From: a virus
Direction: 5' to 3' (one strand)
Length of the DNA stretch: 38,449 nucleotides
Virus record (IMG/VR): IMGVR_UViG_3300042860_002168
Location: 1 to 38,449 of that record
Part shown: piece by piece, positions 1 through 38,449 of the stretch
Position numbering within the stretch: position 1 is the stretch's first letter
How the letters are laid out: each line of letters begins with the position of its first letter
Position numbers and translations under genes: made by a program
The notes under the pieces: model-generated
What the model was told of the DNA's origin: nothing
Databases searched by the model: none
The model's input: the letters and a program-made list of their open reading frames with translations, nothing else

Positions 1-1274
1 TTTTTGGCAATTACAAAATTGCCGTAAGTCGCCGCAGTAGATGCTCCTGTTCCTCCAACCCCAACATTCCCACTCGCATCAACAAACAATCGCCCAGTGC
101 CATTAGTTGAGATGGCTACGTTGTTTGAAGACGGCAGGTAGACCCCATTTGTGGGCACCGAGCTTCCGGTAGGAATCAGAGCCGCAGCACTGGAGGTTCC
201 AGTGGTAACGACGTTCTGACTGCCGAAGTCGGGGCTGATCTTGGTGCCAGCGATGGCAGCCGAAGCGTTGACATCGGCGTTAACAATTACACCAGCGCCA
301 ATAGCAGACGTGCCGCCAGACGCAATGGTAATATCTCCAGTGACACCGCTATAGGTAAGCTGCGCCATGCGAAAGGCAGGCGCTTTTCTATTTGTGCCGC
401 CAGCGCCGTCGTCAACGATAAAAAGGTCGCCGTTCTCTAGCGCACCACCAATGTCGGTGGCTCCATCAATGTTCAAAGCAGAAACGCTGACTTTGTCTGC
501 AGTGCTGATAGTGGCAAGTTTGGTGTCGACAATCGCAGCAGCGCTGTTAATATCAGCGTTAACAATGGTGTCGTTAGCAATCATTGTGCTGGTGACGGTG
601 CCAGAGTCGCCAGTGGTAACGACTGCGCCCGTCACGTTCGGGAAAGTGATGGTATGGTCTGCCGTTGGATTTGTCACGGCAATAGTCGTTTCAAAACTAT
701 CGTCTGAGCTTCCCTCGAAAACCAAGCTGCCAGTCGTACCAATTAGCAGTTCACCAGTAACGGTGCCGCCTGCTTTCGGCAGTGCAGCATTTGCTAAGTC
801 GTAAGCCGATTTAACGGCAGTAGAAGAGGCGATGGTGGTGGAACTAGTGGTACTCGTGCTATCGCTTACTTTGCTTTGCAGGCCAGAAGGAGTGACAGCC
901 CTAACGCCATCAGTGCCAGTTTGCGTTTCGGCAGAAGTGGCAAGTTCAACAAGGCCAACTGCTGCAGTCGTGCCTGAAGGCGTGAGGTTAACGAAGGCGC
1001 TGCCAGTGTAATAATTTAACCCAGGAGTGGTCAAGCTATTATCCACCCACAACTCACCCAGTGAATTACCAGCACTGCCAGCGGGCACCGCATTAGGAGC
1101 AGCCGCGCCAACATGCGCTGGTCCCACTTTCACCACGCCTCCATTGCTGTCCTTAAAGAACATTGCAGGAGTGCCAGAAGCAGTGTTGATGGCAATTTGT
1201 CCGTCTGCAAGGCCCGAAGCAACAGGGCGCTTATCAGCAGTGGATGAACGAAGATGCTTAAGAATGGAAGCCAT
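1..1274 (-). CDS. tail fibre-like structural protein (3' end beyond window)
   Basis: Reading from the ATG at 1274, the minus strand stays open for 424 codons to the window edge, so the C-terminus is missing. The opening (MASILKHLRSSTADKRP, then GLADGQIAINT, then AMFFKDSNGGVVKVGP) is a pattern I associate with cyanophage tail-fibre and receptor-binding proteins. It is followed by a short W-containing module (LGELWVDN...LNYYTG) and low-complexity Ser/Thr/Ala/Gly-rich sequence with repeated V/I-x-ADI and ITIASG-type strands, as in beta-helical fibres. An AGGA lies about 8 nt upstream of the ATG. It is last in the late operon, after a 54-residue gene. Two plus-strand readings through this stretch are antisense artefacts. 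The fibre role is inferred from composition and position; the receptor is unknown. Confidence 0.8.
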   Translation of the reverse strand, partial: MASILKHLRSSTADKRPVASGLADGQIAINTASGTPAMFFKDSNGGVVKVGPAHVGAAAPNAVPAGSAGNSLGELWVDNSLTTPGLNYYTGSAFVNLTPSGTTAAVGLVELATSAETQTGTDGVRAVTPSGLQSKVSDSTSTTSSTTIASSTAVKSAYDLANAALPKAGGTVTGELLIGTTGSLVFEGSSDDSFETTIAVTNPTADHTITFPNVTGAVVTTGDSGTVTSTMIANDTIVNADINSAAAIVDTKLATISTADKVSVSALNIDGATDIGGALENGDLFIVDDGAGGTNRKAPAFRMAQLTYSGVTGDITIASGGTSAIGAGVIVNADVNASAAIAGTKISPDFGSQNVVTTGTSSAAALIPTGSSVPTNGVYLPSSNNVAISTNGTGRLFVDASGNVGVGGTGASTAATYGNFVIAK

Positions 1275-1338
1275 GGGAAAGTCCTAAAAAGGAGAAGCCA
1301 AGCTCAAAGAGTGGCAATTATCTTTCCATTGTAACGGT

Positions 1339-1503
1339 CTAAATGTATTCCCCTTCGTCTATTTCAGAGCCAGTTTCGTTGATCACTTTGTCAAGATCAG
1401 ACCATGCAGTGTAATAAAAAGCATTCGCAGTCTTAACTAGTACTTGCCCCGTGTCGCCATAAGGAGGCACTTCCTTGCCTGAATAGACGAAACGTTCCTG
1501 CAT
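1339..1503 (-). CDS. small 54-residue protein of unknown function
   Basis: An ATG at 1503 opens a 54-codon reading frame ending in TAG at 1339-1341. The product starts MQERFVYSGKEVPPYGDTG and continues QVLVKTANAFYYTAWSDL. It is acidic at the C-terminus (GSEIDEGEYI). The Y-G-x-T-G-Q-x-L-V-K segment resembles the short linker/attachment stretches next to phage fibre genes, but I do not recognise a named family. It lies between the fibre gene at 1-1274 and the plus-strand HNH gene, in the same direction as the fibres, which makes a small structural or fibre-attachment role possible. Coding looks real because the residue composition is balanced and the orientation fits the operon. Confidence 0.6.
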   Translation of the reverse strand: MQERFVYSGKEVPPYGDTGQVLVKTANAFYYTAWSDLDKVINETGSEIDEGEYI

Positions 1504-1542
1504 CGTGTACACTGGCTATTCCTCTACCCTTACTCTAATCAA

Positions 1543-2049
1543 ATGAACAATCAAGACGGCATTCCCGCAGGTGCATGGGAATATTATGTAAGGCGAGTAG
1601 ACATCAAGGAGCCTTCGCAGTGTTGGGAATGGAGAATGAGCTGCGGAAGTCCAGGTTACGGCAATTGGTTTTATTCGATTTATGGGCTTCCCAAGGCGGG
1701 CTCGGCACACAGGAGATCGTACATGCTGTTTAATGGTTATGTTGATTCAAGTATAGTAATTTGTCATTCTTGTGGAAATAGAAAATGCTGCAATCCCGCG
1801 CATTTGTATGCTGGAACTGCCAAGGATAATAGCGCAGACGCAATTCGTCATGGGACTCACCAAAAACCCCCCGTTCTTAAGGGCAGCATGGCTTATGCTA
1901 GTAAATTGTCAGAAAAGCAAGTGATCGCAATTAAACGGCGTTTATCAAATAATGAATCGTGTTTGGAAATCGCCCAAGATTACGATGTAACAAAAGATTG
2001 CATCTGGAAAATTCAAAAAGGCAAAAATTGGGCTTGGTTGACAATTTAA
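1543..2049 (+). CDS. HNH homing endonuclease (HNH_3 type)
   Basis: The 168-residue product has the classical free-standing HNH layout: an N-terminal CWEW...GYG block, AHRRSYMLFNG, then ICHSCGNRKCCNPAHLYAGT, which supplies zinc-binding cysteines and the catalytic His/Asn region, and the usual tail KDNSADAIRHG. Residues about 120-165 (KLSEKQVIAIKRRL...YDVTKDCIWKIQKGKNW) look like a helix-turn-helix DNA-binding domain. It is on the plus strand inside a minus-strand structural operon, and its stop overlaps the stop of the fibre gene at 2046 by 4 nt. That is how phage homing endonucleases sit between genes. Such enzymes nick or cut one site in related phages lacking the gene. No obvious Shine-Dalgarno sequence precedes the ATG. 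Confidence 0.88.
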   Translation: MNNQDGIPAGAWEYYVRRVDIKEPSQCWEWRMSCGSPGYGNWFYSIYGLPKAGSAHRRSYMLFNGYVDSSIVICHSCGNRKCCNPAHLYAGTAKDNSADAIRHGTHQKPPVLKGSMAYASKLSEKQVIAIKRRLSNNESCLEIAQDYDVTKDCIWKIQKGKNWAWLTI

Positions 2050-4667
2050 GAATAGATACCATCATCGAGAGTGCCAATGGTCATAATGCCGGTACCTGAT
2101 GCCACAACCACTTCCGAAGATCCTCTAACAATGCCCGTAGCGCCGCTGGTGGCAATTTGCACCCTTGGCCAGACAAGCTCGTTGAAGTCCTCTTGACTTG
2201 CCACGCCAGATGCCACTGGAATGAGCGCAGCGCCATCGACCAAAACATCTTGGTCACCCACGCCAGCCACGGCACTAGAGAGGTTAATTTTCGTCCAAGT
2301 GGCACCCACGCCCTGCGATAGCACCCAGTTACCAATGGCAAGATTTTCATTGGGAGCAGGAGTGGTGCCCACACCACTAGCGGTAACGATCAAATAGATG
2401 CCGTTACTGCTTGTGTTGGGGCTAGATAGTGCCTGGCCGACGGTCAAGCCAGCTTCAATGCCATAGGAGTTGATGCTTTCAACAACATTCCCTGAAGCGT
2501 TATAAGTGCCACCAAAACGCAAGTTGATTTGCGTGGGACTGCCATAGCCAAGGTTCAGCCAATAACCATTAGGCACTGGAGTAACTTCTCCCACCCAAAT
2601 GTAAGCCGATCGGTCATTAGGGTTGATCCACCATTGCCCAGCGAATTCAGGAGTGGGGGCACTTTCACTAACTTGCGCAATGCCATAGTCTGCAAGTTGT
2701 TGGGCGGTAACGCTATTCTCCGCCAAGAAGGTGCTGCCAAAGGTGCCGGTCGTAATCTTGCTCGCGTCAAGACTTGGAATGTCACTTGCCTGTAGCGTTG
2801 CTTGAGCAGAAACAATGTGTCCTTGCGAGTCGATGGTTACAGGACCTGCATAAGTGCCAGCAACTGCTGCGTTGCTATGGTTCATCACTCCCAAAGCGCT
2901 TACGCTTAGACCAGCCCCCGGACTAACGGCGCCGACAGTGCCACTGGTGGCGACTGGTAGATCGGCAGCAGCAAGGCTTCTAAAAGTAGGAGCTGCATCT
3001 GCGCCCGTAGAAGGTCCGGCGAACACGCGATTCGCAACTTGCGTGTCAAGCGTTGTCGTGATAGTGGCCGAAAAATTATCTGGATAGGCAACTGAGAACG
3101 CAATGGGAGTGGAATCGGTGAAAGTGAGAGTGCTAATGGCGGCCTGCCGCTCCCAAGCTGTTCCGTCCCATGTATATTCAAACTTGGTAGAGTCATCAAA
3201 CCATTTTTGCCCGACAAACGCGCCATTCCCCACAGGCGCGTTAGCGGCGACGATGGAAGAGGAATTGTCAGCCAGCTTGACAGCCGTTACACCACTGTCA
3301 ACCAACTGATCAGTGCCGATGGCTCCATCAGCGACCTTGGCTTGAGTGATTGCATCGTCAGCCACATTGACTGTGACCACGGCATCAGCAGCCAATTTTC
3401 CGGCTTCAATACCACTGGCTGCAATTTTGACATTTGTCACTGCAGAGTCGGCTATGTTTGCCGTAAGAACTCCCCCTGTAGAAATCTGCAGCCCGCTGAT
3501 AGTCGCACTGGTAATCTTTGCGCCAGGCACGCTGCCATCAGCCAGACCAAGCTTGGCGTAGGCAATGGTGCCATTAGCAATTTTGTCGTTCGTTACCGCC
3601 GAAACGCCAAGGGCAGTGGTATCGACTGCTCCTGCGGCAAATTTGGCGCTGGTAATACCAGAGGTTGCCAAGGCAGCAGTGCCGACTGATTCGCTCGCCA
3701 GCTTGGCAGCAGTTACAGCCGCAGAAGCAATGGTATTAGTTGTAACTGCGTCTGCGTCAATCTTGCCTGCCGTAACGCCACTAGTAGCTATTTTTGCGCT
3801 TGTAACGGAGGAATCCGCCAAGTCTGCCGTGGCAATAGTGCCGTCAACAATTTTGGCAGAAGTGATAGAACTGTCAGCAATTTTTGCCCCTGGCACGCTC
3901 CCATCGGCCAGGTTGAGCTTGGCATAGACAATCGTGGTATCGGCAATCTTTGCATTGGTAACTGCTAAATCTGCCAGGGCTGCATTGTCAACCGATCCCG
4001 CTGCAAATTTTGCACTAGTAATGCCTGAGTTTGCGAGTGCGAGCGTGCCTACGGCTCCATTCGCCAGTCTTGATCCTTCAATAGTGGAGGCAGCAATATC
4101 ACCATTAACGATGGTGCCGTCAGCAATCTTTGCTGAAGTGACAGTGCTGTCCGCGATCTTGACTGTCGTAATGCTGCCATCAGCCATAGCAGCAGTGCCT
4201 AGCCCTCCTGCGCTGATCTTGGCAGTTGTAATGGCGGCGTCAGCTATCTTTATAGTGGTAACTGCGTTGTCTGCAATGCCAGCAGTGGGCATTACAATTT
4301 GTCGATAATCACCCGCCGAATAAACTTGAAAATTGCTATCAGTTGTGCGATACCAGCCGCGTCCAGCAAAATTGTCAGCGGTGGGAGCAGTGCTTTGCTC
4401 TGCGATAGAACTATCGTCGGCCAGCTTAATGGCCGTAATTGCACCAGTGCCAATGGCAGCAGCGCCAAGCTTGACAGTACTAGCCTGGTTGAGCTTGCTT
4501 AAGTCAATATTGCCACTTGCCGTAAGCGCAATGCCGTTTTGAATTAAGTCAGATGCATTGATGCGCTTGGTTTCACTGGCACTAATGTCAACAATAGGAA
4601 GTTGATCATTGGCAGCCAACGCAGCCCCAGTAAGCTGATTTAGCTGGGAGATTGTTTGGTCCGCCAT
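2046..4667 (-). CDS. large repetitive tail fibre protein
   Basis: 873 residues. Residues 1-60 (MADQTISQLNQLTG...DQLPIVDIS...KRINASDLI) match a phage fibre N-terminal segment common in cyanophages. Residues about 130-465 are degenerate 10- to 11-residue repeats of the form D-S-x-V/I-T-x-x-K-I-A, expected to make a beta-structured, probably trimeric shaft. Three related W modules occur at about 100-118 (GRGWYRTTD), 484-502 (VGQKWFDDS) and 676-693 (AGQWWINPNDR). The C-terminal 200 residues are non-repetitive and may carry the receptor contact. The ATG has no good ribosome site of its own; an 11-codon mini-ORF with a strong one ends 1 nt before it. The receptor is not predictable. Confidence 0.85.
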   Translation of the reverse strand: MADQTISQLNQLTGAALAANDQLPIVDISASETKRINASDLIQNGIALTASGNIDLSKLNQASTVKLGAAAIGTGAITAIKLADDSSIAEQSTAPTADNFAGRGWYRTTDSNFQVYSAGDYRQIVMPTAGIADNAVTTIKIADAAITTAKISAGGLGTAAMADGSITTVKIADSTVTSAKIADGTIVNGDIAASTIEGSRLANGAVGTLALANSGITSAKFAAGSVDNAALADLAVTNAKIADTTIVYAKLNLADGSVPGAKIADSSITSAKIVDGTIATADLADSSVTSAKIATSGVTAGKIDADAVTTNTIASAAVTAAKLASESVGTAALATSGITSAKFAAGAVDTTALGVSAVTNDKIANGTIAYAKLGLADGSVPGAKITSATISGLQISTGGVLTANIADSAVTNVKIAASGIEAGKLAADAVVTVNVADDAITQAKVADGAIGTDQLVDSGVTAVKLADNSSSIVAANAPVGNGAFVGQKWFDDSTKFEYTWDGTAWERQAAISTLTFTDSTPIAFSVAYPDNFSATITTTLDTQVANRVFAGPSTGADAAPTFRSLAAADLPVATSGTVGAVSPGAGLSVSALGVMNHSNAAVAGTYAGPVTIDSQGHIVSAQATLQASDIPSLDASKITTGTFGSTFLAENSVTAQQLADYGIAQVSESAPTPEFAGQWWINPNDRSAYIWVGEVTPVPNGYWLNLGYGSPTQINLRFGGTYNASGNVVESINSYGIEAGLTVGQALSSPNTSSNGIYLIVTASGVGTTPAPNENLAIGNWVLSQGVGATWTKINLSSAVAGVGDQDVLVDGAALIPVASGVASQEDFNELVWPRVQIATSGATGIVRGSSEVVVASGTGIMTIGTLDDGIYS
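3273..4277 (-). repeat. degenerate coding repeats of the fibre shaft
   Basis: This stretch encodes fibre residues about 131-465, built from roughly 10-codon units ending in K-I-A, K-L-A or K-F-A. On top of the short period there is a longer near-duplication: residues 208-263 (LALANSGITSAKF...LADGSVPGAKI) recur at 330-385 (AALATSGITSAKF...LADGSVPGAKI), an offset of 122 residues or 366 nt. This suggests expansion by unequal recombination and makes the locus prone to length variation and assembly errors. Confidence 0.8.
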
Positions 4668-4668
4668 C

Positions 4669-4704
4669 TTACACTATCGTGAGAATTGCATTGATTCTAG
4701 CCAT
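4669..4704 (-). CDS. 11-codon leader mini-ORF before the fibre gene
   Basis: A perfect AGAGGA-type ribosome site lies 5-6 nt upstream of an ATG at 4704 that encodes MARINAILTIV and stops at TAA (4669-4671), 1 nt before the ATG of the 873-residue fibre gene. The fibre ATG itself has no Shine-Dalgarno sequence at the right distance. The simplest reading is translational coupling: ribosomes load on the mini-ORF, terminate and restart on the fibre. Whether the peptide does anything is unknown. Confidence 0.35.
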   Translation of the reverse strand: MARINAILTIV

Positions 4705-4717
4705 TGTCCTCTTTTCT

Positions 4718-5599
4718 TTAATCATCGACTTCCTTCAGCAAGGCATCAACGCCAAGTTCTTGAAGCAAAATGCGATCATCATTTTCTTGGAGCACATAAC
4801 CCGGCGCTTGTCCAATTAACAACTTGATTTCCCCAGTGGTCAGAAAATCAATGGAAGTGGAAATAATGGCATCGCTTTTAACTTCTACTCCGGCTCTGGT
4901 GACCACCCCTTCAAATTGGTAGTACACATCTAATGTACTGCCGTAAACACTATCATCCGTGAGAAACAATTGTGCCTCAAAAGAGCTACCAATCTCTATT
5001 CGCTGGATAATTTGCAGCATTAACACTGGCAGCTCTTGACGACTACTAGCTGCTCCTTGGTAGGCAAATAGACAATCAATGGATCCGCTGCCACTGATTA
5101 ACCCCGCTGAATATTGCTGCTTGAATTTATCGCTCAATGCCGTTGTTTCTACAGCCTCCCTTTCTGTTTGAAGCGTAAAGCCAGTGACGCCTCCAAGAGT
5201 GTTGAAGTCGGTGTCTTGAATTTCAATGGTAACAGGCAGTGGTTCTCCAGTAAAAGCAATGAGCGGCAACTCATTCGCTCGATCATTGTTAACCGCATCC
5301 TCAAAGTCTCTGAAAAGGCGAATGCCGCCAGCAGCGTTCACATTTGCGTACAGAGCAATGCCTGCCTGTCGTTCATTCACTTGCGGCCATGTCGACGGAG
5401 ATAGAAATACAAGCTTGCGAGCGTCTTCTGTTCTCACCACCAATCGATCGCCTGTTAAGACGTTCTCCATTGAACCGTCAAAACTAAAACGATTCAAAAT
5501 GGTATTGACATCATCGGGCTCGATAGACGTGTCAAAAGACGTGGCCTGCGTGCTACGACGCAATCGAACCGTGCCCGTGTGCCCCGCGAAGAATGTCAT
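4718..5599 (-). CDS. tail-tube-like minor tail protein (293 residues)
   Basis: Opens MTFFAGHTGTVRLRR, which matches the opening of its neighbour (MAFYTGRSGSLSFG). The middle part (VTIEIQDTDFNTLGGV, then TLQTEREAVETTALSDKFKQQYSAG) and C-terminal half (VEVKSDAIISTSIDFLTTGEIKL) have the pattern of the phage tail-tube fold: a helix plus alternating strands, with a central TT-x-x-S-x-K-F region. It is much longer than a plain tube protein, so it may be a fusion with an N-terminal decoration domain. It lies downstream of the J-like tip gene, unlike the main tube gene at 17470. A role at the tail tip or as a fibre adaptor is likely but inferred. Confidence 0.55.
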   Translation of the reverse strand: MTFFAGHTGTVRLRRSTQATSFDTSIEPDDVNTILNRFSFDGSMENVLTGDRLVVRTEDARKLVFLSPSTWPQVNERQAGIALYANVNAAGGIRLFRDFEDAVNNDRANELPLIAFTGEPLPVTIEIQDTDFNTLGGVTGFTLQTEREAVETTALSDKFKQQYSAGLISGSGSIDCLFAYQGAASSRQELPVLMLQIIQRIEIGSSFEAQLFLTDDSVYGSTLDVYYQFEGVVTRAGVEVKSDAIISTSIDFLTTGEIKLLIGQAPGYVLQENDDRILLQELGVDALLKEVDD

Positions 5600-5605
5600 T
5601 GAAAA

Positions 5606-6088
5606 TCAAGTAAGAACTTCCACGAAATCTCCATCCATCGTAAATTGAATGGGAACAGTGGAAAGTTCACCAGTGGATACAGTCACGCCAATCGAAGTGA
5701 TGTAGGCCCAAAATTTAATGTCATCATTTGCTCCTCCTCCGGCATTGAGCTCCAAAAACACTCGATCAGCCTCAGTGATTAAGCCAGTCTTGCCAAGGCT
5801 ATTAGCCAGCAAAGTATTAAAACCATAAAGCGTATTTACTTCACTACCTTCAAGCCTGTAGTAGATCAACGTGGCGCTACCAGTGGCTCCCTTTACGCCG
5901 GGCGTAAAAGTATTAACCCCGCTGTCAATAGAGTTAGTAGAAATAAGTTCAACAGTTGTGTCCAGACTCCAGTCGCGAATTTTCGCCACTTGACGAATAT
6001 TGGTGGGAGCGGACAATGAACTAGAAGGCGCCGTGCTATCAGTGGTGCCAAACGACAGGCTTCCAGAGCGGCCAGTATAGAAAGCCAT
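5606..6088 (-). CDS. tail-tube-like protein (160 residues)
   Basis: The product (MAFYTGRSGSLSFGTTD, KIRDWSLDTTVELISTNSID, SGVNTFTPGVKGATGSATLIYYR, ending VPIQFTMDGDFVEVL) is typical in length and motif order of siphovirus tail-tube proteins. It has an N-terminal strand pair, the W-S-L-D-T-T loop, the F-x-P-G-x-x-G-A-T-G turn and a final strand. It sits directly before its longer paralogue, and both have the same 9-nt leader (TTGATTTTC) just before the ATG instead of a Shine-Dalgarno site. Because the main tube gene is at 17470, this copy may build a specialised ring near the tip, or be a second tube subunit. Confidence 0.6.
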   Translation of the reverse strand: MAFYTGRSGSLSFGTTDSTAPSSSLSAPTNIRQVAKIRDWSLDTTVELISTNSIDSGVNTFTPGVKGATGSATLIYYRLEGSEVNTLYGFNTLLANSLGKTGLITEADRVFLELNAGGGANDDIKFWAYITSIGVTVSTGELSTVPIQFTMDGDFVEVLT

Positions 6089-6128
6089 GGAAAATCAATA
6101 AGTTTGTTGCTTGTATTCTAAAAGCATT

Positions 6129-9100
6129 TTATTCAGGACGGCCATCAATTGTAAACAGTCCAGCCACTCTTGCCGCCAATCCTTTGCTGATTAGAGAGAG
6201 TCCGTTTTCATCCACGGCGTGTTCAACGGCTCGCACGGTCACCTCGCCTTCCTCATCCATCGCAACTTCTGTCACCTTGAACACTCTCTTATTTTTAATT
6301 TTAGTACCAAGCACAAATATATATCCTTCGTAAGCGGCAAGCGCAGATGCAGTATTGCTGGAAACGCTGACGCTATTAAATGCAGTAGTGCCCGACGTGG
6401 TGGCGTTGGGATTGTAAAGAAGAAACTGGTACGAGCCATTGGCGATGGATCCAGCTAGGGGCAGGTCCAAAGCGCCTCTAGGGCCAATGCTGCCAGTCTG
6501 GATGCCATTCCACTGGTTCTGCGCCAGCTCCACATAGATGTAGCTTCCTGGCGCCACAAAGCTGTCCGTGGGAAACGTTTTGAATTCAAGGGCGCGGCGA
6601 GAATGACGCTTGGTCTGGCAAAGAAACTTGCCCACGAGGATTGCCTGCTCTCTGCGAGTGACAAACGATGAAAGGTCGATGGTTTCACGAATGGCAAGAT
6701 CTGCATTGGTATCGCTCAAATGCACATCTACACTGTTGTTTTTCGGGAATACGCCATCTCTTTCATTTTGTCTGAAAATAATAGTGGCAACAATATCTTC
6801 GGTGCCGCTTCCATAGTCAAGAAATTCTTCTTTGTAGCTGTCCTCAAGAATGTTGCCTTGATTGAACAATGCACTAATTGGCACCTGTCTAGAAATGGCG
6901 CCAGTGTTTGCGTCGTAGGGCACTGCAGGCAAAAGCGTCTCCCTTCCATCGCGCTTGGCAAGTTCAAGCAGGCTAAAAGTAGAATGCACCGACCAAAACT
7001 CTCGCCATGAAGACGGCTCAGCAATCACTCCGTCCATGAACAATCCATTCACCTCACAAAATTTCTTACTTCTGGATAGCTGCTCAAGATCAACTGAGAA
7101 CAAATCGCCAGCATATTTCCCGATGCCATCGTTGTAGTCAAGGACTGTGTCAACAAAAATGTCGGGAGCGGTATTTGCAAAGCCATTGGGGACAGGTGAA
7201 AGATATTCAAAATTGGGCCGCCCCCACGAAACACCATTGATAGTCCCAGAAGTTCGTAATAGTCTTGATCGGCGCCCTTGCGTTACAAACATGCTCAAGG
7301 AACGCAAATCTTGCACATTCTTGCCGGAATACAAATTAAAGCCAACAAGCGATGCGTCTTGGTATAGGCCGGGAAAGTTGTTAAATTGCTCAACAATTTG
7401 CTCGCTGACAGCCCCGAGCGTAAATTCTGGCCCATTGTCAAAAGAAAACTGATACTGAGTGTCCGCAGTATTATTAAATAAGTCCCATTCGTTTGTTTGG
7501 ACGGGGGAATTGTTCAATGGAGGTAAAAAATTGGTACTGTTGACAATGCTTCCCGTAAAAGAAAGAGTTCGGCCTTGCCCTAGCGAAATAGTCGAGGCAT
7601 TTCCACTGTTCTCTACATAGAAAAAACGATATGCATTGCCTTCATTTAACAAGCTTTGCTTGAATTCAGCAATTGTATCTTGAACGGCTTCTATTTCAAA
7701 GTGCCAATTAAATGAGTTGCTAAGTCCAGACTGCCCAGAATTAAAGCGCAAGTAAACAAAATTGTCATTGTCAGCAGCGCGTCTTACAACAAAAATGCCC
7801 TTGACATAGGAAAACCCTGCATCGGTGGATCTTTTGTACTTAACCAAAAACATGGCAGTTCTTAGCTTAATACCATTGTCGCTAATCGGATAGCCAGCTA
7901 CGCGATTACTACCATAAACCTCTTGACGCCCGCTAATCCGCCTAAAAGACCTAGCCTTGATCGCCAAGTCAACAATATGACAAGGAGAAATTGTTTCGTA
8001 ACTTGCTTTCTCAACCTTTGAAAGCACCTTGGTAAAGAAAACATTGTCCGATCTAATTCCTCGCGCAATATCATCTTCGTAAGTAATAAAGTCGCGAAGG
8101 GCTTGCTTTTCGCCCTCGGTTAAATTTCTTTGAAATGCAAGTCGGGTGCCGGTGGAGATAAATCCTCCACCACGACCATAACTAACGGTCCTAAATTGCT
8201 GATAAACGAAAATATTGCCGGCGTTTAAGAGTGCTTGGGCGGTGGAAATGTCCCTGCGCTGATCTGCATTGAGAAGGCTGTTGGCTGTATTTCTTAACGA
8301 CAAATATGTTGGATCGCTTTCCGCTATTTTCTTTGCATCTTGCTTTGCATTGGAAATATTGTAAGCCACACTTGGTGCAAGTCCTTGTTCGATGCAACGT
8401 AATGTGACAATTACATCGCCCTCCTCCGTGGATCCCCTGTTGGCACGAAGTACGCTAAATTTAGCCGAACCAAGTTTGAAGATGGCGGCGTTGTCAAATG
8501 CAGATGACAATGCTCGTCTTTGGTCGGCGGCCTCCAGCTCAACTGTTGACAATCCCTCCTTGTTAGTGGCGCTAAGAGTAACAGTGAGAATGGACCCAAC
8601 AGGAACGGAGCGCAAAGTGCTAGACGGAAGATTGGACCCCCATAAAGCCGCACGATTTGGACTTGTAATGGCGGCTTGAATGCCACTGGAAACAGACTCT
8701 TCCGCACCAGCCTCATTGCGAATAATTACATCGGCATTGATTGGCACGGGAGAATATAGGCCAAATTGATTAGATGTGGCAGGCGAAAGAGCATGGCTAA
8801 ATCCGTCGCCAGCGGAAGTAGATGACGATGGTGAAATACGGTAGAGGTTGCGACTGCCGACGCCAGCAGCGGCAGGATCACTTTCGCCATTGCCTCCATA
8901 TATCAAATCATTTCCGCGAATAATGCCAGTATTGTTAGGGCGAAAATACAACCAATAGTTTTGTGCAATTAAATTGCGGATGGGAGTTTGTCCAAAAGCA
9001 GTGCGATCGGCATCAATGGCCCCAATGCCACCAGCGCCAAGCAGCAAAAGCATTTGAACATACTGACTACTGCCAAAGCTTTTAACTGAAGACCATAGCA

Positions 9101-9500
9101 GTGAGGTGGCCACCCTCACGCCACCGTTTGCGTTGGCAGCAGTATTGGTGTAAATAAGGTTGACGGGATCTCCGTATTTCGCTAAATTTTGGACGGTATT
9201 AAAGCCAAAGCGAGGGGCAAAAATATCATCGCGAGTTTGCTGACGCTGACCTTGGGGTGTAATTGAAGGAACTTGCGGCTTGGGCATCAAAAGCGCCGAT
9301 GCCACTTGAGCTAGTATGCCAACAACGGCCAAGACAATTGCGACGACTTCCCAATTTCTAATATCTAAAACAGTGCCCGCCTTGATGTCGGTGTATTCTT
9401 GCTGCAAAAGAACAAACTCTAAGTATTGTTCTTTTGTAATGCCAAGCGTCTCAACTAGTTGATGTTCATACGGCAGAAGCTTGCGAAGATTATTGCTCAT
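6129..9500 (-). CDS. tail tip / host specificity protein, lambda J-like
   Basis: 1123 residues from the ATG at 9500, which overlaps the stop of the preceding gene (TGATG). A TTG one codon earlier is in frame but less likely. Residues about 50-72 form a hydrophobic segment (VVAIVLAVVGILAQVASALLM) followed by PKP..PSITPQGQRQQT, as seen near the start of many J-like tip proteins. Then comes a GxPV-like strand region (YGDPVNLIYTN). The centre is long and beta-rich, and the C-terminal third contains an RREQAILVGKFL-type region and a final fibronectin/OB-like part. It follows L- and K-like genes, the standard lambda order. This protein should form the central hub/tip that contacts the receptor or carries fibres. 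Confidence 0.8.
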   Translation of the reverse strand: MSNNLRKLLPYEHQLVETLGITKEQYLEFVLLQQEYTDIKAGTVLDIRNWEVVAIVLAVVGILAQVASALLMPKPQVPSITPQGQRQQTRDDIFAPRFGFNTVQNLAKYGDPVNLIYTNTAANANGGVRVATSLLWSSVKSFGSSQYVQMLLLLGAGGIGAIDADRTAFGQTPIRNLIAQNYWLYFRPNNTGIIRGNDLIYGGNGESDPAAAGVGSRNLYRISPSSSTSAGDGFSHALSPATSNQFGLYSPVPINADVIIRNEAGAEESVSSGIQAAITSPNRAALWGSNLPSSTLRSVPVGSILTVTLSATNKEGLSTVELEAADQRRALSSAFDNAAIFKLGSAKFSVLRANRGSTEEGDVIVTLRCIEQGLAPSVAYNISNAKQDAKKIAESDPTYLSLRNTANSLLNADQRRDISTAQALLNAGNIFVYQQFRTVSYGRGGGFISTGTRLAFQRNLTEGEKQALRDFITYEDDIARGIRSDNVFFTKVLSKVEKASYETISPCHIVDLAIKARSFRRISGRQEVYGSNRVAGYPISDNGIKLRTAMFLVKYKRSTDAGFSYVKGIFVVRRAADNDNFVYLRFNSGQSGLSNSFNWHFEIEAVQDTIAEFKQSLLNEGNAYRFFYVENSGNASTISLGQGRTLSFTGSIVNSTNFLPPLNNSPVQTNEWDLFNNTADTQYQFSFDNGPEFTLGAVSEQIVEQFNNFPGLYQDASLVGFNLYSGKNVQDLRSLSMFVTQGRRSRLLRTSGTINGVSWGRPNFEYLSPVPNGFANTAPDIFVDTVLDYNDGIGKYAGDLFSVDLEQLSRSKKFCEVNGLFMDGVIAEPSSWREFWSVHSTFSLLELAKRDGRETLLPAVPYDANTGAISRQVPISALFNQGNILEDSYKEEFLDYGSGTEDIVATIIFRQNERDGVFPKNNSVDVHLSDTNADLAIRETIDLSSFVTRREQAILVGKFLCQTKRHSRRALEFKTFPTDSFVAPGSYIYVELAQNQWNGIQTGSIGPRGALDLPLAGSIANGSYQFLLYNPNATTSGTTAFNSVSVSSNTASALAAYEGYIFVLGTKIKNKRVFKVTEVAMDEEGEVTVRAVEHAVDENGLSLISKGLAARVAGLFTIDGRPE

Positions 9501-9907
9501 CAATCTGCCCAGTAGTATTTGCCTTTTGCCACTTTAGCGAAAGGCAGGGATATTACCTTCTTTCCAGGGCCTAGCAAAAGACAGTTTTGGCTGTCAGTGA
9601 TTACGGCCATAGCCAAAGAGCCATTAGGCGATGGAAGATAAAATACCGCTCCCGGTCGTGGCTCTACGATTTGCCTTGCGTTTTTCCATAGCCATTTAAC
9701 TATTTGCTTGTTGCTAATTTCTTCGGGCTGGCACTGCTCGTACACCCAACCAAACTCTTCCATGAAATCGTGCAGTCCTAAACGTTTTCGCACTTCCATG
9801 CAAAGCGCAAAACAGTCAGTAAAACCGCTTCCATCCTCTGGCCTTCTTGCCCATTGATGCTGAAGACCAATAAGATCGTTGAAAGAGGACGATGGAGAGG
9901 GTATCAT
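9500..9907 (-). CDS. NlpC/P60-like tail assembly protein, lambda K-like; possibly inactive
   Basis: 135 residues; start ATG overlaps the upstream stop (ATGA). The segment GSGFTDCFALCMEVRKRLGL matches the catalytic Cys motif of phage-tail NlpC/P60 peptidases (D-C-F/W-x-L plus helix), and position between L-like and J-like genes is where lambda K sits. The later part (PRPGAVFYLPSPNGSLAMAV, then LLLGPGKKVISLPF) follows the fold. However, the usual catalytic His of the H-V/A-G/A-I strand is replaced by S-L-A-M-A-V, and the preceding G-D-V is G-A-V. It may be a structural relic or a divergent enzyme. Family assignment is from motif and order only. Confidence 0.6.
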   Translation of the reverse strand: MIPSPSSSFNDLIGLQHQWARRPEDGSGFTDCFALCMEVRKRLGLHDFMEEFGWVYEQCQPEEISNKQIVKWLWKNARQIVEPRPGAVFYLPSPNGSLAMAVITDSQNCLLLGPGKKVISLPFAKVAKGKYYWAD

Positions 9908-10440
9908 TGCAAGAAAAGATCGGCGTTAAGGGGAAGAATGCCCACTAAATTGCGGGACAAGGAACGAGCAGGAAAGTTGGCTCCTACACTGTCCATTGCG
10001 CTCCTGAATCTAAGCTCAATCGTAGTCTCGGAGAAAGCGGCACCAATGCCAATGAAGCGCTCCGCATAGCTTTTAATGAGGCCATTGTTGACATTTAACC
10101 ATGCCGTTGTAAGCGTGAGACGGCTAAGTCTATTGCCGTTGCCTTGTTCGACAAGGCGAATGGCCACTTCTACGTTTGGAAATAGCACTTGCACCAGTGC
10201 GTTGTCTCCGTTTAGATTGGAGGTGGTGCCTTCTGCTCGAAACGGGGCAAAGGCATATTGTTCTCCGTTCCACCTTACTTGCTCATTGACAAAATAGTTT
10301 TGGTAGCGATGGATGATCGAGCCGGGTTCGCGACCAACGACAATGGTATCAGTGGTGCTTAAATTTGCAAGGCTTTTGGCAGCGGCAGCATTGGTGAATG
10401 CTACAAGCTCAAAATATTGAACAATGCGAATATTGCTCAT
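9904..10440 (-). CDS. minor tail protein, lambda L-like (tentative)
   Basis: 178 residues with no signal peptide or membrane segment. It is beta-rich: VRWNGEQYAFAPFRAEGT resembles the strand before the 'SNLNGDNALVQV' turn of L-type and DUF1833/DUF2163-type tail proteins, followed by LTLTTAWLNVNNG and a C-terminal SVGANFPARSLSRNLVGILP. There is no iron-sulphur Cys set such as lambda gpL has. It lies between M-like and K-like genes and overlaps the next gene by ATGA. A ring protein of the distal tail is the most likely role, based mainly on gene order. Confidence 0.5.
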   Translation of the reverse strand: MSNIRIVQYFELVAFTNAAAAKSLANLSTTDTIVVGREPGSIIHRYQNYFVNEQVRWNGEQYAFAPFRAEGTTSNLNGDNALVQVLFPNVEVAIRLVEQGNGNRLSRLTLTTAWLNVNNGLIKSYAERFIGIGAAFSETTIELRFRSAMDSVGANFPARSLSRNLVGILPLNADLFLQ

Positions 10441-10442
10441 CT

Positions 10443-10826
10443 CTACACCAAGTCTGCAATGAGCTTAACACCTACATTGCTAATGCTTCGATACACAGCC
10501 TCGATAGAAGGAGCTTCTGCATAAAACCAAAGCGTTCGAGACGGTGCCTTGATGAGATTGATAGTGGTTGCACTTAAACCTGCGAACACTGCATCGGGTA
10601 TAGTAAAGCCAATCGTTTGCCCTTGTTGCGTGTTGTAATGGTTGATCACTGCCTGCACAGTCGCCTCCGGCACGTTTTCATAATCAAGCTCGAGACTGAA
10701 ACCGAAGGGGCGATTGCCAAAGCTGCGGCGAACAGTCTTCCCTGACAATGCACGGTAAATCTTCGTGGGATACTCCCCCATGGTCAGGCGTCTGTTTGTT
10801 GGCTTAAGCGATGGGAAAATGGCCAT
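10443..10826 (-). CDS. minor tail protein, lambda M-like
   Basis: 127 residues. MAIFPSLKPTNRRLTMGEYPTKIYRAL opens in the manner of the small M-type tail protein (F-P-S-x-x-P-S/T-x-R at the N-terminus). KTVRRSFGNRPFGFSLELDYENV and AVINHYNTQQGQTIGFTIP are the usual 'variation on a difference of slopes' core of these proteins. It directly follows the tape measure gene, exactly the lambda H-M-L-K-I-J arrangement. It probably forms part of the distal tail/baseplate onto which the tape measure docks. The ATG at 10826 lies just upstream of the preceding stop at 10829-10831 without overlap. Confidence 0.65.
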   Translation of the reverse strand: MAIFPSLKPTNRRLTMGEYPTKIYRALSGKTVRRSFGNRPFGFSLELDYENVPEATVQAVINHYNTQQGQTIGFTIPDAVFAGLSATTINLIKAPSRTLWFYAEAPSIEAVYRSISNVGVKLIADLV

Positions 10827-10828
10827 GA

Positions 10829-13800
10829 TTAACGAAGACCAACGCGACGACGAGAAGAAGGAGAATTGGCAAGCTTGTCAAGAGCAATTGTTGCTCCGCG
10901 AGTAGCGCCTTCTCTCACCGATATTCTACGAGTTTCCGCCATGGCGGCTTCCAACTGAGCCCTGTCAACGTATTCCACGCCATTGATGGTAGTAGTTTGG
11001 AAGCTCATGGAAAGCATTGGCGATGCTCCAGCTCCTGACATGTCGCTGCCCATTTTGTCGCGAATGCTTTCGCCCTGCATTTGCACGGGAATAGAGCGGC
11101 CATCAGGCAAGGGAACGATTGCTTCGTTATATTTGCCTTCGCCCACAAGACCGAGAGTGGGACCCGTGACAATGCCACCATTTGCAAATCCAAACATGGA
11201 GAAAGATCCGAATCCACCACCAGCTCCAATACTGCCGAGTCCAGCAGTGCCACCTGTGACTCCTGCATAGCTTGTTGGAAGTGAGGCTGTAGCTCCAGCG
11301 CCGGGGGTCAAAGCTCCTGCGCCTGACAGTCCAGACGCAACACCCCCCATTACGCCCAAGGCTTTCAAGATGATCCCATAAATCATCATTGTGATTTGCT
11401 GGGCAATGATTTGCGCAGCCATGTCAAGGAAGTGATCCGCGATGCTTTGCATCATGCTGGCCAGCGCTTCTTGCGCCGATGCCGAGCCGGAAATCAAATC
11501 TTTGAACGCCGTTCCAAATGCGCTGCCGATTGCCTTTCCAGCTTCTACTGCTTGATAGCCCCAGTTTGTGAGCTTGGCAAGTTCCTCCTGGGCGCTAGCA
11601 GCACCTTCTTTGATGTAGTCAAGGGGGGATTTTGCTTCCTTGGATGGTGGCACTCCAGCTTCTGCTTCCTTACCGTTGCCCTCGATGCCGCCGCGAGCCT
11701 TTTCTAAATCCTCCAGCGCCTTCTTAAGTCGCTCTATTTGATCCGCAGATGCTCCCCTGGCTTCCGCTTCTGTAATTGCCGCTCGTGCATTTTTGATTGA
11801 CAAGTCAAGGCTTTCTAATTGCGTGCGGACAAGTTTGCGCACCTCGGCCACTTGCTTGGCACGCTCGGGAAGCATCCCCTGTTGCAACAAGTCTTTCACA
11901 TCCTTTTCGTAGCGCAACTGCTCTCGCTGGCTCTTGAGAAGATCTTCAATGGGTGCAAGTGCGTCTTCTCGCGCACGTTTCATTTCTTGTTCCAGTTCAA
12001 GCGCATTGGCCGATTGCTTGAGCCGAGCCGTTTCGCGAAGATCTGCTTTTTCCTTTTCTCCCTTAGCGTCTTTAAGGGCCTGATTTAGTTCACGTTGAAT
12101 TACCAGCTCTTGACTGGTGTATTGAGCGAAGGCTTTAGCGATGGGATTGCTTTGCTGTAAAATCAGCAAGCGCTGCCGCTCTGAAAACAGCGCGTCGGAT
12201 GCTGCCATTGCTTGACGGGCAATTTCCTCGGCCAGGCGAGCCGCCTCTTTGGCGGCCTTGTCGGCTCCACCTTTGGCGGCCTCCTTCGCGCCGCTTTCGC
12301 CTCCTCCACCTTTGATTTCAGCAAAAGATAAAGGTTTTGTGGCTTGTTGTTCTTCAAACTTGACTTGACGCTCCCTAAATTGAGCTTCTCGCAAAATCCC
12401 TTGACGAGCCTGAATAGCCCCTGCTAGGTCCTCAATTCGCGCACCTTGCGTTACACCATATCCCTGTTTTTTGTTGTAAATGGTTTGAGTGGTCACACCA
12501 GCCCTTTGCAGAGCGGCTTGCTGCTCTTTGTTGGGAGTTAAGAATTTGCGACCAAACACCCCTCCAACTTGCTCTTGCTGAGACAATTGCTGCAGCAATT
12601 TAACATCCCGTGCCGCCTGAAATCCTGCCTGCCTTGCCTCCGTGGCCGACATGGCACGAATAGCTTGAGCGGCGCCAAGAGCCTTGGCTCTAGTATCTGC
12701 CAGCGCTTGATTCATGGTCATAAATCGCTCAATGAGCAAGCCAATGCCTACCACCACCAAGCCAACACCTGTGCTTGCAAAGAACGTTCTCAGAGTTAAT
12801 CCCGCTGTTTGGGCCATAAGCCCCATTGCCTGAGCGGACTGTCCAGCTCGAGCGCATTGAACGGCAAAACCAATTAATGCGGCAGCGGATCGAATGAGAT
12901 TTGCGATCATCGGAATCAATGCTCGCAAGTTCAATAGCTGAATAGCAGTTGTTAAGACAAGAACGTTTAAGTACACTTTGGCAAAATAGCCGACAACGGG
13001 ATTGCCAGCAATTTGCAATAAAACTTGCGCCACGCCAAGTGCGGCCTTTGCGAATTGACCCAGCACTTCAGCAATTTGCGTTGCATTTTGCCTGATACCT
13101 TCAAAGCTTGGGCGCAACTGCTCCAATGCTTGAGCCAATGCAAAACCACCCGCAGTCTTAGTTTGCGTGCCACTGAAGAACGCATTTAATCCATCTGTCA
13201 CTACTTTGATACCGGCCATCATTGGAGAAACAACGCCGTTCAAAAAAGCCGTAGCGATGGGTTCAAAACTTTCATACAAACCTTTTATGGAAGTTTGCAT
13301 GTTATTGATGGCACCTTGGAACGTCTTGGCGGCACCCTCTGCGCCAGCGCTAAATTTTTCATTAAGCACGACGCTCACATTATTAAGAAGCTCCATCATT
13401 GCAGTGCCTTTATAGCGACCGTCTTCTAGCGCTTCCGAAAATTTAGTGATCGCTTCGGGTCCCTTAAAGCCAGCGGCTTGAGCAAAGATTGCCATAGCGC
13501 CTGGCAACACGTCACCCAACTGTCCTTTTAGTTCTTCGCTCATCACTTGACCCTTGCTAGCCATTTGAGCAAAGGCATAATTCACCCGATCTACTTTATC
13601 TGCACTCATGCCAAATGTAGCCGCAGCCTTGCTAATACCAGTGAAAAGCCCTCTAACCTGGTCTCCGCTAAAGCCTGCGGGCTGCATTGAAGCGTATAAT
13701 TTTGTGAACCCGTCCCGAGCCGATTGCAGGGGAATGTTGTATCTTTCAACCAAGTCAACAATTAGCTGATTAGACGCAACAACTTCCTGGCTAGTGGGAG

Positions 13801-15310
13801 AAATGGCCTTCAGTGTGTTATTAAAATTTTGCAATTGCGCGACTGCCTGTCCCACCTGTGCGGGGAAATCCTGTGCAAAACCAAGCAGTTTGTAAGCTTG
13901 TCCAAACAAAAGCACTTGCTTAGTCGCAAAAGCAAACTCGGCTCCTAGTTCGCGAATGAGACCGCTCCCCGGCAAATTAAGACCGCCCATGGACCCGCCA
14001 AGACCACCAAATCCCCCAAAGCCACCTCCGCCGCCCGTGCCACCATTACCGCCGCCCCCTCCAACACCTCGCAAAGCAAGCGCCCCTCCAGCGCCACTTG
14101 GAAGCTGTGGAAACCCACCTCGACCCAAAGGTACTTGCCCAGACACGCGAGATGCGATAACGCTTTCCCTCATGACTGCCGCATTTCTCTCGGCAGATCG
14201 TGCGCGTGCAGCCGCCTCGCGAGCAAACAATTCCGCTTGCCTCATACCAGCAGCACTGCTCATACCAGCAGCAGGCAGCGCTGGTCTTGCCATTCCAAAC
14301 ATGCTTGGCAGTTCGGTCGTAGCTCTCACTCCTGGCATGGGCGCAAAAGGATAGCGCGATACCATGGATTGAATGCCAGCGCCCCGAAACTGCCCTGGCT
14401 GTGCCATATAAGGTTCATGCCTATACGCGCCTTGGTTATAGGCCCATGGCTCTCGGCTGCCATGTGGCAGCGGCCCAATGGGGCTCATGTATTGTGTGCC
14501 GCCCCTGCCGGCCCCTCGAACGCCGCCGCCAGCAACAGCCACGGCACTGCTAGCAGCGCCGCCGAGCGTTGCTAGTTCCATGCGCATTAACGCAACAATT
14601 TTTCTAATTTCAGAAACGGCTTTGCCTTTGAAGTCCCTCAAGCCTTCAAGAAACCCGTCCTCCAAGCCTTCAGCGCTAAATTGGCCAAGTTGCTTGAAAA
14701 CCTTAGAAGGAGAAGCGATACCTGCGGCGTCCTTGAAAGAATCGATGACGAATTTTGCACCCTTGCGTCCGCTTTCTTTAAGTCCCTCGAGACCCTTTGT
14801 CATTCCGCTGGCAATATCCTGCGTAAGACCAGGAATGCCGCTGATGATAGATTTTTTCAATTCGTCAACAGTGCGACCTCCCACTTCCCCCATAGGGATT
14901 TTCGCCTTTGCCATGCCTTGGTAAAGGGCTTCCAGTGCGGGCTTAGTCGCCCTATTGACCATCGCCTGAAACTTGGCGGCGTCCACAGTACTTGCTTCGG
15001 CGCCAGTGGCAGCGCGACCTGCCACCCCTCTTATCTGCTGACCAGCTTTTCCTAGCTCTGCGAGCGCCTTGGCTAAAACCTTTGCGTTTTCAGTTTCAGC
15101 CTTAATATTTGTTGCAACTTCAAGCTTGTAAGTTCGCCTTTTAATATTTACGCCAAGAGCATTTAATTCATTCTGTACGGCAATGCGATCAAATTTAATC
15201 TTGATTGGTAAATTATACCCAGCCGCTGCTTGCCCAAGCGTTGCCAGTTGATTCCTAAATGTGGACAGATCAAGACCTACTTTCAGCAGAAGTTGTGCGT
15301 CTTGTGCCAC
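10829..15310 (-). CDS. tail tape measure protein
   Basis: 1493 residues, starting at GTG (15310). The N-terminus (MAQDAQLLLKVGLDLSTFRNQL) is typical. Residues about 130-230 hold a GGRTVDELKKSI / GIASPSKVFKQLG segment. A Gly-rich linker lies near 410-440. The tape-measure domain spans about 480-640 (QVGQAVAQLQNFNNTLK, FGMSADKVDRVNYAFAQM, KGQLGDVLPGAM). Hydrophobic, membrane-like stretches sit near 770-870. Long charged coiled coil follows to about 1230. The end has the common ANGGIVTGPTLGLVGEG / EAIVPLPDGRSIPV motif. Tape measure length fixes tail length; by the usual rule of about 0.15 nm per residue the tail would be a little over 200 nm. It follows the frameshifted chaperone, as expected. 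Confidence 0.95.
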   Translation of the reverse strand: MAQDAQLLLKVGLDLSTFRNQLATLGQAAAGYNLPIKIKFDRIAVQNELNALGVNIKRRTYKLEVATNIKAETENAKVLAKALAELGKAGQQIRGVAGRAATGAEASTVDAAKFQAMVNRATKPALEALYQGMAKAKIPMGEVGGRTVDELKKSIISGIPGLTQDIASGMTKGLEGLKESGRKGAKFVIDSFKDAAGIASPSKVFKQLGQFSAEGLEDGFLEGLRDFKGKAVSEIRKIVALMRMELATLGGAASSAVAVAGGGVRGAGRGGTQYMSPIGPLPHGSREPWAYNQGAYRHEPYMAQPGQFRGAGIQSMVSRYPFAPMPGVRATTELPSMFGMARPALPAAGMSSAAGMRQAELFAREAAARARSAERNAAVMRESVIASRVSGQVPLGRGGFPQLPSGAGGALALRGVGGGGGNGGTGGGGGFGGFGGLGGSMGGLNLPGSGLIRELGAEFAFATKQVLLFGQAYKLLGFAQDFPAQVGQAVAQLQNFNNTLKAISPTSQEVVASNQLIVDLVERYNIPLQSARDGFTKLYASMQPAGFSGDQVRGLFTGISKAAATFGMSADKVDRVNYAFAQMASKGQVMSEELKGQLGDVLPGAMAIFAQAAGFKGPEAITKFSEALEDGRYKGTAMMELLNNVSVVLNEKFSAGAEGAAKTFQGAINNMQTSIKGLYESFEPIATAFLNGVVSPMMAGIKVVTDGLNAFFSGTQTKTAGGFALAQALEQLRPSFEGIRQNATQIAEVLGQFAKAALGVAQVLLQIAGNPVVGYFAKVYLNVLVLTTAIQLLNLRALIPMIANLIRSAAALIGFAVQCARAGQSAQAMGLMAQTAGLTLRTFFASTGVGLVVVGIGLLIERFMTMNQALADTRAKALGAAQAIRAMSATEARQAGFQAARDVKLLQQLSQQEQVGGVFGRKFLTPNKEQQAALQRAGVTTQTIYNKKQGYGVTQGARIEDLAGAIQARQGILREAQFRERQVKFEEQQATKPLSFAEIKGGGGESGAKEAAKGGADKAAKEAARLAEEIARQAMAASDALFSERQRLLILQQSNPIAKAFAQYTSQELVIQRELNQALKDAKGEKEKADLRETARLKQSANALELEQEMKRAREDALAPIEDLLKSQREQLRYEKDVKDLLQQGMLPERAKQVAEVRKLVRTQLESLDLSIKNARAAITEAEARGASADQIERLKKALEDLEKARGGIEGNGKEAEAGVPPSKEAKSPLDYIKEGAASAQEELAKLTNWGYQAVEAGKAIGSAFGTAFKDLISGSASAQEALASMMQSIADHFLDMAAQIIAQQITMMIYGIILKALGVMGGVASGLSGAGALTPGAGATASLPTSYAGVTGGTAGLGSIGAGGGFGSFSMFGFANGGIVTGPTLGLVGEGKYNEAIVPLPDGRSIPVQMQGESIRDKMGSDMSGAGASPMLSMSFQTTTINGVEYVDRAQLEAAMAETRRISVREGATRGATIALDKLANSPSSRRRVGLR

Positions 15311-15348
15311 GATTTTACGCCAGCGTCTCTAGTTTCTTAATTCTATAA

Positions 15349-16325
15349 TCATTCTTCCTTGTTTCGTCCAGCAAACGCTTTTAATTCGTCGGCCAACAGC
15401 GCGATCACTCTGCCGTCCATGCGTCGCGTTTTTATAAGACGCTGCATAACAATCAGGGTGGCATCAGTGATGCCGTCCTCTTTTTTAATGGCTTTGGTGT
15501 CGAACGGCAGGAAATGCTCTGCCTTGACAGTACTCTTTTTGCCCGCCATCATTCCCGCCACCATCGTCCCAAGTTTGGCGATGGCAACGCTTTCTATGTT
15601 GTACTTTGCAATATCATGCTTCTCAAGATACTTGAGCGCTGCCTTCACGTCGCGAATTGGCTGCTTCCCAAATTGGTCCGCATGCCATCTATCGTCCTTA
15701 TAATCAGACGCCGAAAGACGAAAGTAGATGTCGTTCCAATTGGTAAGCGCCTTCAGGAATTTCCTGGCTTGGTCTTCTAACTGTTCTGCGATAGACCCTG
15801 CGGCTTGCTCCTCGCTTTTTTTGCTGCGTTAGCGGCCTCCTTGACTTCCGCATCTTGTTCAGCAGCAATGAACTCAACCACTTTGGCAATGGCAGCGCGA
15901 GGCAGCCCCTTAGTGTCGTCCAGCTCCCAGTCGCCTAGATCAGTCCATTCGCCATCAATCATACCTTGACCTCGTGAGCGCACGAAGGCCGTTACCATGC
16001 GAGCATTCGTGGCCTCAACGGACGTGCCGCTGGTAATCATGGCCATGGTTTCGTCAGTGAAGTCAGCAAGCAACTCTGCTTCGGTGATAGAACCACCGCC
16101 TTGCAGCAGCGCAAATGCCTCGTCGAGAGGAATGTCTTTGCTCGTGGCGATACGCTTGGCCAATTGCACGGCACGAATGGTCGCTTGGCTTTGAAGCTTA
16201 CTGATCTCCTCCTGTTCAATGGCTTCAGCCACGAGCCAGCCATTGTATTTCTTCAGGCGAATCTCAGGCGTCAGTTGAAAATAGTCTTCAGCCTTGGTTT
16301 GCAGAAGGAAGCTGTATTTGCTCAT
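15349..16325 (-). CDS. tail assembly chaperone, -1 frameshift product (G/GT-like)
   Basis: Long product made by a -1 slip at 15816-15822. The first frame runs from the ATG at 16325 (MSKYSFLLQTKAEDYFQL) through residue 170. After A-AAA-AAA the ribosome continues in the -1 frame (KKSEEQAAGSIAEQLEDQ, then FLKALTNWNDIYFRLSAS, then VKAALKYLEKHDIAKYN) to the stop at 15349, giving about 325 residues. The second frame is open from the slip site but has no ATG, and its first GTG (15648) lies well inside. This is the standard arrangement just before the tape measure gene in siphoviruses, where the T-like tail binds tape measure and tube subunits. An in-frame TTG at 16331 is a less likely start. Confidence 0.85.
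15777..16325 (-). CDS. tail assembly chaperone, short unshifted product (G-like)
   Basis: Unshifted reading from the ATG at 16325 to TAG at 15777-15779, 182 residues. It is acidic and mostly helical (YNGWLVAEAIEQEEISKLQSQ, then ELLADFTDETMAMI, then AEQDAEVKEAANAAKKARS) as G-type tail chaperones are. It should be the majority product and coat the tape measure during tail assembly without ending up in the virion. It overlaps the 87-residue gene upstream by 38 nt and has no clear ribosome site, so it may depend on coupling. Confidence 0.85.
   Translation of the reverse strand: MSKYSFLLQTKAEDYFQLTPEIRLKKYNGWLVAEAIEQEEISKLQSQATIRAVQLAKRIATSKDIPLDEAFALLQGGGSITEAELLADFTDETMAMITSGTSVEATNARMVTAFVRSRGQGMIDGEWTDLGDWELDDTKGLPRAAIAKVVEFIAAEQDAEVKEAANAAKKARSKPQGLSQNS
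15815..15822 (-). promoter_or_regulatory. slippery heptamer A-AAA-AAA(G) for programmed -1 frameshift
   Basis: The minus strand carries seven A residues followed by G. In the chaperone frame it reads GC(A) AAA AAA G, so both tRNAs can slip back one base and re-pair perfectly. The slip lies 13 codons before the zero-frame stop. The downstream frame is open for 155 codons. Position directly upstream of the tape measure gene makes this the expected G/GT recoding site. I did not find an equally clear stem-loop just 3' of it. Confidence 0.85.
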
Positions 16326-16551
16326 GATCAAGAATGTTTAACAGGGCATTGAATACCTTCACCCGTTCATGGCTTGAGCGAAACTCCTTAGGAATTTCTA
16401 CCAGAAACGAATGATTGTCGTCTGCAATTCTAATGGTCGATTCCCTGCAGGAAATCAAGCACAACACGCCCGCTTGCAAGGCCATTCCTTCTATTTCATT
16501 GTTGATTGCGTGAACCGTAGAGTCAGAGCTATGGAGGTAGTCAATTTTCAT
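16288..16551 (-). CDS. hypothetical 87-residue protein in tail module
   Basis: ATG at 16551 overlaps the stop of the upstream gene (ATGA), and the 3' end overlaps the chaperone gene by 38 nt. The product (MKIDYLHSSDSTVHAINNEI, then LCLISCRESTIRIADDNHSFL) is a small alpha/beta protein without recognisable motifs. The first half reads like a short beta-hairpin protein (K-I-x-Y-L-x-S-S-x-V/I) that often precedes tail chaperones, but I cannot name a family. The tight overlaps on both sides are the main support for coding. Confidence 0.6.
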   Translation of the reverse strand: MKIDYLHSSDSTVHAINNEIEGMALQAGVLCLISCRESTIRIADDNHSFLVEIPKEFRSSHERVKVFNALLNILDHEQIQLPSANQG

Positions 16552-17009
16552 TTTGTTCCCAGCGCAGCTTTTATCCTTTTCAGTAATGCCATTTCGGGAG
16601 TACTGCCCTTAAATTTCTGCGCAAATGCCAGTTCCTCTGTCCATGGGCGACCAGTACGATTGGTGCCTTTACCTTCGTGGACATAGTAGGCATAGTATTG
16701 CCCTGAACTATTTGTCGCGTCCCAATTCCAATCCGCCGTTGCTAGGTTCTTGGACAAGGTAAAGTTGTAGCTGTTAATGCCGCTTTCGTACAACGCTCCC
16801 AGGTCGTAAATGTCTCGAGGAGAGCTAACAGTTTCGCCGTTCTTCCTGCGAGTTTCACTATCGTACTGCCATCGCCCCATCTCCCTGAACTGATCGTCCC
16901 AATAAGCACCAGTGATGTCCTCTTCTGCCCATTGCTCAAAAGCATCAACAAGTTTTGCGACTAATTTTTCGGCATTGGCAATGGTGCCACCAAGAATAAC
17001 GGCGCTCAT
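16548..17009 (-). CDS. neck/tail-completion protein, HK97 gp10-like
   Basis: Start chosen at the ATG 17009 because it overlaps the preceding stop as ATGA; the frame extends further upstream but only into the neighbouring gene. The 153-residue product has the HK97-gp10 layout: an N-terminal helix (NAEKLVAKLVDAFEQW), a 'D-x-G-A-L-x-x-S' element (DIYDLGALYESGINSYNF), then YAYYVHEGKGTNRTGRPW, where the Y-x-x-x-V-H/E-x-G-T and R-P-W/F motifs of the family are seen, and a C-terminal helix. Such proteins bridge connector and tail tube. It sits between the DUF4054 connector side and the chaperone, as expected. Confidence 0.7.
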   Translation of the reverse strand: MSAVILGGTIANAEKLVAKLVDAFEQWAEEDITGAYWDDQFREMGRWQYDSETRRKNGETVSSPRDIYDLGALYESGINSYNFTLSKNLATADWNWDATNSSGQYYAYYVHEGKGTNRTGRPWTEELAFAQKFKGSTPEMALLKRIKAALGTK

Positions 17010-17413
17010 GCTGCTAACGGGCGAAGAATGAGATCGGGCACAACAAAACGGCAACGTTCATAAGCCACGTCATCGCCAGGAAAATATCTAGGCGTGGCAT
17101 CAGGAAATCTCCGTACCATTCTGTCCATAGCCAAGGCAAGAGTATCAGAAGAAGGCGTGTATTGCATCAAGATCACCTCCCAAAGCTGATTTACTTTGAC
17201 AGTCCCTCCCAACGGCGAACCGGGTCGCAAGTCAGGGAACTGCCTCATGGTCACTTCCAGCCCCTTCACTTTCCATTCAGCAGGCACGCCCTGTTGTCCC
17301 ACCACATACACCGCAGGAATTTCAGTGGCATCCGGCAAGATGTATTCGCCAATCAAGTCGGGGCTAGCCGAAAGCAAGGTGACAATAGTATCGCGAAACT
17401 GAGTAATGTTCAC
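17006..17413 (-). CDS. tail terminator/completion protein
   Basis: 135 residues from a GTG start at 17413 (no ATG is available in frame). MNITQFRDTIVTLLSAS-type N-terminal helix, then IPAVYVVGQQGVPAEW and a G-x-V-x-V-N-Q-L-W-E-V-x-L strand, then a final region RFPDATPRYFPGDDVAYERC. The alpha/beta order and length match siphovirus tail terminator (U-like/Tc) proteins, which cap the tail tube before head attachment. It follows the tube gene across a Rho-independent terminator, so its message either reads through or starts anew. Assignment rests on size, strand pattern and order. Confidence 0.55.
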   Translation of the reverse strand: MNITQFRDTIVTLLSASPDLIGEYILPDATEIPAVYVVGQQGVPAEWKVKGLEVTMRQFPDLRPGSPLGGTVKVNQLWEVILMQYTPSSDTLALAMDRMVRRFPDATPRYFPGDDVAYERCRFVVPDLILRPLAA

Positions 17414-17416
17414 AAT

Positions 17417-17442
17417 AAAAAAGCCTGCCGTATAGGCAGGCT
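17417..17442 (-). terminator. Rho-independent terminator after the major tail tube gene
   Basis: On the minus strand AGCCTGCC, a 5-nt loop, GGCAGGCT, then T5 and ATT. The stem is a perfect 8 bp with 6 G-C pairs. It lies 28 nt after the stop of the tail-tube gene and immediately before the GTG of the next gene, so it would damp expression of tail genes below the abundant capsid and tube proteins rather than end the operon. Confidence 0.85.
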
Positions 17443-17469
17443 AGCAAAGAAACAATGGAGAAAGAATGA

Positions 17470-18048
17470 TCAGGAGTTGGGAGCGCTCGGGATGATGCTG
17501 CCGGTCTCTTCAGCGTTCTGGTGGATGCCGATGCGACCACGGCTGATCAGATCGAACGTAACTTCAACGAGGTTGTCAGCGGGATAGCTCTCGTTGTAAT
17601 TCATCACGCGACCAACGTAAGCCACGCGATCGTAGTAGTAAGTGGTGCCGGAAGCGCCCAGTTGCTTGTTGATTTCAACGTACACTTCAGAGTTCTTGTC
17701 GTAGCGCGAAGCGCTAATCACTTGGAAGGCTTCGTCAAAGCTATTGGGCAGGAACACAGTGCCGTCCACGTCCTTCTGGAAGTAGGAAGTGACGGAAGCA
17801 GTGGCCTGAGAGGTGACGATAACACTGTCAGAGAAGCCGCCGCCGCCAAGCAGATAGAATTCCGTGTTGCCGTCGTTAAAGGCCACAGAAGCCGTCGTAG
17901 CGGCCTGCAGCGTATAAAGGGTGGGAGCGCCGCTAACAGTGAAGGTGGCGCCACTCTGGGTGATCACAGGGCGGGCAACGCCTGCAATCGAGCCAACACG
18001 CACAATAACGTCTTGGCTCTTAACCAGTTCAGTCGGATGGTAGAGCAT
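17470..18048 (-). CDS. major tail tube protein
   Basis: 192 residues, ATG at 18048 preceded by a strong GAGGA ribosome site 7-8 nt upstream, fitting an abundant protein. MLYHPTELVKSQDVIVRVGSI, a beta-rich centre (ARPVITQSGATFTVSG, NDGNTEFYLLGGGG), and a C-terminal YDRVAYVGRVMNYNESYP / NLVEVTFDLISRG, the strand-turn-strand pair typical of tube subunits. It lies between the connector genes and the tail terminator, followed by a strong terminator. Two further tube-like proteins occur at 5606-6088 and 4718-5599. Family assignment is inferred from pattern and order. Confidence 0.7.
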   Translation of the reverse strand: MLYHPTELVKSQDVIVRVGSIAGVARPVITQSGATFTVSGAPTLYTLQAATTASVAFNDGNTEFYLLGGGGFSDSVIVTSQATASVTSYFQKDVDGTVFLPNSFDEAFQVISASRYDKNSEVYVEINKQLGASGTTYYYDRVAYVGRVMNYNESYPADNLVEVTFDLISRGRIGIHQNAEETGSIIPSAPNS

Positions 18049-18084
18049 GAGAAAATCCTCAATGGGAAAGAAGATGGTTAAGCG

Positions 18085-18474
18085 TCAGACGTTCTGCACG
18101 CTTCCTTTGCCAACCAGTCTAAAAATGCCTCTGATTGGTGTGCCAAGAAATTGCCAATAGTGCTCAGCAATTTGTTCGTTCGGCAACAGCTCAAACCGCC
18201 CTTCTCTACCATTGATCGTTGCTGCAGCGGAGCTTCCAGGTGTAATTCCAGAAAGCGTGAGGGGGCCGGTTAGCTTGCCCTCCATATACACTGCAGTGGC
18301 ATCGGCCCCAAGCAAATAGTCAAATCGAGGATTGTTCTTTTGCTTAAGAGAAGCGTAGTAAGTGATGCCAGTGGCCATGGCGATGTAATTGCCAGTGCCT
18401 GAGTCGGTGACGTATCCAGACGCCACCTGCCAAACCAAAGTGGCATTAGCAAGTGGCGACAGGACATTGCTCAT
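18085..18474 (-). CDS. probable head-closure (stopper) protein
   Basis: 129 residues; the ATG at 18474 overlaps the upstream stop (ATGA). The sequence is beta-rich with a central YMEGKLTGPLTLSGITPGS stretch and a C-terminal GTPIRGIFRLVGKGSVQNV, compatible with the small barrel of siphovirus stopper/head-closure proteins. It follows a DUF4054-type adaptor and precedes the tube gene, exactly where a stopper is encoded. No catalytic motif or membrane segment is visible. Function is inferred from gene order. Confidence 0.5.
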   Translation of the reverse strand: MSNVLSPLANATLVWQVASGYVTDSGTGNYIAMATGITYYASLKQKNNPRFDYLLGADATAVYMEGKLTGPLTLSGITPGSSAAATINGREGRFELLPNEQIAEHYWQFLGTPIRGIFRLVGKGSVQNV

Positions 18475-18785
18475 ACGACGAAACCAACTGTGGTAGATCC
18501 GGCGACGGTATCAAGCATGCGTTTGAACTCTTGGCCATATTGCGTGGCCTCGAGCCCATTGCCATACACTTTGCCTTCTGTGGCACCAATTTGAATGCCC
18601 ATTTGTGCAAGTTGAATGGCAATAATGTGAGCTGCGAGATGCTTGACGGCTCTGTCAGTTTGAGTGCCAAACACATCGCTGGTGGCATCCGCTGCAGCTT
18701 CGTCAAGGGCTCCGTTCACAATTCCCGATGGGTGGGGAGTGAACTCAGGGAAGCGATCTAGAAAAGTAGCGTAGGTGACGGCCAT
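18471..18785 (-). CDS. head-tail connector, DUF4054-like adaptor
   Basis: 104 residues, mostly helical. It begins MAVTYATFLDRFPEFTPHP, the hallmark T-Y-x-x-F-x-x-R-F-P-E-F opening of DUF4054 connector proteins. Then AVKHLAAHIIAIQLAQMG gives the conserved 'L-A-A-H' helix. These proteins form a ring under the portal that joins the stopper. It is preceded by a 128-residue gene and overlaps the next gene by ATGA. Length matches the family. Confidence 0.8.
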   Translation of the reverse strand: MAVTYATFLDRFPEFTPHPSGIVNGALDEAAADATSDVFGTQTDRAVKHLAAHIIAIQLAQMGIQIGATEGKVYGNGLEATQYGQEFKRMLDTVAGSTTVGFVV

Positions 18786-18787
18786 GA

Positions 18788-19174
18788 TCAGACCTTCCCC
18801 GCCTTAATGTTTTCCAGACGCTTATTGATGGCATTTCTGATTCTCACGCGACCCTCTTTCCCTTTCCATTGCAGAAGCTGATCCTCGTCATGCATGATTT
18901 CAAGCAGACGGAACGCTTCGTTAAGTGGCAGTTGGATGAGAGTGTCGATGCTCGTGGGAATCTCCTGGACCGTAGCCTGTTCCTTCACTTCCTCAATGGC
19001 TCCAAGGGCCATAAGCCGCTTGACGGTGCCATTTTTGCGGGCAATATCCCACTTAGTTTCAGGAACATCAGTGTTAACGCCAGGACTGAGCTGAATCATG
19101 CCAGCGTCAGTGATAATGCCAAACCCTCCCTCACGCGGCGGATTTTCAAGTTCAGGGCGATAAGCAATCAACAT
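18788..19174 (-). CDS. hypothetical protein between capsid and connector
   Basis: 128 residues starting ATG at 19174. Residues 1-60 (LENPPREGGFGIITDAGMIQL, then TDVPETKWDIARKNGTVKRL) hold an IAR-x-x-G/N-x-V-x-x-L-x-x-x-G-A-I pattern, and the last 45 residues are a charged helix pair (LNEAFRLLEIMHDEDQLLQW, then RIRNAINKRLENIKAG). It is highly charged and likely soluble. I do not recognise the family; proteins of this size here are often minor head or connector-associated factors. The start codon lacks a Shine-Dalgarno sequence, but a 14-codon mini-ORF with one overlaps it. Confidence 0.65.
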   Translation of the reverse strand: MLIAYRPELENPPREGGFGIITDAGMIQLSPGVNTDVPETKWDIARKNGTVKRLMALGAIEEVKEQATVQEIPTSIDTLIQLPLNEAFRLLEIMHDEDQLLQWKGKEGRVRIRNAINKRLENIKAGKV

Positions 19175-19212
19175 TTGTGTTCAAAAGAACTGTTCATTAG
19201 CTTAACGCCCAT
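19168..19212 (-). CDS. 14-codon leader mini-ORF overlapping the next start
   Basis: ATG at 19212, preceded by AGGT about 6 nt upstream, encodes MGVKLMNSSFEHKC and stops at TGA 19168-19170, overlapping the ATG at 19174 by 7 nt. The downstream gene has no usable ribosome site. This is the same arrangement as at 4669-4704 and is best explained as a translational coupler following the capsid gene. The peptide itself is not recognisable. Confidence 0.3.
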   Translation of the reverse strand: MGVKLMNSSFEHKC

Positions 19213-19225
19213 CACTTACCTATCC

Positions 19226-20131
19226 TCAGGGAGCCTGCAAGTACAGGACGCTCTTGGGATAGTAGAGGGCCACGCCACCCACGCGAGCATGAGCAGGAAC
19301 GATGAATTCCAGGCCACGCTGTTGAGGCGGGAACAGCTCAAGCGGCTGCGGAATGTGCAGTTGCACTTTCTGCGGATCGCGCTTGTAGAACACCATGCGG
19401 TTCTTCGACAGGGTGCTCTTGTCCGCGTCGAGCTGGTTGATGGGCTCGATATTGCGGATGTAGGGGTTGGTGCGCAGGAAGTATTCCATCACGGTCACGT
19501 CCGAAGAATCGGAATTGCGACGAGTGGAGATGGTGTTGTAATCTTCCCAAGCCATGAGGATGGTATCGGGCTGCTCCTTCATGTTGGAACCGTTGATGAT
19601 GGCAGTAACGCCATAGTTCAGCAGGTCCAGCATTTCTTGGGCAGTGGTGCCGCTATCGGTGAACCACTTGTCAGCAGCAACAACGTCAACAGTGGCGTTA
19701 TTGAAGAAGCCTTGCAGGCCCACGGACGATTCGCCAAACATGGCCACTTCTTCCACTTTCTCTTCGTAAGCACGACGAACGGCAGAAGCGCGACGCTGCT
19801 CGAGAGCGATGTTGGCCATTTGAGCGGCCCGCAGCTCTTGAACCGTGTAGCCGAAGGAACCACCAAACGAGCGAATGTTGATGCTCTTCTCGACTTGGCT
19901 GATGTCGGCGCGGGGCAGATCGTCAGCAGCGTCAGCGATGAGCTTGAATTCGCCAGTCGCGTCCATCACGCGATAGGTGAAGGTTTGAGCGCCAGGACCA
20001 GCTTCGCTGGTAACAGGCAGAATGGTGGGGTATTTGATGTCGGCATAAGCGACTTCAAAAACTTGAGGGCGGATGTACTCAAGCTGACGCTCGAGAAACA
20101 GACCCGCTTCATCCATACGGAAATCAGACAT
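19226..20131 (-). CDS. major capsid protein, DUF2184-like (HK97 fold)
   Basis: 301 residues with an excellent AGGAGG ribosome site 8-9 nt before the ATG at 20131. The N-terminus MSDFRMDEAGLFLERQLEYI, the YADIKYPTILPV arm, FTYRVMDATGEFKLI, and INIRSFGGSFGYTVQELRAA are typical of the DUF2184 capsid family. QLHIPQPLELFPPQQRGLEFIVP and ARVGGVALYYPKSVLY close the P/A-domain. There is no long N-terminal delta domain, consistent with a separate scaffold (see 20709-21902). It follows the cement protein and is followed by connectors. Confidence 0.88.
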   Translation of the reverse strand: MSDFRMDEAGLFLERQLEYIRPQVFEVAYADIKYPTILPVTSEAGPGAQTFTYRVMDATGEFKLIADAADDLPRADISQVEKSINIRSFGGSFGYTVQELRAAQMANIALEQRRASAVRRAYEEKVEEVAMFGESSVGLQGFFNNATVDVVAADKWFTDSGTTAQEMLDLLNYGVTAIINGSNMKEQPDTILMAWEDYNTISTRRNSDSSDVTVMEYFLRTNPYIRNIEPINQLDADKSTLSKNRMVFYKRDPQKVQLHIPQPLELFPPQQRGLEFIVPAHARVGGVALYYPKSVLYLQAP

Positions 20132-20145
20132 TGGAGGGCCTCCTA

Positions 20146-20706
20146 TCAGGTGTCAGCGGTGAGGGTGAACGAAGGACCGTTCAGCTCAACGATCGCCAGG
20201 CCAGAGCCGGTGACGGAGGTGAGATAACGGGCATTCGACAAAATCGCGCTCTTGCCGGCAATGGCATCGCCAGTGAGCTGACCGGCATACTTGACGCCAG
20301 TAGCAGTGTGGATGACGCGCACGGCAGTCGCCGGAGTGCAAGTGCCATGAACATACAGGGCAACGGCGCCTTCGTTGGCCACGTTGAGCACTTGCTCGTC
20401 CTTCACGCCGGGGCGGCTGTTGGAATCTTCAGCAGTTTCGTCAACGTAGGTGAGCACGTTCACGCCCACGACTGTTTCGCCAGTACCGCCAATGGTCTTA
20501 GCGGAGTTGGCGACAGTGCCGCCAGAGTTGTACACCACAACATTACCGAAGGCCAGGACGGCGTTGGTTTCGTTGATGTAGGTGCCAATAGTGTTGTCAC
20601 GGATGTCGGAAAGTTGACCTTCCAGCAGTGCGGTCAGCTCAAGCGCATAGCTTTGCTGCACGCCACCTGCCGTCCCGGAACTCACCGAAGAAAAAACGAC
20701 GGCCAT
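20146..20706 (-). CDS. head decoration / structural cement protein
   Basis: 186 residues, AAGGAG ribosome site 9 nt before the ATG. The sequence is Gly/Ala/Val/Thr-rich and beta-rich: GTAGGVQQSYALELTALLEG at the N-terminus, then VLAFGNVVVYNSGGTV, GGTGETVVGVNVLT, EGAVALYVHGTCTP and LTSVTGSGLAIVELNG. This pattern, with G-x-x-V-x-Y-N-S-G and V-G-V-x-V elements, matches the structural cement protein of DUF2184 phages, which locks capsid hexamers. Position between protease/scaffold and major capsid is the expected one. Confidence 0.75.
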   Translation of the reverse strand: MAVVFSSVSSGTAGGVQQSYALELTALLEGQLSDIRDNTIGTYINETNAVLAFGNVVVYNSGGTVANSAKTIGGTGETVVGVNVLTYVDETAEDSNSRPGVKDEQVLNVANEGAVALYVHGTCTPATAVRVIHTATGVKYAGQLTGDAIAGKSAILSNARYLTSVTGSGLAIVELNGPSFTLTADT

Positions 20707-20708
20707 AA

Positions 20709-21326
20709 TCAGCGCTCCTTAGTAACGGAGAGGGGGGTTTTCCAAGCGTTCTGCAGATTGTCCATGTAGGACGCAGGAGCAGAAACAGGGGTGGCAATGG
20801 ATGCCACAGCTTTGCGCAGTTCGTCGGTCGAGGCAGAGTCACTGCGAGGAGCAGCTTCAGCCAGCGTGTCGAACATTGCTTGAACGTAATCGTCGGAACG
20901 CTCCGACAGATCAGCGTCGCCACGAACAGCTTTGATCGAGGCTTCCATGATCTCGCGGGCGCTCTTGCCGGCAAAATCAAACTCGCTATCCAGATTGGTG
21001 CGAGCTTTGTCAATGAGGGCAACGCGCTCTTCAACAAGCGAATCAATATTCACTTGACCAGCAACAGTCAGGTCGGCCTTAGCGGCTTCCAGCTCTTGCT
21101 CGAGGGCATCAGCGCGACCTTCGGCGGCGTCGCACTTGCCTTGCATCTCTTTCTTCATGGCATCCATCTCTTCCTTCATTTTGGAAGCGTTGGACATCAT
21201 TTCATCGTATTTCTTCTTCATGTCCTCGTAGGACATGCGGGCGTCGTCGCGTTCTTTAGTGATCGCCAGAGCAACGCTCTCGCTCACTTCAAACTCGGCG
21301 CCATCGAAGTTGACCTTAGCAGTCAT
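20709..21326 (-). CDS. scaffold protein from internal start (Nu3-like arrangement)
   Basis: In frame with the protease gene there is an ATG at 21324-21326 preceded by AAGAGGA and then 7 nt, a near-ideal ribosome site. Starting there gives a 205-residue protein (MTAKVNFDGAEFEV...) comprising only the coiled-coil scaffold part. Lambda C/Nu3 uses the same nested design. The proposal rests on the signal placement at exactly the domain boundary. Confidence 0.6.
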   Translation of the reverse strand: MTAKVNFDGAEFEVSESVALAITKERDDARMSYEDMKKKYDEMMSNASKMKEEMDAMKKEMQGKCDAAEGRADALEQELEAAKADLTVAGQVNIDSLVEERVALIDKARTNLDSEFDFAGKSAREIMEASIKAVRGDADLSERSDDYVQAMFDTLAEAAPRSDSASTDELRKAVASIATPVSAPASYMDNLQNAWKTPLSVTKER

Positions 21327-21902
21327 AGATGGTTCCTCTTTTGTAAGGAGTAATTGTGGGTCAGCGGCATCTAGGCGATCCAGATGCAGCTTCACTTGTG
21401 GGCCAGCCCTGCCCCGACGAACCACAGCAATGTGATTTCCACTAATAGCACGTTGAATGCCATCGTAGTTTTCGCCATCGCTCGTCACACCAGGAGTGGA
21501 ATCGTATTCCACTCGATAGCCAGCACTCACTTCCTTGGCATCGCCCCTCATGATCTTTTCAATGGCATTTTTATCAGTGATTGTCATGACTGCACGGACA
21601 AATCCGTCGTCGTAAACCACTTCAGTGCCCGAAAAGCCAATTTGATAGTCCTTTGTATTGGCGCTATCAAGGAGGATTGGAGGATGCTCAAGCGTGATGG
21701 CCTTGCCCGCAAATGAAGCGAGGCTTTCAGGAGACGCCACTTCTTCTTTGGGACGATATTCGCGCCTAACACTGCCGTCTGCATCGGAGTACATCTGCAC
21801 TCCAGTGCGAGCGATAGTGGCCCAAGCACGAAGATAACCCTCGGGGGTCACTTCATACTTTTCAATGGGCGCGACATCGTAGCGGAAAGAAGTTTCGCTC
21901 AT
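20709..21902 (-). CDS. prohead protease (DUF2213-like) fused to scaffold
   Basis: 397 residues. Residues 1-175 match the DUF2213 protease: FAGKAITLEHPP (His 73), DAKEVSAGYRVEY (Ser 126), YDGIQRAISGNHIAVV (Asn-His 156-157) and GRAGPQV. A His/Ser/His-type active site is known for related prohead proteases. Residues about 193-397 are an acidic scaffold with a heptad coiled coil (ERDDARMSYEDMKKKYDEMM, then ALEQELEAAKADL) and a C-terminal SYMDNLQNAW tail. It is the first gene of the capsid block and faces a regulator gene. An internal ribosome site and ATG at 21326 would make the scaffold alone. Confidence 0.85.
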   Translation of the reverse strand: MSETSFRYDVAPIEKYEVTPEGYLRAWATIARTGVQMYSDADGSVRREYRPKEEVASPESLASFAGKAITLEHPPILLDSANTKDYQIGFSGTEVVYDDGFVRAVMTITDKNAIEKIMRGDAKEVSAGYRVEYDSTPGVTSDGENYDGIQRAISGNHIAVVRRGRAGPQVKLHLDRLDAADPQLLLTKEEPSMTAKVNFDGAEFEVSESVALAITKERDDARMSYEDMKKKYDEMMSNASKMKEEMDAMKKEMQGKCDAAEGRADALEQELEAAKADLTVAGQVNIDSLVEERVALIDKARTNLDSEFDFAGKSAREIMEASIKAVRGDADLSERSDDYVQAMFDTLAEAAPRSDSASTDELRKAVASIATPVSAPASYMDNLQNAWKTPLSVTKER

Positions 21903-21943
21903 ATATTAAAAATAACGAAATAAATGTAGTAAACTATGCTTCT

Positions 21944-21961
21944 TGTTCCACAGGTGAAACA
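21944..21961. promoter_or_regulatory. imperfect palindrome, candidate operator of the XRE regulator
   Basis: TGTTCCACAGGTGAAACA has 8-nt arms with one mismatch around an AG centre. It lies in the 61-bp divergent region between the protease/scaffold gene (minus) and the helix-turn-helix gene (plus) and ends 2 bp before the GTG start of the latter. Autoregulatory Cro/CI-type operators are commonly placed like this. It also contains the AGGTG that would serve as ribosome site for the regulator, so binding would block both. Confidence 0.35.
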
Positions 21962-21963
21962 CG

Positions 21964-22266
21964 GTGCGTCATTTTCTCAACAGTTCTGTCAATGCGCTAC
22001 GCATGCCGCACTGGCAACGCAAGTTGGTCGTGGCACGGCGAATGAAGGACGCTCGTCTCAATAGCGGCTTGTCGCAAAGGGACGTGGCTCGCGAACTGCA
22101 CATTGGTGCTGCCACTTATTGCCGCATGGAACGCGGAGAAAGCGAACCCTCCGCAGTGCAAATTGCCACTCTTAGCGGGCTTTATGGGCTGTCAGTGCTT
22201 TGGCTATTGGGCATGCCAAATTTTGTTGTCAACGCGGCTCAATCTTCGTCGTCATCGTCGTCCTGA
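21964..22266 (+). CDS. XRE/Cro-type helix-turn-helix regulator
   Basis: 100 residues from a GTG at 21964 with AGGTG 8 nt upstream; ATGs at 22003 and 22045 are in frame but lack ribosome sites. Residues 20-80 carry the XRE fold: ARRMKDARLNSGLSQRDVARE, LHIGAATYCRMERGESEPSA, VQIATLSGLYGLSVLWLLG, with S-Q-R-D-V-A as recognition-helix turn and E-R-G-E at the end of the domain. The tail is seven serines, encoded opposite the Asp-rich end of the gene at 22239. It probably represses the divergent late or its own promoter. It is the only regulator seen in the window. Confidence 0.85.
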   Translation: MRHFLNSSVNALRMPHWQRKLVVARRMKDARLNSGLSQRDVARELHIGAATYCRMERGESEPSAVQIATLSGLYGLSVLWLLGMPNFVVNAAQSSSSSSS

Positions 22267-22550
22267 AGCCCTTCGATTTGTTGTTCAATGCCGGTCATCA
22301 CATAACTTTTTGCAATAGCCTCAGCTTCAAAGACCAGCATTTTGACTGGTTCAAAATACTCATGGGGCCTGTCATAGGCATTGCGCACAAAGATGTGGGT
22401 TTCATCAAGACGCCCATTCTTGAAGTGCTGCTCTTCGACTAGCCGCCAGTTGGAAGTGTCACGATGCTCATGCGCGGAAAGAATGCACAGAGCCTTCATG
22501 ATGCCAATGCCGTCTTCTTCTTCTTCAATGACGCGGACGTATTCGCTCAC
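22239..22550 (-). CDS. hypothetical acidic 103-residue protein
   Basis: GTG start at 22550 overlaps the stop of the frameshifted gene upstream (GTGA). The product (MSEYVRVIEEEEDGIGIMKAL, CILSAHEHRDTSNWRLVEEQ, HIFVRNAYDRPHEYFEPVKM) is acidic and ends with GLQDDDDDED. The last 28 nt overlap tail-to-tail with the XRE gene. A K-A-L-C-I-L-S and R-N-A-Y-D-R-P pattern suggests a compact alpha/beta protein, but I recognise no family. Its place between the protease and portal blocks gives no firm clue. Confidence 0.6.
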   Translation of the reverse strand: MSEYVRVIEEEEDGIGIMKALCILSAHEHRDTSNWRLVEEQHFKNGRLDETHIFVRNAYDRPHEYFEPVKMLVFEAEAIAKSYVMTGIEQQIEGLQDDDDDED

Positions 22551-23154
22551 GATTGTTCCTTGCGGCTTTCCACCATCTTAATAATCCGATTGGCCCACGC
22601 CCTACCAGCATCACCTCCCCATAAGAGCCATGCGTGAAATCCAGCATCACCTTCTCCTCCGGCTTTATTCTTTTCATGCCTTGAAAAGAACGCTGCCATG
22701 CGCTTAATCGTTTCGTAGCTCACCTTCTCCCCATTGGCCAAGCTTGTCGCTCTAGCAACGCCACTGCCAATGCCTTGCTTGCCAGCTTCTTGCGTGGTCA
22801 GCCCGCCTTTGCCGTGTTTCTTGCGAAGTTCTAGTCCGCGACGTGCGGCGGATCGAACAGACGATGGAGGGGCGAACGATTCAGCGTCGCCCCTTAAGCC
22901 TTTCCCGAATCGCAGCTCTCCTCTTCTTCCATTGCCTCTTCTTCTTCCAGCACTTGACGAATGAAGGCCCGCATGTAGTCTTCGCTAGCGTCCTTCTTTT
23001 TCATGCTCATACCAGCTTCGCTAAGAGCAATGGCAACAGCGCGTCGATAATCTGTGATCTTTTCACCGCTACTGCTTTTGAGAGTTCCTGCCTTGAACTC
23101 TTTCATGACGCGAGCGATTTTGACCTGCTTGGCCTTTTTAGTCTTGGGTGTCAT
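22547..23154 (-). CDS. DUF6496-like protein fused by -1 frameshift to a phage 'GLELRKK' domain
   Basis: Reading from the ATG at 23154, residues 1-85 form the DUF6496-like part (KIARVMKEFKAGTLKSSSG, then YRRAVAIALSEAGMS) and an acidic helix. At 22900-22906 GGGAAAG allows a -1 slip just before the zero-frame stop. The -1 frame then gives about 117 more residues: SFAPPSSVRSAARRGLELRK, GGLTTQEAGKQGIGSGVARA, VSYETIKRMAAFFSRHEKNK and AWLLWGGDAGRAWANRII, a domain common in phage accessory proteins. That frame is open from the slip to 22547 yet has no ATG/GTG/TTG before 22741, which is inside the domain. Total about 202 residues. Role unknown; it lies between the head-protease block and the sugar cassette. 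Confidence 0.75.
22869..22906 (-). promoter_or_regulatory. programmed -1 frameshift signal: GGGAAAG, 6-nt spacer, GC hairpin
   Basis: Minus strand: heptamer GGGAAAG (22906-22900) in phase as G GGA AAG, spacer GCTTAA which contains the zero-frame stop, then a stem GGGGCGA (22893-22887) with TCGCCCC (22875-22869), 7 bp, loop 11 nt. GGGAAAG is the slip sequence of lambda G/GT. The spacing of 6 nt is optimal for a stimulatory structure. An alternative pairing with a bulged T extends the stem to 9 bp. All three elements are read directly from sequence. Confidence 0.8.
22894..23154 (-). CDS. DUF6496-like small protein (unshifted product)
   Basis: 86 residues from the ATG at 23154 to TAA at 22894-22896. 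It starts MTPKTKKAKQVKIARVM and has the E-F-K-x-G-x-L-K-S-S-S-G and A-I-A-L-S-E-A-G core found in many small phage and giant-virus proteins (DUF6496, function unknown). The C-terminus is acidic (LEEEEAMEEEESCDSGKA). It would be the majority product if recoding at 22900-22906 is partial. The divergent HNH gene begins only 42 bp upstream. Confidence 0.75.
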   Translation of the reverse strand: MTPKTKKAKQVKIARVMKEFKAGTLKSSSGEKITDYRRAVAIALSEAGMSMKKKDASEDYMRAFIRQVLEEEEAMEEEESCDSGKA

Positions 23155-23196
23155 GACTCAGACAGTGCTATAGTGACAGGAGCCACTACTTGCGCA

Positions 23197-23712
23197 ATGG
23201 ATCCTCGTAATTGCCTTAACTGTAGCAACATTTTCAATCCCAGAAGGACCTCAAATGTATACTGCTCTCGCAGTTGCCAGACATACCACTTGCGAGCGCT
23301 AGGAAAGATCACTCCAAGACCTAGGCAAGGAGCCACTTGTCAATGCTTGTATTGCAAGGAAAATTTTTACGTTCCGTCTTACAGAAGTAAGTCGGCCAAA
23401 TATTGCTCTCGCAGATGCTCTGCTTTGGACAAGCCCGAGATTGGCCAAAAAGCGCGGGCAAGTTCACCAATCATGAGAAGGTCAAAAGCGCTAAAAGCTC
23501 AAGGATCTACCGCCAAAAAATATAAAACTATTCTTGTAGATGGCAAGCAAGTCCGCGAGCACAGATGGATTATGGAACAGCATCTTGGGCGACAATTGGA
23601 ATCCTGGGAGCACGTTCACCACAAAGACGGCAATCATTTGAATAATGCCTTGGAAAATTTAGAGGTTTTAAGCAATGCAGACCATCAGCGAAAAGAATTA
23701 AGTGAATGGTAA
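23197..23712 (+). CDS. HNH endonuclease with two N-terminal Cys4-like motifs
   Basis: Start set at the ATG 23197 (MDPRNCLNCSNIFNPRR); an AGGAG lies 13 nt upstream. The frame extends further 5' but only as antisense to another gene. Residues 6-32 (C-x2-C...YCSRSC) and 50-85 (CLYC...YCSRRC) are two zinc-finger-like pairs. The C-terminus holds the HNH nuclease core: VREHRWIMEQHLGRQLESW, VHHKDGNHLNNALENLEVL, then HQRKEL, the variant common in phage homing endonucleases. 171 residues. It is on the plus strand between minus-strand genes, occupying the upstream side of the frameshifted gene. A mobile nuclease is the most likely role. Confidence 0.85.
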   Translation: MDPRNCLNCSNIFNPRRTSNVYCSRSCQTYHLRALGKITPRPRQGATCQCLYCKENFYVPSYRSKSAKYCSRRCSALDKPEIGQKARASSPIMRRSKALKAQGSTAKKYKTILVDGKQVREHRWIMEQHLGRQLESWEHVHHKDGNHLNNALENLEVLSNADHQRKELSEW

Positions 23713-23724
23713 ATTGCGGCCATC

Positions 23725-24450
23725 TTACGGGAAGAAATTGATTGGAGCTGTTTCAATGCTAAGCCCCGGCCACACCTTTTCACGATGCAAGATCAATGCT
23801 GTCATGATGCGTTCTGCCAAAAACGAAATGTATCGACAATTGTAGCCTTCAATTTGTTTAATTTTTTCTTGACAATTGTCCCAGATTGGCCACATGCAAT
23901 CCAGCAAAGTTTGCATGACTTCGCAATAATTTACATGGGCTCCTCGCGCCATGATGTGACCAAAGAAAATATTCTGATTAAATGCAAGCTCTAATTCTTC
24001 TTTCGTGATTGGCATTTGTCCACGATCCGCAATCAATAACGCTTGTTCAATGCCGTCCATACCTGCGTGCCCTTCTCTGTACTGCTTGGCAATGGAAAAG
24101 CCAAAATGTTCAGGCTCGGGAATGTACAGCACTGAGGGAGAAGAAGGAGCCAGTCCCTCGTCTACCCATTGTCTCCTGTACTGAGCATTGCCGATAAACT
24201 CTTCCGTGGCGTTGTTGACGAGCCAGTGAATACCAGTCAGTTCGGACCACCACTTGTTGTAGGACGAAATATTATGCTCGCCCAAATTGTCCAGGGTCCA
24301 GCCCGCATGAAAAAGCTGCAACAGTTCTCCTTGAGGAAGATTTTCTGCCCCTAATTGCATGCGATGGAGAGAAGCGGAGGATGAATAACGAGGCTCGTTA
24401 TCGCCATGACACATCACATAGATATGCCAATCTTCAGCTTGCATAGACAT
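23725..24450 (-). CDS. DUF4422-like glycosyltransferase
   Basis: 241 residues. After a N-terminal strand (WHIYVMCHGDN) comes NISSYNKWWSELTGIHWLVN, which matches the N-I-S-x-x-N-x-x-x-x-E-L-T-x-x-x-W segment of DUF4422 sugar transferases. Next is EFIGNAQYRRQW, the family Y-R-R motif. FGHIMARGAHVNYCEVMQTL and RYISFLAERIMTALIL match the C-terminal Y-x-x-F-L-A-E-R signature. DUF4422 enzymes add sugars to surface polysaccharides. It is cotranscribed with the GT32-like gene (17-nt overlap). In a phage it could decorate virion proteins or alter the host surface; the acceptor is unknown. Confidence 0.8.
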   Translation of the reverse strand: MSMQAEDWHIYVMCHGDNEPRYSSSASLHRMQLGAENLPQGELLQLFHAGWTLDNLGEHNISSYNKWWSELTGIHWLVNNATEEFIGNAQYRRQWVDEGLAPSSPSVLYIPEPEHFGFSIAKQYREGHAGMDGIEQALLIADRGQMPITKEELELAFNQNIFFGHIMARGAHVNYCEVMQTLLDCMWPIWDNCQEKIKQIEGYNCRYISFLAERIMTALILHREKVWPGLSIETAPINFFP

Positions 24451-25144
24451 CTCGCTTGGCCCAAAGTTCGTTGTAATTGTTTACGCCTTTAGCGCCAACG
24501 CCAGTAAGATCGCCACCGCCAGAAGGCTTGGACCAAGCCATAATAGTTCCATCGGGCAGGACGAAAGCCCTGTTCTTCTGCTCATGCGTAGGAGTTAGCT
24601 CTAGATAGTCACCATAAACGAAGTCCGAAGCGGGACCGTTCATTGCCAGTGCCTGACCAAGCAGCGTGGGGCCAGTAGGACACAATGGCGTGATGCCATA
24701 AAAGCGCTCATGACAATTGTTTACGATCAATTGAATGGCGGTGGTTAGCGCGGGATTGTCGGGCTGTGAATATAGAACAGTCGTGGCGCATGCCCAGGAA
24801 GTGAAGCTAAAGCGCTGGATGTCCCTAAATGCCAACCATTTGATGCGAGGCCCCACTTCTACGGGGTTGACCACTCTGATGGCAATATCCAAATACCATC
24901 CACCAAGCTTGTTCAGCAAGCAAAAGCGTCCAAGATCAGCCTTGTATGAATAGGGCTTCAGACAGTCATAAGCCCACAGCACGTCAGGGTCGTAATTGTC
25001 GGCAATAAATTGCCTTAGTGTTTCCTTGGTGTAGATCGTGTGATTTGCAGAAGGAAACGAAGCTTTAACAGTGCCAGTGGCATATTGGAGAAACGGCGAA
25101 AGCTCATCCCCCGCGTCGCTTAGAAAAATTTGAGAGATTTCCAT
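24434..25144 (-). CDS. GT32-like glycosyltransferase with altered DXD
   Basis: Start set at the ATG 25144 (MEISQIFLSDAGDELSP); a TTG at 25153 overlapping the upstream stop (TTGA-type) is the alternative. Residues about 75-98 (YSYKADLGRFCLLNKLGGWYL) are the classic GT32/OCH1 helix K-A-D-x-x-R-x-x-L-L-x-x-x-G-G-x-Y-L-D. The expected DXD (as in Y-L-D-L-D) reads D-I-A, losing the second acidic residue. Later W-K/M motifs (FVLPDGTIMAWSKPSGGG) resemble the C-terminal GT32 region. 236 residues is short for the family but common in bacteria. Sugar and acceptor are unknown; activity is uncertain because of the D-I-A. Confidence 0.78.
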   Translation of the reverse strand: MEISQIFLSDAGDELSPFLQYATGTVKASFPSANHTIYTKETLRQFIADNYDPDVLWAYDCLKPYSYKADLGRFCLLNKLGGWYLDIAIRVVNPVEVGPRIKWLAFRDIQRFSFTSWACATTVLYSQPDNPALTTAIQLIVNNCHERFYGITPLCPTGPTLLGQALAMNGPASDFVYGDYLELTPTHEQKNRAFVLPDGTIMAWSKPSGGGDLTGVGAKGVNNYNELWAKRDVYAS

Positions 25145-25149
25145 GGTGG

Positions 25150-26370
25150 TCAAACAATTTTTGCGGGAGTGCCGAAGCCTTTGAACTGAGAAGATGCTCC
25201 TTGGGCAAGCGTTTCTTCAATGATGCCAAGCATCTGCTTCTGGATGAAGGGCCAAGTGAATGGCTTCTCATGAATGCGTTTATAGCACCATTCCCCATCG
25301 GCGGCCAGGAAGTCACGATTTTCGTAATATCCGCTCAAAAGCTCCGCCAAACTTTCGGGCGTAGGAATCGGACGCTCGAGGCCATAGTTCCTATCGGTTT
25401 CTGAGCCTTGGCATTGAATGCGAGGCACTTCGCCAAAGATCTCTTTGAGGCTTGTATGGTCAGGCACCAACTGCGCCACGCCAGTCGCTGCATGCTCTGT
25501 ATTGACCAAGCCCCAGCCCTCTCCAATGCAAGTGTTTACGCCCACGTCGCAGGCGTTATACACCTTGTTGAGCTGTTCAATGGGAAGGCAGTTGTGAGTG
25601 GAAAACTCGGGGCTGGTAAGAATCAGCTTGCCCGTAGGGTCATATCCCTCGTCTTTGGCCACGCGCTTGAACAAAGGCACCAAATCCCAGCCCATATCTT
25701 TCTTGCCCATGTTGAGCCACAATCGAGCGTCTGGCTTGTCCTTGGCAAACTTGACAAAGCCCTTGATGGTCAGGTCGATGCGCTTGCGCGGTTGATTCCT
25801 GTTGCCATTGAAGACAATAAACACATCGTTCGGCACTCCCAAATCCTTCCTGCATTGCTCTTTGTCCATAGGGAAGAACTTAGTGAAGTCCGTGCCATGC
25901 CCCACCACTTCCACGGGCTTGTCGTAGCCCATTTTGCGCAGCTCTTCCTTGGCAAAGTCTGTGTAGGTGATGAGCGTGTCCCAATGGTTGATGGGCTCGC
26001 ACAGCTCAGCAAATAAACCATAGGAGTCAATGGGGGTGTACACAATGGTTTTGAAACCAATACTTTCCTTAAAAGGCTTGATGCCATTGAACAAATTGAT
26101 CGCCACCCAAATGTCGTTAAGGATGAAAACGAGATCGGGCTTGATTTTCTGAACCAGCTCTCCAATGCGATGCTGCCCAAACGGGTCGGAGCCGTAGGCC
26201 ATGGCGGGATACATTTTGCAATGCTCCTGCATTTCGCTGGGGTCGCCATGCCAGTTCACAGCCAAGGCATGCACGTCATGCTCTTTGGCCAGTGCTGGAA
26301 TCAAATGCTCGCTCACGCGCCCAAAACCAGTTTGCACCCCCACGTCGCCGCAGTAGAGAATAGTTGCCAC
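25150..26370 (-). CDS. GT4-family glycosyltransferase (GT-B fold)
   Basis: 406 residues from a GTG at 26370; a short AT-rich gap separates it from the divergent FAD gene. N-terminal domain begins MATILYCGDVGVQTGFGRVSE with the G-x-G-R motif. The C-terminal Rossmann part includes IVFNGNRNQPRKRIDLTIKG, the K/R pair that contacts nucleotide phosphate, LILTSPEFS, YNACDVGVNTCIGEGWGLVN and TEHAATG, the E-G-W-G-L-x-x-x-E motif of GT4 retaining enzymes. Length is normal. It heads the three-gene transferase run. Confidence 0.9.
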   Translation of the reverse strand: MATILYCGDVGVQTGFGRVSEHLIPALAKEHDVHALAVNWHGDPSEMQEHCKMYPAMAYGSDPFGQHRIGELVQKIKPDLVFILNDIWVAINLFNGIKPFKESIGFKTIVYTPIDSYGLFAELCEPINHWDTLITYTDFAKEELRKMGYDKPVEVVGHGTDFTKFFPMDKEQCRKDLGVPNDVFIVFNGNRNQPRKRIDLTIKGFVKFAKDKPDARLWLNMGKKDMGWDLVPLFKRVAKDEGYDPTGKLILTSPEFSTHNCLPIEQLNKVYNACDVGVNTCIGEGWGLVNTEHAATGVAQLVPDHTSLKEIFGEVPRIQCQGSETDRNYGLERPIPTPESLAELLSGYYENRDFLAADGEWCYKRIHEKPFTWPFIQKQMLGIIEETLAQGASSQFKGFGTPAKIV

Positions 26371-26412
26371 AAGAAAAGGAAAGCTGGCCTCATCTTACAA
26401 GGGTTTTAGACT

Positions 26413-27414
26413 ATGGCAGAAGCGGACTGTGGCATGCGCGTAGCGATTATCGGAGCTGGATGGGTGGGATGCCACTTGGCTTGTCAACTCAGAGACGAAC
26501 ACCACATCACGCTGTTTGACCGCAAGCCCGAACCGTTTCACGGCGCTTCGCTGATCAACCAAAATCGGCTTCACCTTGGCTATCACTACGCAAGGAATGC
26601 AGCCACTCGTTCGTTGTGCAGATTCACTTTCGATCGTTTCATGCACGAATATGGAAGTCTCACTTACACGGTGGAGAATAATTTGTATGCGGTGCCAGAA
26701 GATGAAAGCTTGCTAGACGCGGGAACCGTCAGAAGCATCTTCCCTCCATTGATCTTTCAATATGAAGAAATTGAAACTGACTTTCTTCGCGACACTTCCA
26801 TGGTTTGGCGCACTCAAGAGCGTTACATTTCCCCCGTCGAAGCCAAACAGTTCTTCTCAGGGCAATTGTCTCCAGTGTTCCAGCAAGAGCAAATTACCAG
26901 GGAAGACATTAAGCGGCTGAAGCAAGATTTTCATTTGGTGATTGATTGCACGAATAATGCGCTGCTAAAGCCATCAAGCAATGAATACTTTGAGGCAGTG
27001 GCAATGTTTCTCTATGACATTCAAAAACCTTTGCCTTTTGGTGCGCTCACTTATATTGACGGACCATTGTTCTCTTTCTATCCGTTCCACGATGGCACTA
27101 TGTCCCTGAGCCATGTGGTGCATAGCGTTGCCGCCGATTCAGTGTTGCCCATTGAGGAAGAGCCACCAATGGAAAAGCTAGAACAATTAAGACACAAGGC
27201 AGAGCTTCATGCTCGCTCGTACTGGCCAGATTTCTTGGACCATCTTTCTCGTCATAGCATTGTGCTGTCAATGAAAAGCAAACGAACCAATGCCAGTGCA
27301 TATCGAGCCCCGCTGTTCAAACAGCAGGACAATCTTCTATCTTGCTATACAGGCAAGATTCAGGGCATCTACTTGATCGAGGAAAAGGTGCGCGAAATAT
27401 TGGAGGGCTTGTAA
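26413..27414 (+). CDS. FAD-dependent oxidoreductase (DAO-like)
   Basis: 333 residues, ATG 26413 (MAEADCGMRVAIIG); an internal ATG 7 codons later (MRVAIIGAGWVG) is also plausible. The N-terminus has the dinucleotide motif V-A-I-I-G-A-G-W-V-G-C-H-L-A. FDRKPEPFHGASLINQNRLHLG and YHYARNAATRSLC match flavoprotein oxidoreductases that sit in polysaccharide loci (N-Q-x-R-L-H-x-G-x-H-Y). The C-terminal half is compatible with the substrate domain. It is the only plus-strand gene of the sugar cassette and its 3' end overlaps the convergent TIM-barrel gene by 46 nt. Substrate unknown, probably a sugar or amino sugar. Confidence 0.8.
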   Translation: MAEADCGMRVAIIGAGWVGCHLACQLRDEHHITLFDRKPEPFHGASLINQNRLHLGYHYARNAATRSLCRFTFDRFMHEYGSLTYTVENNLYAVPEDESLLDAGTVRSIFPPLIFQYEEIETDFLRDTSMVWRTQERYISPVEAKQFFSGQLSPVFQQEQITREDIKRLKQDFHLVIDCTNNALLKPSSNEYFEAVAMFLYDIQKPLPFGALTYIDGPLFSFYPFHDGTMSLSHVVHSVAADSVLPIEEEPPMEKLEQLRHKAELHARSYWPDFLDHLSRHSIVLSMKSKRTNASAYRAPLFKQQDNLLSCYTGKIQGIYLIEEKVREILEGL

Positions 27415-28112
27415 AGATGAGCGAAATAATGGTACTCACCTGGATAATTCTTTGCCTTTAACAGCTCGCGAATGACTGCCCCCTCGTATTCGGCATTGCG
27501 CAACGCTTCAGCAAAGCGCTCATGCTTTTCCTGGGAGACAATGGGGCCAATATTTTGATCGCTAATGTGAACATGCTTGATGTAGGGAAAGTATTGAACA
27601 AGCACATCTTCGGGCCATTGACTCTCTAGCCACACGCTATTAGTGTCGATCATTGTTGCAGTGTGGGACAATGAGTATTCCACAAGGCTTTGCACAATTT
27701 CTTCGACTGTGAAGAAATATTCGCCACCATAGGGCTTGGCTACGGGCTCAATACAAACAGTGCAATCGAGAGCGGCAAGGGCATCATTCACCCTTGCAAG
27801 CGCGTCCATCAAATAACGCCTGTCGCCTTTGCGCAGTCCTGGGCTTCCAAGCACCATTCTCTTCCATCCGTATTCATGCGCCATTGCCACTAAATTGGCT
27901 AAGCATGAATCCAGCGCCTGCTCGTCCCAGAAGGCGTCAATGTCCATGCCATAGAACAATGATTGTGCCGAATATTTTTGCAAGTAGCCGGAAAAGCGAC
28001 TGTGCCTCTTGAAAGGCACTGCTTCCAACAGCTCGACACCATCGGGAAGATGCAGGACAATTTCTGTATGGTCTTCGGCTTCCCAGCCAATTGCACTAAC
28101 CCCGAGCTTCAT
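27369..28112 (-). CDS. TIM-barrel sugar-phosphate isomerase/epimerase-like protein
   Basis: Start taken at the ATG 28112 (MKLGVSAIGWEAED), which begins a proper first barrel strand; an ATG at 28133 adds seven residues inside the preceding gene. Strand and loop motifs fit the AP-endonuclease-2/xylose-isomerase-like superfamily: FYGMDIDAFWDEQAL, RMVLGSPGLRKGD, VCIEPVAKPYGGEYFF, TATMIDTNSVWLES, IKHVHISDQNIGPI (metal-site H-x-H-x-S/D), and VIRELLKAK. E, D and H residues at barrel C-termini suggest an intact metal site. It is likely to isomerise or dehydrate a sugar for the transferases. About 247 residues. Confidence 0.75.
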   Translation of the reverse strand: MKLGVSAIGWEAEDHTEIVLHLPDGVELLEAVPFKRHSRFSGYLQKYSAQSLFYGMDIDAFWDEQALDSCLANLVAMAHEYGWKRMVLGSPGLRKGDRRYLMDALARVNDALAALDCTVCIEPVAKPYGGEYFFTVEEIVQSLVEYSLSHTATMIDTNSVWLESQWPEDVLVQYFPYIKHVHISDQNIGPIVSQEKHERFAEALRNAEYEGAVIRELLKAKNYPGEYHYFAHLYKPSNISRTFSSIK

Positions 28113-28848
28113 TAATAAATGCCTCCATTTCATCCATTACTTCCTCCTTGGAAAGCCAATAACCGCTTTTCGTTGCCATGGTGCGATAATCGTAAGAGAT
28201 GCGCTCACCTGAAGAGATTTCAGCATTGGGGAAAAACTTGTCAATGATTTCCAGGGTTTCAATGGGAGGCGGAAATAAATTGATCACTTCATTGCCTTTT
28301 ACTTCTTGAATGTCTTGCCACAGTCGCTTGAGCGGATACCACTGATAGGCCGAGTTGCCATTGATTTGATCGACATTGTGATCATTCAGCAAATCAAACA
28401 AGATATTCTTTTTGATAAGCGGATGGAAGACGGCTGGCAGTCGCACGATACAAGTATCAAAGCCAAGCGTGTCTTGGACAAGTGTTTCAAACAAAAGCCT
28501 GTTAGAGCCGTAGCTCAATGGTCCAAAATGCGTCCAACAACTTTCATTGCCTCCGCAATCGTCGGGCTGATAAATGTCAATGGTGGAAATAAGAATTACT
28601 TTCGTTGCCCATACCTCTGTTAGAACATCGACAATAGAGAGAATATTGTTGAAGTCTTTTACTGGATCTTTATTGACCAACCATTTTGTTGCAGGCAGGC
28701 AAGCAAGGTACAGTTCGTCCACTTGCCCTGGCATATTGGCAATCTCCGGCAACTCATGAATGTTGCTGGAATTAAAGGTGGCGTCGAAGTTGGCGGATTG
28801 CTGCAGAACGCTACCAATCAGACCAGTGTCTCCTACGAGAACTTTCAT
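28096..28848 (-). CDS. NAD-dependent sugar epimerase/dehydratase-like protein (SDR)
   Basis: ATG 28848 chosen because the product then starts MKVLVGDTGLIGSVLQQ with the G-x-x-G-x-x-G nucleotide site at its N-terminus; further upstream sequence overlaps the MuF gene region. Later motifs are TKVILISTIDIYQ (the S-T of the catalytic triad) and YGSNRLLFETLV, where the usual Y-x-x-x-K is Y-x-x-x-R. FDTCIVRLPAVFHPLIKKN is the substrate-loop region. About 250 residues, short for an extended SDR but compatible. The Arg in place of Lys leaves catalysis uncertain. It overlaps the TIM-barrel gene by 17 nt. Confidence 0.75.
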   Translation of the reverse strand: MKVLVGDTGLIGSVLQQSANFDATFNSSNIHELPEIANMPGQVDELYLACLPATKWLVNKDPVKDFNNILSIVDVLTEVWATKVILISTIDIYQPDDCGGNESCWTHFGPLSYGSNRLLFETLVQDTLGFDTCIVRLPAVFHPLIKKNILFDLLNDHNVDQINGNSAYQWYPLKRLWQDIQEVKGNEVINLFPPPIETLEIIDKFFPNAEISSGERISYDYRTMATKSGYWLSKEEVMDEMEAFINEARG

Positions 28849-28868
28849 GGGCTTGAAACTTTGCCCTA

Positions 28869-29546
28869 CTATACTGGCACCGCTTGCGGTTGCTGCCTGA
28901 AGTAGCGCACAGAACAGCGGCACCTAGCGCCGCATTCACAACGCTGTCCCGGCAGTGGCACGCTTCCAATGGGGACAACGCCACGAGCGGCATAGCGCAA
29001 GCAATCTTCGCAGTGCTTGGCTTGCTCGTCCAAGATGCGCCGCATTAAGGAATAGCCTTGTTCTTGCTGTCTGATTTCGGCTCCCAACCAGTAACTGCCA
29101 CGAACGCTTTGAGCGTATAGGCCAATGCGAGCCAAAGCCATGGGAGCAGAAACGCGACCGCCAAGCAAATCGGAGGCAAAATTCGCAAGAAAATCATATT
29201 CCAAGCGAAGCCTTTGACCCACGCGACCATATTCTGCACTGCCCATACCAGCTTTGCCTCCATGGCCAATAATTGCTGCTTGAATGTGGGCGGCTTTAAT
29301 AGCTTCTCGCACGCTTCCTTGCCACTGGTCAAGAGTGATTGATCCATTGCTGAGCATGCGCGTGAAACGCTTAAGCGAAGCTTCCAGCTTATCAATGCGT
29401 CCGTCGACAAGCTTTTGCACAGAAGCTTGGCTCAGGAATTTGCCACGTTCGTCCCGATAGCGTCCAGTGTTACGGTCGTAAGACCATGCAGCGTCCATTC
29501 TGCTAGACAACACTGCTTCTGCAAATGCGCTGAGGTCATTCAGCAT
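28869..29546 (-). CDS. MuF-like minor head protein
   Basis: Start at ATG 29546 (MLNDLSAFAEAVL), overlapping the portal stop by 11 nt; a frame-extending start at 29600 would overlap the portal gene more deeply. 225 residues. It has a helical N-terminal part (RGKFLSQASVQKLVDGRIDK, then LSNGSITLDQWQGSVREAIK) and a C-terminal Cys-rich end, KHCEDCLRYAARGVVPIGSV, then RCECGARCRCSVRYF. D/E-x-C-x-x-C...C-x-C near the end is the common tail of MuF/SPP1 gp7-type head-morphogenesis proteins. Position just after the portal is standard. Confidence 0.75.
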   Translation of the reverse strand: MLNDLSAFAEAVLSSRMDAAWSYDRNTGRYRDERGKFLSQASVQKLVDGRIDKLEASLKRFTRMLSNGSITLDQWQGSVREAIKAAHIQAAIIGHGGKAGMGSAEYGRVGQRLRLEYDFLANFASDLLGGRVSAPMALARIGLYAQSVRGSYWLGAEIRQQEQGYSLMRRILDEQAKHCEDCLRYAARGVVPIGSVPLPGQRCECGARCRCSVRYFRQQPQAVPV

Positions 29547-31611
29547 TGTCGGCTTCCAGGATTTCCTTGAACTTGACAGGAGCTTCCTCCTTCCATTCAC
29601 TCAAAGCCTTGTCAATGTCAGCCTCCGTAATAAAAGCTTCCTCGTCAATGTTGCCAAGGATCATGCCTTCTACTTTCATGGGCTCAATGGCATCGACTTT
29701 GCTACTGACCATCTTCGCCGGCCCTTTGCGTTCTGGATCGGGATCAGCTTTGCGCTTGCGAGCAACAATGGTTTGGCGCTCTTCTTTGCTCATGGCTTGA
29801 GCCTTCGCTTGAGGGAGGCACTTAGGCTTTCCTTCTTTCTCTTCACGAGCACCGCATGGTCCCATGATTTCGCCATTGGCCCCAATTCTCACCCATTTTT
29901 CCTTAAACCACTTATCAAGATCATCGGCATAAATTTCTTGACCATCACCCTTGAAAGCGCCGCTCATTGAACCGTGCTTTTCTTTGTACATGCGCTTGTA
30001 CTGCTGCACCACATAGCCACTGGCATAAGCTGATGGCCACACTTTGAATTTGCTTTTGGCCGCTGCCACAGCTTGACTATGCAGCTCTTTGTCGGTAAAA
30101 GTAACATCTCCGCGTCGATGCTCGAGATCCCGAGGCAAGTACAAGCCGGCAGCATCTTCCACTTCTCGACTTCCGTCCATGGGAAGAGTGCCGTTTTGCT
30201 CGTCAAGGGGATCGCGACCACCAGGAGGCACTTTCATGCCACCCCTTTCTTGAGTGGAACCACCCCCTCCAGGGGCAGGAAGTTCCCGCACCACGGACGG
30301 ATCGAGAGTGAGTTCCATTGACCACTCAGAGCCGCCGTAACGAGCGTCAGCCACTTCCTTGGGACTCAGTACTCCCAGTTGGATGTAACGCCCGTCAACG
30401 GCTGCCACGCGGGCTCTTACGTCGGCCTTCTCGCGCTCGTTCAGCTCGAACAAGTCGTTGAAATGAATGCGCCATGACTCAGGCATGCGCCCATTTGTGG
30501 GACCAGTGCGGCTGAGCATGATTAGCTCCATCAGCTTCTTGAGAGGGCGATGGAAAGTGGATTGCTGGTAGTCTGCAAGCGTCTTGGCGAAATCACGCTC
30601 TTCGCTTCTGCCGGTGGAACCAAGGCCGCTGGGGCTTTCGCCAAACAGCACTGTATGAGGAATCTTGGAGGCTCCAATGATGTCCACACGCATCTTCTCG
30701 AGAATTTCTCCCACGCCTCCAAAGTTTCTGCTGATAAAAGCAAGCTCTTCTTTTTCTGCGTCAATGGCGTAGCCGCGATAAACGCTCTTGCTCATATCAT
30801 TTAGTACGAGACGATCACGCACGTCTTTTTCTTTCCCAGCAGCCAGCATTTGAGCCAAGCCCTTAATCTTGTGAACGAAAATGTCAAACTCACACAACAG
30901 CGTGGCCGAGGCATTTAGGCCAGTCCAGTAGTGCTTAAAGCTTTCGTAGACAGTTTGCAAACTGCTCATTCCCCATCCATAGTTCCTTTGCCTAATGCGA
31001 TAGGGAAGCCAGTCACCGTCAAAACGCAAAATCCTATCTTTATGGATGTAGGTGAGTTGTGGCTGGCGAATGAGGTCGCCTGAAATGATTTGATAATATG
31101 TTGCCTTGGAGTAGTCGTATAGATTTTCTTCGTTAATCACTGGTGCAATTTGCCAACGGTCAAGCACTTCCATGCCTTCAACGGCATAAATGCGGCTCTT
31201 GTCTACTGGCTGATCCGCTGGACGCCCATCGTCGATGTAGAGCAGGATGACGGACCCCCCATAGAGCCGAGCATTCTTGGAAGCCAGCATGAAATTCTCG
31301 AGGATGTGCAGATCCTCAATAGTTTGTTCAATGCCCACCACCTCCTCGGCAGCGGCACCCTCGCCACCAAACAGCACTTTGAAGCCTTTGCGGGTGGCCT
31401 GCTCGGCATAAATGTCTACAATGCGGCGTGGAAGCCATTCGCCGTACAGAGCTTCCAGCTCTTCTTGAGCCAAGAAGACGATGGGCTGGGCAGTGGTTTG
31501 CAGGCTTTTGTCACGGCCTTTAATGCCCATGCCCGTGAGCGCATTGGCAAGGCCGTCCGCTCGCAGACCAGCTTCGTTCGCATGGCCAAGATCTACTGCT
31601 TCTTCCGACAT
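29536..31611 (-). CDS. portal protein (DUF1073-like) with C-terminal accessory domains
   Basis: 691 residues, ATG at 31611. Residues 1-450 are a DUF1073-type portal: PIVFLAQEELEALYGEWLPR, RIVDIYAEQATRKGF, NARLYGGSVILLYIDDGRP, then IPHTVLFGESPSGLGSTGRSE, ending near WSMELTLDPSVVRELPAPGGG. The C-terminal 230 residues are unusual for a portal: KFKVWPSAYASGYVVQQYKR, DLDKWFKEKWVRIGANGEIM / GPCGAREEKEGKPKCLP (DUF5872-like), and an acidic tail. An in-frame ATG at 30237 with AAGGGG upstream might release this part separately (weak). The portal forms the packaging ring; the extension may be an internal head passenger. It starts the late operon opposite the plus-strand nuclease gene. Confidence 0.88.
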   Translation of the reverse strand: MSEEAVDLGHANEAGLRADGLANALTGMGIKGRDKSLQTTAQPIVFLAQEELEALYGEWLPRRIVDIYAEQATRKGFKVLFGGEGAAAEEVVGIEQTIEDLHILENFMLASKNARLYGGSVILLYIDDGRPADQPVDKSRIYAVEGMEVLDRWQIAPVINEENLYDYSKATYYQIISGDLIRQPQLTYIHKDRILRFDGDWLPYRIRQRNYGWGMSSLQTVYESFKHYWTGLNASATLLCEFDIFVHKIKGLAQMLAAGKEKDVRDRLVLNDMSKSVYRGYAIDAEKEELAFISRNFGGVGEILEKMRVDIIGASKIPHTVLFGESPSGLGSTGRSEERDFAKTLADYQQSTFHRPLKKLMELIMLSRTGPTNGRMPESWRIHFNDLFELNEREKADVRARVAAVDGRYIQLGVLSPKEVADARYGGSEWSMELTLDPSVVRELPAPGGGGSTQERGGMKVPPGGRDPLDEQNGTLPMDGSREVEDAAGLYLPRDLEHRRGDVTFTDKELHSQAVAAAKSKFKVWPSAYASGYVVQQYKRMYKEKHGSMSGAFKGDGQEIYADDLDKWFKEKWVRIGANGEIMGPCGAREEKEGKPKCLPQAKAQAMSKEERQTIVARKRKADPDPERKGPAKMVSSKVDAIEPMKVEGMILGNIDEEAFITEADIDKALSEWKEEAPVKFKEILEADNAE

Positions 31612-31627
31612 TGTTCACATTATGGGC

Positions 31628-31655
31628 TTGCTTCCATTCTAAAGATGTGTATGAT
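31628..31655 (+). promoter_or_regulatory. candidate sigma70-type promoter for the terminase operon
   Basis: TTGCTT (31628-31633), 16 nt, TATGAT (31650-31655) on the plus strand in the 65-bp region between the divergent portal and nuclease-like genes. The -10 matches five of six consensus bases; the -35 matches only TTG. The predicted start lies about 15 nt before the ATG at 31677, leaving almost no leader and no Shine-Dalgarno site. Plausible but unproven. Confidence 0.3.
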
Positions 31656-31676
31656 GGCCATGACGTGCGTCTTGCT

Positions 31677-32171
31677 ATGCCCACTCCCATTGAATTTGTC
31701 TTTTCCGAAGAGGAACGAAAGCAGGCAATGGAGGAAGGAAAGCGGAGGCAGTCCGTGAATGAAGCAAAAGGGCTTCGTGGTCGTAATCGTGGCGCCGCTC
31801 GTGGCGACAAAGCCTTGGAAATCCACTTGCTTGGCGCAGCGGGCGAAATGGCCGTGGGTTCCTACTTGGGGCTCAAGCATTTGCTTTACAAAGAAAGCGA
31901 AGCCAAGCGGGGCTCAGATGATCTGCCCGGCATGGATGTGAAAACGCGTTCAAAACATGCTTACGATTTAATTGTGCAAAAAAATGAAGATTCCAGTAAA
32001 AAATTTGTTCTAGTGACCATAGAATGTCAAAAAACATTCATTCATGGCTGGTGCTATGGCCATGAAGCAATGCAAGGGCAATACTGGGCGGATCCCGCCC
32101 GTGGACGCCCAGCGTTTTTCGTGCCACAATCAGCACTAAGGACAATGGAGAGCTTGAATGAGCAAGAATGA
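31677..32171 (+). CDS. PD-(D/E)XK nuclease-like protein upstream of terminase
   Basis: Start set at ATG 31677 (MPTPIEFVFSEEERKQAM); a TTG-initiated longer version begins over the portal start and is unlikely. 164 residues. GAAGEMAVGSYLGLKHLL supplies the conserved E of the first helix. GSDDLPGMDVKTRSKHAYDL resembles the D-(x)-V-K motif of PD-(D/E)XK nucleases, followed by a core strand (KFVLVTIEC), and FIHGWCYGHEAMQG. It is where a small terminase is usually found but does not look like one. It could be a recombination- or packaging-related nuclease. The stop overlaps the GIY-YIG gene by 14 nt. Confidence 0.6.
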   Translation: MPTPIEFVFSEEERKQAMEEGKRRQSVNEAKGLRGRNRGAARGDKALEIHLLGAAGEMAVGSYLGLKHLLYKESEAKRGSDDLPGMDVKTRSKHAYDLIVQKNEDSSKKFVLVTIECQKTFIHGWCYGHEAMQGQYWADPARGRPAFFVPQSALRTMESLNEQE

Positions 32172-32904
32172 GCGGCGATTTTATATCTACGCTTTTCTCA
32201 GAAGCGTGGACTCTCAGCACGGCAAGAAAGGAAGCCCATATTACATCGGCAAGGGAAGCGGGAAAAGAGCGTGGTCTAAAAACAGAAGAATACAGCTTCC
32301 AGTTGATAGAAGCAAAATTGTATTTTTACGCACTCAGTTAACAGAGCAAGAGGCTTTTGACTGGGAATGTATCTACATTGCGCATTATGGGCGTATTGAT
32401 TTAGGCACAGGAATTCTTCGCAATCAAAGCAATGGGGGCGAGGGCGCATCTGGAATGATTCACTCAGAAGAGGCTCGCCTCAAAATTTCCAAGGCGAACA
32501 AGGGAAAAATTGTGAGTATGGAGACCAAGGAGAAAATTCGCAAACAACGCCAAAAAGAGGGCCGCTGGAAAGGGCATCTTAATCCCACCGCTGGCGGCGA
32601 CTTAATACGAGGAGAAAGGAATCCCATGTGGGGCAAAAATCATTCTCCCGAGGCGAGGTCTAAAATCTCCGAGAAACAACGCGCCTATCGCGCCACATCT
32701 AAGGGCAGGGCCATGAGCAAATTAAAAAGCCAAAAATATCTTTACGAACTTATCGACCCAAACGGTGAAGTGTACATGACGGAAAACTTATTTGATTTTT
32801 CTAAGCAATACAAGCTAACAAATTCATGCTTGGACAGGGTAGTGAATGGAAGTGCTAAACAACATAAAGGTTGGACGGGGCGAATTGTCCAGCAGTTGCA
32901 ATGA
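32158..32904 (+). CDS. GIY-YIG homing endonuclease with NUMOD repeats
   Basis: 248 residues. The N-terminal nuclease domain carries the GIY-YIG variant FYIYAFLRS...SPYYIGKGSGKRAW with R/E positions downstream (QEAFDWECIYIAHYGRID). Residues about 95-185 hold NUMOD3 DNA-binding repeats (HSEEARLKISKANKGK, then RNPMWGKNHSPEARSKIS). The end is a NUMOD1-like helix-turn-helix (YELIDPNGEVYMTENLFD, FSKQYKLTNSCLDRVV, KGWTGRIV). It lies between the nuclease-like gene and the terminase, overlapping the latter by ATGA, so it has been inserted without harming translation of either gene. Confidence 0.9.
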   Translation: MSKNERRFYIYAFLRSVDSQHGKKGSPYYIGKGSGKRAWSKNRRIQLPVDRSKIVFLRTQLTEQEAFDWECIYIAHYGRIDLGTGILRNQSNGGEGASGMIHSEEARLKISKANKGKIVSMETKEKIRKQRQKEGRWKGHLNPTAGGDLIRGERNPMWGKNHSPEARSKISEKQRAYRATSKGRAMSKLKSQKYLYELIDPNGEVYMTENLFDFSKQYKLTNSCLDRVVNGSAKQHKGWTGRIVQQLQ

Positions 32905-34280
32905 CTCAACTTCGCTGTTCGGAATTCGCAGAGCACGCACTTGGCGTGGAGCTATGGCCCAAGCAACAAGAAATCCTCAATAATCTATTTGAAAAAAATA
33001 TCAATCATGCTATCTGGGCGCTCGGCAGGCGTAGTGGGAAAACTTTTTGTGCGGCAGTTGCAGCACTGTACATGTGTTTCGCCCAAGATGAGTATTTTAC
33101 GCGCAAGGTAAGAAAGGGTGAAAAATGGTATGTTATTGCCGTAGCTAATGACCTCGGCCAGTCTAAAATTGCCCTTGACAATATACGCCAACTAATTCTT
33201 AATAGCCCATTTGAGCAAGAAATAATAAGGGAAACAAGCTTGGAAATTGAGATCAAAAATGGTTGTGTTTTCCAGGCTATTCCTGCATCGGCTCGCGCAT
33301 CTCGTGGCAAAGCAGTTGTAGCCTTGATCCAAGATGAGCTGGCATTTTCTATAGAAGGAGACGCAAATAGAGGTGCAGAAGCAATGTACACGGCACTCGC
33401 GCCTTCCATTGCTCAGTTTGGCAAACACGGAAAAATTATCGAGCTTTCTTCACCTTATCTTACGTCAGGTGTCTTTTTTGACCATTTCAAGCAAGCGCAA
33501 AGTGGTGAGTTTCCAGGTATGCAAGCCCTGCAAATTCCTACTTGGGAAATTAACCCGTCGCTTCCCTTTGATTGCGACTTTCTTACTAGAGCAAGAAAGA
33601 AAGATGAAGAGACTTTTTATGTAGAATTTGGCGCTCAATTTAGAGCCAACAACTCAGTGCTGCTTGCCCCTGAAGTGGTGGATATTGCCGTCAACAAAGA
33701 TCGATCTGTCTTGCCTCCCAAAAGAGAGCTTATGGGCACCTACTTTCTTTCTCTAGACCCTGCGCGTGGTGGCGTGGGCAGAGATGAATACATTGCCTGC
33801 ATCATCCACTACGAAGGGCAGCGATTAATCCTGGACAAGCTACATACGTTCGAAGCTGATTTTGAAATTGGCGGAAAGAAGGAAGTAAGCATCGCGAAGG
33901 TGGAGGAATGGATTAAGGAGCACCATCGCCTTTACGAATTTCAGAGCATTACGCTTGACCAATTTAATAGCTCCGCCATCATTCAAGACCTATCAAAAGA
34001 CTTTCCAATTTCAGAGCTCGCTTGGTCGGTCTCGACAAAAATGAAGGCATTCAGCAAGGTTCGAGAATTGTTTAACGCGGGATTGATTGAACTCTACCCG
34101 CATAAGAAACTTATTTGGCAGCTTAAAAACCTCAGCGTGCTGTATCGAGCAAGTGGTCAATGGGCCGTAACTGGTGGTAAAGAATCAGGCGTTGACGATT
34201 ATTGCTTTGCGCTTGCGGCAGCAGTGCTTGATGCTTCCAAGGACGATAATATCGATTGGATCAATAGCTTAGTCCGTTAA
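32901..34280 (+). CDS. terL: terminase large subunit
   Basis: Start at ATG 32901, overlapping the preceding stop (ATGA); upstream in-frame codons lie inside the homing endonuclease gene. 459 residues. Walker A is GRRSGKT (42-48). Walker B is VVALIQDE (139-146). The coupling motif is IELSSPYLTSG. The nuclease part has FLSLDPARGG near 288 with the first catalytic Asp, SITLDQFNSSA in the middle, and VDDYCFALAAAV near the end with the last Asp. All catalytic residues are present. Together with the portal it drives headful-type or cos packaging; motifs alone do not decide which. No small terminase was recognised beside it. Confidence 0.95.
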   Translation: MTQLRCSEFAEHALGVELWPKQQEILNNLFEKNINHAIWALGRRSGKTFCAAVAALYMCFAQDEYFTRKVRKGEKWYVIAVANDLGQSKIALDNIRQLILNSPFEQEIIRETSLEIEIKNGCVFQAIPASARASRGKAVVALIQDELAFSIEGDANRGAEAMYTALAPSIAQFGKHGKIIELSSPYLTSGVFFDHFKQAQSGEFPGMQALQIPTWEINPSLPFDCDFLTRARKKDEETFYVEFGAQFRANNSVLLAPEVVDIAVNKDRSVLPPKRELMGTYFLSLDPARGGVGRDEYIACIIHYEGQRLILDKLHTFEADFEIGGKKEVSIAKVEEWIKEHHRLYEFQSITLDQFNSSAIIQDLSKDFPISELAWSVSTKMKAFSKVRELFNAGLIELYPHKKLIWQLKNLSVLYRASGQWAVTGGKESGVDDYCFALAAAVLDASKDDNIDWINSLVR

Positions 34281-34329
34281 TTGCCTTTAGAATTTTCACC
34301 AATCACACTGTTTTCACTGTTGTTGAAAA

Positions 34330-34506
34330 ATGATTGGCGTTGAACTTTCCAGCAAGGAACTGGCTTTTATCCTTGCCCTGCTTGAAGCCGACAGGCAAAC
34401 GGCTTTGCAGCTTCTTGCGGCAGAACACGCCTATAAGCCTACGCTTTTGCCCAAACTTAGGGAAGCCGAGAAAGTGGTGAAAGCAATGAAAAACTTGCAA
34501 GGCTAA
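34330..34506 (+). CDS. hypothetical 58-residue protein
   Basis: ATG 34330 to TAA 34504-34506, same strand as the terminase and 49 nt after it. The product MIGVELSSKELAFILALLEA / DRQTALQLLAAEHAYKPTLL ends in a basic helix (LREAEKVVKAMKNLQG). It is helical with an amphipathic pattern and balanced composition, which supports coding. No clear ribosome site or known family. Confidence 0.5.
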   Translation: MIGVELSSKELAFILALLEADRQTALQLLAAEHAYKPTLLPKLREAEKVVKAMKNLQG

Positions 34507-34532
34507 ACTAATGACAACCCTCCTTCTTCTCC

Positions 34533-34709
34533 ATGGCCCTGTTACGCGCTGCGGAAGAAGCCTGGGAGTTCGCCATGGAAGCCTCTAGAGCCGTTGAAGA
34601 GAGCGGCAGGCTATATGGCCCCAATAGCGAAGAAGCGAGGCTTGCAAGGGCAGCAATGAGGCAATGGGAAGAGGAATACAGGGAACTCACCGCTGCAACT
34701 GCTGATTGA
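34533..34709 (+). CDS. hypothetical 58-residue acidic helical protein
   Basis: ATG 34533 to TGA 34707-34709. MALLRAAEEAWEFAMEASRA, VEESGRLYGPNSEEARLARA, then AMRQWEEEYRELTAAT form a two-helix, coiled-coil-like, highly charged product. It follows the previous small gene by 26 nt. The stop overlaps a possible TTG start of the next small frame. Family not recognised. No clear Shine-Dalgarno sequence, as for its neighbours. Confidence 0.5.
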   Translation: MALLRAAEEAWEFAMEASRAVEESGRLYGPNSEEARLARAAMRQWEEEYRELTAATAD

Positions 34710-34840
34710 TCGTGGTACGTTTGTTCTTTTCTCGCCATGGAAAGCGGGAAACATGGGAAGTGCCATTCCACGAAGCTCGGCATGTAAATAGGCGATTGTT
34801 CCTAGAAGGAGCCGCCGTGTATTGGACGGAAGTCTGCTAA
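34706..34840 (+). CDS. possible 44-residue protein (TTG start)
   Basis: TTG at 34706 overlaps the preceding stop (TTGA) and opens 44 codons to TAA 34838-34840: L/M-IVVRLFFSRHGKRETWEV, then PFHEARHVNRRLFLEGAAVY, then WTEVC. The W-E-V-P-F-H-E-A-R-H-V-N-R-R core looks like a real, conserved small protein. The support is the overlap and the composition. The rare start codon makes it less certain. Confidence 0.4.
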   Translation: MIVVRLFFSRHGKRETWEVPFHEARHVNRRLFLEGAAVYWTEVC

Positions 34841-35031
34841 GCTTTGCAAGCTTCCTGCAGGAGCCCACTAGGCGCCTAGTGGTATTCATACCAAGGGAGG
34901 GCTCAGGCTCTCCCCGCTCCAACATCCTCGTCACTGTTGGCTTTGGGGATTCCGTGAGTGAGTTGAAGCACTCACAACAAGGCAGAGCATGGGCCGCACC
35001 CATTGATTCCCTAATGCGGGAAAACTCTGCC
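34841..35031. other. non-coding convergent region rich in inverted repeats
   Basis: No credible gene in 191 bp. Visible structures: an 18-bp perfect palindrome CCACTAGGCGCCTAGTGG (34865-34882); a hairpin GGGAGGGC-TCAG-GCTCTCCC (34895-34914, one G-U pair); a hairpin GTGAGTG/CACTCAC (34954-34975); and a 7-bp stem GGCAGAG/CTCTGCC that encloses two further hairpins, ATGGG/CCCAT and TTCCC/GGGAA (about 34981-35031). The last is followed on the plus strand by a pyrimidine-rich run with TTTTTT. It lies between convergent genes, so it may be a bidirectional terminator, a structured RNA or a packaging/recognition site. Confidence 0.6.
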
Positions 35032-35232
35032 TCACCCTTCTTCTTTTTTCTTCACCCAGTTTTTTAGTTCTCTCACATAGCTTCGCAAGCTTTCCGCTTT
35101 TTCCAAGTGCCAAGGATCATGATCCTCGAAATAGCGGGAATTGTGCCAATCAATGGCTTGAAGAAGACGATGGATGATGGGATTGAGAGGCTCACGCAAC
35201 GGCGTGTTAAAAGTTCGCCGCTCCTCGGACAT
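35032..35232 (-). CDS. hypothetical 66-residue protein
   Basis: ATG 35232 lies inside the end of the metallophosphoesterase gene (26-nt overlap). The product MSEERRTFNTPLREPLNPII, then HRLLQAIDWHNSRYFEDHDP, then SYVRELKNWVKKKEEG is charged and helical, with a W-H-N-S-R-Y-F-E-D-H-D-P-W-H turn that looks conserved. Such small soluble proteins are frequent in cyanophages; I do not recognise a family. It ends next to the inverted-repeat region. Confidence 0.6.
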   Translation of the reverse strand: MSEERRTFNTPLREPLNPIIHRLLQAIDWHNSRYFEDHDPWHLEKAESLRSYVRELKNWVKKKEEG

Positions 35233-35767
35233 TGGTGCGGAAGTGATCGACGATCAAATCCAATGCTACAGGAGTGAAATCGTTCCTCTCAACGCAGGCA
35301 TTGAAAAATCGTTGATCAACTTGCCCATCTTTTATCACTAGATGGCAGTGAAGGTGTCCGTGAACATTACCTAGATAGTGCCCACGAAGATTGTCGGGAT
35401 GCACTGGAATGTGCGTGAAAATAAGACCACCTGGCAATGCCTTGCCTGCATGGTGAAACATGGCCCCGCGAATGTCTTCAAAATACTCGGCGTAGTCTTT
35501 GAGCTTGAACGTGTCGTGATTGCCGCGAATAAGAATCTTTCTCCCATTGCATCTGGCTAAGTTTTTTAGCCCACTACGCGGAATTGCTACGTCGCCAAGA
35601 TGGTAAACAGTGTCCTTGTCCTTGACCACTGCATTCCACCGCTCCACCATTGTCTCATCCATCTCTTCGCACGAAGAAAAAGGACGCAATGGGGAGCCAT
35701 CGGGCTGGACAAAAGACAAGCTTTTGGCGTGTCCCCAGTGGCTATCTCCAATAACGAAGGCGCTCAT
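35207..35767 (-). CDS. metallophosphoesterase
   Basis: Start at ATG 35767 (MSAFVIGDSHWGHAKSLSF); the frame continues upstream into the tRNA-like element and is not coding there. 186 residues. All five family motifs are visible: G-D-S-H-W-G-H, VYHLGDVA, ILIRGNHD, LIFTHIPVH and NVHGHLH. The order and spacing match calcineurin-like phosphoesterases of about 180 residues in phages, which may process DNA ends, nucleotides or RNA 2',3' groups. Substrate is unknown. It lies just downstream (minus direction) of a tRNA-like sequence. Confidence 0.9.
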   Translation of the reverse strand: MSAFVIGDSHWGHAKSLSFVQPDGSPLRPFSSCEEMDETMVERWNAVVKDKDTVYHLGDVAIPRSGLKNLARCNGRKILIRGNHDTFKLKDYAEYFEDIRGAMFHHAGKALPGGLIFTHIPVHPDNLRGHYLGNVHGHLHCHLVIKDGQVDQRFFNACVERNDFTPVALDLIVDHFRTNVRGAANF

Positions 35768-35782
35768 AGGGATTAACGAAAA

Positions 35783-35850
35783 GGGCGCTGCCGGGAATCG
35801 AACCCAGTATTCCATGCTATCTGCATGACGTGTGCCAACACTTCAGGGCC
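35783..35850 (-). tRNA. tRNA or degenerate tRNA-like element (anticodon position GAT)
   Basis: Minus strand, 68 nt, folds as a tRNA cloverleaf. Acceptor GGCCCTG pairs with CAGCGCC (six of seven; one C-C mismatch). The D-arm is GTGT/ACAC with a 4-nt loop (or GTG/CAC with loop TTGGCA, retaining GG). Anticodon stem TCATG pairs with CATGG around loop CAGATAG. Variable region is AATA. T-arm CTGGG, loop TTCGATT, CCCGG is canonical. The anticodon position reads GAT (Ile), but base 33 is A instead of the near-universal T, and there is no encoded CCA. It may be a decaying tRNA or a tRNA mimic. Confidence 0.55.
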
Positions 35851-35864
35851 AGTGACCCCCAAAT

Positions 35865-36056
35865 TTAAGCATTGTTAAGAGGCTTAGGGGGAGGACTGCA
35901 GGAGGCGATCAACTCTCCCGGCCTGCAAGCAGGACTTAGTTTACAAACGCAACGACCAGAAATTTCCAGTCCGTGCGCTGCTTGACAATCGTAGCAAGAG
36001 ATGGGCCAAGCGTGAACAGCCGCAAGCGGCTCAAACAGGGGCTTGGCCTCTGTCAC
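35865..36056 (-). CDS. possible Cys-rich 63-residue peptide
   Basis: GTG start at 36056, no ATG in frame, TAA at 35865. The product has ISCYDC, then GRCVCKL, then ACRPG and SC-PPP: C-x2-C and C-x-C arranged like a small zinc ribbon. It lies between the ferritin-like reductase subunit and the tRNA-like element on the same strand. Support is limited to the motif and open frame, and no ribosome site is visible. Confidence 0.4.
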   Translation of the reverse strand: MTEAKPLFEPLAAVHAWPISCYDCQAAHGLEISGRCVCKLSPACRPGELIASCSPPPKPLNNA

Positions 36057-36092
36057 AGACTACTGTAGAGCAGATAAGTCGGAAAAGCCCAC

Positions 36093-36818
36093 TCAACCAT
36101 AGGACGGTAAATTCAGCGCATTCGTTTCAAAAAACGCTGGCACTGTACTGGCACGAGTTTCTTGCAATTCTGGGGCTTTACCGCTGAGAAAAAGGCTATC
36201 ACTTTGGCGAAGCCAAAAATCTTTGTCCAAGTATTTATTGGACGAAGAATCAAGCTTATCGTAAATCCACAGCGCCGTCATTTTTCTGAGCTTGTTCAGA
36301 CTGCTGCTGTATTCCTCCCCAGACTCCTCCGCAATCTTGGTATTGCAAAACGAGTGGCATATTTCATCGCGAGAAATGTCACTAGCAACAGTCCTCAACC
36401 CTTTGTCGCCATTGAAACGAAAGAACGGCAAAATTGTAAAAAACAAACTGCGTTCAATTGTTGCCACCTTGAGAATTGGATGGGCTGGATGGTCGATCCA
36501 TGCTTGGCGAATCCGAAAAGCTTCTTTTTCCGATTGCTCATTTGTGCCATGAGCAGCAGCAACGTAATTGAGAGCTTCGTCATGACGCTCTTCGTCGGCC
36601 ATATTGCTATGAATGGATTCAATAAGCCCAGGACTGTTAGGAAGTTCCCGCTCTAGGCCCTCGAGAAGCATGTCCTTCACAGGCAGTTCAAGGTGACGAA
36701 TGGCAAGGGCGCGGAAAATCGTTTCCTCGGAGCCTTCCACAAAATCACCTTTAGTAACAGGCACTGCTTGCCAAGGACGCTTGCGGGCAACTGCAGAAAA
36801 ATAATCAAGAACTGCCAT
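36093..36818 (-). CDS. nrdB: ribonucleotide reductase beta subunit-like, ferritin-type
   Basis: Start at ATG 36818 (MAVLDYFSAVARKRPW); an extension to 36845 has no better start. 241 residues, helical. The di-metal ligands of the ferritin-like superfamily are all visible: E in GSEETIFRAL, E-x-x-H in MADEERHDEAL, E in ATIERSLFF, and E-x-x-H in SRDEICHSFC. It directly follows the alpha-subunit gene, separated by a terminator-like hairpin. Together they would reduce ribonucleotides to deoxyribonucleotides for phage DNA synthesis. It is shorter than bacterial NrdB (about 330-375), as is usual for phage forms. A generic ferritin-like oxidase cannot be excluded from sequence alone. Confidence 0.75.
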   Translation of the reverse strand: MAVLDYFSAVARKRPWQAVPVTKGDFVEGSEETIFRALAIRHLELPVKDMLLEGLERELPNSPGLIESIHSNMADEERHDEALNYVAAAHGTNEQSEKEAFRIRQAWIDHPAHPILKVATIERSLFFTILPFFRFNGDKGLRTVASDISRDEICHSFCNTKIAEESGEEYSSSLNKLRKMTALWIYDKLDSSSNKYLDKDFWLRQSDSLFLSGKAPELQETRASTVPAFFETNALNLPSYG

Positions 36819-36852
36819 GTGAAAAGAAGCAATGGTAAAAAACAAAGGACGA

Positions 36853-36877
36853 CAAACAAGGGCAGCTACTGCTGCCC
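36853..36877 (-). terminator. terminator-like hairpin between nrdA- and nrdB-like genes
   Basis: Minus strand GGGCAGC-AGTA-GCTGCCC, a perfect 7-bp stem with tetraloop, followed by TTGTTTG. It starts 19 nt after the stop of the alpha-subunit gene and lies before the beta-subunit gene. The T tract is interrupted, so it is probably a partial terminator that lowers beta relative to alpha, or an mRNA-stabilising hairpin. Confidence 0.6.
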
Positions 36878-36895
36878 CATTGTCTTAAACGTGGC

Positions 36896-38326
36896 TCACT
36901 CTGCGCAGGCGCTACAGAAGCCAGCTTCCAAAGAACAAGCCTCAGGCTCGTCCAAGCTAAAGAAGTCGGCCAGACTCTCTCCCAAGTCTACTCCAACATC
37001 GTCCTTTGCTTGTGTGCCTGATTGCACTTGCAGCGCATAGTAAATAGACGATTGAGGACTGGCAAGCCATTCGCGAAGAAAAGCTTCATCACAAACGGTC
37101 ATATCAGACCACCAGTTCATGGAATAGCCATGGAAAAGACCAGTGCGGCGCATCAGCTCAACAATGCCATCGGCTACTTTCTTAAATGCTTCCCAGCCCA
37201 CTTGCTCTGCAATTTCCACTGGCCCATATTCAAATCTTTCCACACCCATCGTCTCGCTATCACGGTCAATAATTTGGTCAATGGGAGGAGCGATTTCAGG
37301 AGCAGTCGTAAAGCCTCTAGAGTCCAAATACCTATAAGAGCATGAAGCAGTGGGGGCAATGGTAAAGGCACGTTCCATGCCATGCTGCCTGGCAATGTCC
37401 GCAGCACCAAGCAAGCCCAATTGAATGGCGGCTACGGCGTCGCCAGCACGCTGATCAGTCCAATGATGGCACCAAGGATGAGGATCCTCATCAAGATAAG
37501 CTTCCAAAGCTTTGCCAAAATCTTCGTAGGAGATGTCATGAATGGAAAGGAAATTAGCTAAACCAAGAATGCCAAGCCCCACTTGCTTGTCAATGGAAGG
37601 CGAAAGGTATTCGCCAGTGTCGCCCACGCCAGTGGAAGGATGAAGCTCACACAGTTGCTTCATGCCATCCTTGAAAGCTTGCTCTACATCATTGATGCCA
37701 CAAGCACCGAGATTGACATGCTGTAAAAGGCAAGTGCCACGATGAGGAAGATAAATCTCGAGGCAGACATTTCCACGCAAGCGTTCTCCTCTTTCGTTAT
37801 AGCGAATCTTATTGAGCCAAATATCTCCGCTGGAAATGCCTTGGCATAATGCTTTGATAAATTCAGGCGAAGATTTATCAAGAAATTGCTCATCCACATC
37901 AATGCAGCGCTTTGCCCATGGAAATTCTGATCGCGGAGCAGTGATCAAATCAATGGCATCGGGATGGTCGTAGTCAAGATGTAAAACAACAGCGCCATTT
38001 TTGTACTTGCCACCACGACGCAGAATTTCATTGAGCGTGGAATAGATTTTGCCAAAGCTGAGTGGACCACTCGCAACAAGCCCTTTGCCATTTTCTTGGC
38101 CTTTGGGACGCAAGTTGGAAAGATGCACTGCCACGCCAGCGCCATTACGAAGGCCATGGGAAACAAAGCGCCACGATTGCTCAATGCCATCTGGCCCTTC
38201 CATTGAATCTTCCACGACGAACACCGTGCAACTCACGGCCAAGCGCCCCTCAGGATCATTTAACCAGCTCTCCACTCGTCCAGTTCGAGCAATCTTTTCG
38301 CACTTTGCGCTTTCTTTGAGCTTCAT
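36896..38326 (-). CDS. nrdA: ribonucleotide reductase alpha subunit, compact phage form
   Basis: Start at ATG 38326 (MKLKESAKCEKIARTGR); a GTG at 38365 sits directly on a GGAG and is unlikely. 476 residues, without an ATP-cone. The barrel holds the first redox Cys (AVSCTVF, Cys 33), GGKYKNGAVVLHLDYDHPD, the active-site N-x-C-x-E (GNVCLEI), and the second redox Cys (RGTCLLQHVNLGAC). IAPTASCSYRYLD is the phosphate-site loop. The C-terminus ends FCSACAE, the Cys pair that re-reduces the active site. All required residues are there, so a class I-type enzyme partnered with 36093-36818 is likely. Confidence 0.88.
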   Translation of the reverse strand: MKLKESAKCEKIARTGRVESWLNDPEGRLAVSCTVFVVEDSMEGPDGIEQSWRFVSHGLRNGAGVAVHLSNLRPKGQENGKGLVASGPLSFGKIYSTLNEILRRGGKYKNGAVVLHLDYDHPDAIDLITAPRSEFPWAKRCIDVDEQFLDKSSPEFIKALCQGISSGDIWLNKIRYNERGERLRGNVCLEIYLPHRGTCLLQHVNLGACGINDVEQAFKDGMKQLCELHPSTGVGDTGEYLSPSIDKQVGLGILGLANFLSIHDISYEDFGKALEAYLDEDPHPWCHHWTDQRAGDAVAAIQLGLLGAADIARQHGMERAFTIAPTASCSYRYLDSRGFTTAPEIAPPIDQIIDRDSETMGVERFEYGPVEIAEQVGWEAFKKVADGIVELMRRTGLFHGYSMNWWSDMTVCDEAFLREWLASPQSSIYYALQVQSGTQAKDDVGVDLGESLADFFSLDEPEACSLEAGFCSACAE

Positions 38327-38329
38327 GAG

Positions 38330-38354
38330 ACAACAAAGCCCGCTTTGCGCGGGC
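38330..38354 (-). terminator. terminator-like hairpin upstream of nrdA-like gene
   Basis: Minus strand GCCCGC-GCAAA-GCGGGC followed by TTTGTTGT, a 6-bp all-GC stem. It lies after the end of the upstream reading frame and a few nucleotides before the ATG at 38326, so it can end upstream transcripts and would also fold in the leader of the reductase message. Confidence 0.5.
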
Positions 38355-38378
38355 CGAACGAACACTCCTTACTGTAGC

Positions 38379-38449
38379 TCAGTCGCAAAGCCCTTCAGGA
38401 TCACTTCCACTTTGCTGATCCCTAGCAAAAAGCAACGCTTCGCTTTTTG
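38379..38449 (-). CDS. possible C-terminal end of an upstream gene (5' end beyond window)
   Basis: From the right edge the minus strand is open in a frame ending KSEALLFARD, then QQSGSDPEGLCD, with stop TGA at 38379-38381. The residues look like the end of a real protein. A second frame is also open (…VEVILKGFATELQ) with stop at 38369-38371, so the choice is uncertain. A stem CAAAAAGC/GCTTTTTG at 38426-38449 crosses the same bases. Too short to identify. Confidence 0.3.
   Translation of the reverse strand, partial: KSEALLFARDQQSGSDPEGLCD

Follow-up and report, generated by a model that had tools for sequence, protein, structure and literature searches.

How many proteins does a small gene in the head block of a cyanophage genome encode, and how would the ribosome reach the second? 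The genome, a virus record of 38,449 bases analysed over its whole length and called the window here, belongs to a cyanosiphovirus resembling Synechococcus phage S-CBS4. The two phages share 88.5% identity in the major capsid protein and 57% in the large terminase, and near the site their genes follow one order (portal, minor head, glycosyl transferase, the gene in question, a small gene, prohead protease, another small gene, capsid), which places the gene between the portal and minor head genes and those for the prohead protease and the major capsid protein. The initial annotation of this DNA had proposed that a programmed -1 frameshift fuses two overlapping reading frames of the gene, giving products of 86 and about 202 residues. 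We assessed this proposal by comparison with relatives.

A candidate frameshift site in a DUF6496 gene

The zero frame (23154..22894, minus strand) is an ATG-initiated frame of 86 codons closed by TAA. Its product consists of a basic core (pI 10.3) and an acidic tail (pI 4.1), and the label "DUF6496-like" attached to it earlier proved apt, the Pfam match (PF20106) lying above the curated cut-off (27.2 bits against 24, E 5e-6). Close to the end of this frame the heptamer GGGAAAG (22906..22900, minus strand) is read in the phase G GGA AAG (TCG GGA AAG GCT TAA), one codon ahead of the stop TAA (22894..22896, minus strand). It is followed by a potential hairpin with the 5' arm AGGGGCGA (22887..22894, minus strand) and the 3' arm TCGCCCCT (22868..22875, minus strand). 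The initial annotation had described a heptamer in the right phase and a 7-bp hairpin after a 6-nt spacer; these are present, and the GC-rich 7-bp stem can be extended to 8 bp with an 11-nt loop and a 5-nt spacer. The -1 frame (22547..22900, minus strand) stays open until a TGA at 22549..22547, and slippage would lead through a K-x-L-R-G-D trans-frame junction into a predicted helical domain of 115 residues, completing a 202-residue product. The part encoded in the -1 frame matches the family phrog_2859 (E 2e-17). As had been claimed, this frame holds no ATG, GTG or TTG until deep inside the domain, the first being a TTG at 22741.

Two further features of the site carry less information. The sequence AGGAG (22918..22922, minus strand), 11 nt upstream of the heptamer, is a possible Shine-Dalgarno-like stimulator, and such a match occurs upstream in 82 of 131 pooled loci among the matches listed, a count without a control that Glu-rich coding would also explain. 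The fold energy of the window hairpin alone (81 nt) is not significant (z -1.26). Read from the window by itself, without relatives, the site is suggestive only.

The window also has a tail assembly chaperone pair (15349-16331, minus strand) beside the tape measure gene. This pair has its own -1 site, GC(A AAA AAA) GCG at about 15822, from which the -1 frame is open on through a 99-aa ORF; it is the tail-chaperone recoding site that the initial annotation had expected. The presence of this separate pair rules out the head-block gene as the tail chaperone.

The slippery heptamer is kept in register among relatives

Relatives were collected in two ways. Two IMG/VR scans by protein similarity yielded 94 distinct loci, of which 74 have DUF6496 and the domain in the -1 register, 12 have the two fused in frame, 2 show the other register and 6 lack a DUF6496 match. 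Another scan used a DNA pattern in which AAAG, the stop and the stem were the only fixed elements and the three bases before AAAG were free. Loci L165-L277 come from a pattern with AAAG and GGGG/CCCC built in, and their stem and AAAG statistics are circular; the main numbers rest on the protein-fetched loci, the pattern set contributing just its free first three bases. Counts of synonymous sites, start codons and junctions pool both sources, and the pooled set comprises, among the matches listed, 148 distinct loci, with 132 frameshift-type and 11 fused ones in it.

An in-phase slippery heptamer stands at the same place in 74/74 protein-fetched loci of the -1 register, and it is for this reason that we accept a programmed frameshift. 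The heptamer takes three forms in these loci, A AAA AAG in 52 (three of them directly before TAG), G GGA AAG in 18 and C CCA AAG in 4. On the tree the first triplet switches class at least 16 times and is homopolymeric throughout. The codon that provides the first base of the heptamer specifies varying amino acids (S, M, L, Q, A and E for G; S, P and C for C), and its third base fits the heptamer always. Every readable match of the pattern scan, among those listed, encodes the DUF6496-plus-domain family, and the three free bases are a homopolymer in all of them. The zero-frame stop is at the same place in 127 of 131 pooled loci and right after AAG in 4 (among the matches listed). Overall, heptamer class and register are kept in at least about 130 distinct loci.

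The cultured phage S-CBS4 is one of them: its sequence reads AGA AAA AAG GGC TAA and then GGGGCGACGCTGAAGGCTTCGCCCC, with the same stem as the window. It is annotated with two hypothetical proteins, gp018 and gp019, the start of gp019 being placed inside the domain. The two should be one frameshifted gene, and the database entry H2BCR0 is probably the 102-aa product of gp019. In the S-CBS4 record (HQ698895, 5693-6345) gp019 lacks the conserved domain start RGDAEGFAPP.

A sequencing or assembly indel, or a real frameshift mutation, could in principle have split what is truly one in-frame fusion, a doubt that the initial annotation had itself raised. In-frame fused relatives do exist, and two loci (L007 and L117) resemble one-base length variants at the slip site. 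However, the register is identical in the 74 protein-fetched loci and in the wider set, across many assemblies and in S-CBS4, and in the fused relatives the heptamer is missing and the differences go beyond an indel, so that we regard this explanation as having a negligible chance of being correct. L007 and L117 are in the third register and are either sequencing errors or recent fusions; the same holds for L144, in which the frames are joined with the A run still there.

A mixed mRNA pool made by RNA polymerase slipping on an A run would also join the frames, and about 70% of the loci (among the matches listed) do have a run of six A. Against this, GGGAAAG and CCCAAAG contain no run longer than three, occupy the same place and interchange repeatedly with the A form on the tree, and a hairpin at ribosomal spacing with an adjacent stop is a hallmark of ribosomal frameshifting. 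Transcriptional slippage is thus highly improbable, and from the three interchangeable heptamers, the stem, the stop and the register we infer that slippage would occur on the ribosome.

The downstream hairpin is under constraint and covaries

The two arms found in the window pair in the relatives as well. Over 48 aligned sequences 98.4% of the cells in the stem are paired, against 53-69% in controls with slid pairing, and the covariation was matched in 0/500 shuffles; RNAalifold recovers the identical stem unaided. Among the 74 protein-fetched -1 loci the GGGG/CCCC pairs are nearly invariant, and one locus has exchanged G-C for A-U through two simultaneous amino-acid changes. The fifth pair is more variable (C-G in 43, A-U in 18, U-G in 6, G-U in 1 and a mismatch in 6 of the 74), the compensatory changes in the stem being C-G to A-U and G-C to A-U. 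For the main compensatory pair, 4.5 of 5 independent contrasts on well-supported branches agree, which is too few for significance.

The codons that make up the stem are constrained beyond the protein that they encode. Synonymous variation is near zero at stem codons and normal elsewhere: the Arg codon is AGG in all 74 protein-fetched loci and in 123/123 pooled frameshift loci (among the matches listed), and the Ala/Ser codon ends in CC. In two loci, L314 and L316, C CCA AAG still occupies the usual position but the standard stem is absent or different, and another stimulator may be used. Comparison among relatives shows the signal, the phase and the hairpin of the predicted frameshift site.

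The -1 frame and the junction are under selection

The domain has a pN/pS of 0.17 when read in the -1 frame and of 1.6-2.0 in the other two frames (pooled loci listed). The -1 codon past the shift is Leu, preceding Arg, in 124/127 pooled loci among the matches listed. The peptide RGDAESFAPP is kept at the protein level, with Ser codons switching between AGC and TCN. Comparison of the relatives shows that both frames, and the junction as well, are under selection.

These data also bear on the possibility of separate translation of the domain, whether ribosomes re-initiate at the zero-frame stop or use a non-standard start codon within the -1 frame. The overlap of the ORFs and the annotated start inside the S-CBS4 domain would fit separate translation, as would a TTG or GTG upstream of the domain in some loci. 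Among the matches listed, however, 88 of 131 pooled loci have no ATG, GTG or TTG ahead of the domain, 128 have no ATG there, and 7 have a -1 frame that does not open until the heptamer. Moreover, RGDAESFAPP lies upstream of any usual start, and separate translation gives no reason for the conservation of the heptamer class. We therefore consider it very unlikely.

Fused relatives keep the peptide and lose the signal

The relatives with both frames joined provide a natural control. Their junction peptide is nearly the same as that of the frameshift loci (RGDAESFSPP, with a few substitutions), but the heptamer is lost, the stem is mostly broken and the Arg codon is free of constraint, being AGG in 3/12 loci. 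Because these relatives keep the peptide and drop the signal, they show that the signal is maintained for frameshifting and not for the protein.

Well-supported branches force at least four changes to the fused state on the tree, inside a clade that is mainly of the frameshift type. The simplest reading, on a tree whose root is not fixed by an outgroup, is that frameshifting was repeatedly replaced by fusion and the signal then lost. Since at least four lineages have given up the short product by fusing the frames, a fixed ratio of short to long product is not indispensable.

The added domain is a mobile module of phage head genes

Structures were predicted for the domain frame and for a natural in-frame relative (L048), in place of the frameshift product. 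The AlphaFold model of the basic domain is all-helical (pLDDT 86, pTM 0.79), which rules out an Ig-like extension with its immunoglobulin fold. The domain shows the conserved pattern A.RGLxxR...GVxRA...M..F.RH...W.LWGG...WA together with its significant profile match to phrog_2859. Elsewhere it forms the N-terminus of XkdF-type prohead proteases (L286, L309) and the C-terminus of a portal (L349), and it accompanies head maturation protease regions in L312 and L327 and a match to a major head protein in L306. A structure search of viral models (BFVD) gave 56 matches below 1e-3, including prohead proteases, XkdF proteins and portals. The same domain, with E values down to 8e-21, is carried by XkdF prohead proteases or portals of Limnohabitans phage DC31, Vibrio phages, HRTV-4 and HGTV-1; these share the gene neighbourhood of the window but have the domain as an in-frame fusion or with its own ATG. 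Prohead proteases, portals and a major head protein all carry it, which makes the domain a mobile module of the head operon. What had been called a phage-specific domain is thus better described as a module that recurs on these head proteins.

Access by frameshifting is confined to the S-CBS4-like clade; outside it the domain starts from its own ATG or forms part of an in-frame fusion. The initial annotation had asked whether homologues give the domain its own ATG and fail to conserve the heptamer: close homologues do the opposite, and a domain with its own ATG or in a fusion is found only in distant relatives outside the clade.

In Pfam and NCBIfam we found no entry for the domain, which is covered by phrog_2859 only. 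A PDB sequence search and Foldseek gave no significant relative for the L048 fusion or the window domain; lambda cI-like matches had E values of 3.7-6 and were dropped. In a search of one genome per GTDB species only 8 relatives were found, all in metagenome-assembled genomes.

In the BFVD models and loci L286-L364, where it sits on prohead proteases, portals and one major head protein, the mobile helical domain is about 100 residues long. Other small modules were seen in head genes. The window portal protein (29536-31611, minus strand) has a C-terminal DUF5872 segment at residues 506-615, another small accessory module of a head gene. In L173 (2222-2725) an insert upstream of a C CCA AAG site lengthens the zero-frame product; it may be a DUF6582-like phage head module, which would fit mosaic exchange of small head modules.

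A predicted two-product gene and its possible role in head assembly

The relatives' heptamer, the covarying stem and the loss of both in fused relatives support the proposed programmed -1 ribosomal frameshift, which would yield the DUF6496 protein in a short form and in a longer one extended by the helical domain; we put the probability of this reading at roughly 0.9. Ribosomes translating the DUF6496 gene would meet X XXA AAG just ahead of the stop codon and would be paused by the hairpin that begins 5-6 nt downstream, and a fraction of them would slip back by one base and continue in the -1 frame, appending the domain. Frameshifting would presumably be partial, giving two proteins with a common N-terminus, a short form of 86 residues that probably predominates and a rarer long form of 202 residues.

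GGGAAAG is also the heptamer of lambda G/GT, and the window gene resembles that system further in the -1 direction, in a shift near the 3' end of a small gene and in short and extended forms sharing an N-terminus. It differs in its position in the head block, not between the genes for the major tail protein and the tape measure, in its protein family and in the stable hairpin directly downstream. The lambda frameshift produces the tail assembly chaperone proteins gpG and gpGT (Xu, Hendrix and Duda, 2004, as cited in PMC10885494 and PMC3711429). C-terminal domains added by frameshifting are known from gene 10 of T7/T3, phage A2, Listeria phage PSA and Ig-like extensions (PMC5009743). As in those cases, recoding would add a domain to part of the product, the same domain occurs in frame elsewhere, and an in-frame fusion can replace the frameshift; in contrast to them, the base protein is a small DUF6496 protein and not a major capsid or tail protein. 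The major head protein of phage A2 offers the parallel of a -1 frameshift in a head gene, although its second product is a virion component, whereas the long form here is predicted from sequence.

The position and neighbourhood of the gene and the company that the domain keeps elsewhere point to a role in head assembly. We see about even odds that the two products act there, the short form as a bulk component and the long form at low copy number, with the domain docking the DUF6496 part at the prohead protease, portal or head protein, much as gpGT acts beside gpG. More tentatively, and with somewhat less than an even chance, the site may be a ratio-setting switch in head assembly, the head-side counterpart of gpG/gpGT, conserved throughout the S-CBS4-like cyanosiphoviruses; of a DUF6496 assembly factor made in bulk, a fixed minority would then carry a docking module found on prohead proteases and portals too.

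The frameshift could also be real and the ratio of its products without function, an out-of-frame domain having been captured by recombination and simply expressed in this way, as suggested for phage Ig-like extensions. The viability of at least four independent in-frame fusions and the mobility of the domain among head genes favour this view, and the same indifference has been described for Ig-like domains (PMC5009743). Yet the site has been kept over large divergence, with heptamer turnover and compensatory stem changes, though a single-base change could fuse the frames, and the zero-frame stop lies at most one codon from the heptamer in every member of the set (among the matches listed). 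A functionless ratio seems less likely than not, but has an appreciable chance.

Programmed -1 frameshifting in phages is already known; the DUF6496-plus-domain gene family was not found on record. A literature search that covered few subscription journals found no paper that names DUF6496 and, for frameshifting together with prohead proteases, Synechococcus phages or cyanophages, or head morphogenesis, no such case, in keeping with the earlier statement that this use of frameshifting is not described.

At present the gene is annotated as two hypothetical proteins, the second with its start cut off, so that the predicted real product is missing from databases. The finding also draws attention to a mobile domain, absent from Pfam and NCBIfam, that many phage head proteins carry. 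For phages it would add a deeply conserved family of -1 frameshift genes outside the tail chaperone and major capsid genes, one with its own natural control, at least four lineages having joined the frames and shed the signal afterwards, and one directly testable in culture with S-CBS4 and its host Synechococcus sp. CB0101.
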